From Isoetes taiwanensis (taxonomy: Eukaryota > Streptophyta > Lycopodiopsida > Isoetales > Isoetaceae): 64,000 nucleotides of DNA. Positions 1-64,000 of the stretch are shown here, in pieces. A model generated the notes under the pieces. It saw only the letters and a list, made by a program, of their open reading frames with translations, had not been told where the DNA came from and did no database searches. The stretch covers positions 1,048,579-1,112,578 of the forward strand of contig JAJEKV010000162.1 of assembly GCA_021234155.1 (NCBI GenBank), given 5' to 3'. Position 1 is the first letter of the stretch. Each line of letters starts with the position of its first letter. Both the position numbers and the translations under genes were made by a program.

Positions 1-288
1 ATAAATTGTGTTGAACTTTGTAAGCACGACATTGTGCTTACTACATATGGAACCATTTGTTCTGAATTACAGAAGCCATCTGAAGAGGATGAAAAGAAGC
101 AGCCCCCGTGCTAGGGGCACACTTGTCGAACATTAGGTGGTTTAGAATTATTCGGATGAAGCTCAATCCATTAGAAATGCTCACACTAAAAGTTCATGTG
201 CTTTGGGGCTTAAGGGCAACAATGAAGATGGTGTCTTTCCTCGAACATCGACCTTCTACGACACATATGTCACATCGTCACATATAAC

Positions 289-402
289 GAAAGTTCTAGA
301 ATGTTCTAGAAAGTTTTAAAAAGTTTTAAAATATAAGAGAATCTTGGGTGAGCCTAAGGAATCCTTCTAGAAAATTCCAGAATGTTGTAGAAAGTTCTAG
401 AA
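289..402. promoter_or_regulatory. Heat-shock-element-like cluster
   Basis: Between 289 and 311 the triplets GAA and TTC alternate exactly every 5 bp for five units, the arrangement bound by heat shock factor trimers. A second run at 365-402 has eight alternating units with one mismatch (TTG for TTC at 385-387). Between them lies A/T-rich sequence. No clear downstream gene is recognised, so the cluster may belong to a transposon promoter or be a remnant of a repeat of the kind seen at 9.4-10.3 kb. The pattern is seen directly; function is inferred. Confidence 0.45.
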
Positions 403-475
403 TGAATGTTGCGAGAGAATACACTTATTTTCTTCCCAAAGCATTTTGCTAGATGACCAATTAAAATATTTTGGT

Positions 476-1384
476 TCAACCAACTCCACAATTCTCTTGA
501 TTTTCGATGAACAAACTTGTCCAAGAAGGCAAAATGCCTCCACAACCTCGAATGGCCATAATGAAGAAATTAAAAAGACAGTTTAAGAGATTTTCGAAAA
601 AAGCGATGATTTTTTTGTCAGTATGTTGTGATTGGTTTCGGATCATACAATCGATGCAGCAGAACCCATAAAAATCTTGGCGCTCAAACGGAACAAGTTC
701 ATGAGTCATGAAGCGAAAACAATCTGAGCATGGCATTAAAAAACTGCACCAAAGGATCTGATTTTGGCATGTAGGAGCAGAAGAGAGGTCTGTTTTTCGG
801 TATTGGGTGTTCGTGAAGAACCCCCAGCGATGTCGGCAAGCTCAACCGCCTTGTGATCCCTAAGCTCCATGCTGAAGCCCATTTTCCTTTGCACCATGAC
901 ATGCTCTACTTTGAAGACTTCCAAGGTAACAGCTGGCAGTTTAGATACTCTTACTGGCATAGCAGCCAGAGCTATGTTCCAATTCCACTTTCCATGTATG
1001 GATCTCCGAAACAAGGCCATCAACAGGTGTAGCCACATAGTATCTCGGCTTTTCAAAATCCTCATCAATGGGAATTCGGGCTTCATATGGAACTTGTGCA
1101 ATTGAAACGCAAATTCCTCCACCATCATATATCACAAAATCATCCAGACGTTTGGCAGGTAAAGTTGCAAGTTCAAGCATTGCTGCTGATTCCAACCTTG
1201 ATGTTGATCTTTCAACTTCCATAGTGCCATTAGAATTACTTGTATACCCAGCATGAGATTTTAGATCATAACCTTCTTCCCCCTGTATTGGACGTATCCA
1301 TATGTGCTTCTTTGGTTTGTCGATATAGTTCCGGACAATATTTTTCCGGCTCTTGCAAGCTCTCAAAGCCCCCAAAAAAACCAT
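476..1384 (-). pseudogene. Unrecognised broken coding region
   Basis: Three overlapping minus-strand frames (941-1384, 736-1128, 476-736) read as one degraded coding region. The longest starts at 1384 and gives 147 residues of balanced, globular-looking composition (for example KHIWIRPIQGEEGYDL near the start). After about residue 130 the sense appears to pass into the 736-1128 frame, whose segment [20 protein letters not shown] also looks protein-like, and then into a cysteine-bearing stretch at 476-736. I do not recognise the family. It could be a relic of a transposon or of a captured gene. The frame changes argue against a functional gene unless introns explain them. Confidence 0.25.
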
Positions 1385-1860
1385 TTTTCCGCAGTTCGGT
1401 TTCTGAAGAGTCTAGATGAAGGAGGTAAACCTAGAATCCGCCATCAAGACGTCGGGACAAGCGGCTGCAAGTCATATTAAACACTATAATGCTTCGGCGG
1501 ACAAAAGGTAAAAGTGTGGGATTTTTCTTGTGTTCTTGCACAAATTTTAAGGCTTTATCCTGTTCTTCTCTCAGCAACAATGATTGACAACAAGCCTATT
1601 GTCAAGTTACCTTCAAGGATTGTAAACTTGGAACAACTAGATTTTGACACGCATAACGCCGGCTTTTATAATGAACAATTTATAGCGGTAGCACATCTAT
1701 CGTGATGATGCATGCGCAGCAACACGCTTTAAATGAAGCTGCGGGTTGGTCGCCGAGTCTTTTTCGCACGTGTATCAATCGCATGTGTATTGAATTTATA
1801 ATCCTAAAAAACCATTAACCTTCGTGTATAAAAAATATACGTCACATGCGACCACCTACG
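1385..1860. other. No gene seen
   Basis: Mixed-composition DNA with only short chance ORFs. It leads into the tandem array beginning at 1861. Confidence 0.5.
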
Positions 1861-2010
1861 TCACATATACGTACTGACGTGTCATATACATCACATATAC
1901 ATACTGACGTGTCATATACGTCACATATACGTACTGACGTGTCATATACGTCACATATACATACTGACGTGTCATATACGTCACATATATGTACTGACGT
2001 GTCATATACG
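1861..2010. repeat. 30-bp tandem repeat, 5 copies
   Basis: Five head-to-tail units of exactly 30 bp start at 1861, 1891, 1921, 1951 and 1981. Each contains a CACATATAC block followed by TACTGACGTGTCATA, so every unit carries a TGACGT core and an ACGTGTC core. Units differ mainly at one CpG site (ACGTA against ACATA), the change expected from cytosine methylation and deamination. Both strands are open through the array because 30 is a multiple of three; those ORFs are not genes. Confidence 0.9.
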
Positions 2011-2240
2011 ACACATACGTCACATACGTCACATATACGACGTCGCATGCGACGTCACGTCGTAAACATCCACCTGGCGAGACACCTGTCACCTGTCGTC
2101 CACTTGGCGCAAGCGTCCACCTGGCGTGTGTCAGACGTCGCACTACACGTCGCATGCGACGTGTCTGCGACGTGACGTCGCTTTGACGTCGCATGGTGAC
2201 GTTATTTGCGACGTCACGTCGCACAGACGTCGCAAGCCCA
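2011..2240. repeat. CGACGT-rich palindromic region
   Basis: The 30-bp array passes into a region dense in ACGTC/GACGT words. It includes a perfect 18-bp palindrome at 2039-2056 (GACGTCGCATGCGACGTC) and a related imperfect copy around 2150-2165. Motifs such as CACCTGGCG and CACCTGTC also recur at about 2070-2135. CpG density is high compared with the surrounding DNA. No gene is seen. TGACGT/GACGTC boxes match bZIP-type binding cores, but function is not shown. Confidence 0.6.
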
Positions 2241-2404
2241 CGTCGCTAAATGTCCATTCTCTTGTTGTGGTCCATCAGCAACCACGTGAGTGTTCAAAGT
2301 CTTCTCCTGGGGACCATATGTGCACCAGTACCTATTTTGAGTGTTCAAAATTAGTGCATGCACATCTAAGAATTAAATATACTTCTGCTACAATGTTTTC
2401 TACT

Positions 2405-2549
<145 letters not shown>

Positions 2550-2570
2550 TAAACTAGAGGATAGGGTTTT

Positions 2571-3036
2571 TTAAATACATACCTTTTCATAGTCAAATAA
2601 GAATCCCTGGTTGGCCTCTTTAGCACCCTCTCGGGATTGGAACTCCTTAAGTAGAAGCCGCGACGGTTGCCACACAATTTCTTTGCTCTCCAAGAATGAA
2701 GTCTTCAACCCGGTTTGTTGGGAGGTAGCAGGTCCACATAAGCATTTCTCCACCTCCCCGCATCTGAAGGAACTTGGTGCTCTTCCGAAACCGGTGTAGG
2801 TTGTTTGGGTCGAAAATGCCATTAGGGGGTGACTCCACATGTATTTCAAAGACGCTTATTTGGGAATGGCGAGAAAGGGAACTCGATATATCGTTTTCAC
2901 CTCCTAAAAATAATCTTAAGCAGATAAATACCTGTGCTATCTTCTCCTCCAGCCCCCAAACGTCCATAGCTGCAAGGGGCCGCTTCGAACATCCGTCTGT
3001 GCATATGCAGAAGCGCAGAGAAATTCTGGAAGACAA
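2571..3036 (-). other. Unrecognised overlapping ORFs
   Basis: Two minus-strand frames overlap here. The 2647-3036 frame encodes 129 residues and includes SVFEIHVESPPNGIFDPN; the 2571-2849 frame encodes 92 residues. The composition of the first is protein-like, but no domain or family is recognised. It may be a degraded transposon or captured-gene piece. Confidence 0.2.
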
Positions 3037-3625
3037 ATGTGCGATCCCGGAGGGTGGTTTCTGACGTCCCAGGTGTCCAGACGGGATGGTTGGTCCGCAT
3101 GGCCGACATGTTCAAACCGGCCGCGACGATCATTCCACGCACTGGCCGCCACCATCGATTTTCATGCAAATCGTACGTGGGGATCCCGGAGGAAGGAATC
3201 ACGACCGGAGGTGGTGATCCCGGAGGCAGGGATAACGAGGCGGATATCGGATCGCCGATATCGGCCCCACGGTGGTGATCCCGGGGGTGGATACCGGCGT
3301 CGATATCGGCCTTCGGTGGGTGATCCCTTGAGGAAGGAATCACGGCCCCGGCGGTGTCGGTGATCCCGAGGCGGGATTTCCACGTCCTCGATGCCGCCCG
3401 AAGTCGGGTTATGGTGGTGATCCCGGAGGGGATCGTGGCGATATCGGGTGGCCGAGCATCGCCCACGCGATGGCAATCCCGGAGGAGGGGATCACACCCA
3501 CGGCTGATATCGGGGCGCGGTTATCGGCCAGGGCATGGGGATCCCGGAGGGCGGGTTCACGCGTTGGTGATCCCGGAGGACGGGATCGGGTGTTGGTGAT
3601 ACCGGAGGCGGGGAACACCACGGAC
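3037..3625. repeat. GC-rich patch with dispersed GATCCCGGAGG motifs
   Basis: The motif GATCCCGGAGG or close variants occurs about eleven times, at roughly 3042, 3181, 3209, 3277, 3322, 3362, 3419, 3474, 3539, 3568 and 3598, with irregular spacing. It is usually followed by a GGGAT or GGAATCAC block. GATATCGG words are interspersed. The base composition is markedly richer in G+C than the flanks. All six frames are fairly open because stops are rare, so the ORFs are not taken as genes. It looks like a decayed minisatellite or a transposon interior. Confidence 0.6.
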
Positions 3626-3805
3626 GGCCCGGATGTGTCGCGTGGGCGGATGGCCCAGATTTATGCAGCCGCCTCCGCGTGTGTCAATCTGGCACAAACG
3701 GGGGTCCTCAAACGGATTCCGTCGAAGCTTCGCGGTGATAACGGAGGACGGTTTTTACCTCGGGATCCAAAACCAGGTAAGACTATTCCGAGGCGACATT
3801 ATACC

Positions 3806-3868
3806 GGGCATAATTTAGAATGTTGAAAATCGGTAAAGTTGCTTTAAGTTTCAATTGCTTTGTTGTTT
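3806..3868 (-). repeat. Helitron subterminal repeat copy (truncated)
   Basis: About 60 bp beginning GGGCATAATTTAGAATG matches, with one or two changes, the sequence just inside the Helitron 3' terminus at 11927-12012. Here the hairpin is not preserved upstream (only ACCGGGC remains), so this is a truncated or decayed end of the same family. Confidence 0.6.
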
Positions 3869-3913
3869 TTAGGCCCTTTTTCCACGGCAACCTTGTCTTA
3901 AATTTCTTGGAGT

Positions 3914-4830
3914 TTGATTGGTCTACCTAAGAAAATAAGACCCGGTGGCTTTTCCACGGATACTTTTGGGACATGTCTCAATTACATTCCGTACAGTTTT
4001 GATGTCGCATTTTCTTCCGGGGGAAACCCCCCGCCACAATTTGCGACTGCAAAATGCAGCCAATCATATTCTTCTGTTGCTGCAGATGAAGGACGTCTCA
4101 AAGAAAAGAATTTTTAGTCGCAGAAGCGGAGCGCCAAGAACAGAAGCGGAGCACAGAAGCGAAGCGTCATCTGGATTTCGATCTGGGTGTTTCCGAACAG
4201 AGATCTGGGTATTCCGAACAGGGATCTGGGTATTTCGATCTGGGTTACAGAGATCACCGTTACAGAGATTACTTTGACGGATCCTGATTCTTACCGTAGA
4301 AATTTGGACAGAACTTCTTCAGGTGATGATGGGTATTCTTCATTTAGCCAGAGATCTGACTCAAATGTAGAGCCCTCTTCTCCTTCTTTTGAAGATGACG
4401 ATGCTGATCCTTCTAACAGATCCAGCAAAAGAAGACAGATCCTGGCTAACAGATCCTTCTAATAGAAGACACCCTTAAAAATTCCAAAGATTAGATCTGT
4501 CCAACAGTTCTGGCCAGAAATTGCAGTTCTTTGTGGACGGATTTGGGTGGTTCTGCAGACTTTGAATCTTTGTGTACCGAGATTTGCTCGGGCTGCACGA
4601 AGATTTCTGCAGAATTGAACAGTTCTCCAAATTGTAGTTCTGATAGAAAGATTAACGGTTCTGATAATTCTGGATTTTCTTTCTACAACCAAGGTTCTTC
4701 AATCCCGAATCCATTTTCCTCAGATTCACATCCAGGTTTGTCTGATTTCTTCACAGAGATCTTAGTGTTCTTGCTGTTCTTCTACAGAGATCTTAGCGTT
4801 TTTGCTGTTCTTCCTTTTTGATGGTGCAGT
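3914..4830 (+). other. Low-complexity region with GATCTGGG repeats; no recognised gene
   Basis: Direct repeats of CAGAAGCGGAGC (about 4120-4160) and of a 20-22 bp GATCTGGGTATTCCGAACA unit (about 4180-4245) lie here. One frame (4187-4462) is open for 91 codons, starts with an RDLGI tandem repeat and continues serine-rich (for example SSFSQRSDSN), but it resembles no family I know. The next 350 bp are rich in TTCTG words and short ORFs. Confidence 0.3.
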
Positions 4831-5500
4831 GGAAAAGCAGAAAATATAAGAGTTGTCTTATATAAAGGACATGTCGCATAAATATTATAGTGGAAAAGGT
4901 CTTTATCTGAGACATGACGTTGAGATGACATGGAGTCTTATATGCTGTCTTATTGCATTGGGACAGCCATATTTTATTCCTGCCGTGGAAAAAGGGCCTT
5001 ATTTGTTGGAACAATGGTTATAAGAAATTCACACGTGTATTGGTCTAATATGATATGGTGACTTAGGGGCTTTTCACACGAATAGTGTTTTATATTTTAA
5101 GGCATACTATTGGTCCATGTCAACATTTAAGAAGAATTGGTTTTTTCACACGGAGCCGTATAAGACATGTTTTATTTAGGTTCGTATAGGTTTAGTAAGG
5201 GCAATGGAATCTTATTTTATACTGGAGACTTCTTCCGCCATAAAATAAGACACCACTTATTATATTGTATTTTATTCTATTGACCAGGCATATTCAAAAT
5301 AATAGGTGGACTTATTTTGTGATAGTTTTCACACTAGTATTTGTTAGTGTCTCATTTACAAAGACGCCATGTAACGTGAAAACAACTTATATTTATGTGT
5401 CTTATTTTTTGCTTTGGAGTCGCAAATGATGTCTTATATGAATTGCAATGTTAAACATATGTCTAGACGTATTACACAATCTATAATTCTCACTCCATTA
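4830..5500. repeat. AT-rich tract with recurring GTCTTAT words
   Basis: No coding region is seen. GTCTTAT/CTTATTTTA and TTTTCACAC words recur many times on the plus strand, suggesting an old, internally repetitive non-autonomous transposon. No terminal inverted repeat could be fixed by eye. Confidence 0.35.
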
Positions 5501-6195
5501 TCATAGCAATAATTCAACAATGGTAGATGCTCCACCTTGTGTTGGCCAGCAGTTGACGAATGATCAATTAAATTGTGTAGCAATTAAATTGTGTAGAAAA
5601 ATTATATTAGATAGTGAACTGGCACGAGAAGCTATACCTCACGTCTGCCAGTAGCTCCTTTCTATGGAAGCCTCACTGGCCTTTCTAATGAATCTTCAAA
5701 TGAAGGTAATTTGTACATTACATGATTATATGAGCCATCTGAAGCCTGTATTGATATAGGATAATTATCGATGTTCGGCCATGAGGAAGACTAACCAAAT
5801 ATTCATCTGTTGCATCCTTGTGTTTTGTTTTCTTGACAAAAAATAGAAGAATAATCCCTGATTAATGTCACAAACAGAATCATATGGCACCCTGCAGGTT
5901 CAAATGGAGAAGGAAATGGCCTGTCTGTAGTTTCCCATAACGCTTGCATTTTGAGACTGGCAATCATGATATTTCTTTGTGGCTTCCATTATCATATCAT
6001 TGGCCCCAGTAACTAAATTGCTAGTTCCGCTTCCATGCACGGTCTTGTGTCTAACATGCATTTCTGAAAGCGCAGTAAAGGAAATCAGAATGTAAATAAA
6101 AGGTTGTACAAACATACTAAGAGAGAAGTTACCTTGCACCAATTCTAGATTACTTGCATTGGGTAGCTCTCTATTCCATGGTAAAGCATTATGTT
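5500..6195. other. No gene seen
   Basis: Ordinary AT-rich sequence. The only ORF over 75 codons (5900-6142, minus) has no recognisable features. Confidence 0.5.
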
Positions 6196-6480
6196 CTGAG
6201 GAACCATGTTAAACAGCTCCTAAGAAGTCGTAGGATCATGGGTAACTGGGAATGAGGATTCTGCACAACCATATTCAGAGCACAAAGCACTTTGTACCCC
6301 GAACAGAACAAGTTAAGTAAGATTACCATGTAAGGCAATACCTATAAAGGAACCCTGTTAAACAACTCTTCAGAAGTCGTAGGATCATTGGCACCTGGGA
6401 ATGAGGTATTTGTACAACCATATTGACAACACAAATCTATGTATACCTCGAAATTACAGAACTAATTAAGTGGGAGTAAG
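6196..6480. repeat. 149-bp degenerate tandem duplication
   Basis: The block containing GGAACCATGTTAAACAGCTC and AAGTCGTAGGATCAT near 6200-6235 recurs about 149 bp later (near 6350-6385), followed in both copies by ACTGGGAATGAGG-like and ACAACCATATT words. Identity is moderate, so the duplication is old. Confidence 0.65.
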
Positions 6481-6591
6481 AGCTTAAATCTTGAGGCTAA
6501 GGCACAACAAAGTCAAATCTAACCATATCACCTGCAAATCAAACAGATTGTGATCCATAAAAGCTACACAAGACAAATCCATCAAAAAAGA

Positions 6592-6750
6592 TGGATTTTT
6601 TTTTTTTTTTTTTGGGGGCTTAAAGTGCAAACCCTCGGGTGCAAGTCCCACCAACCATGCCTTCAAACAAAAACAAAAATAAAAAGTGCAAACCCTTAGG
6701 TGGATAAAAGGCATATTCCAAGTATACGCCAATATATACTTGAATATCCT
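6592..6750. repeat. Poly-T run followed by a GCAAACCC repeat
   Basis: A run of about 18 T at 6597-6614 precedes GGGGGCTTAAAGTGCAAACCC. The word GTGCAAACCCT recurs about 70 bp later near 6687, followed by GGCATATTCCAAGTATACGCC. The combination of a GCAAACCC word and a palindromic GCATATTC/GTATAYGCC block recurs at 39668-39765, so this is a dispersed repeat family. Its type is unclear. Confidence 0.45.
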
Positions 6751-7186
6751 TAGTGACTAGCCTAAATCTGCAACAACATATAATTTCTCCATCATTAAGT
6801 GCTATGTTCTCGACTCGTTGAGACTAACAAAAAGATCTTTAAGAGGAATACTCGATGAACTTCATAAAGAAGCCCGTGGGTATTGGAAAAAAAGCTTATT
6901 CTATCTGTGCTGACAAAAGAAAGGAAAAGCAAAGCGAGAAGAGTTTATCTTGGATCAGATTTGAGGTTGAAAATAATTGTAGATTTGGGAGGCTTGTCAT
7001 TCATCACAGTAGCAATATACAATGTTTTGAAGAATAGAGAGGGGTAGCCGACCATAGGAACAATATCGGACTACCCCACAAACAGAAAATGCGCATAGGC
7101 AATATAGAAGGGTAATGGCGACAACTTCTCATCGGGATAAAAAAAACCCCGCCCTTTCAGGTTTTCGAGGAAAACCCTAATGAGAA

Positions 7187-7405
7187 ATGGTCGCCAACAG
7201 CCTTGAATGTGTTGCCTGGAGAACGGGAGGAGATGGGTTGATGGCGAACGCAAATCTCGCAGGACCCCAAAAGACGGCGAACCTCAAATGTGTCGCATGG
7301 AGAAGTGAAGGAAATGGGCTGATGGCGAGCAAAAATAGAACAGGACCCCCGAAGACGGCGGAATCCTGCAAGCAACACAAAAGAACCTCTAAAAAACACC
7401 CGTGA
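7187..7405 (+). repeat. 81-bp repeat coding a 27-residue unit
   Basis: Two copies of an 81-bp unit (about 7197-7277 and 7278-7358) are in frame and give the related peptides SLECVAWRTGGDGLMA and NLKCVAWRSEGNGLMA, each followed by a GP-KTA segment. Many differences are conservative, which could mean past coding selection, but the ORF (7187-7405, 72 residues) is short and the opposite strand is also open. No family is recognised. Confidence 0.45.
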
Positions 7406-7511
7406 ATGGTTAGAGAAAAGCAACATGCACAGTGCGGAGGACACACACTGCACCAAAAATTCCCAAATATGAGCGACGAAACAGATGAAAAGAACACAAC
7501 AGAAAAGAAAT

Positions 7512-7690
7512 AACGTTACCCATAAGGTGGAAAAGCATCACCCAACGGGTGAAAAACCATCATGTGAAAATATGCATCACCCTCGAGGTGGAAATAAACA
7601 GCATCACCCACAGGTGGAAAATAATGCGGCATGATGCCGATGAAAAGAAAACATGATAATAGCAACACCCAAAGGTGGAGAACAACAAAG
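7512..7690. repeat. Array of short CACCC-N-GGTG hairpin repeats
   Basis: At least five copies of a small inverted motif of the form CACCCNNNGGTGG are found near 7517, 7538, 7569, 7603 and 7665. The later ones are spaced at about 31 bp or a multiple of it, each followed by an A-rich spacer. Each can fold into a 4-5 bp stem. The spacer bases vary while the arms are kept. Confidence 0.6.
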
Positions 7691-7826
7691 AGTGCATGAA
7701 CAAAAAATATAGATGAAAAAGACGCATACCCCCATATAGCAGGGCGGGAAGGGAGTGAAGCAACGACAATAGAAGAAGAGTTGTTGTGAGAAGACGCCGA
7801 TAACCGAGCCGAAAGAGGAAAAGGCC

Positions 7827-7833
7827 TTATATA
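7827..7833 (-). promoter_or_regulatory. Possible TATA box, minus strand
   Basis: On the minus strand TATATAA sits in CTATATAAGG and is followed after about 30 bp by a pyrimidine-rich stretch typical of a plant transcript start. A transcript running left would cover the hairpin array and the 81-bp repeats. No coding gene is identified, so it may be an LTR or transposon promoter. Confidence 0.3.
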
Positions 7834-7839
7834 GGAGCT

Positions 7840-8613
7840 CGTCCCTTCCCAGAATGGCGATCCGATGGCTCGGATCGATGCTATTTGGGGTTCGTAAGAA
7901 ACAACAGGAACAGATGGTCTAGCAATAAAAACTTGAGCCTCTGCATGAAGAGTAGATATGGCATGTCATGAATGTTTTCAGAAATGGATTAGCCAAGAAC
8001 AGGAGAAACCGCAACTTTGTCTGGCTTGGGCTAGAGCCTTCTTGAATCATCCCGTCTGCTATAAATGATCTTTTGCAGTGGGCAAAACTGCCCAGAAATT
8101 TCGCTACCTAGGCATTGTGATCCTGCAGTGCAAAGAACAGAGCAAGTGGCACTAAGAAAAACTCTGTTAGAGAGGGCAAGCAGAGAGCAGAGGAAGCGGC
8201 GCCAAAAAAATAAAATCTTAATATTAACATATAATGTTGAAAAACTTGCATCGGCATGTGCCTTGAGGTTGGAATGCCTGGTGATGCTTGGCAGGATGGA
8301 GATTTTCCTTGGAAGGGCAAGTTGAATCAAATATTTATTGAAATTCTATGACAAGAAGCAAGTTCTAATCAGAGGCTAGAAATATACAGCTTAATGGCAG
8401 TCTTGAGAGGCCATATCAGCGCACTTTTTGTTTTAGCTTATTTGTCCGGTGTGTAGTTCAAGTCGTCTGTATTTAATTATAGCCTCTATTTTAGCAGCAT
8501 CTAATGGTTGTTTTCTATCTGTGAACTGTGTCGTCCAAGCAGTAGATTAAGATGTAACAATTGAAGTTGTATACTCCAGAAGTTGACTTTTGGCCTAATT
8601 ATTTTATTAATAA
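7840..8613. other. No gene seen
   Basis: Short ORFs only. The small inverted repeat GATCCGA-N5-CGGATC lies near 7859-7877. Confidence 0.5.
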
Positions 8614-8649
8614 CTAGAAAAGGGCCCAGTCTGACGGCCGGGCCCTTTT
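8614..8649 (-). mobile_element. Helitron 3' terminus
   Basis: Read on the minus strand, a hairpin with a perfect 10-bp stem (AAAAGGGCCC and GGGCCCTTTT, 12-base loop) is followed directly by CTAG and then T. Helitrons end in a GC-rich hairpin close to CTRR and insert between A and T, so this fits a 3' end with the element extending to the right. The 5' TC end cannot be set by eye. The hairpin-to-CTAG spacing is shorter than is usual. Confidence 0.65.
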
Positions 8650-8784
8650 CTTTTGCACCCTTCCTCGGGTCGGCCCCTCCGGGGCCTCGTCTCGCTATAT
8701 CCATCTTTGGGACTATTTCTCGGCTCGGTCTCGGCCTCGGTTTGGGCCTATCCATATAGTCGCTTACATACATACTTACTAGAA

Positions 8785-9100
8785 ATGTGTACTACCAATT
8801 CCAAACCATCACACATTGAGAAGCTTAGTCACATTTACTACTAACTTCAAAGTATCATCCATTGGGAGTTTACTCATGTCTACTATCAACTCCAAAGTCT
8901 CACCCATTAAAAGCTGACTCACACTTATTACACCGACTATCAATTTCAAACTATCACCCATTGGGAGCTTATCCACACCTACTACTGCTTCTAAAGTATC
9001 ACCTGTTGGGAGCTTACTACATCTACTATGAATTCCAAAGTACAACCCTTATATATTCAAGAAACTTTCCATGTTACTAAGCATCCATTGCTCAACCACC
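8785..9100. repeat. Degenerate 45-60 bp tandem repeat, about 6 copies
   Basis: The block CTACTATCAACTCCAAAG followed by TATCACCCATTGGGAGCTTA is repeated with divergence at about 8789, 8838, 8881, 8937, 8983 and 9027. Further decayed copies may continue to about 9370. The array lies just inside the Helitron terminus at 8614. Confidence 0.75.
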
Positions 9101-9384
9101 CATGAGGAGCATGCTCACACATAGATCTACACCCATGTTTACTCACACCTACTACCGTGCAAGTTCACATACACACATGCCCTACTAAAATATCACCTAT
9201 GAGGATGTTACTCATACTGACTGCACTTCAGAGCATTTCACATCCTTATTTACACATATTGCTCAACCCCCTATTCTATTACCAACAAAGTATCAATCAT
9301 GGGTAGCATATTCACACATACACACATGAGGACCCATACCACATCTACACCGATGAGGCCACATCTACTACATTCACTATTTTT

Positions 9385-10300
9385 AGACTGAGGTGCTTGC
9401 GTATGAGCATTTGAAACATTCTAGAACATTCTATTTTGAGTGTTTGCAAAGTTTCCAAAAATCTTCTACTTTTCAAGTTCCAAAAAACTTTCTATTTGTA
9501 CACTGAGATGCTTGCCCATGAGCATCTGGAACATTCTAGAACATTCTATTTTGAGTTTTCTAGAACATTTTATTTTGAGCATTTCCAAAGTTCCAAAAAG
9601 CTTGCTACTTTTAGACTGAGGTGCTTGCCCATGAGCATCTGGAACATCCTAGAACATTCTATTTTGAGTGCCCATGAATATCTGGAACATTCTAGAACAT
9701 TCTATTGTGAGATGCTTATTCAGGAGCATCTAGGATATTCTAGAATATCTATTTTTAGTCTTTATAAAATTTCAAAAACTTGCTATTTTTAGACTGAGGT
9801 GCTTACCCATGAGTATCTGGAACATTCTAGAATATTGAATTTTGAGTGTTTGCAAAGTTTTCAAAAACCTGTTATTTTTAGACTGAGGTGCTTGCCCATG
9901 AGCATTTGGAACATTCTGGAACATTCTATTTTGAGTGTTTGCAAAGTTCTACAAAACTTGCTATTTTTAGATTAAGGTGCTTATCCATGAGCATTTGGAA
10001 TATTCGAGAGCATTCTATTTTGAGTGTTTACAAAGTTCCACAAAACTTTCTATTTTTAGACTGACGTGCTTGCCAATGAGCATCTGGAACATTCCATTTT
10101 TAGAATATTCTTTTGAGTGTTTGTAAAGTTTCAAAACACTTACTATTTTTAGACTGAGGTGCTTACCCATGAGCATCTGGAACATTCCAAAACATTCTAT
10201 TTTGAGCATTTGCAAAGTTTCAAAAAACATGCTATTTTAGACTGAGGTGCTTACCCATGAGCATCTGGAACATTCTAGGACATTCTAGAAGATTCTAGAA
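9385..10300. repeat. Satellite array of about 90-bp units with heat-shock-like elements
   Basis: About ten units start with GACTGAGGTGCTTGCCCATG (near 9385, 9500, 9612, 9703, 9789, 9881, 9968, 10058, 10149, 10240), spaced mostly 85-115 bp apart. Each then has GGAACATTCTAGAACATTCT or a variant, in which GAA and TTC alternate every 5 bp, followed by a TTTTGAGTGTTTGCAAAG block. The ORFs here are by-products of the repeat. Units differ by several bases and small deletions, so the array is moderately old. Confidence 0.9.
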
Positions 10301-11340
10301 GACCCCATAGTCATAGCACTGCAGACACCACATCTTTTAGGGCATTAATTCATCTGCACGCGGTGTTATTATGGTGGCCCAGGAAAAGATATTGATAGCC
10401 TACGAGTGTTCCTCCCTTGAATCAGAAATGATGGAACTCATCTGGATTCAGTATCTTCGAATTGATTCTTATCGTTAGTCTCCTATTCTAGAGTAAGTAC
10501 ATTGTGTCTAGGCTCGTGCTCCTGTGGCATCCTTTTGTGCTTACACAGTTAGATGAGACATGTAAATTTTGTACTTTTTATCTGATTAATAAACTTTTTG
10601 GCTTCGTCCTTCAAAAAGAAATGCTAACTGATTATTAAATTCATAGACATCAAGCATCACTTACTTGTTATAGGTAAGGTGCTAAGAACTTAAAAATAGA
10701 ACTAAAAAACCCTATTAAATTCTTCACATTAGGATGCTAGAACACTAAAGTCTAATTCCCTGTGGAAAATGAAATCAAGATTCAAATACTACGGGCAGCC
10801 TCAATGAAAAGCAAAACATCTATGGGATGAGAAAACCTTATCTAAATGCCTGATTATAGAGGATTTTTGGTCAGGAAGGATCTCTTCTCAAATTCAAGGG
10901 ATATGGAATGGACTCCATATGGAATGGCCTGTATTTGTTTTGTCCTGGCTTTATGAGTATTTTAAAATATGTAGCAGGGGTAACAAATTGCAGAATCTGC
11001 AATTTATACATTTGCAAGGCACATGGGGATGCACATATTGAAATAAATCTGCTCTTGGATAATTTCTAGTCTTGCTTTCCAAATATTTTAATGCATGTGG
11101 CAGATTTTGCAGAGGTCTCAGATTCATTATAGAGTTGTGCAAAAATGAAAGTGCAGGGATTTACTGATTTGCAAGCCATACGAGATATGCTAGGGATGAA
11201 GTTGCACATAATCAGTTAGCTCATTGCATGAGACCTCTGCTTGGTTGACAATAAAATTGTATGATACATGCACTCAAACATTGTAGCTATGCATGGACAA
11301 AACAATAACCCAAAACCATGGCTGGACATTACACTGAGTT
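10301..11340. other. No gene seen
   Basis: AT-rich sequence between the satellite and the next Helitron terminus. No ORF of interest on either strand. Confidence 0.5.
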
Positions 11341-11341
11341 G

Positions 11342-11364
11342 AAAAGGGCAAAGCCCTTTTCTAG
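11342..11364 (+). mobile_element. Helitron 3' terminus
   Basis: A hairpin with an 8-bp stem (AAAAGGGC, loop AAA, GCCCTTTT) is followed immediately by CTAG and T on the plus strand, so the element extends to the left. CTAGT is repeated three times in a row here, which may mark repeated 3'-end choice or tandem insertion. The stem begins with the same AAAAGGGC as the terminus at 8614-8649, so the two ends are probably one family facing outward. Confidence 0.65.
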
Positions 11365-11926
11365 TCTAGTCTAGTTATATAATAAAATTATGCAACATGG
11401 TTGTCTTGAATCTCGCCCTACATCAGACGGCTTAGATCTAGGGCTGAATTGATCGGATGGTCTGGATTGATCGAGCTGGTAGAGAACAGACGGGTTAGGG
11501 CTGGGTTCTAATGGCAAAGCTGATAGCCCCCCGTTTTGCTCGTTCGGGCTGTATTGATTTAGGATTGGGTAATGTCAAAGCTCTTTGTCCTGCCATAGCC
11601 AAACTCGCAGTCTCTGGGAGGTCCTCCTACAAACTGAAGTGATCTTTCATCAACCAGAAAATTTGTTCTATGATTCGATTGCGATGCCATACCATGATTT
11701 ACACATGTCAATTGAAGTGAAAATTTATGGATTTACACAGGTCAGTTTACGATTTACACAGATCATTTTACAATTTACACATGTCAGTTAAAGCCGAAGC
11801 TTATGGATTTACACAGGCTATAAGCTTATGAATTGGATTATGATCCTACAATTATTTTTGGATTTCACTAAGGAGCCTACAACACAAATCAAGGCTTCAA
11901 TATCCAGGTACAATGTTATAATGGCA
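11365..11926. other. No gene seen; GATTTACACA-type short repeats
   Basis: No coding region. Around 11695-11815 the words GATTTACACAGGTCA and TTTACACATGTCAGTT recur four or five times at irregular spacing. Confidence 0.4.
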
Positions 11927-12012
11927 CTAGTTACCGGTGCCCAGCATTGCGCTGGGCATAATTTAGAATGTTGAAAATCTGTAAAGTTGCTTTAAGTTTC
12001 AATTGCTTATGC
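11927..12012 (-). mobile_element. Helitron 3' terminus with subterminal sequence
   Basis: On the minus strand GCCCAGC-GCAAT-GCTGGGC (7-bp stem, 5-base loop, 11939-11957) is followed after 8 bases by CTAG and T. Hairpin, spacing and CTAG^T all fit a Helitron 3' end; the element extends to the right. Its inner 55 bp match 3806-3868, and its border resembles the terminus at 47296. Confidence 0.85.
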
Positions 12013-13060
12013 AATAAAATCTGTGATATTAAAATCCAAAATCCTATCATATATATCTGTCTTACTACCCTTTTGTTTGGCAACCTCATCCTTCCCCAGA
12101 GCATTGCAATGGTAACAACGGTGCTCTCATTTGGATGCAGAACTAACTCTTGCATATGCAACCATCTTTTGTTAAGAATAGAATAGAATAGTTTTTTTAA
12201 CGTCCACACTCTTTTTCCTCATGAAGGTGTGAATTTGAAAGTGTCATCCATTCATTTATTATGTACTTGTATTTATTGGCTTTTATATGCAGAAAGAATA
12301 TGGAAGACCTCAAAATAGGGATAAATTATCTTGTTTCTAAAGTTCTCAGAGTCCCAAAGGAAGTGATTTAGGTATGATGATTTTGCTTTATAACAGCTGG
12401 CATGTTAGGTCCATGACTTTTTCTATATCGGTTCATCTACGACATAATGGAGATTAGGACATGGCGAGTAAGGAAGTGCCCCCATTAGTTTCATAAGCGG
12501 ATAATCTTGTTAAAACTATAAGAATCTATGTAGATACGGAGCGCTTCCTTGTTGTTTGACTATTATAATATATCCAAGATAACTAGTTTCAAAAGTTAAG
12601 TTGAAAGCATCTTATATCTTTCTTGTGTATCATTGTTGTTAAAAAATAAGTGACACATTATTTTTGTACAACATTTTATCATTCAAAGCAACCATTGAGA
12701 GCTTCTTTGGCATCATTGTTATAGCTGAACAGATTGCAATGCTCAATTTTTGAGACAGCCTCAATGTGAAACGAGTATGACAAAAAATCTGACATCTGTT
12801 TTATTATTGGTCTGGCTACAAATATAGACTGATAAGTTAACAAACTTGGAAATATGCGCATAACGCTTTTAGGACAAAGCATGATGTTGCATTACAAATT
12901 GTAATACAAGACAAAGATAATACGCATATATTCAAAACATAATAAATTACAAATAAATACAAGTTTCAATTACACTATGTACATTTTAGCCCTCACATCA
13001 AGCTTGCACCTTCTGCTACCATGAATACATGCAATTGTAATGTACATTGAAGGACCAAAT
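12013..13060. other. No gene seen
   Basis: AT-rich DNA, probably the interior of the Helitron ending at 11927. A short (GAATA)n run lies at about 12175-12191. Confidence 0.45.
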
Positions 13061-13065
13061 ACGCA

Positions 13066-14004
13066 ATGTTGGATAAGGATTACATTTGGAATACATTTGA
13101 AAAAAGCAAAAGTCAGAGATGGCGAAAACGGCAAAAGCGAAAGCCAGATTTGGCTCTTCTGATGTCGATAGGGATTTCGGATCCAGGATTGGACCTGCTT
13201 GCAACGTCTCTATCTGTATATCTGCATCCACCTGTAAGCCTGATACCTCTGACGCAGGTGCCCAGCGCAGACCTAACAGTAGCAGCAATCGATTGTAATA
13301 ATCTGTTAAAGCTTGTCCAACATTTGTGCAACGAACTGAAGGAAGCCAGAGAAGAACTAAAGGAAGCCAGGGAAGAAATTCGTACTACAAAGGAAGAAGT
13401 TAAGGCTGCCACAGCGGAAATTGGATCATTGAAATGCCATGTTGAGAAACTCCATGATGTATTCTAGAATTAGAGAGCCAAGATCCTGACACCGGATATG
13501 GATATTCAAACGCAAACTCGGTTAATACTGAGCAATTGATCACAAAGGTTACTTCTGAAATTGAAATTAAGATTGCAAATCTATTTGATAAAGAACAACA
13601 AAGAATTTCAAAACAAGAAGAGCATGCAGCAAGAGCAAAAGAACATAGTGGTGGCTGGGCTGGCAGAACATGATGAAGAAAATACCAAAGAAGTGGCAGA
13701 TCTATTTTTCCAGGAAACTATGCATTTAATAGATCCCGGATTCATTGCGTGTAGACGCATTGGTAAAAGGATAGAAAGGAAAAACATACTGGTATTGCTT
13801 AAGTTTGTACCTTAGATGCCAAGATCTGAGTGATGCAGCATAGAGGCAATCTAAAAGGACACAAAATATGGTTGAATAATGACTTGACTGTGCAACAACA
13901 AGCTGAACAGAAAATAATGCTGGAAGATGTGAAGAAATTGAGAGACGATGGGAAGAAAGCTTATATAGTTAACAATAAAGTGGTCGTTCGTGGTAGAGCA
14001 TAGG
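13066..14004 (+). pseudogene. LINE ORF1 (nucleic-acid-binding chaperone-like), broken
   Basis: The first piece (13066-13467) ends in a clear coiled coil with ELKEAREELKEAREEI heptads. After a frame break, 13561-13815 continues with NIVVAGLAEHDEENTKEV and ACRRIGKR, the RRM-like core found in many LINE ORF1 proteins. A third stretch to about 14004 includes KGHKIWLNNDLTVQQQ, the usual C-terminal block. ORF1 proteins coat element RNA. At least two frame breaks or stops separate the pieces, so it is dead. It directly precedes the endonuclease region of ORF2. Confidence 0.75.
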
Positions 14005-14870
14005 GAAGCGAGGCCCTCAAGCTATTTGTATGGAACATATACGGTTTGGATGAATCAAAAATATTGAGTAATTCATTTTATGATTATGATATATTGTTGT
14101 TTAATGAAACCTGGGAACACGAGTCTAACAGGCTTTTAGATATCCCAGGTTTTACTTTACTTGATTCAGTCTGAAATTTGCAAGGTGTTAGCAGAAGAGG
14201 TTGGGGTGGAATTGCATGCTATTTGAAAGATGACATACACGCTTCTGTTACAGTTGTAGGTAAGGATAAATATAATCAGTTTATTTGGATAAAAATTGCT
14301 TCTTCTAGATTTGAATGCTATGTGGCATGTGTCTATTTTGCACCTCTGGATCCACATCCTGCACCAGTGTATTCAATAGATGGATTAAATGGAGAGGATC
14401 CTTTTATACACCTATCGGCTGATATTGCATGCTTTAAAGAGCATGGGCATGTCTTTATAACTGGAGATCTTAATGGTCGTACTGGTGCCAAGCAAGCGAC
14501 ACTCCTTTCTAGAGAAGGTAATCCTTTATGTTACTAAAACAAACAGATGATACAAAGTCTTGGTCTCGTAAATCTGTGGATATGATATCCAATAAGATGG
14601 GCAAACACATGATCACTATATGTGAATCCTTTAACTTTGTTTTATACAATGGCATTACACAGTTTCCAGGATCAGGGGATTTCACATGTCACCAGCACAA
14701 TGGCAGTAGTGTCGTGGATTATCTGAGTGGTATTGATATTATTTCAAATTTTAAAGTTTTGGCAAGGAATTCTGACTCAAATCATGCTCCTCTTGGGTTT
14801 ACCTTGGCTGCATTGAAGCATAAGAAGTCACCAAAATTGGTGCCACCGCCCAAAATAGAATATAATAGAG
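14005..14870 (+). pseudogene. LINE ORF2 endonuclease domain only, broken
   Basis: Reading frames 14010-14170, 14178-14537 and 14528-14968 give the landmarks of an APE-type endonuclease in order: LFVWNIYGLDE, LLFNETWEH, GWGGIACYLK, ITGDLNGRTG, GDFTCHQHNGSSVVDYL and SNHAPL (normally SDHAPL, so the catalytic Asp of the SDH motif is replaced). There is a stop near 14173 and a frame break near 14530. The reverse transcriptase is missing: homology stops near 14870, where the sequence meets the 3' end of a LINE in the opposite orientation. Confidence 0.8.
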
Positions 14871-14914
14871 TTTTTATCGTCCACGAGACCAATGGCCTAT
14901 GGGGCCCAAATAGG

Positions 14915-15300
14915 AGGCGCAGCAAGCGTATTACTGTCCGGGTTAAAAAACCCCCTCCCCACTCATAAAGTGTTGTTTGAGGGAAAAACCGTGACAGGAA
15001 TAGGTTTGCTATTAAACTGTACAAATACAAATACAAATATAGACAGAAATATGTACATGTATAAGGTAAGTGCCCGAGGGCCGAGCTGATCTCGGCGATC
15101 CATGACCTCTTGAATGTATGAGCCAGGACGGACCAGCTCAGCATAGTGTATCCGAATGTTATCATATACCGGACAACTCTGAAGGTGTGGCATTCGTCTT
15201 CCACGGCTCCAACCTGGCAGTGTTGACAAAGCCTCTCCTGACACAGCTCCCCAACCCATCTCCCTGTCTCAATCCGGAGGTGGTGTGGAAAATAAGGGAG
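14915..15300 (-). mobile_element. 3' end of a LINE, opposite orientation
   Basis: Minus-strand frames between 15300 and 15060 encode the end of ORF2: a basic stretch with ETGRW, then a zinc-finger-like CQERLCQHC followed by EDECHTF, similar to the C-terminal zf-RVT of the other LINEs here. The 3' untranslated part (14915-15000) shares the AGTAATACGCTTGCT block and the C-run/G-run hairpin with the LINE at 31211-34165. A (TTTGTA)n-like stretch lies at 15020-15045. The fragment meets the plus-strand LINE tail-on at about 14900. Confidence 0.7.
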
Positions 15301-16093
15301 GAATGAGTTTTCAAAGTGTATGTCATGGCTACAACAAGGATAAAGTCTATTGTTGATAACATTGAAGCAGATAAAGTGAAATTATCTAAAGAGGATGTTG
15401 AACATCTAAGCCATATATGAGCACTTATGATGTGATGAAGGTAATTATTGAGATGGAGGACAAGACTTTTCCTTATCATTTTCCATAAGTCCACACCGAA
15501 AATGCTCTCTCATTCTAAAGGTTTCTGTTGAGATTGTGCAGTGGCAGACACCTACAGCATAGCATCTTCCCTAGCATTTGGAGTAGCTCGCTATATGAAG
15601 ATAGCAGAAATTATAGCATCAATCAAGATCAACTTTTGTATGTTAATGAGGTCTGCCTTAAGAAAGCACTTAATAGAAAGATTCGTGCTTGATTCATGAA
15701 TCTCACGAGCTGATATTGGGCAGTGTTGTCCCTATGTGAGCATGTTGTGGGCAGTGTTATCCCTATGTGAGCATGTTGTAGGCCATGGACAATGACCGGA
15801 GGAAGTACATACACCATTGGAGTTAAGCAGGGCCAAATACATCTTTACAAGACTTAAAATAGAAAGTCTATCTACCATCACATGTCATATATATTTTGTA
15901 CAAGGTATTATGGACGTTAACTGACATGTCTAACATATGTCTCATCAAAAGCTTTGGCTGCTCAAGATTGTGAGACATGCTGGTTCTCTAGAACAGTTAA
16001 GATGTTTAATACTCTTGACATATCAATTGATTAAGTCCCTTCATTTTAATACAACTTGGCAGTACTTAACAAACTAACCAGACAACAAATGAA
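15301..16093. other. No gene seen; 31-bp duplication
   Basis: The block GGGCAGTGTTRTCCCTATGT and 11 further bases is present twice in tandem (15718-15748 and 15749-15779) with one difference. Otherwise only short ORFs are present. Confidence 0.55.
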
Positions 16094-17100
16094 TTGTCTT
16101 ATACATCGACGCCTCGCCGACTTCAACATCTACATAGAGTCATGAATCTCCTGCCTCTTCTCCTCCTTCACGGTGTACAAGCCATATCTGCTAATGATGT
16201 ACTAGATATGCCAATTGCTCATCATCTCGAAGTCCATAACCACAAGGGTGCTCCACAAGGATATCCAGCACTACAAAGCAATACACCTCAACTCCACAAA
16301 GCAAGATTGCATGCGCCACATCGCCACATCTTCAAGCACAAAATCCCCAAGCACATCCCAAACACCCTTGAATACCACAAGAAGCACAAACACCTTGCAA
16401 TGGTCAACAAGTGGGGCGTTCCAACATTCTTCCTCACCCTTAGTGCAGACGAGGTAAGCAAGACAAGGTGGCAAGAGATCGTCCACATCGAAGACATCAT
16501 CGGGAAAATACACCAAGATCTCACATGGATAGATTGCCCAATTAAATGCGCCACTCTATTCCACAAACGCCTTGAGTCATTCCTCGCAAAGCACGTACTC
16601 AGAGGAGGCAAGTTGTTGGAACAAGTGGAACATTACGTGATCAGATATGATACAAAGCAGGCACTCGTTGAACTCACACACATCTTGTGGGTGAACGAAA
16701 CAGACATAGAGAGGATCACAAACGAGATCGTCGCCTTCATACCAAGCAGAACAGGGGCATAAGACGAGGATAAGTTATGTGGCCTAGTCGATCACAAGCA
16801 GATTCACACTTGCAGGCCCTCCTGCAAACTAGAAGACCATGTGATATCGTGCAGATACATGTTCCCATTCCCACCGCAGCCAAACTGCGAGGCACAATTC
16901 GACAATAAGAAACAGATGTAGTTGTACTTCAGACCAACAGAAGAGCACTAAATGTCGTGCCCTACCATCCAATAATCCTCCTCCTTTGGGGAGTGCACAT
17001 AAACATCCAGAGAATCACGCATGGAAGTTGGACATACTACGCCCTTAAGTACGCAAAAAAGCTCAAAAAAAGCTCGAACCACATGGCCATCTCAACCTAA
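16094..17100 (+). pseudogene. Helitron Rep (HUH) domain, degraded
   Basis: The frame 16094-16762 encodes a Helitron-like N-terminal domain: WGVPTFFLTLSADE, then CATLFHKRLESFLAKHVL, then a counterpart of the HUH motif that reads ELTHILWVNE, so the first catalytic histidine is lost. After a stop the sense continues with LVDHKQIHTCRPSC and a cysteine/proline-rich CRYMFPFPPQPNC. Near 16975-17085 LLLWGVHINIQRITHG and YYALKYAKK match the Helitron tyrosine motif, with two Tyr four residues apart. In living elements this protein nicks and joins single-stranded DNA for rolling-circle transposition. Several in-frame stops show it is a relic. Confidence 0.85.
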
Positions 17101-17890
17101 TTGGACAAGACATCCTAAGGCTTGGCCTTCCAGACGTAGACGAAATGAAGGCAAGGCTGTTGTTCTCAATGTTGCTCTCTAAACCGATCTCACCCACTGA
17201 AGCCGCGCTAGCATGCCTCCAAGACCAACTATATGGAGATCAAATGGCGTCCACTCCTCCCCACCGTCAACCAAAGAGCGCCTCCTCACACGCGACGCCA
17301 TGTCAATGCTCCACCCCATTGACCACTATGCAGCAAGGCCCCCCAACATGGACGACGTAACATACAAGCAATTCTAGCGCTCATACAGCATCGAACCAGC
17401 CACGTTAACAAAGCAAGCCACATCCAACACGGCTCCAAGCCATAAGATCATCCCCACAAACCAACCAGTATGCTTCACCGATTACCATTCCGTCTACCAT
17501 ACCGAAGAATTCTGCTACAACATACTCCTTGACTAAATCCCCTTCCGAGCGGAAGCCAAACTCCTCTCCCCAGACAACCACGCACAGTCCTACGGCCTGG
17601 AATGCCAGCTCTGAGAGCTACTATCAACCAAAGATGGCATCCTCGCCCACGTGCAAGCTTAAGCAGAATACCACCTCCTTGAGAACAAGAAGCAACAATA
17701 GATCGTGGATGCAATACTCCAGAACATCCCATCGCTCAACACACAGCATCACGATTCATTAAACACCGACTAAGAAGAGCAGCAACCAAATGCAGACGAC
17801 CAGCTAAGCGCAAACAGACACACCGGCCAAACATACCAGTCAACCCGCCCATCAATCCCACACTGTCACCCGAGCAAGCACGCGTCTAGA
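17101..17890 (+). pseudogene. Helitron RepHel linker region, heavily degraded
   Basis: Between the tyrosine motif and the helicase all frames are broken, but composition stays C-rich like the flanking RepHel DNA. Short segments are compatible with the region joining Rep and helicase. No separate gene is seen. Confidence 0.45.
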
Positions 17891-19430
17891 AGCAATCATA
17901 ACAGAGGCGCATGTATTTCACGTCATATCAGGCACGCCAGGATCGGAAAAGACCTATCTGACGAAACGAATGATACGGTACTTCATCAGTAACGGGAAGC
18001 AGTTCTGCCTACAGCAACCATCGGAATGGCTGCAACAAAGTTACGGAGAGGAGCGACCACTATGCACTGTCAATTCACAATCCCAGGTAAACATGCAAAC
18101 CCAAAACGCAAGCCGCAACTCCCCAACTATACTAGCGCACGACCCTCTTCATTATGCAGTAAAAAAACAATGGCCAAACAAAATCAGGCACATGAACGCA
18201 AGGCACCAACAGATCCTAGTGTTCCAAGTCCTCATCATCGACGAGATGCCGATGCATACGTTCACCAATCTCAACATGATACTCAGGCAAATAGAAAAAG
18301 TGAGGAAGCAACCATCAAGCGAGGCAAACATAGGCGATAATCCTCGTCGGCGACCATGCTCAACTCCCTCCCATATGCAAGCACAGAAAGAGAGGCGCCG
18401 ACAACGTGTGCAAGCTGTGCACACTCATCCCCTCGCCAACAGCCCCTACTTCATGCAAGCAAAGAAGTGGCCACCTGACGCAATCCATCGGGCGCTCCTT
18501 CGATCCAGAGTACGTAACCTTCCTCAACGCCATAAGAGAAAGGCCGCCGACCCAAAGCGAGCTCGTGCAAACGCTGGGAGCCCACATCATCGACAAAGAA
18601 GAAGCGATCGGCAAGATCGATCGTAACACCACGGTGATGTGCACCCACCACGAGGATGTCTGACATTACAACGCGACGGCCATGATCAAAATGTTCCTCA
18701 GCGACTGTGTCCACGAGGTACGAGTCCACACCAAGGGTATATGCCTTAGCTTTGAGGAGGGGGATTTTTGCAAACTCCAAGCATAGCACCAGCACCCTCC
18801 TGATGAATCTTTTCTTATTTTTATCCCTTTTTTTAGAAGTTTGTTTGGGCTGAAATTTTATATTCTAAGGCCAAACATGTGTGTGCTAGAGAAAAATATC
18901 AAAAAAAATATTAATTTTTTTCTAAAATACAAAGAAAATAGTTTTTAAAGCATAGCACAAGCACCATGTGTCGCCGACACAAAAAGTGTCCCCTACCCCC
19001 AACACAACAGCTAGATACCTTACATCGACGTGGGATGCAGAGTCATAATCATTACCAACATAAACATACTGGGAGAAATAGTCAACGGAACGGCAGGAAC
19101 AGTCACATACATATAGACCGACGAGCAAACAGGAGATGCGAAAGGCATCACGGTCCACATCGACAACTCTCTCCAACACATGGACATCAAGCGAACGTTA
19201 GTCGAGTACAGGCATCAAGGACCCAAGACCATCTTCAAGAGAACGTTCCCACTAGCGCTGGCGTACGCCATGACAAGGCACAAGAGCCAAAGCTCTACGA
19301 TAAAAGGCAACGCAATCATGGTCGTGAGAAGGGCGTTCATGCCTGCGCTATTGTAAGCGATGATACGCGAATAAACGACAGGAAACAAGTATTGATCGTG
19401 TCGCGAAGCAACCAAACAAAACGCTGCTGA
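17891..19430 (+). pseudogene. Helitron Pif1-type helicase domain, degraded
   Basis: Near 17920-18000 a frame reads VISGTPGSEKTYLTKR, a Walker A with Glu in place of the usual Gly before Lys-Thr. Near 18215-18260 VLIIDEMPMHTF is the Walker B/DEAD-like motif. Downstream (18490-18660) is YVTFLNAIRERPPTQSEL. Near 19020-19370 another frame carries GCRVIIITNINILGEIVNG, then FPLALAYAMTRHKSQS and VRRAFMPALL, the C-terminal motifs of Pif1-family helicases of Helitrons. Motifs occur in the right order but in different frames with many stops. A low-complexity A/T insertion lies at 18820-18960. Confidence 0.85.
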
Positions 19431-20583
19431 TGTAGCAGCAACGCACGAGGTAACTGCCAAAACCCTGCAATGCTATAAGGGGGTTCTGTATATTTTTCAA
19501 ATGCCATCAGGAGGCGTATTCAAAAAGCGTGCAGTACGGTACATCCTCCGCTCTTGCTGCTTCAAATTGGTTGCTAACTCCATATAGAATCTAAGCCTCG
19601 TCGAAGGCGACTAGTCCTATGGTAATCCCCACTTTGTCGAAATTTGTCCTATCAAGATCCCATTTTGGGATGCCCAATGTAAGATTCATATATTAATACA
19701 TGTTCTCTCCATCAAAAAAAAAAAGAAAGAAAAAGCGGACAACAATGTACTCTCGTTAAACGTGAAAGCCTTCAGTAGCGCTGATCAACAATGCCACCAT
19801 AAAGCACTATCACGTAGCATCTAAATTCACACCCTCACCCTAGCGCGCCCCCACACTACTATTCTATTCTATTCTATTCTATCTATTCCTCAGACTAGAA
19901 TTACATACACATTCCCTATAACATCCTAACCTTCACCCCAACCTTACAATTCCTCTAGTTCCCCCTTCTTTTTTTTTCTTCTTTTTTTTATTATCTCTGG
20001 ACATCCACTTAGCATCTTCGGTACATATTCCATCGTCTCCCATCCTCTCCACAAATCTCCAACGTCTATTTCAGATATTCTGCATACATTCTGTTTTCTC
20101 ACTACTATCCCTAAGGGCTGCCCAAAGGGAGTTAAGATTTTGTTCTTATTGCAAAAGAGCTTATAGTAGAAGATTAAGTGACAACCAGTCAAACCTGCCC
20201 CTAATTTTAAGAACTAAATGCATGCTGCCGCGTGTGTACAGAGATTGATAGCCTGGCTCTAATTTAAAAAACTAAATGCATGCTGCCGTGTGAACAGAGA
20301 TGGACAGACAGTTTGAATGATCCCATCAAAATTTGCCATGGACAGTTGAAATGGATAAAATATTCCCCATCCAAAAGAAATACACACACTACAGATAAAA
20401 GAATCATTGAGCCATGGGCAGCAAAAGTTAGTTTTGATAGCTATCAACTTGTTCTACCAAATGTTTTACATCTCAACTTATGTCAATGCTTTCCAATCAA
20501 TGGGAGGGAAAAAATTGTGGGAATGGATTCTTTATACAGCTCTAATGTACAAAAAAAAAGGGCTGCCTATTGAATAGAAAAAT
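19431..20583. repeat. Helitron tail region and small repeats; no gene
   Basis: A stem ATCCC-ATTTT-GGGAT lies at about 19652-19666, and an A-rich run follows at about 19715-19733. An (ATTCT)n run is at 19860-19882. The block AACTAAATGCATGCTGCCG occurs twice about 58 bp apart (20212 and 20270). No coding sequence is supported. Confidence 0.5.
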
Positions 20584-23500
20584 TCAAGGGCTACCAACCA
20601 TCTTTTGTTCCTCGTGTGGTTCCTCCAGAAGTTCCAAATCTTCAGATTCAATTCCATCGAGACCATTACGCTGAGACTGTGCCATTAATGTCTCCTTTAA
20701 AATTGTATCTAACTGGTCCCGTATGTCTTTATGCTCTTTTAAGTATTCCTTTGCTTTTTCTCTGCCGTTCGCTATTTGTTTACCATTATAAGAATACCAG
20801 TTCCCAGACTTTGACATAAGTTTGTGGCTCACAGCTAGATCTATTATCTCACCTTCTTTCCCTATACCCTTCCCAAACTCAATTTCAAATTCAGCCGATT
20901 TGAAGGGAGGTGCAAGTTTGTTTTTAGCAATCTTGACTACCACAGTTGCCCCTACTGCCTGAAAGCTTAAAATCAACTCAGCCACTAAGTAGCACAACAT
21001 AATTGCAATCTTTAAACAATGCATTAATAACTAAGCCAATCATACCTCTTCACCACGCTTTACTAAGCCAGTCTTCCTGATGTTCAATCGCACTGAAGCA
21101 TAAAACTTCAAAGCATTGCCTCCAGATGTCACCTCAAGCGATGCACCTCCAAAGCTCCCAAAACTTTGCATCTTTGACCGGATCTGAAATGTAAATGAGC
21201 ACATTATCACCATAAACATCGAATAATCCAATCTACGATCTATGTAGTCCAGCCAAGATAAGTCCCAAAATGCAGAAATAGTGTCACTTCTGCTTCAGTA
21301 CTCCATAGATCAAGGATTCTAAGTAATGTGCAAAAGTTTTGGTAGCATTTACAGGAAACCATGAGGGGAGGTGGAAGCCCAGAGAGCTCCTAGAAACCAA
21401 CATGTTCATCTACAAGATTGCATCATAATATAAAGCAGAGGGAAAAAAGAGAACAAATCAAATTGGACAAAGAAGTTGATGGAGGATGCCCTATGGCCAT
21501 GATATTTCTGCTTAATATTACCAAGAGGTTTTACCTGGTTTATAAAGATTAGAATGGTCTGTGAGCGTGCTAGAGAATGTGTCAACTTGCGCAATGCTTG
21601 ACTCATCAATCGTGCTAATACAGCCATATGAGAATCCCCCATTTCTCCCTCAAGTTCCACCCGGGGAACTAAAGCAGCAACCTACAGATAATGGCTTTTA
21701 GTAATTGATGTGTAGCGTGTAGCAAACAAATAACAAGCACTTTAAACCATTAAGCAGTAATAGACACTATTCATTTCTCTTACTGTAACAAAAGCTTCTT
21801 ACACTGTCTATCACAATAACATCAACGGAGTTGCTACGAACAAAGGTGTCGGTCACAGATAATGCATGCTCTCCACAATCAGGCTGTGCAACAAGCAAAT
21901 TATTGGTTTGTACACCAATTGCTTCTGCCAACGATGAATCAAGTGCATGTTCCGCATCAATGAAAACACAAACACCTGAAAGTAAATATGCTTATAGATG
22001 GTTAGATGCACAATTCTTCTGATCAACGAACATGCTAAAAATATCATTAAGGTCATTAATAGCAACATACCCCCTTTCTTTTGAGCTTCTGCAATGACAT
22101 GAAGAGCAAGAGTGGTTTTTCCAGATGCTTCAGGCCCATAAATTTCGATAACACGTCCCTGCAGAACATGAACATGAAACACTGGCACTGGTGCAAGCAT
22201 CTAAATCATTAAATCAGGTACAAGATGGGTATGCCTGACAATAATCAAGGACAACAAACACTCAAGTGTAAGAAAAACGCACAACAGCATGACATACAAA
22301 AAGGACTGCATCATCAGAAAAGGAGCTTAGCCCTAATGCTCAATAGTGGCAGCAGGCGTTTCCAAACATGAATGCTAGACAAAATTCCTGCATCCATGCA
22401 TGGTTGGTGGCATGGATACAATAAAGAAGGGAGTGAGCCTGCCAGAGCTTCTCAATCTTTGAATCCAGGTGAGTTCTTGTGTTGGTGCTCATTTCTCCAG
22501 CCAGATACAAGACAGGGATACCATTTTATCATATATGTTAGGTCTCAGGGTAGACCAGTAAAACGCTATCATAGAACGAGCTTGGCACCCAGTAAAGGAT
22601 TGAAAGTTCAATGCTGTATAAACCTCAAAAGATTATGAAAAACAAGATGGGTTCATGCTACAACTATTACCTAATAGGCCTCATAAGTTCTTATTTCCCA
22701 CCCTCCTAAAAATATTACTATTTCAAGTTCCCTATTTCAAAACAAAAAAACAAAAACAAAAAGCTTCATTTTTCAAGTCCAATGTCCAAGCTGAGACAGT
22801 ATTGGAGAAACCAAATCATGCATTACCTTTGGTAGCCCTCCAATTCCAAGAGCTACATCTAGTGTTAAAGATCCAGTTGAAATAACGGGAACATTTCTAG
22901 GAGTTGCAGTCCTTCCAAGCCACATAACGCTCTCATTACCAAGTTCATTTCGTATTCTATCAATTGCTGCTTGTAGAGCAATTTCTCTTCCTGAAAGCTG
23001 ATTAGCATCTCCATCACCTGCCCCTGGTTGCTGACGTTTCCCTGCAGCATACCATGAAGCGTTTAAAAACATAAGAAATTGATATATATTTTTGAAACAC
23101 GTACTCTGCTACCTTGCAGGTAGTTCAAAAATTATAAATTCATTATAGTGACTCTATGGCTTCAAGTTCTAATGATGTCAGGAATGGCAAGCAGAAAACC
23201 CTCCAAGCTAGTAGAATTTGCATTCAACCTCTAAAATAGAAGACTATTCTCAGCATGCTGTCCTATTTTCATAAATAACAGTCTTTTGCTGACACCCAAG
23301 AAGGCCCCTTTTATATCATCCAAAGCATTGTCCGCTCTGGGTAAAGATAGTTGGTTCTCCCATGCCGGCAAGATATTCAACAAAATGGGCTTCTCAATAT
23401 ATCATCTTTACCATTTCAAACAAAAAATCTCTCAGCATCCACTACTAGCTTAAAACACCGTGAGGTAAATATGATTATTCGACATAACTGTATGTAGCAA

Positions 23501-24570
23501 AAAGGTGGACGATCTCAAAGGAATTAAAAGACAATTTACATGGATAATTCTGAACATATCCAAAGATGGTTTCCTTCAAAGTCCTGGATATTTAGATATT
23601 TACCTCACAAAATCTTAGGATTGTCTTAAGGCAGTTCCGTGTCTCCTCCCATCAGTTAGAGACTGAAGCTGACCGAGCCAAGGGCAGGGCAAGAGAGAAA
23701 AGAAAATGCCAAATGTGCAACTTGGGTGCAGTGGAATCAGATCACTTCATCTTCACGTGCTTGGAATACTATGAAATAAGCGGAAAATATCAGAGTCTTT
23801 TTGAGGATCTGGTCAATTTGAGGCAGTTTATGGACCTTCCAAACCAGAAATGTCTTGCTTTATATATAATTGAGATCACCACACTCATAAACATGATCAA
23901 ACAAATAGAGTGTGAATCAGCTAACACAGACTTAAAGGGAACGGCCCTGACCTCCTTTTTCCTACCTGATTTGGCACTATTAAACAGTAATTGAAAAGGG
24001 ATTCAGAAGTATTCATAGGAAAAGACTCCACATGAAATCTTTCCAAAAGAAGAAAAAGGCCACTGGGCACGTACAAGGCATCCTAGCGTTTTTCCTGTCC
24101 ACTAAAGGGGGCACTTAAATGAACTAGTCATGATGTAGATTATGTAGCTTTAGTTTTAATTATTTTGTTCCTTTTTAATTACTTACTATATGCACCATAG
24201 CACTTTCAACCTCGGGGGATGCTCCTACATGATGAAGTTTTGATGACCTATTTGGGCATAGACCCTAAGGGTCTCCCTTAGAGGTTAATAAAATCTTAGT
24301 TTTTCTTGGCAATGTAGCAATTACAATGTGAAAGGGAAAGTGTTGAGAAAAGAATCCTTTTAGGACGCAATGCAAATTTCCATCCCTCCTGCTTCACAAA
24401 CTAAGCAGAAGTAACGGCCATACTTTTGTAAGTATTCAATAATGGCTTCCACCTGAATCTAGTAAATAGATGCAAAAAATCTCGAACAAAATGATACCTT
24501 TTCTTCCCCCAGTCGCAAATCCACGTAAACAGCCCAAGTTGCCGATCTCATATCTCATAAACACCTGCAT
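20584..24570 (-). CDS. RECA: Organellar RecA recombinase, seven exons
   Basis: The hand-built model joins exons 24498-24570, 22827-23041, 22071-22158, 21803-21975, 21535-21681, 21046-21183 and 20584-20958. All introns are GT-AG and all phases agree, giving about 402 residues without a stop. RecA pairs homologous DNA strands on an ATP-bound filament; the plant organellar forms repair organelle DNA and suppress recombination between its short repeats. Landmarks: Walker A GPEASGKT (about 104-111), FIDAEHALD (130-138), Walker B VDVIVIDS (176-183), FINQ ending at 232 followed by the L2 loop, and [11 protein letters not shown] near the start of the last exon. The tail is acidic ([13 protein letters not shown]). 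The first 24 residues include RGFATGG, like a mitochondrial cleavage region, so I favour a mitochondrial form (RECA3/RECA2-like). An in-frame stop precedes this ATG, but a longer leader on another upstream exon is possible because CAG stands just inside the first exon. Confidence 0.9.
23290..24300 (+). mobile_element. 5'-truncated LINE inside RecA intron 1
   Basis: On the strand opposite to RecA, frames from about 23290 to 23995 encode the end of a LINE ORF2. A linker contains [14 protein letters not shown], then the zinc-finger-like [19 protein letters not shown] (Cys-X2-Cys, His, Cys) and a helical tail ending at 23992. The 3' untranslated region contains AGACCC-TAA-GGGTCT, a 6-bp hairpin at about 24262-24276, and TTAATAAAATC. 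Only the C-terminal part is present. It lies wholly between RecA exons 1 and 2, so it need not disturb the gene. Confidence 0.7.
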
Positions 24571-25378
24571 CCTATTTTAAATTCAGCACGATCCATCTTC
24601 TATTCCAATATTAAGCTAATAGTTTATCTCTCATTATGAACTTTGTATTGAAAACAGCGCCAAAACATTCCCTCCCAATGACCTGCATATATTGCATAGT
24701 GCATAACTATGCTTCTTCTGAGAAACGAGAACAATGCAAGAATGATGCTAAAAGAATAAATACCTTCTCGGAAAAAAAGGGAGCCAACAGGCGAGGGAGC
24801 CGCGTTGCCCGCATGCGTCGGGAATACGACCTAATCATGCTTCAGTTTGGACATGCCGAGAGTTCATGCGGGTTTATGCACGCTGCCCTCATCGATGTTC
24901 GCATACATTTGGAGTTTGTTTGAAAACTTTTGAGGTACTCCTAAACCTTCTAAACCTTGGTGGCTTGTATTTAAATCGTATCTCGTATAAGCTTCCAATT
25001 ATTTCGTTTCGTATTTGGGACCGTATGTCACACGTGGTTTTGGCTGATTTTGTGGAGGCGAAATCGTACGTGCATGGTATTTTTTGCATGATGGCAGCGG
25101 TGCAGCTGAGGATCGTGGTGGAGCGAAGCTGTTGGGATGAATTGTTCACAATTAGATGTTATATTTGTTGAGAATATGGATTCTTTGGCTGTTAATATTT
25201 TCTGATTATACTGAGATCTTAAGTATTTGCTCATTGAGTTTTGAGCGTGTAATTTAACTGTGCAAGAGGAAGATTCAATTCTTCACCATATTCCATTGTT
25301 TGTCACACCAACCTAGAACTAGCACAGTATTGACAAGATCCCAAGTTGCCTAGAGGGTCAACTCGGCAGGCTCGTCAC
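24571..25378. other. RecA upstream region; possible LTR
   Basis: The first few hundred bases should hold the RecA promoter; no TATA box stands out. The last part ends in CTCGTCACA directly before a primer-binding-site-like sequence at 25379, so part of 24.8-25.38 kb may be an LTR, but its left end was not found. ORFs here (24636-24923, 24866-25171) have no recognisable features. Confidence 0.35.
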
Positions 25379-25396
25379 AGTTTGGTATCAGAGCCA
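25379..25396 (+). promoter_or_regulatory. tRNA-Met-type primer binding site of an LTR retrotransposon
   Basis: TTTGGTATCAGAGCC contains TGGTATCAGAGC, the sequence complementary to the 3' end of initiator tRNA-Met used to prime many plant LTR retrotransposons. It directly follows ...CGTCACA, as expected at an LTR end. The following frame (25421-25645) is open for 74 codons but shows no clear gag motif. No polymerase and no second LTR were seen, so this is a fragment, a solo remnant or a very small non-autonomous element. Confidence 0.5.
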
Positions 25397-26227
25397 AGTT
25401 GATCTTGGGACCTGTGGGTTATGGGCCCACCACGCTTTGAGCTGCTTGCTGGCAAGCGATGGTTTTTTGGTGGTTCTTTGGGAGATGGAGTTGGCTTTGC
25501 GAGTGGATGGTTTGAAAATAGAAGGAGAATGTTCTGGAGATTCGATGGAGATTTGATGGATAGGTCACGCAGGCATGCCAATGTAGTCGCCTGCTTGATG
25601 TATGCTTGGAGCGACCGGGAGGAGCGTCATGGAGGATGCTGGTGAGTTCTGCTTCTGATTTTGTTGTCGGATTAGTAATTGCAGGTTTGTGCATGTGTTT
25701 TCTGCTGTGCAAGAACCGGATTGATCCCGGTCGGCAATGTCTGTGTTCTGTTATTTTGTGTTTTTTGAAAATAATTGGAAGCTTATTTGTGTCGTGCAAA
25801 AACTGTGAATTGGTGATCATGAGCGGAAGGCCATTTGGCCAGGAGCTATGATCTTCTGTGTTCTTCAATCTGCGAACTGGATTGTTATTATAAGTTCTGA
25901 AACTCTTTTGACAGAGCTTAGCTGCCAACCGTGATTTTCGGAAAGGCCAGGAGGAATAGAGCAGCTATACATGAGTTGCATATCTTGGTATTGTAATTGA
26001 CACCATAGGATTTGTCATGCCATTTTTCTGACGAAATGTTAATAGCCATGGATCTGGAAGAACGCCGCGAATATGTTGTGAAACTGACGGTTGCCCTCAT
26101 GTGTATATTTGCATATTTTTGGGTTGCCACAAGAGCAAACCCTTGTTTCATGTGTGGGGATGAAGATTCCTTGCAAGAGATTTTTTTTACAAGTCGTCTT
26201 TCCATTTTTCATCCTTTTTTTTCCTCC
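25397..26227. other. No recognised gene
   Basis: Possible interior of the LTR-type element. At about 26118-26160 the words TTGGGTTGCC and GCAAACCCTTGTTTCATGTG match a dispersed repeat also found at 39668-39715. Confidence 0.35.
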
Positions 26228-26251
26228 AAAAAAAAAAAAAAAAAAAAAAAA
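26228..26251. repeat. A24 run at left edge of duplication
   Basis: A run of 24 A directly precedes copy 1 of the 2.17-kb duplication. The following sequence begins CCCAGCCTGAACTAG. Confidence 0.9.
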
Positions 26252-28420
26252 CCCAGCCTGAACTAGTAAACCTAGACCAGACATCTGCCTCAGTCAATCC
26301 CTTGGCAGTATTATCATCCTACTACCAGTATGAGCATTTCTGGCATAGTATCCTTTTACCTTATTCATTAAAGTTTCAGTCAATATAGCATTTTTTCATC
26401 CATGAAATGATTATAGAATCATATAATTTCAACATCAGTGCAAGTAGCGATTCAAACTTGACAATTATAGTATATATGAGAATGAAAAACAATAATCAGC
26501 ATTTATTTCAGCTTAAGCCATTTATCAATAGCACATTTGTGTCTATAAATTGAGTATAAGTCATGTAACAGATTTCCTAAAAGCAACAAGTTGACCAGCC
26601 TGAACTTCAGACTTAAACTTGTCATTTGCAATAAGCATTTATCCAGTAAGCACCATACTGTTCCAATATCTAGATCTGGAGACTAATATCTAGATCTGGA
26701 GACTAATGTAGCAGATAGTATTTTAATTACAAGTTTGATCTTTCCTAGAACCAACTCTTGCTAGAAAGCAAAGCTAAAATAATAATAGTTTAAAAAAACC
26801 AGTTTTTGTGGTGCCTTTGTGATTGTAAACTCCATAGTAACGAGCTTCAGCAAAAAAAGTGAGCGATATCTCCAACATTCTTTCAGCCAAATCCAACTAC
26901 AAAAGCAAAGGGAACAATGGGAAGAAAATCCCGTACCTGCAGCCAATCAGTACCCTGTTAGCGTAAAAACGGTATCAGGGCAAGGGCCAAAAGGTACATT
27001 GGGATTTTCAGCTCTTCGCTGATTACCCATTGTGCCTCTTGCCCTGCCAGTTAGAAAAGTCTAAAAGAATGAACGGAGAATAAAATGCAACTGCATAGAC
27101 ATCTGTCAGCCATTAATGCACACATTTTACATGACATTTAGAACATGGTTTCGATCAGAATAGAACAAGAATGTAATATATATGTGTGTTTTTTGTTCGA
27201 AAATGAAACAATAGCATTTGGTAGATTATACTCATCAAAAAAGCAACATGCAATAGGCATTTCCAGATGCCATAAATTACCTATTTGCAGATCTGCCAAA
27301 CCACAATTTGCATAACACAATGTTACTATTTTCATGTGCAGACCTAAGTACTCCAGAATTTTAAAACTGGAAATATCTAACACATTGTATGTTTGCTCAA
27401 AGATGGTAAGAAACCAAAGAATGAACCATGCTTAAGAACCTGTTTATATGCCGCTCCATATCTTTCGAAGCTTCATTATCAGAGGAGAGTTTGATATCCA
27501 GAAAAGAAACCCCTTTTGCTACATGCTATCAGGGATAGAGAATAGTTGTTTAAGCCAGCACAAATTTCCAGGCTTTTGCAAAACTAGGTGAGCATTTGCA
27601 TAATCCTCCAGGCACTTGGAAAGTACTCCAGATATTTCGACATAGGGCTCTGTTACAGAAGGCATCTACAAATCTGGGCATTTTCGCATCCAAGTTAAGC
27701 GCTTCCTCTATTTTTCGGCTGATAGAAAAGGCAATCCATGGATTTGGTAATTCCCGAGCTTCACGTCATGCACAAGAATCAGATTTGCCATTGCAATTTT
27801 TTTTGAAACAAAGCGTATCGAACTAGTTCTTTGCCATCATTCGCCATCATTTTGTCTATTGCATCTGCCGAACATAAGCGCAGCGGCGCTATCAAGCGGG
27901 CTTTAGGGTAGCGGCCATACTGCTTCGGGCTCCATATTCGTAACTTTAGGATGCCCTATTTTTTAAAAAATAATAAAAAGAAACCTTTTTCTCCTTATTA
28001 TAAGATAAGAGAAATGGTTGGAGAGTCCATACTAAAAATTTAAAATGCGAATATGCCAATACAACATACCTTATGGTAATAGTAAGATAGAAAATCCACG
28101 TTTTACCAAGCCCACGGGAACTCTCATAAGAACAATGTGCTTTGATAAAAGTTACATGCATTATTTGCATGTTGACCTCCACATGTCCAACATGCATTTA
28201 AATCCAATGCATGCATATATTTAAACATCTAAAAGCTTTATCATTCATTTCCATGTCAAAAATAACACATGGACCATGGCCCTTGAATTTACCCAAAGAT
28301 GAACTTGCACTGCAAAATAATTAATTAACTTATAGTCAAAGGTAATTAGCTGATTGAGTATACTCAATGCCAATCTCAGTTTCTCAGCTACATAGCCAGC
28401 AAAATTGCCGTAATTGCAAT
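26252..28420. repeat. 2.17-kb duplication, copy 1
   Basis: This 2169-bp block recurs in direct orientation at 29020-31187 with the same order and nearly identical sequence. It is AT-rich and holds no recognisable gene. A minus-strand stretch at about 26940-27050 reads RGTMGNQRRAENPNVPFG and is followed by a CAG/GTACGG donor-like site, so a small exon is possible; that donor is destroyed in copy 2. A 22-bp tandem repeat (TATCTAGATCTGGAGACTAA and 2 bases) occurs at about 26668-26711 in this copy and in copy 2. Confidence 0.95.
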
Positions 28421-29019
28421 AAAAAAAACCCTACCACCTACCGTGGAATGAGGGTAAACACACCTTGATAGTATCAATCTGTGACCATGGGGAGAGCTAA
28501 CCCCCACTGCCACAACAGGGGTTAAGCCTCATCCCATAATTTAAAGCTTAAGACAATGTAGACTTGAAACATACCTTGATTGAGTTTTCAGATATTGCAG
28601 CAGCAATGTGCTGTCGTGTTGACAAATTTGTATAGCCAACTGGCTGCCAAATGGCATAAGTATAGTAGGCCTAGTGGCCAACACTATCTTTGTTTGCTCT
28701 TGCAAGTTATTGCAGTGAAATTATGCTACTCCATGTTGGAGATATAATCTCATATTCTCATCTTTACGTGTATCCTGTATGTGGCATGGATGCATACTCG
28801 TCCTCTACATGATATGCATCATGTATAACATAACAAAAATGTAACTCTGTAAATCAGTATTTAGATCAATATTTTGTCAACAATAAATATCAAAGCATTC
28901 AGCCATATACTTTACTTTTCCTAAGTTGCGGCTTAGGACAACATAAATGCTCATACAACTAGCCAATAGGTAGAGGACAACACCGGATATCTCCAGTGTG
29001 ATGAAGTATCTAAAAAAAA
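28421..29019. other. Spacer between duplicate copies
   Basis: About 600 bp of single-copy sequence with A8 runs at both ends. No coding sequence is seen. Confidence 0.7.
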
Positions 29020-31187
29020 CCCAGCCTGAACTAGTAAACCTAGACCAGACATCTGCCTCAGTCAATCCCTTGGCAGTATTATCATCCTACTACCAGTATG
29101 AGCATTTCTGGCATAGTATCCTTTTACCTTATTCATTAAAGTTTCAGTCAATATAGCATTTTTTCATCCATGAAATGATTATAGAATCATATAATTTCAA
29201 CATCAGTGCAAGTAGCGATTCAAACTTGACAATTATAGTATATATGAGAATGAAAAACAATAATCAGCATTTATTTCAGCTTAAGCCATTTATCAATAGC
29301 ACATTTGTGTCTATAAATTGAGTATAAGTCATGTAACAGATTTCCTAAAAGCAACAAGTTGACCAGCCTGAACTTCAGACTTAAACTTGTCATTTGCAAT
29401 AAGCATTTATCCAGTAAGCACCATACTGTTCCAATATCTAGATCTGGAGACTAATATCTAGATCTGGAGACTAATGTAGCAGATAGTATTTTAATTACAA
29501 GTTTGATCTTTCCTAGAACCAACTCTTGCTAGAAAGCAAAGCTAAAATAATAATAGTTTAAAAAAACCAGTTTTTGTGGTGCCTTTGTGATTGTAAACTC
29601 CATAGTAACGAGCTTCAGCAAAAAAAGTGAGCAATATCTCCAACATTCTTTCAGCCAAATCCAACTACAAAAGCAAAGGGAACAATGGGAAGAAAATCCC
29701 GCACTGCGACCAATCAATTACCGTTAGCGTAAAAAGCGGTATCAGGGCAAGGGCCAAAAGGTACATTGGGATTTTCAGCTCTTCGCTGATTACCCATTGT
29801 GCCTCTTGCCCTGCCAGTTAGAAAAGTCTAAAAGAATGAACGGAGAATAAAATGCAACTGCATAGACATCTGTCAGCCATTAATGCACACATTTTACATG
29901 ACATTTAGAACATGGTTTCGATCAGAATAGAACAAGAATGTAATATATATGTGTGTTTTTTGTTCGAAAATGAAACAATAGCATTTGGTAGATTATACTC
30001 ATCAAAAAAGCAACATGCAATAGGCATTTCCAGATGCCATAAATTACCTATTTGCAGATCTGCCAAACCACAATTTGCATAACACAATGTTACTATTTTC
30101 ATGTGCAGACCTAAGTACTCCAGAATTTTAAAACTGGAAATATCTAACACATTGTATGTTTGCTCAAAGATGGTAAGAAACCAAAGAATGAACCATGCTT
30201 AAGAACCTGTTTATATGCCGCTCCATATCTTTCGAAGCTTCATTATCAGAGGAGAGTTTGATATCCAGAAAAGAAACCCCTTTTGCTACATGCTATCAGG
30301 GATAGAGAATAGTTGCTTAAGCCAGCACAAATTTCCAGGCTTTTGCAAAACTAGGTGAGCATTTGCATAATCCTCCAGGCACTTGCAAAGTACTCCAGAT
30401 ATTTCGACATAGGGCTCTGTTACAGAAGGCATCTACAAATCTGGGCATTTTCGCATCCAAGTTAAGCGCTTCCTCTATTTTTCGGCTGATAGAAAAGGCA
30501 ATCCATGGACTGGTAATTCCCAGAGCTTCACGTCATGCACAAGAATCAGATTTGCCATTGCAAATTTTTGAAACAAAGCGTATCCAGAACTAGTTGCTGC
30601 CATCATTCGCCATCATTTTGTCTATTGCATCTGCCGAACATAACTGCACTGGCCGCTATCAAGCGGGCTTTAGGGTAGCGGCCATACTGCTTCGGGCTCC
30701 ATATTCGTAACTTTAGGATGCCCTATTTTTAAAAAAATAATAAAAAGAAACCTTTTTCTCCTTATTATAAGGTAAGAGAAATGGTTGGAGAGTCCATACT
30801 AAAAATTTAAAATGCGAATATGCCAATACAACATACCTTATGGTAATAGTAAGATAGAAAATCCACGTTTTACCAAGCCCACGGGAACTCTCATAAGAAC
30901 AATATGCTTTGGTAAAAGTTACATGCATTATTTGCATGTTGACCTCCACATGTCCAACATGCATTTAAATCCAATACATGCATATATTTAAACATCTAAA
31001 AGCTTTATCATTCATTTCCATGTCAAAAATAACACATGGACCATGGCCCTTGAATTTACCCAAAGATGAACTTGCACTGCAAAATAATTAATTAACTTAT
31101 AGTCAAAGGTAATTAGCTGATTGAGTATACTCAATGCCAATCTCAGTTTCTCAGCTACATAGCCAGCAAAATTGCCGTAATTGCAAT
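29020..31187. repeat. 2.17-kb duplication, copy 2
   Basis: A 2168-bp copy of 26252-28420, offset by 2768 bp. Most long stretches are identical. Differences cluster in a few places (about 29700-29735 against 26930-26968, and 30510-30655 against 27742-27892) and are often one-base insertions or deletions outside homopolymers. It ends in a run of about 22 A that touches the 3' tail of the next LINE. Confidence 0.95.
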
Positions 31188-31210
31188 AAAAAAAAAAAAA
31201 AAAAAAAAAA

Positions 31211-34165
31211 CAAGAATTGAATTGAATTGCATTGATTTTTATTGTCCATGGAGATCAATTGATCTACGAGGCTCAAACAAAAAATTACAGCAAGCGTATT
31301 ACTGCTAGGATTAAAAAAACCCCTGCCATGGAGGGTTTTCGAGGGTAAAAACTTGGCACTAATAGGTATGTTGTGAGACAGTGCAATGATATATGACCAT
31401 AGTGCATTATGATGTATCTCAATGCATCGTCTAAGGATACAACTGAGTGCGGGCATCTATGATATTCCGGAGATAAGATCCTAGCGAGCCCGCTGACGTT
31501 GTATCCAATAGTGCATGCAGCTGCTGGTTAAGCAGCATAGCTGGCGTGAATGTGCCTGAATGCCGGACAATGCTGCAGAGTGTGGCTTTCATTTTCAATA
31601 GCACCATGTTGGGAACATGGACACAGTCTATCATCCCGTGCCTCTCGAGCCCATCTGCCTGTCTCGGTTTTCAAGCGATGTGCACCTGTACGAATGGAAG
31701 CTATCAAATCTGCGATGTTTCAATGACAAATGTGTGCGGAGGTAATGTTGTGGACCACGTGCAAGTGTAGGGTTGATCTGGACCTTATAGTGTACTGTCT
31801 TAACATGTTCAAGGGCACAAGTATCCCAAAGCTTGCTGAGGAAGCAAGCATTTAGGTATTGCTGCATCTGATGGTGGTCCTCTTTAGTTTCAACTTGGAT
31901 GCACCTATGCTCTTGTACATTCCATCTGGAGAACCACTGTGCTCGCCTCTCCTTCCAGCACACCTTAAGGCGTTGCACAGTATAAGCCCGATTGGGGAGA
32001 TGATCATTGCCCATACCGCCACCTTCTGGAAGTAAATAATGTGGTGGTCAAGTGCGGCCCGCTAAAGACGCAAGAAACATATCTCCTACAGAAGGATCTG
32101 GTATGGGAACTGTGGATTTCACTTCAAGCGCCCGTGTCAAAAAGGCTTTTTGTACTTGCTCCAATTCATTCCACGTGGCCGGGGATATAATCGGACCCCA
32201 GACTTCGACCCCATATAAACGGACAGGTTCCATCAAAACCCTGAACAAATGGCATAGATGGGGCCAGTTATACAGCTCCGCTTTGTAACTATTATTCTGC
32301 ATCGCATAAAGTGCCTTCCAACCCACGGTCACCCATAATCGAATGGAAGTGTCCCAGTATGTGGTAGTGGAAAAATCTATGCTCCGGTACTTTTTAAGTG
32401 TGCGCCACCTCCACATTTTGCCCCTGATAAGTGAAGGAGTGAAGCCTTGGCTGGCGCGAAGATGAGACAAGCAAGACATTAGTCTTGACCAAATTGACCC
32501 TCATTCTAGTGGCCCGACAGAAACTATCCAGGGCATGTAGGTGCTGCTGTATGGCATCCGATGTGTAGGCTAGGAGGTCCATATCATCTGTGTATATGAG
32601 CTGCCTAATGATCTGGTGCTTAAGTCGAGCTCTGTCACCCCTGTGATCGGCAAGCCACCCCTCCAATTGGCCAATATAGAGACCAAACAATGTTGGGGAG
32701 AGCGGGCATCCCTGGCAGACACCAATACTATTATTGACAGGTTGTCATGTCGATGTTAGTCGGCCGGAACATGTCTCATATAGTCTGTATACCGCATTTT
32801 GCAAGTCTTCAGGGGGCTTCCAACTGTCTTACTCTTTCCCACAATTTTTCTCTAGGAACATTGTTAAAGGCCTTTGCAAAGTCGACAAAGCAACAGTAAA
32901 GATCCTGGCGGTGGTTTTGGCTGTCCTCAACCAAGGTCTGTGGTGTGAATATGTGGTCAATGGTGGAGTGTCGAGGCCTGAATCTGCCTATGTGAGTGCT
33001 CTCACTTCTGCCTCCTCTACCCACATCATCAATTATTATTCAAGGATGCTGGCCATTAGTTTTGTAAAGAGTGAACTGACCATGATTGTCCTGTAGTTTG
33101 GCTGGGCTGTGTGGTCTTCTGCCTTGTAAATGGCTGCCTTGTCGGCTGCAACTGACCCGAGCATCTTTCATATAGCCTGTATACTGCATTCTGCAAATCT
33201 ACAGGAACCCCCAGCTGTCGCAATCTTGCCCATAGTTTTTCCCGAAGCACAGTGTCAAATGCCTTCGCAAAATCCACGAAGCAACAATATAGTTCCTGAC
33301 GGCGGTTCCTGCTGTTTTCAACCAGAGTTCGCAATGTGAAGATGTGGTCAATGTTTGAGTGCCGGGGTCTGAATCATGCCTGGGTGAGGGCCCGTATCTC
33401 TGTTGCCTCTGCCCAGCCCGTCAACTGCTGCTCGAGAATCCCGGCAAGCAATTTTGCAAACACCGAACTGACCATGATCGGGTCACCTGCCTTATAGATG
33501 GGAACAACTCTGCTGTTGGTCCACTGCAGTAGGAAGCCTTCCTGTAATGCCTTGTTGAACAAGGCGGTCAACACTAGTATTATGGACGGCCCTGCCCACT
33601 TAAGCAATTCTGCCTGCATACCATCCAGGTCCGGGGCTTTCCCATTGGCAAGACGATGTAAGCCTTGTTCCACGTCCGAATCTGTGATTTCCAGCACTGG
33701 GCCTTCTTGCAGGGGTAATGCTGCATGTGCATCCTGAAGGTCGTATAGCTGTTGCAAGTATTGCCTCCACTGCTCGGGAGTAATGTTCCCTGTGGGTTGT
33801 ACTGGCTTTCTAAGAACCCTTCGCCAGAAGGTCCTGGAGTGACGTTCCAGGAGGTAAAACATTTCCCTTTGATGCGCTGCAATGTACCTGGCTTTCTTAG
33901 CTTTAAGGAAGACACGGTACTGTCTGACTGCATGTGGGCGTAAAGCAGGGTCTGTAACTTGGCGGAGCCAGCATTTGTGTTCCTTGCACTCTGCATCAAA
34001 CCATTGATTACGTGGGAAGGTTGTATTCCTGGAGGTCCGTCGCGGGTGGCTTAGCCGCAGTCCTAAGCACATCAGTCAATCAGCCTGTCTGTTGCTCTAG
34101 TGTAGGATATTGCAAAATTTCTGCCAGGTCATCTATAAGCATCTGGGCATAAGCCCCTGTAACAT
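31211..34165 (-). mobile_element. 5'-truncated LINE with internal duplication
   Basis: ORF2 fragments on the minus strand run from about 34165 (DDLAEILQYP) through WFDAECKEHKCWLRQV and the reverse transcriptase (ANGKAPDLDGMQAELLKWAG, VVPIYKAGD, CCFVDFAKAFDTV, CPLSPTLFGLYI, IYTDDMDLLA) to the C-terminal region at 31440-32480. The catalytic YADD box reads YTDD. No endonuclease or ORF1 is present. The segment around DFAKAF is present twice (33170-33480 and 32770-33100). The 3' end has an AAAACCC/GGGTTTT hairpin (31311-31341) and finishes in GAATT repeats at 31213-31234, not poly-A. Several frameshifts and stops make it inactive. Confidence 0.9.
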
Positions 34166-36480
34166 GCATGGAGAAAATAGGGAATATTAGAATATTCTTA
34201 GCTAAATATTTGCTATTTTCATTTGCAAGGTTTCTAAAAGATCGAAAATATGTCGAAAGTGTTGGAGACGGAGCTCCTGTCCACCTTATCTACCTTGCTG
34301 CATTTTTTGAGTACCTCTCTACTGAGGTAGGTTGTACACTCTAAAGCAGTCGGTGTCGTGCATAAAGACATGAGCAATATAGACAATCCTTATCTGTAAT
34401 GACTGTATATTTTATGACCATTAGAATGCAATAGATTTCTGTACATATTAAAAGTGTGGGTGTAAATACAGTGATCCAATACTCCTTTTGAATGCAGGAA
34501 AAACTGACTTGAAACAAAAGAATACATGGTCATTGATCTGTATTAAATTGCCAATCATTGCCAGTCATGATATATTTATATCTCATGGTAAGAAAATCCA
34601 TGTGAAAATGAAAGCTCAATATTCAACTCTTTGAAACACATGACATGATGCAGACCATCAGGATTGGAGAATTCATAAAGATAAAACTATGATTGAAAAA
34701 TCATGTGTGCATCTTTTCTTCGAAGCTTTGTCACACCAACAAGAAAATGAATATGCAAACAACGTATGACATCCTTCTATTTATAGCAGATTTTAGCATA
34801 AAAACAAACCTCTAACTTTCTCTAGTGCAGAATTACGAAGGTAGCAAAATCCCACAGGCAAACTTTCCATGAAGTTGAAACTATGTAGCCTGCACAAGCA
34901 AGGTAATTAGCTTTGCCTAAAAGTAAAAATTATGGACATGAAATTATTGTCCAATACCAGGAAATGAGATTGCCTACAACAGTAGTCGATCAGGATGGTG
35001 GGCCTCCCAAAGGTAACCATGATGATAACTGTGATGTCTATGATGGAACAAAGTCTCCTCAAAATAAAGGCACAATAGGGCACAAAAGAAGATTAGCTGC
35101 AAAGGCATTAACGCACAGAAAAATAGTTGTAATTGCAGTTCACCTAAGAATGTGTCATCATAAATCAGTTCTCTGCACAGGTAACGAGGTTGCATTGCGT
35201 TCTATATATCATAGAGGCTAGAGATTTTGCAGTTCAAGCAATAGCTAGCAGTGATATGTGATCCTTAGGACTCTGATCATGAAAATGTCAAAACTATAAA
35301 TTACTTAATGAGCAGAGGCGTGCATGCACAAATGTTCATATTGTAAATTAATTGTAAACAGACTGATGTAGAGATGACTGAAGAAAGATATTAAACACTT
35401 ATCTTCTAGAAATGTGCTTCAAATTATTTTAATGGCATCATTTGTCCCAATGATCTTAATGGTATTTGCACTTACGTTGGATGTCAAAGCAATAAAAAAT
35501 ACAAGAAGCTCCAAGACCGCACAAAGTGCAAAGAGTCATTATAAAAGACATTATTTCGTTAATCTCTATAACATGCAGCAAGTACAAAAGTAAAATGTAT
35601 TTTGTGACAAAGTTTACTACCCATCAACTACCCACCTACAATACACAAAGAGAATGAGATTGTGAAGTATAACAATGTCAACAAAGAAAGGCATTACAAT
35701 AATGACACAAGTGTTAAACATACCATGTTAGAATGCCAGTTGCGAAAGATTAGAATGCAATTGCAATATTGGGACAAGGCACCACGGATTACAATTACTT
35801 GAACATGTGTGAATTTGTGGTTGTGGATTTTGTAATTGTGTTTCTCGGTGCAACTTATAGTAGGTATATTGCTTTATAGACAATATCATAAGTGGGTCGC
35901 ATTTTGTTCTGGTGGTGCATTTTGGACGCAGCCATGTCATCTGCTCCAATTTTAGGGAATGATAATTTACCGGAACCGTCTGTGAAAACCATCTCGGCAG
36001 GTCAAGAACAACTCAAATATTTCAAATTTCAGCATGTCAAGAACAACTCAAAGTTATCAGAGCACTCATTTACAAGTTCTAAGCTTATGCCCAACAACGT
36101 TGGACACCGTTCCTAGTTTCATATAGTAATAAAATAGCATTGCAGTGGGTCATGCAGAAGCAATATTATTCATCATGAGTAGGAGGCCCTCCTATCCTCT
36201 TGATTTCATATCTCCCACACTCAGGAATCCACTCCAGAAAGATCACAACATGGTAGAGATAAGAAGAATGCCTTCTAGAATTTATGGCGATCACATTAAG
36301 CCAATCATCCAGGATAACCCCTCTCTGTCAAACTCTGGCCAGGTCGTCATGACTCATCTGGCATGTAAGGAAGTCAATATTTTCAAGATCAGGAAGTCGA
36401 TATCCTAATCTTGCCTATTCCAATCTTGCCATCAGGGGGCCAAGGATTTTGATGCCAAAGAAGGGGATGTCTGTAACTGA
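34166..36480. other. No gene seen
   Basis: About 2.3 kb of AT-rich DNA between two LINEs. The longest ORF (34913-35221, plus, 102 codons) is unremarkable and is not supported as a gene. Confidence 0.5.
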
Positions 36481-36481
36481 A

Positions 36482-39420
36482 ATGCCCTGGAGAATATAAT
36501 AATAATAATATATTTCAATGCCCACTGGGGACAAAGTTATTGTCATGTGATTTTCAATAATAACGAACGGTGTTCATGTACTGTTTTAATATATAAACCT
36601 ATATCAGCAGGATCTAATGTAAATAAAGAACGAAAATTATCCACATGAATGCTAAATTTATCCCTAATATCTGTGTATGCTGTGCAGACAGAGAAAACAT
36701 GATCCTCATCCTCCACGCTTTTTGTGTTACAGAGTGTACACAATCGATCTGTGACTGGTATCTTTGACCATCTACCTACTTCAAACTCCAACTTGTATGA
36801 ACTAACTCGATACCTTGCTATCAGTTGCCTGATTCTTTTCGGCATATATGTGGACATGTATTTCTGATCACCGTACCGATCCATTACATTAATAGACACC
36901 TTATAATGGGACATCCTACTCCCTTGTTTTGCCCAAAGAATCTGGATTGCAAGTTGTTCTAATAATGCTCTATTCTCATTCTTATCATTCGGCCAATTTG
37001 CCTCTGTCACTCCCCAACGGCCTGCCCATTCCTTCATGTCACGAAACCATCCCTGATCAGTCGATGCCAATAAGGCTTGATGTGATAATCTGTTGGTTGG
37101 CTGCCCTTCAACTCTATTGACAAAATTAATTGCCTGGTAAAGAGCTTCTAACTCTAATGGAAACATCCCGGTCTCTGCCATATTTTTTATGCCAAGTTCT
37201 TCGCACAAGAAAAGTTTCTGGACTGATTCAATCTGCCCCCAAAGCTTCTGGGATATAATTGGCCCCCAAATGGGTGATCCATATAGAATTACAGTTTGGA
37301 CTAGAGTCTTATACAAGGTTTTCTTCAGTCCCCATTCACTAAGAGATAATTTTGAGCATTTTGAGAGCATGGCATATAAGGCGGACTTCCCTCTTGTGAC
37401 TCACCTTCTAATACACTCCTTCCAGTTATATTTAGAGGCAAAATCAATGCCTAAATATTTAAAACATTCCACTGTCTCAATTTCATCACCTTGATACATA
37501 AAATTCGGCCTGTCTCTAGTTCCAAAAACCATGATTTTTGTCTTTGCCACATTAACTCTCATTTGTTTTGCCACACAAAACGGTTCCAACCTGTCAAGAT
37601 GGGTCTGCAGAACTGCTTTTTTATTGGCTAGTAATACCACATCATCGGCATATAATAGCAATTGAATTACATAACGCCCAAGTTTGGTACCTGAGAGATC
37701 ATGCAATTGCATCCATTCATCGAGTTCATCGATGAAAAGCCCGAACAACGTAGGTGACAGCGGACAGCCTTAACGAACTCCAATATTATTCTTGACCAGT
37801 GTATCCAGATCCCTGGTTAATGTCACTAGAACTTCTGAATATAATTGGGATACTGCTCCTCTGAGCTCATCTGGAACCCCTATTTGTATCATTCTCTCTC
37901 CTAGATCCTTCCTCGGGACAGTATCAAATGCTTTCGCAAAATCAACGAAAGCCGCATACAATTGTTGGGACCTTTTGCTCGTTCTATCAAGACACGGAGC
38001 GTTAGTGCATGATCCAAAGTATTATGCCCCCTTCTGAAACTAGCTTGGTATTGAGAACGCTTACCCTTTTCTTCTGCCCACATGCTCAATTTTCTCTCCA
38101 GCAAAGTACCTAGAATCTTGGTAAATGTACTCCCAATTAAAATGGTTTTGTAATTCTGTGCCTTCTTCTTATCTCCTGCTTTATAAATCGGATGCACTTT
38201 GTTCACCTCCCAATTATCTGGGAGTCCAGATCTAAGGCTCTGGTTAAGCAACCGTGTCAAGACAGTAAGAGTGTGCTGGCCTCCCCATTTAAACATAAGC
38301 CTTCTACATCATGTGCTTTATTATTGCCCATATTTGATAATGCTTCCATTACCTCTGTCTCAGAAAACATATCCATGTTTATGGCTGAAAATTGCATATC
38401 TTCTGTCCCTTCAATAGCATAGATATTTTTCACCAAATTTAGCAGATCATTATGATCTAATTTAGGCGTCTCTGGTCTTCCCTGCAACACTTTCCAAAAT
38501 GTCTTTAGGGCTTCCTTAAATTGCTCTTTTAATTCCAACTGTTTAGTTCTGAAAAAGGCACACTTTTTTTGCCTCACTAATGTTTTGTACCATTTTGGCT
38601 TATGTATACAGTTCGCATGTAGCTCCGCTCTTGCTTTTTGGCAATCAACATCCCACCATGTATTGATGGGTCTACCAGGTAAGCGCCTCTTGGTAAAACC
38701 AAATGCTTGCTCTACTGCATGGAGCACCACCTGAGAATCCTTTTGAAGTTCTCCCGTCCATTGCACTGAGGCCAACAACTCCTCTATTCGACTTTCATAG
38801 GCTCCATTCAGTTGCTAATTGACTTTCAGCTTTGGATGAAACACATATTCATCCCTTTCTGGGGTGCATGCAACTTTTATTTCCATAAACAATGGCTTAT
38901 GATCAGATTCCAGTAGCTTTTCCCCCAATTTGAATTTCTGAATCCTATCAAAATTTTTCGCCATCAAATAATCTATGGCACTAGATCCAACATGGTTTAC
39001 ACATGTAAAATCCCCAGAACATTTAAATAAGCTTGTGCCATTCAAAAGTTTTAAATTGCATATGGTACACATTTCTAAGAGCATTTTGCCCATTGAATTA
39101 GTGATTTGATCCTCTGATATCCTCTGGAACAATGGCTCTTCCAATCTGCAAGATTTTCAAATGTTACAGATTGTGCATTTCCTGTTCTTGCATTGAAATC
39201 ACCCAGCAGCAGTACTTCCCCCTTTTTACAATATTTCAATGCCTCTGTACAAAGAGCCCGGAATGGATCCGACTTATCAAAATCTTGCTTCTCATAGATA
39301 GTTGCATTAATAGGTGCAAAATAGCAGACCCCTAAATATACATCTTTTATCCTTAGCCATATAAATTGCTTTTTAAAATCTGTTGCTATCAATTGAATTT
39401 CCTGTGCTATATTTTTTCTA
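36482..39420 (-). mobile_element. 5'-truncated LINE
   Basis: Minus-strand ORF2 begins inside the endonuclease (KKQFIWLRIKDVYLGV, then LLLGDFNARTGNAQ, GDFTCVNHVGSSAIDYL, ESDHKPL) and continues through the linker (38257-38778) and reverse transcriptase (VHPIYKAGDKKKAQNYKTI, AAFVDFAKAFDTVPRKD, YADDVVLLA). It closes with a C-terminal zinc finger, CTLCNTKSVEDEDHVFSVC. A TAA stop at 37770-37772 interrupts the conserved GVRQGCPLSP block, and frames shift near 37900, 38260 and 39110-39140. The first part of the endonuclease and all of ORF1 are missing. The 3' end carries an (ATT)n tail at about 36495-36511. In intact elements the endonuclease nicks the target and the reverse transcriptase copies the RNA there. 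Confidence 0.93.
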
Positions 39421-40139
39421 CTATATACTGCTATACTCTAGTCCAAACTGTAATTCTAATATGTGCACGTATATTATACCAATTATTGGCTGCATCATTG
39501 AGTACAATATACCCACATGTATGTATTATGTGGTAGTATTTTTTCATGTAGTAATTAACTAAATGTAATATAAACAGAAATATGTTTGCACATAAATATA
39601 TAATAGGTACATTATTGTCACGCTACTTTGTCTCATGCTAGGCGCGAGCTGATAATATTATTTGCTCTTTTTGGGTTGCCCCTAGGGGGGCAAACCCTCG
39701 TTTATGTGGGTATGTGGGCATATTCAGGTATATGCCAGCATATACCTAGCATATGCTGATGACTGCTAAAAACTGGCTGCTGCCTGTAAATGCTCGGTCA
39801 ACCCTGTTGCCGCCCGAACCCCTTCAGGACTCCCCCTTCGGCTAGCAGTTCCGGTGGTTCGTGCATTTCCTGCCAGTGTTCTTCTTGGTAACGGCAAAAT
39901 AATTAGAGGAGTGTCTCTTTATAGTGGAAAGGGTTTGGAGGGGGAGCAGATCCCTCTAATATATGCCGGAGATGCTTCCTTTTTTGGTAGTGTAACAGTC
40001 GTTTCTGATCATGATTCTTCTCCTCCGCCTCTATACTTCTTCCTATAGTCCAGCTCGAGCCGTAAAACCACACTAAAAACATTTCCTTTCACGCATGTCT
40101 TCGGGGATGCCGCTTTTTATGTGGAACTGCAAGGTCAAC
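39421..40139. repeat. AT-rich flank and dispersed repeat; no gene
   Basis: 39668-39765 matches the repeat seen at 6592-6750 and 26118-26160 (TTGGGTTGCC, GCAAACCCTCG, GCATATTCAGGTATATGCC). An ORF at 39854-40048 has no recognisable features. Confidence 0.4.
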
Positions 40140-40149
40140 AACCAAGCAG

Positions 40150-40432
40150 TATGGAATGGAGCTCTGAGTTTTTGCTACTCCAAGCTTTGTTGCCGGCCTA
40201 CATCGGAAAGCTCTGAATCAGGCCTTGCAATGCAGCAGCTATGGTAGGAAAATGGCAAATGCCCTGAAGGAACCGTTCTTATTCGAAGAATTACTGTCAA
40301 GGATGTCCTCAGATCAGGACAGGAGTTTCCTTACACTGAAAATGAAAGCTCTGAAGGTGAATGCAGAAGCAACTCAACAAGAAGACGAGGAAGTACTCCG
40401 TGAGAGAATACAAAAGCTTGCGGTAATAATTG
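40150..40432 (+). other. Possible exon, family not recognised
   Basis: One open frame includes NALKEPFLFEELLSRMSSDQ and a charged helical stretch (EEDEEVLRERIQKLA-type) and then meets GGTAATAA, a possible splice donor near 40431. Composition is protein-like, and the segment could be a captured exon. No partner exon was identified. Confidence 0.25.
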
Positions 40433-40789
40433 GACATTTCATTCGTCGTACATTTTGTTGTTTTGTTTGTTCTGTCTCACGCATAACTTGGCTAGATAAA
40501 AAAAAGGAATAGAAGCACTTTGTCTTAATATCTGAATGCCACTTCTGCTTGGCATAAGTTAAAATGGGAAGAAGAGCTTTCACTTCGTCCAAGACTGCAG
40601 GTCAAAATATCTTAATAGTACATGAGTGATTTCAAAGTTTCAAAATAGAAGGCCATTTTTACCATTAGTTTTTCTCGAAGGGTGCATTAGAGATCTGGGG
40701 GATTTGTGCAAGTGCCCCAATGCCAATATGCCTTTCAGAAAATTAACAAGAAAAATTAAGAGTCACGCCAAGCCTTTGGGCAACTAAGC

Positions 40790-41510
40790 AGAAATTTGTG
40801 GAAAGGTTCTTATTATGCCCATCAAAATCAAATACGCAGGCATGAAAATCTTTTTCTTCATCAGGTTCCTCAATGCAAACATGGCACCATTGGGATTACC
40901 CTCAAAAAGCTTCTCTACTATTTACTATATGCATTTTCATGTCACTTTTCATCAGCTACAACAAGACCGCCGTGGTGGCTAACTTAACATCACCAAGCTC
41001 CTTAGCATGGCGGGCAGTATTACCATGGGATATTGTAGTAGCTCTCTCTGATAGGTATATATGAATCCCAAAAAAAGGATTGTTCTCTGTTTGAGGATCA
41101 TGCCAAAGAAAGAAATGTCAATTTTTATTGTCCAGTACCATAAACAAATTCAAGCGTAGCACCTACTTTGCTTAATTGTGGCTTCTACATAATTCATCTA
41201 AAATAGAAACGAACCAAGCAGAAATTTCTTGGTATACAAGCTTGGTTGCAATCTAGCAATTATAGAACTTTCATTCACATACCATCCCAGATGAAATCAG
41301 ATATTGGATAGTCTTCTCAATTTGTTTCATGCCAACACGCCCAGTTAAATACAGAAATCTGTTCAATATGTCCCCATGCCTATTCTCCTCTGCAGTCCAA
41401 GCTCGGAACTTAGCGTGCCCAAGAAGGAAGGACTTTGCATCGACTGTGTTAAGGAGAAAACCTTCAAGAAATGGACTGCCCAAATTCTTCTCAAAGGGTT
41501 ATGAAGGTGG
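40790..41510 (-). pseudogene. Stearoyl-ACP desaturase pseudogene fragment
   Basis: On the minus strand, 41275-41410 encodes [20 protein letters not shown] followed by [20 protein letters not shown], unmistakable for plastid acyl-ACP desaturases; EENRH supplies di-iron ligands. A GTATGTG donor follows. Further on (40800-41065) [20 protein letters not shown] and later MKKKIFMPAYL match the next part of the enzyme. The second di-iron helix, normally DEKRHE, is decayed, with stops near 40950 and 40900. Upstream of RAWTAEE only LLNTVD resembles the family. Normal enzymes have about 360-400 residues and introduce the delta-9 double bond of oleate. This is a dead partial copy. Confidence 0.88.
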
Positions 41511-41879
41511 GTCTGGAGAAAAGTTATCACTCTTTAATGCTCTTTTCTGGTCTCTTTTATGCAATCCATGATCAAGGTCTATTGATCTGCTAAGGATTTA
41601 GATCCATGAGCCCTCAAGAGAAAGTTTATTCTCCAAAGGTCTGTTTGTTATCAATCACACAGAGGTATCATATAGTAGTGCTACTGTTTCTTTTATGCTT
41701 GCTTCAGAACAGGGTGCTTTTATGCCATAGTTACAACTCCAAGACTTTAATGCAGCTCTATTCTCTTTCCCTAGTTAATGGGCTTCTCCCACTTGGATTT
41801 AAAATCGGGTGATGAGCTGATGGATTGTATCTGGTTGACTTCAAAATTGTTGCTGACCAAGAAGTGTAAAATATTATTA

Positions 41880-42600
41880 TGTTTTTATATTGACTGATGT
41901 GTCCAACTTTGGCAGTTTGGGAACTTGGAAGTGCAGCTTACATCGAGTGCTTACATAAGTGCACTAGCAGGATTTATGTTTGGGTAAACATGACCGCCTT
42001 TTTTCAATTGATTTGCACATCTTTTCACCTTTTATTAATAACATAAATATACTTTCCAGGTTTTTCTCTTGGCAGCTAACGTCTGCTATCCAAAGCTATC
42101 CAGAGAATCCACTTGCTTATGTGAATGATAATGCTTATCTTGTTACTTCTATAAGTTTTTCAGAAATATATAGGTAGTAGATTTTCATGTTGCATAACCT
42201 TCGTGTAGGAATGTTCTATTTGTAATTGTAAGTATAATGGTGGAGCATGAATTGCAGTTAGCTTTGGCCTCAAATGAGTTCTAAACTACTACATGGCAAC
42301 CAGGGACATAGATTTGTTTATATCTAGCTTTTACTGTTATTATATAAATTACAGGCAGCATCAAGTCATAGCAAATAATATGGAATATGCTTGTTGGTTG
42401 GAGGCTTTTGTTGGTTGGAGCCTTTTGTAAAGTGTGCATCTTCTGGGATTGTGCAGTCGTTGAGAGGAGCATTTCTTGCACTTTGTTATGGGTCAACTAT
42501 ACTGTCGACTTTTGCTACACTGGGGCTCACTTATCTTGGGGCCTCAATTGTCATTGATGAAAAAGTAAGATGTAAGCTGCCTGTATGTAGCAGAAATAGA
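41880..42600 (+). other. Possible membrane-protein exons, not recognised
   Basis: Near 41915-41983 QLTSSAYISALAGFMFG precedes a GTAAAC donor-like site. A segment after a CCAG acceptor at about 42059 reads VFLLAANVCYPK. Near 42425-42565 SLRGAFLALCYGSTILSTFA and TYLGASIVIDEK are followed by GTAAGA. The hydrophobic runs and splice-like borders suggest exons of a membrane protein, but I cannot name it. They may be fragments captured together with the neighbouring pseudogenes. Confidence 0.3.
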
Positions 42601-42679
42601 CATTAGTTTATACACTAAATTTCCCAAGTGGATAATTGGTTGTATGCAATGTAACTTCAATAAATTGAATTTGGTTGCA

Positions 42680-43018
42680 ACCATCAATGTCTGGGACTCC
42701 AATGTTCAAGTTCCTAGCGAATTCAACCTTTCTCAAATATGGCTTCTTGCAGGATCTTACAATGGAGGGGATCTAAACAGCATTGAAGCAAGCTGGCAAG
42801 TATACTTTTGATCCTTCCCTTCCCATCGTTTGTTGCATATGATATTGCATTGCAAGTAGTATATGTGCTGGCACTCTCTGAAGCCATATTTTCCAATGCA
42901 GGTAAGCCCCAACCTGTATGGCAATTCTACTCCAGTGTTTTACATATTTGATAATTTGGTTGAAAGCACAGGGTTCCACCTCCCATGACCAAGCGCTGCT
43001 GCTGCTGCTCTAGAAGTT
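42680..43018 (+). pseudogene. Neprosin-domain (DUF239) gene fragment, copy A
   Basis: The exon reads ATINVWDSNVQVPSEFNLSQ, then IWLLAGSYNGGDLNSIEASW, and ends at Q/GTATAC. After a short intron ending TGCAG the next exon reads VSPNLYGNSTPVFYIFDNL. This order (NVW, FSLSQIWL, LNSIEAGWQVSP-LYGD) is that of the plant neprosin/DUF239 proteins, secreted proteins with glutamic-peptidase relatives. The 5' half of the gene and the cysteine-containing region beyond FDNL are absent or decayed, so it is a relic. Confidence 0.8.
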
Positions 43019-43191
43019 GGAGGTGGAATTAGACACGAGGTAACAAACTAAACTTATTTTTTGCTCTTAAAAAGGTTCAGACTTCTCTTCAATTTGTATT
43101 TACCCCACACTCGAACCATCAAATTGTTTTGTTGGTGTATTCACCCCACTTGAACCATCAAATTTTTTTGTTCAAAAACTACGGAGCATTC

Positions 43192-43612
43192 CATTGGATA
43201 CCTTCAAGCAGGCCAGAACTATGGTGCAAAAGCAACCATCAATGTCTCGGACTCCAATGTTCAAGTTCCTAGCGAATTCAGCCTTTCTCAAATATAGCTT
43301 CTTGCAGGATGTTTCAATGGAGGGGATCTAAACAGCATTGAAGCAAGCTGGCGAGTATACTTTTGATCCTTCCCTTCCCATCGTTTGTTGCATGTGATAT
43401 TGCATAGTATGTACCCTTGATCCTTCTCTGCCATGATTTTTTCATGTTCGATTTGATCTAAAAAAATAAAAACTAGTTATCTACTCAATTTGCCACTGAG
43501 TATAGTGCAAGTAGTATACTTGCTGGCACTCTCTGATGCCATATTTTCCAATGCAGGTAAGCCCCAACCTATATGGCGATTCTACTCCAGTGTTTTACAT
43601 ATTTGATTTTCT
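43192..43612 (+). pseudogene. Neprosin-domain (DUF239) gene fragment, copy B
   Basis: A second, closely similar copy of the fragment at 42680-43018, starting slightly further 5' (QNYGAKATINVSDSNVQVP). It has a TAG in SQI*LLAG and a longer intron with an extra stretch at about 43408-43505; the next exon reads VSPNLYGDSTPVFYIFD. The high similarity of the exons and of the intron start (GTATACTTTTGATCC) shows a recent local duplication. Confidence 0.8.
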
Positions 43613-43619
43613 GGCTTTT

Positions 43620-44850
43620 GGGACATTCTTCTATATGTGGTGACAATCACTCTGTTCTTTCTGTTTGTTTTGTGAATCTTATATGCTTCACATAATCGTG
43701 TTTCTGATAATCTGTTTGGTCTAAAGAATACAACGGTTCAAATGACACCTCATGTTTCGCTTCACAAACATCCAATAAGCAAATTTCTTTAAGATCTTTT
43801 GATAGGTGCAAAATAAAGGATAAGTAGTTGAATGCATAACAAGACAAGATATCAAGGAAAATAAGGGACAAGCAATCAAATGCATAACAACAGACAAGAT
43901 ATCAAGGAAGCAATCAATGGCCATAATCTGGTCCATAAAGAGGACAATTATTTCTATATGAAGCATTAAAACAAGGTGTCTATAAGATAGTTAAACAGTC
44001 ATCAAAGTCTTCTCCATTTATCTTCGATTAACCCTTATCTATTATGCAAAATATGTATAAATTCTCTATAATATGTCTTGAATTACTTCGCAAATTATGT
44101 AACTTTATGGTTCATGTGGCTTAATATCCAGTGACTTTACATTCGGCTTAAAATGCTTATTTAAGTACTAAATAAAGGTGTTAAGAATTGGGATTGTCCT
44201 GTGAAAACTCAATTGCATGCTTTATAAAAAATAAATCTACAAATGGCGGCCAATGGCGATCACTTTCGGTATGACAATTATTTACAAGGTAGGAATTTGA
44301 AACTGTTAGAATTCTTAGCACCATGGATGTGTCGATGTTTTACAATAACTCTAAACAGTGCTATGATGTTTATCATCATATATGAATTCCGTCTAAGCTT
44401 TTCGCATTCACATGTCATTTATTTGTCATATTTCACCATATATGAATTCCATCAAAACGTTTTGCATTCATAGGTCATTTATTTGTCCTATTTTATGCTT
44501 TGCGATATATTTACAACGTCATGAATGTGGGTACAATGGCTAACTTTTAGTATGTATGTACAATTCGGGTGTGTACAATGGCTAACTTGATCCATAAACA
44601 AGTGCAATTCCATCTCCCGACCTAGTTTATATGCTAAAATACTTCAATCAAGCATCCTCTCAGAGCATACATCGTTCTGGCTTAAAAGCCCACCCTCGGG
44701 GCACTTGAGGGCAACCCTCCGTGCGCAGCACCTTGTTCTTTAAGCATGCATTCCAACTCGTGTCGGGCACGAGATATATAATTTTATAATCTGATATGTA
44801 TAGTAAATAGACTTTATTAAACCCTAATGAAGACAATTTTATATATAAAG
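43620..44850. other. No gene seen; tandem duplication and hairpin
   Basis: A 62-bp duplication holding ATATATGAATTCC and GTCATTTATTTGTC lies at about 44378-44500. A perfect hairpin CTCGTG-TCGGG-CACGAG at 44757-44773 is followed by AT-rich DNA and CTGA 17 bases later, compatible with but not proof of a Helitron-type end. Confidence 0.4.
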
Positions 44851-44853
44851 TAA

Positions 44854-45491
44854 TTAGAGTTTCACAACATCCACTCTAGAAATGTATTGATGCATTATAT
44901 ACAGAGACCCGTGCTTAGTGCGAGAAGTAAACAAAACATAGAGCATATAAATAAAAAGAAATTTTTGATTGCATAGAATTTCTTGATGGTCTGGTAGGAC
45001 TGGTAGTAGTGGTGCAGGTTCAATGATTACTGTTCTTTGAACAAAATAATCCAGTTTATCTACATCCAGATTCATCATCATTAGAAGACAGCTCATTCTA
45101 ACCTCTAGCATTCCATAATAGTATCTTCTTAGAGCCTCCAATAATTTCCTTTGTTTAGAGTTCAAGGCTACGAGAGGGCTCAAGACAAAACTAATTCCAT
45201 GGAAGAAGCTGCATGCAGAACTACTTCAACAATAGAAGCATGGAGCTCAGCATCTGATAAGCATGCTGCTGTAGATCTGGTAGTTCCAAAGAAATCTCTC
45301 TCCTCGGGGACTTGAATCACATGATCGAACTTGTGAATCAACCTGTCAAAATCCCTAAATAAGGTGGACTTTGGGATATCATTATGAAGTACCTTATCGC
45401 GTGCTTTGGTAAGGCTCAACTCCAAGCCTTGCTCATGGATGGCAGCACAATTGGTAGCGGCGACCTCCACGAAACTTGTTGTGTAATCCAT
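44854..45491 (-). other. Unrecognised coding-like region in two frames
   Basis: The frame starting at 45491 codes for 103 residues (for example RDKVLHNDIPKSTLFRDFDR), then stops. The adjoining frame, overlapping by a few bases, runs to 44854 with QRKLLEALRRYYYGMLEVRM. One frameshift near 45182 would join them into about 200 residues. Composition is protein-like, and few other ORFs nearby are as convincing. I do not recognise the family. A degraded captured gene, or a gene with an unseen intron, are both possible. Confidence 0.3.
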
Positions 45492-45677
45492 TATGCAAAG
45501 AATAACTATGGAAATACAACTTCACATAGTGGAATCGGGAAGAGATATTTGTAATGCTTGAGTAGATACAAAATGGCCCTAGCTGTTGACATGTCATGCA
45601 GTTTTGATTAACTAGATGTTAAATGTATAGTATACAGATTATAAATAAGTCCATTTTATGCATGTAATATTGGATTA

Positions 45678-45705
45678 TTTAGTTTGATTCGTGCCTTGCG
45701 CGGGA
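45678..45705 (-). mobile_element. Possible decayed Helitron 3' end
   Basis: On the minus strand CCGCGCAAGGCACG (an imperfect hairpin) precedes CTAAAT after about 8 bases. The layout resembles the clear ends at 11927 and 47296, but the stem has mismatches. Confidence 0.3.
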
Positions 45706-45860
45706 AGTTGTATTTGATATACAATTAACGTGTTGGCGTGTCGCGCGTTCAGTCGCAAGCAATGTGGTGTTGGCTTTGATTACAACCTAGTAAATTAGGC
45801 GTCATTGCACACGCGAGTTGGTTTTTATGAAAACTTTTTGATTACTTATTATTGCATACA

Positions 45861-46430
45861 GTACTATTTGTTCCTCACCCTCTCTTCTACTTTTCATATT
45901 TCTTATGAGGCTAATGCAGAGGAATATTGTAACAAAGAACCTCGAGAAGAGAAAAATGATGTCGATAACATGGATGTGGAAGAGAATAATGCAAATAAGA
46001 ACGAGAAACCACCTGAAACAACTGTAGATAATATTAAAAAACTAGTCGGTGACAATGATGATAGGAGAATAATGGTTTCCAGATTAACATGGAAGGATGA
46101 GAAAGTGAATTTAAATCATTAGTGCAGTAGAGGAATTGTTGATGAAGGTGTGCTTATACTATGGGATCTTATGCACTGCTACAATGGACAACCTATTGGT
46201 GATGAGTTTGTGGGAGTCTCCATTACTTCAATACAGCTTCAGAATTTCAGTGTTGAGCTAAAGGACAAACATTGCTATGCTTGCAAAAGTTATGTCGTAT
46301 GTCTTCAATGGAGTCCTAGATCGGATGGTCGAGGATTTGATCGACCAACGGTGAAGGGTGCCTTCAACCAAAATTTAATCTTGAGCGTCACTTCAATATG
46401 TGCACTCAATCTAACAGTCAAAATGTGAAA
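45861..46430 (+). other. Unrecognised ORFs, acidic then neutral
   Basis: The first frame to 46122 has an acidic Asn/Glu-rich stretch (EEKNDVDNMDVEENNANKNE) followed by IMVSRLTWKDEKVNLNH. A second frame (46150-46428) begins LILWDLMHCYNGQPIGDEF. Neither matches a family I know. The DNA runs directly into the purine tract. Confidence 0.2.
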
Positions 46431-47014
46431 GGGAAAAGGCAAAGGAAAGAAAAAAAAAAAGAGGAAAAAATGGAAAAAAGGGAAAGGGGAGGGGGAAAGA
46501 AGAAAAAGGCAAAAGGAAAGGGAGAAAACGAGAAGAGGAAACAGGAAAATGAAAGAAAAGAAAAAATAGTAAAAGAAAAAGGGGAAGGGAGAAAAGGAAA
46601 AAAGGCAGGTAAAGGAAAGGAGGGACGGGAAAAAGGGAGGGCAAAAGATCCTACGACCAAAATTGACCGAACCCCTCGGTAAAAAATAGAAATGGGGAAA
46701 GAGAAAAGGAAAGGGAGAAGGGAAAAAATGAAGAGGGAAAAAAGAAGGAAAAAGAAAGAAAGAGGGAAGACGAAAAAAAGAAAAAAGAAAAAATAAATTA
46801 GAAAAGAAGGAAAAGGATAAAAGGCAAAAGGCCAAAAAGAAAAAAAGGAAGAGATAAAGGTAAAAAATGAACAAAGGAAAAGTGGAAAATGTAAAAAGGT
46901 AAAGGAAAAAAAATGGGGAGGGGGTGATGAGGGGAGTGAAAAAGAAAAAGAAAAAGGGAAGGGGAAAAATATTAAAGGGAAACAAAGAAAGAAGGAAAAA
47001 AAAAAAGTAAAAAA

Positions 47015-47050
<36 letters not shown>

Positions 47051-47200
47051 AACAAGGAAAAAAAGGGCAAAAGAAAAAGGAGAAAAGGAAAAGGGAAAAG
47101 TGAAAAGAAGAAAAAGTAGAAGGAAAAAGTGAAGGGAAAAATGAAAAGAGAAAAGGAAACGGAGAAAAGAGCTTCAAGAAAAAAGAAGGGCAACTGCACA
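46428..47200. repeat. Long polypurine tract (about 770 bp)
   Basis: The plus strand is almost wholly A and G, in AAAGGGAAAA-type words, with a pure A run at about 47012-47047. Open frames on both strands (poly Lys/Glu/Arg on one, Phe/Pro/Ser/Leu on the other) are composition artefacts. Such tracts can form triplex (H-DNA) structures and are hard to sequence. Confidence 0.95.
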
Positions 47201-47295
47201 AATCTCTTATAGTCCAGCAACTTTGGGCTTGGTTTCTATAAGTTTTTAAATGCTACCTACTCACAAATATTTCCAAGATCCTATCTTATCTTATA

Positions 47296-47323
47296 CTAGT
47301 TATGGTGCCCGGCGTTGCCGGGC
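47296..47323 (-). mobile_element. Helitron 3' terminus
   Basis: On the minus strand GCCCGGC-AAC-GCCGGGC, a perfect 7-bp stem, is followed after 7 bases by CTAG and T. This is a canonical Helitron 3' end and close to the terminus at 11927. The element extends to the right; its 5' end was not located and no Rep-helicase lies in the next 4.5 kb, so it is non-autonomous or truncated. Confidence 0.9.
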
Positions 47324-50300
47324 GTAGTAACAATTTGAAAAGTGGTTGTTTAATACTAAAATAAGATTTGCGGCATGGAAATTTGTATTTGAAGATTGTA
47401 GGAGCAACAATGGAGCACAAAATTTGTATTCTCTCAGCATGTATTTCATATACAACAATTTGGGCATTTCTATTCCAACTATTGACGTGGCCATGACATC
47501 AATCATAAGAAGTTGTGTATGTCCAATGTGTTGGTCTGGAAGTACGATTTCATTGCAAGGATGATGATATTGCTGGGTATAAGATGTAGATCCAATAGAT
47601 ATAGCAAAACGTCAGGTGCTAGATGTGTTGAGTTGCCCTAGTATAACAATGAGTTATGTTATTTTTTATTTATGGATTTGTAGATGGCACCAATGATAGT
47701 ATGGACCTATGTAGTGAACTAACAATGGCTATTTAAAAAGAAAAAGTAAAGTAGTATGGATGATAAAGTCATTAGTGTTGAGAGAGAGATGATGGATGAT
47801 GTGTGGAGTGACAGTCTATAGATACAAAAGATATTGTAGTTTTAGAATGTTAATTATCAAGGCATTCACCCATGTGGAATTAGAACAAATAGGACATCTC
47901 CATTTTAGTGAACAACGTTATTACTTTGCCCACATAGTTTAAGTTGGATCATATAAATCTTTCACCTTTGTGCAAACAATATTGCAACAAATTTTGTAAG
48001 GTAGTTATGATCGCTCCAAGTTTTGATATAAGCGATTGGTGAGCTCTGATTACATGTGGATATGTAATTGCCTAAAATGCATAACTATAGAATATTATTT
48101 TTATTTTTTTTAATGATCTTTTTGGTTTTTGCATATACTTGTTGTGTCGTAGATGACCGCAAATACCAGAGGGGTTTGCTTCATTTGTTTATTAGTGATC
48201 CTTAAATTGGGAATATATTGCTAGGTGTTTAAATGCAGGCATTCATTTGTTTGTTGGTGATCATTAAATTTGGAATATATTGCTAGGTGTTTAGGTGCAT
48301 TCCTTATCTTTTCATCTACCTAATGCCAGAATTTTATAATTGTTTGGTAGGCATTTTGTTCTTTGACATGATTATGTTCTGAACCTTTCCATCCATGTTG
48401 TGCACAATGAACAATCTAATTTCCAAACATTCGTTAACTATCAGATTGAAAGGAAGCCAGAAAAATTATGGGCATTCCAAAGAAATTGTGCAAGTCAGAG
48501 CAAGCGTAGAAGCATGAAACACTTGTTCTATCCACAATATAAAGGTTGCAATCCTATGTTGAACGCTTCCTAAAGCTAAGAGATTAAGAAAAAAAATGTG
48601 TTTTTTAGATTGAATATCACTTATTGCTTTGATAAAGAGGCCCATAGGAGAAAGGAATTCACCATTATGGACCTCAGTAGAGAAACGATCATGTCAGTAG
48701 AATGAAAAATTTATGTTGTAAGCATACCTGGTCTATGAAGTTCCTTCTAAAATATTACAAAGTTATTACAACCCAATGAGGCATGAAGTTACGGGTCAAC
48801 TATTCAAATGAAATAGATCATTTATTTTGTGTGGAGTACTCGACTACTCTTGGTTCACCTCCATCAAGTAGACCAAAGAAATAAACTTTTGTTAATGGCA
48901 TTTTATAGAATAGGAAGAAGCCAAAGCTATGGTTGAAGGCATCGCATATATGAGCTGAGCTCACCCTGCCAACAAAAGAATCTTGTGTACACATATAGTT
49001 GACCCATGGGGTTGTGATTGCATCAAACCCTATCAAAATGTCACTTTTTATGTTGTTTTCGTTAGAAAAAAATAAATTTATATTCTTTAATTCTTAAAGT
49101 AAAATAAATTTATATTCTTTATTCTTTAGTGTTATTTCCTTCGAATGATATACTTTCTTATAGAGATATCTTCCAATGAAATTCTAATTCGTAAAGATTT
49201 CATTTGTTCATATTTGATTGCTTCAATCCTTTGGGTTCTCGCTCTACTCCTTGGAAGTCGATTTAACTCAGGAAGGCATTTGTATGGAGCACCCAAAGAT
49301 TCCTCAAACATGGCAAGTTAGTGGTGAATGTTAAAAGAGTAACATAGGTTTGAAGATGTTGGCATGCCAAACTTACGGGATTATGAGATGGAGGGAAAAT
49401 CATTGAAAAGAATATGGGGTCATATTGCCATGGCAAACCACCGGCATTGCTCGGTTTCTGTTCTGGCTTATGTGCTGTGACAAAATGTCAATTAGGAAAA
49501 TGCCTTTAGAAACGTAAACGATGTTTGCTTGAAACCTCAGTGTTATCGGTGGAAGCCACTAAGAAATTTTTATTATTACCCCTAGAATTGAATCAACATG
49601 AATGTATGAAGATATTTGATCCTGTCAGTTTACCATGTTCCCGCATTACCAAGCATTAAATGATAACGTTTTGGTCAATAAAAGAAGACATGTAATTAGA
49701 TATTTTGCTGCATGATGTATTTTATGCATTAGCAGTCTCTATATGAACTCAAAAAGTATTCAGCACAACAAAAATGACACAAATTTTGCATGATACCTTC
49801 AACATGAAGCAAATGTGAGGATTCTAGAAAGCTTGGTCTATTCTAGCCAGAGCACGAAAGGTGAACAATTATGGAACCCAGTTTGTCTTCCTCACATTTA
49901 TAGAAGGTAGCTCCAAATTCTATAACACAATTTCGTACTGGTACATTGGTGCCTCTATCGTATCATTACTTGGAGTACTTATCCTCACTCTGCACTAACC
50001 AAACAACTTGGACCTTGGATGAAACAATGTCTCCCTCAAATTTGCAACCTGTCATCCCGTGATATTGATGATAAGAACAAAGGTAGTCACAATAATATTA
50101 GCACACCTAGTTTAACATGCACAGAACTGAGCATATGATGTTGTACAGCCTTTAAATTTCCAATATATGAACAAATAAATGCAGATCCTAAAGTATTGCT
50201 TGTAAATATTTCCATGAGGCAGAAGAATTCCAAATATCATCTTGCAAAACTCCCATGAAGTTGTTGGCACTGATATCCAGAATAATTAAAGGCAATGATT

Positions 50301-51900
50301 ACAGGTAAACAGGCAGTGGATACATTAGCTGGTTTGCGATGAGATCAAGATCTGTGAAGTTTGCACAGCCTTTATCAATGTTGTATCATCTTCAGGTAAT
50401 GCAGCTCTTAGAGCTCATACCAAAGAGAAGTTGAAGAGGAACGACAAAAAGCATATCCTAAAGCTCAAACAAACAATTTTCCATGTATATCAAATAAAAT
50501 CATGATATTGAATCGTTATAGAATCCCAAAATTTGAAATCCTTATGGTCATATGTGTTTGGCATGGTGTTAATTCTGATATACACATCTGAACGTCATCT
50601 ATTCATTAAAGAAAATAAAAATATCCCTATAAAAAGAGTCACAAATAATGTGCTCTTGTAGAAAGGGTACCATTTTGAAAATGAGAAACCAAATTTTGTA
50701 TCCATAAAATTATAAGCTTCTCTACAAAAAGCTGAAGAACTTACAAAGAGTATCAATCAAATTTTGAATATTCTGCTGAAGAACTATTCTTCTTTGCAAT
50801 CCAGAATATTGATCCTGCATGTTCATTGCCCAAGCCTGCAAAATCCTCATGCTATAAGATGCCAAATGTTGCATGCTATAAGATGCCGGAAACCCTTATT
50901 GACACAGCAGGCTCAAGTGAATAGGTAAACTTTACCTATCTGTCATCATATAATTCGAAACTTCGTATGTCCAAGCTCTACACTAAAGAGGCAAACCTGA
51001 TCATTCACCTGCAATAGAAAATGCCAACATTAAACCCAAAAATTTGATGTTAGAAATCTTCAAGGAACAATGAGAAATATATAGAAGGAAAACAATTTCT
51101 TCTTAGACAAAAGGGAGATAAGATGAATAGAACACATAAACAATACGTGCTCAATGTTTGGAACTATAGTATACCCAAGAGCTAGCAGATTCGGTAATGT
51201 TTAGAATATGCTGTAAGACGAAGACCTGGAGCATGATTCATGGCCAAATGTGCTTATCAAGCCAGTTCCAAAGGTACTCCTATACAACACCTGAATTAAT
51301 AATCTAAAACAACATACAAAGAATAGAATAGAATAGAATAGACAAAGAGTGAAGTTAAAAAGACATTACCTTGTGCCATTGTGCTAGAAAGACCGTTCAT
51401 CGTAGAGTCAGATCCAGAAGGCTACACTGGTGTGGAGAAGATGCATGGCAGACTGCACGATAATCTATGAACCTAAAAATCAAGATTGCACAAAGTTGTT
51501 TGTGCACCACAAACATAGACATACAACATTACATTACCAAATGCAGGGGTCATGGTGCAGCTCATGAAAATTGCTCTAGAAAAGAATCAAACTCAGTGAA
51601 TCAGTGATATTCCAAGTTCTAATTCAAATTAGTTGTTTCACTTTATAGTCTCATCTGACTGAAGAAGCTCCTCGCACATGCAAAGCTTACAGTGGAATGC
51701 AATAGATGCTGACTAAAGCCCCCCAATCTGTGCAATCATATATGCTCAATGGGCACTTTTGCTTTTCAGGAATTGTTCTGATTTATGAGAAATCAAAAGC
51801 TAAGAAATTCACCTGCCCCAATGCTTAGAAACCTGAGATGCCCTGCAATGTACACTATCTTAACTACTCCAAAAAACACATTTGAGGGGGATAGTTAAGC
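47324..51900. other. No genes seen; 62-bp tandem duplication
   Basis: AT-rich DNA, at least partly the interior of the Helitron that ends at 47296. A 62-bp unit with TCATTTGTTT and GGAATATATTGCTAGGTGTT is duplicated at about 48181-48305. A smaller AAATAAATTTATATTCTTTA duplication lies at about 49070-49120. The 48818-49036 ORF is unremarkable. A (GAATA)n run lies at about 51323-51342. Confidence 0.5.
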
Positions 51901-51957
51901 TAGTAGATAGTTGGAATATTCTGCTGCCGTTGAGAATCTAGGGGATCAGGTGGGCTC

Positions 51958-51964
51958 TATATAA
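51958..51964 (+). promoter_or_regulatory. TATA box of the expansin gene
   Basis: TATATAA stands about 260 bp before the expansin ATG, in a GCTC-TATATAA-CTCC setting typical of plant promoters. CTATTACAG just before the ATG (ending at 52213) could be the acceptor of a 5' leader intron. Confidence 0.6.
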
Positions 51965-52222
51965 CTCCAAGCTCTGGTTTTGCTCTGCATTGTACACTGC
52001 AGTTCGTATTATTATTCTTGGGGGGCTCTGTTTCAGGATTGGGATTTGTTTTTACCAGAAGCATCTTTGTGTTTTTTTCTCTATCTCCCTGCAGTTGGAT
52101 TTTCAGTAGCATATGTGCTCTTTGGAGTGTATTTTTTGGTCTTCTGTCTGAACAGTTTATGTTTTTGTCTTACAATTTGAGTAACTTAGCATTTTTGTTT
52201 TATGTCTATTACAGCTTACAGC

Positions 52223-52774
52223 ATGGCAAGAAGCTTCATGGTTCCATTGACCCTTGTAGCAATGCTGCATATTGTAACTGTGATGGGACTTGATGAAGGA
52301 AACTGGAAAAATGCTCACGCCACATTCTATGGTGGGAGTGATGCTTCTGGGACCATGGGTAAGCAAGCATATTCTCTTGTTTTTTGTTCTATTCTCAGAT
52401 ACTATAAAATGCTGAAAGAAGAACAGGCTTCTGATTGAAAGCTTATGATGAACAGGTGGAGCATGTGGCTACAGCAATCTCTACAGCCAGGGATATGGCA
52501 CAAGCACTGCAGCCCTGAGCACTGCATTGTTCAACAATGGCTTGTCATGTGGAGCATGTTTTGAAGTAAGATGTGACTTAGATCTACAATGGTGCCTTCC
52601 AGGCAGCCCATCTGTGATTGTCACTGCCACTAATTTTTGCCTTCCAAATGATGCACTTCCCAATAGCAATGGAGGCTGGTGCAGCACTCCCTTAGAGCAT
52701 TTTGACATGGCTCAGCCTGCATTTCAAAAGATTGCATCCTACAGCGGAGGCATTGTCCCAGTATTGTACAGAAG
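52223..52774 (+). CDS. EXPA: Alpha-expansin, first two exons (C-terminal domain not seen)
   Basis: Exon 1 (52223-52358) encodes a hydrophobic signal peptide and [15 protein letters not shown]; exon 2 (52456-52774) continues [20 protein letters not shown]. Both borders are GT-AG and in phase. The GH45-like expansin domain is complete with its cysteines, the alpha-expansin segment [16 protein letters not shown], and HFD at about 127-129; Asp40 is the other expected active-site acid. Expansins are secreted and loosen cellulose-hemicellulose contacts during wall growth without hydrolysis. Exon 2 ends YRR at a GT donor, where alpha-expansins usually continue into the CBM63 domain. No matching exon was found in the next kilobase or beyond the LINE at 54.2-58.3 kb, so the gene is either truncated or interrupted. 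About 151 residues are present against about 250 for the family. Confidence 0.85.
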
Positions 52775-52789
52775 GTCAGCTCTAGTTCC

Positions 52790-53050
52790 CTGTTGCTTAT
52801 TTCTACACTCCTTGAAAAAAACCCAACTCCTGTTTCTATAGATCTTCAAAACCCAACTCATCTTTATGTAGATCTTTGAAACCCAGCACATTTTTCTATG
52901 GATTCTGAAACCCAGTTCATAGTTTAAGTTAACCTATAGGTAAGTTAGCTTTTGCTTCCACATATTTTTATAGATCCTGGAAACCCATTTGATCTCTTCG
53001 TAACTACCTCATATTTCTATAGATCCGAGACCAAACATAAAAGTAGTTGT
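52790..53050. repeat. Degenerate repeats after expansin exon 2
   Basis: A word near TTTCTATAGATC followed by GAAACCCA recurs about six times at irregular 35-70 bp spacing. It lies where the third expansin exon or its intron would be expected. Confidence 0.55.
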
Positions 53051-54014
53051 ATGGAAGGTCTAAGATATTAATCTACATCAGAAATGATCAGATACCGTGA
53101 GTTGCTTGGACTTGTGCTCCGCAACTTCAAGTATTATATCGTCCAGATGTAACCAGCAAGCCCAGAGCTATATGCCTGCAACAAAAAGCACCATGATATA
53201 ATGCAGAAGACTTAACATACTGCTTAACATACTGCTTACGTCTGTGGTTAGCTAATAGAAAAAAAAGATATAGCAGAAATTAAATAGTAGGAAATATACA
53301 CACACTTGGCCATACAACTGTGCTTGCAAAATAATTGCCAGACAGGAATGTACATTCACCTTCGCAGTGAATTCTGGTGCTAGAAAAAACCAAGTACACT
53401 GTAGAAAAAAGAAACAATAATAGTTAATTACGTCACAACAAAAGTCTTTGCTTATATATCACGATAAAAGCATGCCTATTGTATCAACTATTGTTACAGA
53501 CAAATACATGGCTGAAATTCTAGAGATGAAGCAAGCATATCTTGCTCAAAGCTGTACCTCTGCTTATTTTTACTCGAGTTTATCTCATCAGTGTACTCCT
53601 AGAATATAGACGTGCCTCAGAAGCAGGTGCCAACTCCTGTACCTCTGTAGAATCAAAAAAATAAGAGGATAACTTTTACCTACCCTGCTTCTATGCAATA
53701 GAGTCGCCCGAAAATGATCCGACCAGTACCAAATTTGAGAAAAGCTAAATGTTGGCTCCTCTGCGTGGTCAAAATCATCAAACAAAAAGACCTGCATGCC
53801 AAAAACCTTAGCTTAGCAATCGTGGCATGCATCCAGCTGCCAGCGGATAAGGAGAGCCAGAAGACCCAAATCATACGAAAAAAAATTCTTCGATTTTTGG
53901 AAAATCGAAAAATTCATTCCGACACCCAAAATCTCCAAAACCTTAAGAAATTAACTATAAAAAAATTCCAAAAACATTTTTCTCCAAATCGGAAAAACCC
54001 AAATTAACAAGATT
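53051..54014. other. No gene seen
   Basis: AT-rich DNA with no homologue of the expansin C-terminal domain in any frame that I can read. Confidence 0.5.
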
Positions 54015-54192
54015 GATTGCAGGAAAAAAATGGAAAAAGAGAAGGGAAAAGGGCACAAAAAAAGCAGGAGAGAGAAAGGGTGAGGAAAGGGAAAAAATGA
54101 AGGGAAAAAGAGCATAGAAAATGGAAAAAGGGTGGAAAAATAAGGAAAGAGAGCAAATGAAAAAGATGAAAAAAAAGCATGGGAAAGAGAAA
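54015..54192. repeat. Polypurine tract at LINE 3' side
   Basis: About 180 bp of almost pure A/G on the plus strand, in GGGAAAAA-type words like those at 46.4 and 61.2 kb. It directly abuts the 3' tail of the LINE at 54193. Confidence 0.85.
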
Positions 54193-54224
54193 GAAATGAA
54201 ATGAAATGTTTTTTATTCACGTCT

Positions 54225-57200
54225 GCAGACCACCAGGTCTATGAGACGTTCAACAAGTACATTCAACATTATAAAAAATATCATCTAATGCATCCTCAGA
54301 CAGTAATGCATTAGCCTCTTCTCCCAAATCTTCTCTCAAAAATGAATTAACTAATTTGTTCTCTCATATTTAGGACATCTCTTATAAATTTCCCAATAAG
54401 TTTACCTTCCAAATTAAAAAACTCCATCAGGGTTGACGCCGAGATATTGTACCTGTTTCGGATTTCCACATAGGGTAGGCATCTCAAAAGCACGTGTTGC
54501 TCATCCTCCCTTCCTGCATATTACAAGTCTTACAAAGCCTCATTTCATGCGGGATATCCCCCCATCTACCAACTTCCACCCCAAGCCTGTGTGAACTAAG
54601 TCTCATTCTGCTAATGGAGTGTCTAAGTTTAAAAGAAATACCTTCTCCCAAGTACCTGGCCTCTTGGAGTCCTGGATTTATATACTTTCTATAGAACTCT
54701 TTCTTTATTCCTGGAACTCTCCAATTCTTCATAGTAACATGTTCTGTAACCCACGCTCGGATATCCTTGTGATATATATACAAATCCTGCATATTTAGTC
54801 TCCACTTCCACATCCATTCCTCCACGTCAGCATACCAACCCTTCATCTTTGTCTCCTCCATTGCCAAATACGACAAACTATTATCGGCCCTTTCAAATCG
54901 TATCATATACAGATATGTAAGCAACTTACACAAAGCTTCTGCTTCTACAGGCAACATACCACATTCGGCCAATAGCATATCATATGGAGTTTGTGCTTTT
55001 GTACCCAATTCCGTTCTAAGAAACTTCTTCTGCACTTTCTTCACCTTTTCCATGTATCTGCCGCCAATCCTGGCCCCCAAACCTCACATCCATATTGCAA
55101 TACTGTCTGGACAAGCGTCTTATATAACATCTTTTTCATGTTAAAATTCCAAATTTCAGCTTTACCACTTCTACGCTGCATGCTATATAAGGCTTTCAAT
55201 CCCGCATTCACTCTCTGCTCTACAACCATATTCCAACTAGGGCTCTTATCAACTTCCACTCCCAGATATTTATACGAGTTGACCAACTCTACTGACATGC
55301 CCTTATAATAAAATGCCAGATGTTCTGTCTTATTAGCTCCAAAGGCTATCAGTTTTGTTGTTGCTAAATTTACTTGCATCCCTTTGCTATCACAAAAATG
55401 TGCGAGAGCATCCAACTGCTTCTGCATCCCTATTACTGAGAGAGATAGGATGACTACATCATCTGCATAAAGCAAAAGCAATATCACATAGCCATTCAAC
55501 AATGTCCCATCCCCTCCATGTTCCATCATCCAGTTTTCCAACTCATCAATAAACAACCCGAACAATGTAGGAGATAAGGGGCAGCCCTGTTTGACTCCAG
55601 TATTACTCACCACAACATCCTCACATTCATTTACGTAGGGGGGGAAAGTTGCACCAAGACCTTCTCATATAATATCTTGACCGCTTGTCTTAGCGCCATT
55701 GGAACTCCAATTAGTTCCATTATTTGCCAGAGATTGTACCTATTTACTGTGTTAAAGGCTTTAGCATAATCCATAAAAAGAGCATATAAAGGCCTTTTTT
55801 TGCCAATGACTGGATCTATCATGGCACGCAGAGTTATCAGATGGTCTATGGTAGAACCGCTCAGGTCTAAATCCTGTTGCCCCATAGCCCTAACTCCATT
55901 TCCGTCTGCCCACATACTAATCTTAGTGTTTAACATTGTAGCCACTAGTCTTGCAAAAAAACTGCAAATCATAATCATTCTATAATTACCTGGATCTTTG
56001 TCGTCTCCTGCTTTGTATAACGGAATAACTCTGTTAACTTGCCACGAGCGGGGAAAGCCAACTTTTAAAGCTGCATTTACTAGCTTTAACAACATTGCAT
56101 GGGTTAAACCTCCAGCCCATTTGAACATCTCCGCAACCAACCCATGTGCATCAACTGCTTTACCATTTGCAAGCTTACTCAAACCCTGTTCCAAGTCATC
56201 AGGAGTGAACTCATATTCACCAGCAGAGAGATATGTGATCTCTTTCATATCAGAAATACCAGACACATGATAAAGCTTGTGCACTTGGCCTAGCAAAGCA
56301 TTAGCTTTTAAAGCTGCTTCTTGTTTTACATTGGGTTTCAATCTATTCCAAAATTGCTTTGGATTCAGCAATAACTTCTCCACCTCTGATATATATACTT
56401 TTTCTTTTTAGACTTGGTCAGCTTTATATATTCTTTCTTCCAATTTTCCCTTTCCGCCCCTTTCGCTTTTTTGAACTCTGCCCTTTTTGCTTTACAATCC
56501 CCACCAAACCATGCATTACAAGGGAGACCTTTCAATTTCCGTTTTGATATAAAACACGCAGTAGCAGCATCCAAACCCATTTTGGCAAGCTTCTCACTAA
56601 GAGTATTAACATGCTCTGGCCAATCTATTTCAAGTGCCTTTTCTTCACACAACTTCTCATATTGATCCGCCTTGTTATATTGCATATTAATCCTTTGCCT
56701 GCATGTTGTATCACTATTTATTTTTCGCTGCAAATTTTTTACACGTATCACAACTGATAAAGGTGCATGATCACTTATGCGTGGCATTGCTTCCTCTATC
56801 TGAAAGTCCAGCATTTGCTTGACAAGGGATGCCCGAGCTAAAACCAAATCCACAACACTAGCCTCTCTACAAGTGAACTTACCATAGTGTGGAAATCTGC
56901 TTATGCCATTATATATTAGCAAATCCAAGCCACTACATATATTAAGTACATGGTTACCCTGTGGAGTGGGCCACCTTACTTTGTCCTGAGAATTACGATT
57001 CCAACCCTGCTCCTCTAACATTACCACCCACACCGGATCACCTTCTGTACTTGTTACTGCTGCCTGCTTGTTTGCCACTCTTCCATTAAAATCACCCATC
57101 AGCACAACATCCCCTTCCTGTAAGAGCAACATAGCATCTTGTTATAACTGATAAAAGGGATCATCCCTGTCCATATTCCCAGCATTATACACAGGTAAAC

Positions 57201-57540
57201 CACGTGGCGGAAAGTAGCATCCTGCAATAAAAATCTTTCCATACTGTCTTGGGATTTCAATCCAAATATGCTGCATAGAACCATAGTGCAGCTTTATCAT
57301 ATGCCTAATACTTTTTCTTACATAACATGCAACCCCTCCATGCCCCTTTAATCTCCATGATTTCTCATACCATACAGAGTGAAGCAACATAAAATCATTG
57401 GTAAACCTTTTTTCTTCATGTTCACAAGTCTTTAGAAAAAAAAATAACATCAACATTCTCAAGCAAAAAAACTGATTACATCTACTTTATACTGACTAAT
57501 GGAATCAATATTCCAGCACACAATCCTGGCGGTCTCAAAT
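54225..57540 (-). pseudogene. LINE ORF2: endonuclease, reverse transcriptase, zinc finger
   Basis: Domains follow in order: endonuclease start ARIVCWNIDSIS near 57535, GHGGVACYVRKS, LMGDFNGRVANKQ, FTCREASVVDLVLA, ISDHAPLSVV; reverse transcriptase ANGKAVDAHGLVAEMFKWAG, VIPLYKAGDDKDPGNYR, FMDYAKAFNTVNR, GVKQGCPLSPTLFGLF, YADDVVIL; and a C-terminal SSHRLGVEVGRW and CKTCNMQEG zinc finger. Catalytic residues of both enzymes are kept. Lesions are one TAA near 57133, frame changes near 56380 (in an A/TA run), 55622 (C7 run), 55075 (G5 run) and 54515 (in the zinc finger), and a stop near the start. Few lesions for a plant LINE, and most are simple length changes. Confidence 0.9.
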
Positions 57541-57544
57541 CCCT

Positions 57545-58292
57545 ATGCCTCCACCAAATTATCCACAATTACCTTTCCTTTTTTCCAATATGCTTTCTGA
57601 CCATTTTGCCTGGCAATTTTATATTTCTATACTTCTGCTTTATGCTGAATGAATTGCTCCTAGTAAAGTCTTCGTTTATCCATACTGATTGACCCTTCAA
57701 TGCACTTCTTTTTTTAACACATTCATTCTGTACTATCTGCTTACAAGCTTCACAATGGTATGTCTAATTTCCCAGATGAAAAACATTTGCCCACTCGGAA
57801 TGCTTCAACAACTCCACAATCAAGAATACCAAGTTTATCTTTGAAAACCTGACTTACCTCCGTTTTCGTATTTTTTGCATGTTCTTCTGGCAAGCCCACC
57901 AAGCGGAGATTAAGCAGTCAATTTTTCTTCTCTTGGTCTTCCATGAAATCTGTAAGTTGCTGCTTTAATTCAATAAAGCAGTTGTCATCATGAGCATCAT
58001 ATCCATTGTGATCAGCATAGCCATTGGTTTCTGTCTGTTCATGTTGTTCTGTCTCTGCCCTCAACTCAACTTTTATGTTCTCCATTTCTTGCTTGAGATC
58101 AGCCTTTATGTTGTCAATTTCTTTCTTTAAATCTATTTTCATAATTTCCCTCATTTCTATCAATCCCTGCAAAGCCCCTTTGAATACTTCATGGAATAAC
58201 TCCCTGACACAATCATGAATCATCTCTTTCAGGCCTAAATCTGCTCCTAGGAGACCCATGATCCCATTTGCACTACCAAGAATATCTAGCAT
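57545..58292 (-). pseudogene. LINE ORF1
   Basis: From an ATG at 58292 the product begins MLDILGSANGIMGLLGADLG, followed by a coiled coil (KKEIDNIKADLKQEMENIK). After a stop at about 57918 the same frame region continues LRLVGLPEEHAKNTKTEV and AFRVGK, the RRM-like GLPE core, and then SIWINEDFTRSN. This matches the layout of the ORF1 fragment at 13066-14004. ORF1 proteins bind element RNA as a trimer held by the coiled coil. Two or three stops or frame breaks interrupt it. Confidence 0.75.
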
Positions 58293-58483
58293 TATAACAG
58301 GGGGTTAACTTTTGATAATTTGTACGCTTTTCTATATGGTTTTTCTATGATTTTGTTGTTGTATTCGGGTGCGCGTACTAAATAGTATTTCTAGAGTGCA
58401 TCAATTTTTAACCGTTGATTTGCGAGGCTTGGTTTCTCTTTTGATTTTCACCCTTCAAAAAAATCTAAAGCTACAAAAACTTC

Positions 58484-58590
58484 AGGGCTTTAGGGTTTGT
58501 GTAGGAAAGGAGCAACTCGTGCTTGGGGATTGCAAACTTTAGGGCTTTAGAGTTTGTGTAGGAAAGGAGCAACTCGTGCTTGGGGATTGC
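58484..58590. repeat. 57-bp tandem duplication upstream of LINE ORF1
   Basis: Two units, 58484-58533 and 58541-58590, begin AGGGCTTTAG and share about 49 of 50 bases. Their place upstream of ORF1 fits repeated promoter units in a LINE 5' leader. Confidence 0.85.
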
Positions 58591-58599
58591 TGGATTCCA

Positions 58600-60144
58600 A
58601 GCTTCAGCAAACCTGGATACCCTTCCATTCTAAGATGGGATCTGGCAAAAGATAGCAACTGGCGATAGAGGGGCTATCTGGCTTCAAATCTGGAGCTATT
58701 TCGGCAGCCGAGCTTTGGGCTTCCATGGCTATGGCGGATTTTTGGTACCCAAATCGGCAAATCTCTAAGATGTGGCTATGGCGGATCTGCGCCATCTGGG
58801 CGATCAAAACCTGCTGGGAAGAATACTTTTGGAGCCCTGACAGTGCAAATAATGGATGGGTTTGATTGTGGAATTCGTTCTGCGTAACGATTTTGCCGCT
58901 GTTGCAAGCTCAACAGCGCAGAAGAATATGGATCTGGCAAACGTGCTCCTATGGCCGCAACAGGTTTAAAAACAGATCTCACTCTTGTATTTGAAGGCTC
59001 AGACATATTTCTTCATTTTCAAAAAGGAATCTGCTCGAAAATTCTGTTATCTCATCTTCTAAGCAGACTTAGGCTGGCAGATCCTTCTATGTCGTTTATG
59101 CTCAGATTTGTACAGATAAATTATGGGTTTTTTCAGGGTGAAGCTAAGGAACTGTCTGAGGGGACCATTCTGCATTCGTTTCAGAGGAGTGCAATCTGCA
59201 TTTGTTTCAGAGCCGTGTGACAGATCTGGACCAAAAGCTTGATCTCGGTACTGGGTAAAAATCTACAGACTAGGTCCTTCTAACGTCCATATACAAAGAA
59301 TTGCTTATGCCAGACTGACAGATGAGGTAAATGGTATGCAATCGTCAAAATGATCTACCTGCACTTGAATTTATTAGCTATAGAAGAAATGAAGTTTATT
59401 GTGGATGCTCATTCAATCTGATAACTCATTCAATTGTGGTACTATCATACTTAAATCTTTTGATAGTGGTATTGTTTTTTTTTTTGAAGAACGTGTTTTT
59501 CATATTATACACTCAAAATATTACAAAGTACTTCCAAAAGTAAGAAATGTCCCTGAAGCATCAATCACTTTTAGATGATATTGTTGTTCTAAATAGATGC
59601 ATCTTTCTGTTTCTGTAAACCGCCCATGTATTCTTAACATTAAAGAGAAATGTTTCATGGAGCAATCAAGTATTGGAGTTTTTGCAGTTCTCGTAGCTGT
59701 GGAGAGGGCATATGGTTCTGGTGCTAGTGCTGGGCATAAACCATCCCTGCAATTCTTGCATTATGCACTTGCAGATGATTGGCGTCCACACCGTATCCAT
59801 CAATGTCCCACCTCACAAAAGGGATCTATGATGGTTGAACAGAGCCAGAACTTGAAACTGCCATTTTGGGAACATTTATAAGATAGAATTTGCACCATAA
59901 AACTGCCAGATGAATTATATGATGCAATTGATGAGCCACTGTTTGAAGATAAAACTGATGTAAGCAATTTATTTCCATCAATGGCATTCATATTGATGCT
60001 CCCTCTTTGCGGAATTAAGTTTGTTTTATATATGCCATATGCTTATGAATGCTTTGCGGAAATAATTTGTTTGTCTTGATGATATTGTGCTTTTTAGTAA
60101 TTAATATTTAGGCCCATAAAGTTTACCTATGTTTGCTTTAGTTA
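58600..60144. other. No recognised gene
   Basis: The first part may be LINE 5' leader. ORFs at 58951-59220 and 59597-59881 (the latter with IGVFAVLVAVERAYGSGASA) are open but match nothing I know, and are flanked by AT-rich DNA. Confidence 0.35.
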
Positions 60145-60640
60145 GGGCCCGAAGGGCCCAAATTTTTTTTTAATATAACAATCAACACAACTACCATTAA
60201 CATTATTAACGCAAACCATTGCATTTAACACATTTAAATTAAAATCCCCCTTAAACCCCCTTTGGTTTGGATGCATATTCACACGAGGGGTTACGTAGGG
60301 CAGCGAGAGCTCCAAAAATATATTTACAATACATGTACAAAATTAACACCATTAAGTACATTCTCTCAAACCTTATAGTATTTTGCAAACTTTAATATAC
60401 AGTATACAAAAACTTGTACATGCATACCCCACAAACGAGGTTCGCTATGTACGGTCCAGATCTTGGAATAAAAGGCAAATATGCCCATCCGACAGCTCTC
60501 GTTGCCCGGAGTAACCCCCCGTGTGAATATGCACCCAAACCAAAGGGGGTTTAAGGGGGATTTTAATTTAAATGTGTTAAATGCAATGGTTTGTGTTAAT
60601 AATGTTAATGGTAGTTGTGTGTTGAACAGGCCCAACTTGT
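60145..60640. mobile_element. Foldback/MITE-like element with about 130-bp inverted arms
   Basis: The arm 60182-60311 is repeated in inverse complement at 60494-60626 with only a few differences (for example GAGGGGTTACG against CGGAGTAACCCC). A unique 182-bp centre holds no ORF of note. Outer parts also correspond: GGGCC words occur at 60145-60159 and GGCCC at 60629-60633. Flanking target duplications are not clear. RNA crossing it in either direction would form a long hairpin. No transposase is present. Confidence 0.85.
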
Positions 60641-60704
60641 TTTTTCTCCAAAATATGCTCAGTAATATCATTCTTTGCCACCATTCCAACTTGTTTCTTT
60701 GCTC

Positions 60705-61110
60705 CCTTTACTGTTTCCGGTTGCCCATTTGTAGAATCCGAATGCCTCTTTGCTGAATCTGCAGCTCTGGAACATCCCTTTGCTGCTTCAATTTCGGTTT
60801 TTTCTGCAACAAGTTGTCCTTAACTGGCTCGATTTTTGCAACAGGTTGTCCTTTACTGTTTTCGGTTGCCCCTTTGAAGATTCCGGATGCCCCTTTGCTC
60901 TGTAACATCCCTTTGTTGTTTCGATTTCAGCTCCTTCTGCAACGAAATCCTTTGTTGGCTCGATAAGTGCAAAGAGTTGACCTTCTGTTGTTTCGACCTG
61001 TAGCAGATTATTGTTTTTTGCATCGTGCACATCAGGGGTCGGCCCATCCACGACCCCATCTACAACATGACGCTGCATCGGGATCAGATGTGGTTTCCCC
61101 TGATGCATCC
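60705..61110 (-). repeat. Coding-like region with roughly 143-bp tandem repeat
   Basis: CTTTACTGTTTCCGGTTGCCC near 60706 recurs near 60850, and following segments also correspond, so a roughly 143-bp unit is duplicated. Minus-strand frames (60708-60908, 60788-61108) give related Lys/Gln-rich peptides such as KGQPVAKIEPVKDNLLQK and KGQPKTVKDNLLQK. The conserved peptide sense hints at a past repetitive protein, but no family is recognised and the frames change. Confidence 0.4.
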
Positions 61111-61171
61111 CCAGAGGTAGTGGCAGATTGAGTCGTCTTTACCCTAGTCTCCAGTCTCCTTCTGCGCCATC

Positions 61172-61175
<4 letters not shown>

Positions 61176-61214
<39 letters not shown>
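61176..61214. repeat. (GA)n microsatellite
   Basis: About 39 bp of uninterrupted GA at the left edge of a longer purine tract. Confidence 0.95.
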
Positions 61215-61218
<4 letters not shown>

Positions 61219-61605
61219 GAGGGAAAGGGAAGAAAGGGCCCCAAGAAAAGGGGAAGGGCGAGGAAAGGCTGAAAGGGCAAGGGAAAGGAAAACGAAAAAG
61301 AAAACAGTAGGCAGAAAGGGAGAAAGGGAAGGGAAAAAAGGCATATGAAAAGGAAAAAGAGAAAGGAAAAAGGAGGGAGAACGAGAATGGTGAAAAGGGG
61401 AAGAGGGTGGGAAAAGAAGGAAAAGTGGCACATGAAAAAGTTGGAGAAAAGGGAAAAGGAAAGGGAAAGAAGGAAAATGAAGAGGGAAAGGAAAGGGAAA
61501 AACGGGAAGGGTGGGGAAATGACAAAAATGAAAGGGAAAAAGTTCATCAGAAAAAAAGGAAAAGGAAAAAAGGGGAAGGGAAAAGGGAAGGTAAGGGGCG
61601 GGGAA
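61215..61605. repeat. Polypurine tract (about 390 bp)
   Basis: Nearly all A and G on the plus strand, in GGGAAAAGG-type words, strongly similar in texture to 46.4-47.2 and 54.0-54.2 kb. Both-strand open frames are composition artefacts. Confidence 0.95.
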
Positions 61606-62171
61606 ATGATTTCCTATTGGTGGGAAATGGATTTGCATCAGTGTAGTGGCAAGTGCACTTCAAGTCCTTTGAATTCAAATCATGCTTTAGGCTAACTTTT
61701 GCCTTTTCAAATTTTGCTTAGGCATTAGTGCATCATTATCTCTCTAACTTTATCTTTAGAGAGAGAATATGATTTGGGACCTTGGAAAAGGCCATTTTGA
61801 TGGAATTTTTTGGCATTTTCTTGTTGAAGGTGGATGAATGATGAAGTGTGTGATATTTTGACTAGGAAAAATATTTTGGCCAACTTTGGGATTTGGAGCA
61901 TGGGAATGGCATATGAGGAATGAAAAATGGGATGTGTCAAAGGTAGAGTCATGACAATAGGGCCTAGACAAGTATGAATCATGCCAAATAAACATGGAAA
62001 TAGCCAAGTACCATTATAACTTGAGGGGTCTTCCAAACTTTGACTTCGAGTGTTCAAGAATATTCCATTTGCACCAAACTTCAGCTTCGCTGTCAATGGC
62101 ATGCATTTGATGATCCTATGCATAGTTCCCTTCAATGGATGCAAGCCAACAAAGACAGTCTGTTAGTGAGC
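61606..62171. other. No recognised gene
   Basis: Two long minus-strand frames (61725-62144 and 61756-62007) overlap, but neither shows a domain. Probably transposon-derived. Confidence 0.35.
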
Positions 62172-62250
62172 TTGGGGAATTAAACCCCAACGCAATGCCA
62201 ATGCTCATCCGAGCATAAGGGAGATCCCATCAGAGGGGGTCTCCCTTATG
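62172..62250. repeat. Two adjacent hairpins
   Basis: TTGGGG-AATTAAA-CCCCAA (62172-62190) is followed by a perfect 11-bp stem, CATAAGGGAGA (62214-62224) with TCTCCCTTATG (62240-62250) and a 15-base loop. They lie downstream of the HUH-Rep pseudogene on its strand and could mark an element end. A rho-type bacterial terminator is not expected here. Confidence 0.6.
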
Positions 62251-62445
62251 CCTAGGGGCCAAAGCCCTATGAAAGTCTGCAGATATTAGTAACGAAGTGC
62301 AATCAACAAAGCTTGTACAACACACAGCATCAAAGGACAGAACATCACATATCATAAGCTTAGAAAATGTACATGTGGCATGGGCGCCATGCCCATGAAA
62401 CTGCACAAACAACGACATTGCAAACAAGATCAAGAAGAAGAAGGC

Positions 62446-62597
62446 CTAATTCAAGGGCTCTCCAGATGCAGCCCGCCTGATCACAGCATCAAGCTGGCGG
62501 ATTTCCTGCGTCAACAAGGCCCTAGCGAGGCTCATGTGAGATCTCAAAGCATATAACTCAAATAATGGAGCACCAAGCTGCTCCAGGCAACACTATA
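62446..62597 (-). other. Possible C-terminal coding piece
   Basis: A 50-codon frame reads LEQLGAPLFELYALRSHMSL and then AVIRRAASGEPLN before a stop. Its helical composition suggests a true coding end, possibly of the Rep-like gene upstream on the same strand, but the link is not shown. Confidence 0.25.
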
Positions 62598-62956
62598 GAT
62601 CGATGAATCGATGGCCACATAAAAACCAGTCAACTGCCTCCTCAGGATCCTAAGGGAAGCAGTTATTCGATGGGCCTCCGTCCCAACCTGGATAATACTC
62701 GTTATAAATTCCATGCAGTAAACAGCTGCTCCCCCTCAGGAGGATAAACCTAAGGATCAGGATGAGAATCATCAATCCTAGAGCTTATCAAAGAGGGATC
62801 CAAGCTCACGACGGGATGGCTCGTCTCCTCAGCAGGATTCCCATCAGTCTCCATTTCTACCCTGCAACAAACTCTCACTACCACAAACACATGCTGAAAG
62901 AAAGCAAAACATAGATAAAACTGAAGCTGTACATGTAACAACACACACACAATAAC

Positions 62957-64000
62957 TCAGCCAACCGCCATGGTGTGATCCCCAGTGTGGATGGGGATGT
63001 AATCCACACCATGATCAGGGATTTCAAGATCAGGGCTGAATGATGGATCATGAATATCCTGAAAATTACAATCCATCTCATCAGATGGCACAGAATCATC
63101 CCAATATCGGTGACGGCCAGGCCCATTCCGTTCAACAGGCATATAACCTGCAGGTAAACCAAAGAGAATAGTTCTAACATCAGATGGCATACAATGAGCG
63201 GGATTCAACAGAACCTTCCAAGCAGCACGGACTCTATGCTCGTTCACATGGGCAATGTTAGATGAAATTATCCAACTGCTGCTCAAAGTATATTTTCCAC
63301 TTCTCTGCATCCTCCAAATTGTGAACGTCAAACTAGGAGTCAACCTATGACCACCATGCTAAAAAACAAAGTGCACTGCCTTGTTCAGAAGGTTTCTGTT
63401 ATCCAACACACACAGGCCATTTGTGTCCCCAGCACCCCATCTTACATACAAATCTTTTCCCTTCTCAACCATCATTTCAGATATATTATAATAGAATATG
63501 ATATATTGTGCAGGTGGCAGGAGTAATGCATCTTACCTACGTCTTTCATGCAGTATCCCAGCATGCCCTCGAAGCAGTGCAACCTATTATTCTTGAGGGC
63601 CTTGCAGACTAAGATAACGGCAGCTAGCTTAGAGGGCCAATTACACTCCCTCTTGATAGCATCGTTCAGGGCCTTAGGAGTCTTGTAACAGGCTCTAAGC
63701 ACGACCTGCACATGGAGGTGATCAGCAGGAGACCCCCTCTCCAGGGCAACTGCGCCAGCAAGGCATCTCCTATTGCGCAGAACGAAGAAAGGGCATCAAA
63801 GAAACTACGGGGAACATCTTGACCAGACAAGGCCAATTTCATGGAAACATCTATTGCATCCCAGCTCTGTGCAAGGTCAGGCATGTCAGGAGTGGGCATG
63901 GCAGAGGTTTCAGTCTGTACAGAACTTGATTCCATTGGCATCGAACAAGGGATGGGCCCATGGGCAGCAACAACCTTGCCCTTTCTGGATGCTCTTCTCA
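62957..64000 (-). pseudogene. HUH-type Rep endonuclease-like gene, broken, open to right edge
   Basis: Not a Helitron protein. Frame 1, from beyond the window edge to about 63775, includes VPRSFFDALSSFCA. Frame 2 continues RRCLAGAVALERGSPADHLH then VQVVLRACYKT; HLH (codons within 63706-63723) fits an HUH metal site. About 70 residues on comes GMLGYCMKDVGKMHY, where Tyr and Lys of YCMK fit the catalytic motif of Rep nucleases, then HLHNIS. After a frame change near 63475 follow DLYVRWGAGDTNGL and LDNRNLLNKAVHF, a TAG at 63359-63361, then WRMQRSGKYTLSSSWI and HRVRAAWKVLLNP to a stop at 62957. HUH enzymes nick single-stranded DNA through the Tyr. Two frame changes and a stop suggest a relic, though introns could explain some (GTAAGA follows GYCMKDV). 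Replitron-like or virus-derived Rep are both possible. Confidence 0.6.

Follow-up and report, generated by a model that had tools for sequence, protein, structure and literature searches.

An inactivated Replitron-type element and its relatives in the genome of the lycophyte Isoetes taiwanensis

Replitrons are DNA transposons of eukaryotes that encode an HUH endonuclease, and they are defined by a single catalytic tyrosine and by the absence of a helicase; the primary paper on them is reportedly that of Craig in PNAS (2023). The RepHel protein of Helitrons, in contrast, combines two tyrosines with a PIF1-like helicase. Pfam represents Replitrons by the families PF21859 and PF21860. To our knowledge, Replitron transposition has not been examined experimentally. 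The sections of PMC10741241 that treat these elements list green algae, liverworts, mosses, lycophytes and ferns as Replitron hosts and give an element size of 0.9-4 kb, short direct terminal repeats of 5-11 bp without inverted repeats, and target-site duplications of 2-8 bp. HUH together with Y-x2-K is stated as a motif rule for viral HUH enzymes in the relevant part of PMC11253617.

The locus described here lies at the right edge of a stretch of 64,000 nucleotides of Isoetes taiwanensis DNA, which as a whole is called the window. The elements to which it belongs share with Replitrons an HUH domain, a single tyrosine, no detected helicase, a size within 0.9-4 kb, short direct terminal repeats and a lycophyte host. 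They differ in a Replitron_C score below the cut-off, in 3' ends that stop at various points of a 17-bp tandem unit, and in readable insertion sites that show either no target-site duplication or one of no more than about 5 bp.

The copy in the window

A broken Rep-like protein is encoded on the minus strand at window positions 63998-62957, where it is split into three pieces in three frames. By tblastn with intact Reps, the pieces at 63998-63774, 63774-63487 and 63505-62957 are 55%, 84% and 85% identical to an intact relative. The parts of the copy are:

62083..64000, minus strand: in-window part of the degraded Replitron copy, 91.0% identical over 2380 columns to the full-length copy L010
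63777..63998, minus strand: N-terminal stretch of the Rep, frame -3, placed by tblastn with intact Reps and by the L009 sequence
63487..63774, minus strand: HUH nuclease core of the Rep, frame -2, placed by the Pfam match to Replitron_HUH and by tblastn
63712..63720, minus strand: HUH motif His-Leu-His (H-L-H), from the translation, in the context ADHLHVQ
63544..63555, minus strand: catalytic motif Tyr-Cys-Met-Lys (Y-x2-K) with a single tyrosine, from the translation
62957..63505, minus strand: C-terminal stretch of the Rep, frame -1, placed by translation, tblastn and a Replitron_C match below the cut-off
62083..62956, minus strand: part of the element 3' of the Rep, about 375 bp shorter than in the full copies with which it was compared

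The C-terminal stretch is interrupted by an in-frame stop at 63359-63361, and the final stop codon occupies 62957-62959, position 62957 being the lower limit of the feature. With its three frames and one in-frame stop, the window copy is an inactivated relic. An earlier, sequence-only reading had reported HUH and Y-x2-K motifs followed by several tail pieces at the right edge, and this anatomy was confirmed: the motifs lie on the minus strand at 63720-63712 and 63555-63544, and the pieces HLHNIS, LDNRNLLNKAV, RMQRSGKY and AAWKVLLNP are located in the frames 63795-63472, 63532-63359 and 63358-62957. The same reading had put about 70 residues between the H and Y motifs, which has to be corrected to 55 residues in the window piece, a distance that is identical in an intact copy.

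The upper limit of the feature is merely the window edge. Homology extends about 445 bp further (position 3024 of L009 corresponds to window position 64445), and the start codon of the Rep lies just outside, beyond the right edge. Compared with the termini of its relatives, neither true terminus of the window copy is recognisable, the 5' terminus being absent and the 3' end falling short by about 375 bp. At least 47 DNA matches are present in the genome (40 of 692 candidates were scored), and together with a Pfam E-value of 6.9e-15 they place the feature beyond chance.

The window contains several other features. A Helitron relic at about 16.1 kb, as the earlier reading had recognised, matches Helitron_like_N above the cut-off on the plus strand at 16070-16762 (39.4 bits; cut-off 28.9), and downstream, at 17808-18626 on the same strand, AAA_19 matches above and PIF1 below the cut-off. 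An inverted repeat of 127 nt (60185-60311 and 60494-60620), with arms that are 94% complementary and separated by 182 nt, resembles a foldback or MITE-type element. A GA-dinucleotide run at about 61174-61215 is followed by a long purine-rich stretch at 61215-61620.

Assignment of the Rep and alternative origins

The HUH core of the window copy matches Pfam Replitron_HUH with 56 bits (E 6.9e-15; cut-off 28.5). Against this cut-off, 71.5-78.5 bits are reached by four relatives with an intact Rep elsewhere in the genome. Replitron_C (PF21860) aligns C-terminal to the HUH domain, with 16.5 bits for the last piece of the window copy and 12.9-16.4 bits for the four intact relatives, all below the cut-off of 27. 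When these four proteins were searched against Pfam at E-values up to 10, no other family exceeded its cut-off, a single sub-cut-off match occurred in one protein, and no helicase family was matched in their frames of 396-465 aa. The earlier proposal of a second HUH relic that is of Replitron type and not a Helitron is therefore upheld by the Replitron_HUH scores of the window piece and its relatives; a profile match to an unrelated family, which had been considered as a possible outcome, did not appear above cut-off.

The columns of H-L-H and Y-C-M-K are invariant in six aligned Reps; the motif tyrosine is single, and the whole GYCMKD block is invariant in all six. Both histidines, the tyrosine and the lysine are retained in 20 of 20 loci (L009-L028); these loci were picked by similarity, and the count is consequently not an unbiased sample. 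Structure prediction for the 107-residue HUH piece of the window alone, using a single-sequence model, gave a mean pLDDT of 40, too low for use, and a profile search of the Protein Data Bank for solved structures returned no match at E-values up to 1.

Based on the HUH domain, the single tyrosine, the lack of a helicase match, the size, the terminal repeats and the host, we assign the feature to the Replitrons: it is very probably an inactivated copy of such a helicase-free, single-tyrosine HUH transposon. Two Replitron features are not clearly seen: the match to the C-terminal domain stays below its cut-off, and target sites are not regularly duplicated. Such elements are already known from spore-bearing plants, which makes this copy an ordinary one.

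Three other origins have to be weighed against this assignment. The Rep could stem from an endogenised single-stranded DNA virus of the CRESS type, as the earlier reading had suggested, and viral Reps do share the single-tyrosine HUH and Y-x2-K signature, as stated in the part of PMC11253617 on viral enzymes. Such a source is highly improbable: Replitron_HUH alone exceeds a cut-off, neither a viral Rep family nor a helicase domain, including that of superfamily 3, was matched in the four intact relatives (frames of 396-465 aa, Pfam E-values up to 10), and in the viral contigs searched, a pattern matched 35 stretches, of which none encodes a relative. Hundreds of loci with common termini and short derivatives also argue against a viral origin. 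The prokaryote contigs searched contained 147 pattern-matched stretches, none of them a relative.

A divergent Helitron or another HUH transposon would fit the presence of a Helitron relic at 16.1 kb in the same window, and Helitrons resemble the elements here in their HUH nuclease and, according to the Helitron passages of PMC10741241, in a hairpin near the 3' end and in the lack of a target duplication, such a duplication being at least not consistent here. Yet one motif tyrosine instead of two, no helicase match, a short element of about 2.2-2.8 kb, the Replitron_HUH match and the direct terminal repeats make this reading very hard to sustain. Finally, purifying selection between intact Reps would also be expected for a domesticated Rep, i.e., one that descends from a Replitron and now serves as a host gene; this appears the least probable of the three, because the window copy is split into three frames with a stop, and its relatives are dispersed, some of their sites having element-free versions at other genome positions. 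A transposable Replitron that has since been inactivated thus remains our preferred reading.

Ends, derivatives and insertion sites

The relatives fall into three groups: A, which includes the window copy, B (L024-L027) and C (L028). Group B elements measure 2.25-2.44 kb and group A elements about 2.7-2.8 kb, and short copies of 1.04-1.52 kb are also present. Groups A and B start with ATAATGTKTCCGMAAT, which occurs 135 times compared with two times for a control. Group B copies terminate in a tandem of the 17-bp unit ACACCCNAAACGATAAT, and the core of this 3' unit, AAACGATAATACACCC, is found 92 times and its control not at all. The 5' end ATAATGTGTCCGAAAT and the 3' sequence ATAATACACCCGAAAC of group B agree at 11 of 16 positions, with an exact match over the first 5 bp and five differences that are all transitions; this similarity fits the short direct terminal repeats reported for Replitrons in the corresponding passages of PMC10741241. 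The two ends of group A have only ATAAT in common. Inverted terminal repeats were judged by eye to be absent. In L028, a comparable start is recognised when up to five mismatches are allowed, and its tail unit, likewise comparable, is present twice.

Pairing of 100 listed 5' ends (of 135) with all 92 3' ends gave 15 pairs in the correct order and strand within 15 kb, compared with four in the wrong order or strand. Their lengths cluster at 2.2-2.4 kb (four pairs) and 1.04-1.15 kb (five pairs), the remaining pairs spanning 1.4, 1.5, 4.1, 4.4, 4.9 and 11.8 kb. The five copies of 1.04-1.15 kb, judged by length and ends read alone, are probably non-autonomous derivatives:

G000 C908:3156361-3157397, short copy with both group B ends
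G000 C919:6690115-6691260, short copy with both group B ends
G000 C932:476444-477553, short copy with both group B ends
G000 C1039:11662425-11663486, short copy with both group B ends
G000 C1047:4213579-4214654, short copy with both group B ends

Hairpins were sought in 110 bases at each of 16 3' ends, and the stems were compared with those of 500 base shuffles. A perfect stem of at least 7 bp is present in nine of the 16 ends, eight of which have a GCATATGC-type palindrome in common. Stems of 10-11 bp (L024, L025, L027, L032, L044 and L048) were reached in 0 or 1 of 500 shuffles. L030 and L042 have stems of 7-8 bp, which 10 and 11 of the shuffles reached, respectively; L040 has a different stem of 7 bp (9 of 500). 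The GCCGTT/AACGGC stem of 6 bp in L016, L018 and L028 is not significant by itself, since 49-63 of 500 shuffles reach an equal stem. Other short stems in L010 and L020 were often reached by shuffles (161 and 57 of 500), and the 110 bases of L014 and L015 contain no stem of 5 bp or more. A significant hairpin is absent from seven of the 16 ends, and group B is the only group in which the hairpin has good support.

At the element ends as set, none of 11 elements is flanked by an exact duplication of at least 2 bp, and none by one of at least 4 bp when shifts of 0-3 nt are allowed. Since the tails vary and may reach about 12 nt, this test could miss a duplication, and it was superseded by a comparison with empty sites. 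The joined flanks of 20 elements were used as queries and up to 40 candidates were scored per search, so that some empty sites may have been overlooked; within these, a match spanning the junction was obtained for seven elements and not for the other 13. Some sites have element-free counterparts at other places in the genome. Relative to the empty counterparts, the insertions of L029 and L064 look precise. That of L025 is probably precise as well, provided that a short repeat was present only once in the target; if not, several bases were lost. L060 has a duplication of 3-5 bp. Compared with the closest empty copies, L076 apparently lacks 4-7 bp of target and L066 at least 9 bp, but the empty sites are paralogous repeat copies rather than the same locus, so that losses of this size may reflect older divergence. 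The site of L041 is unreadable, since the target repeat varies in length among the eight empty copies retrieved, and it was not counted as evidence for target loss. Target-site duplication is not consistent among these elements, and where sites are readable it does not exceed about 5 bp, if present at all.

In all nine elements compared, the next tail unit continues for 2-12 bases (up to one mismatch) after the last ACACCC before the flank begins, although continuations as short as the 2 bases of L066 and the 4 bases of L074 could be due to chance. The 3' end is thus not located at one fixed base. In L064 and L076, a few bases at the junction are common to tail and target, which is suggestive only. 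Ends that stop at variable points within a short tandem repeat, without a consistent target-site duplication, are a noteworthy property of these elements.

Conserved HUH-Y1 residues, a fixed 5' end, a repeated 3' end and the group B hairpin form the observed basis for a possible mechanism. By analogy with known HUH enzymes, the Rep would nick a single strand next to the ATAAT repeat of the 5' end, remain covalently attached through its tyrosine and transfer the displaced strand. It might then halt, or make a second cut, at the related repeat of the 3' end, close to the hairpin, while the host supplies helicase and polymerase for replication. The window copy would have inserted and decayed afterwards. 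Imprecise termination, or joining where short stretches match, may account for the variable 3' end. A specific mode of integration, with a fixed 5' cut at ATAAT, variable 3' joining inside the tandem repeat, perhaps where a few target bases match, and no regular target-site duplication, is a speculative and rather unlikely proposal. If true, insertion with one fixed and one flexible end would set these elements apart from other eukaryotic HUH transposons in the way they integrate.

Copy number and spread in the genome

The genome searched comprises 1,658,258,908 bases in 1110 contigs. Replitron_HUH exceeded its cut-off in each of the 150 loci scored from 2165 first-look candidates, i.e., in at least 150 loci, and in none of 14 control genomes. 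A degenerate tyrosine-motif pattern, which also admits Cys, His and Arg at the tyrosine position, matched 791 loci, compared with four for its reversed control; among 100 listed loci, this position is occupied by Tyr in 97, Cys in two and His in one. The expectation that a copy in a plant nucleus would be unusual was wrong for Isoetes taiwanensis, since hundreds of loci are present and lycophyte Replitrons are already listed in PMC10741241. This vascular-plant genome harbours Replitron loci in the hundreds.

Unbroken Rep frames exist at other loci of the genome. The dN/dS ratios (NG86) between Reps are 0.145, 0.102, 0.079 and 0.119 in four of 15 pairs, at dS values of 0.43-1.13, of which the largest is near saturation; dS was not computable in the other 11 pairs. 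Two blocks shared by L024 and L025 show about 96% identity. The low dN/dS, the conserved catalytic residues and this closely related pair suggest that the spread was driven by functional Reps, and part of it is more recent than the rest. The Replitrons of Isoetes taiwanensis thus include both unbroken Rep frames and short derivatives, and the 96%-identical pair, together with empty sites that can be read, makes this genome suited to the study of Replitron transposition. Four additional Replitron_HUH loci (G000 C1056:19694288, C1031:150398, C919:6177037 and C1078:19254559) lie in open frames of 516-568 aa, which exceed the length of the frames studied here and possibly contain extra domains.
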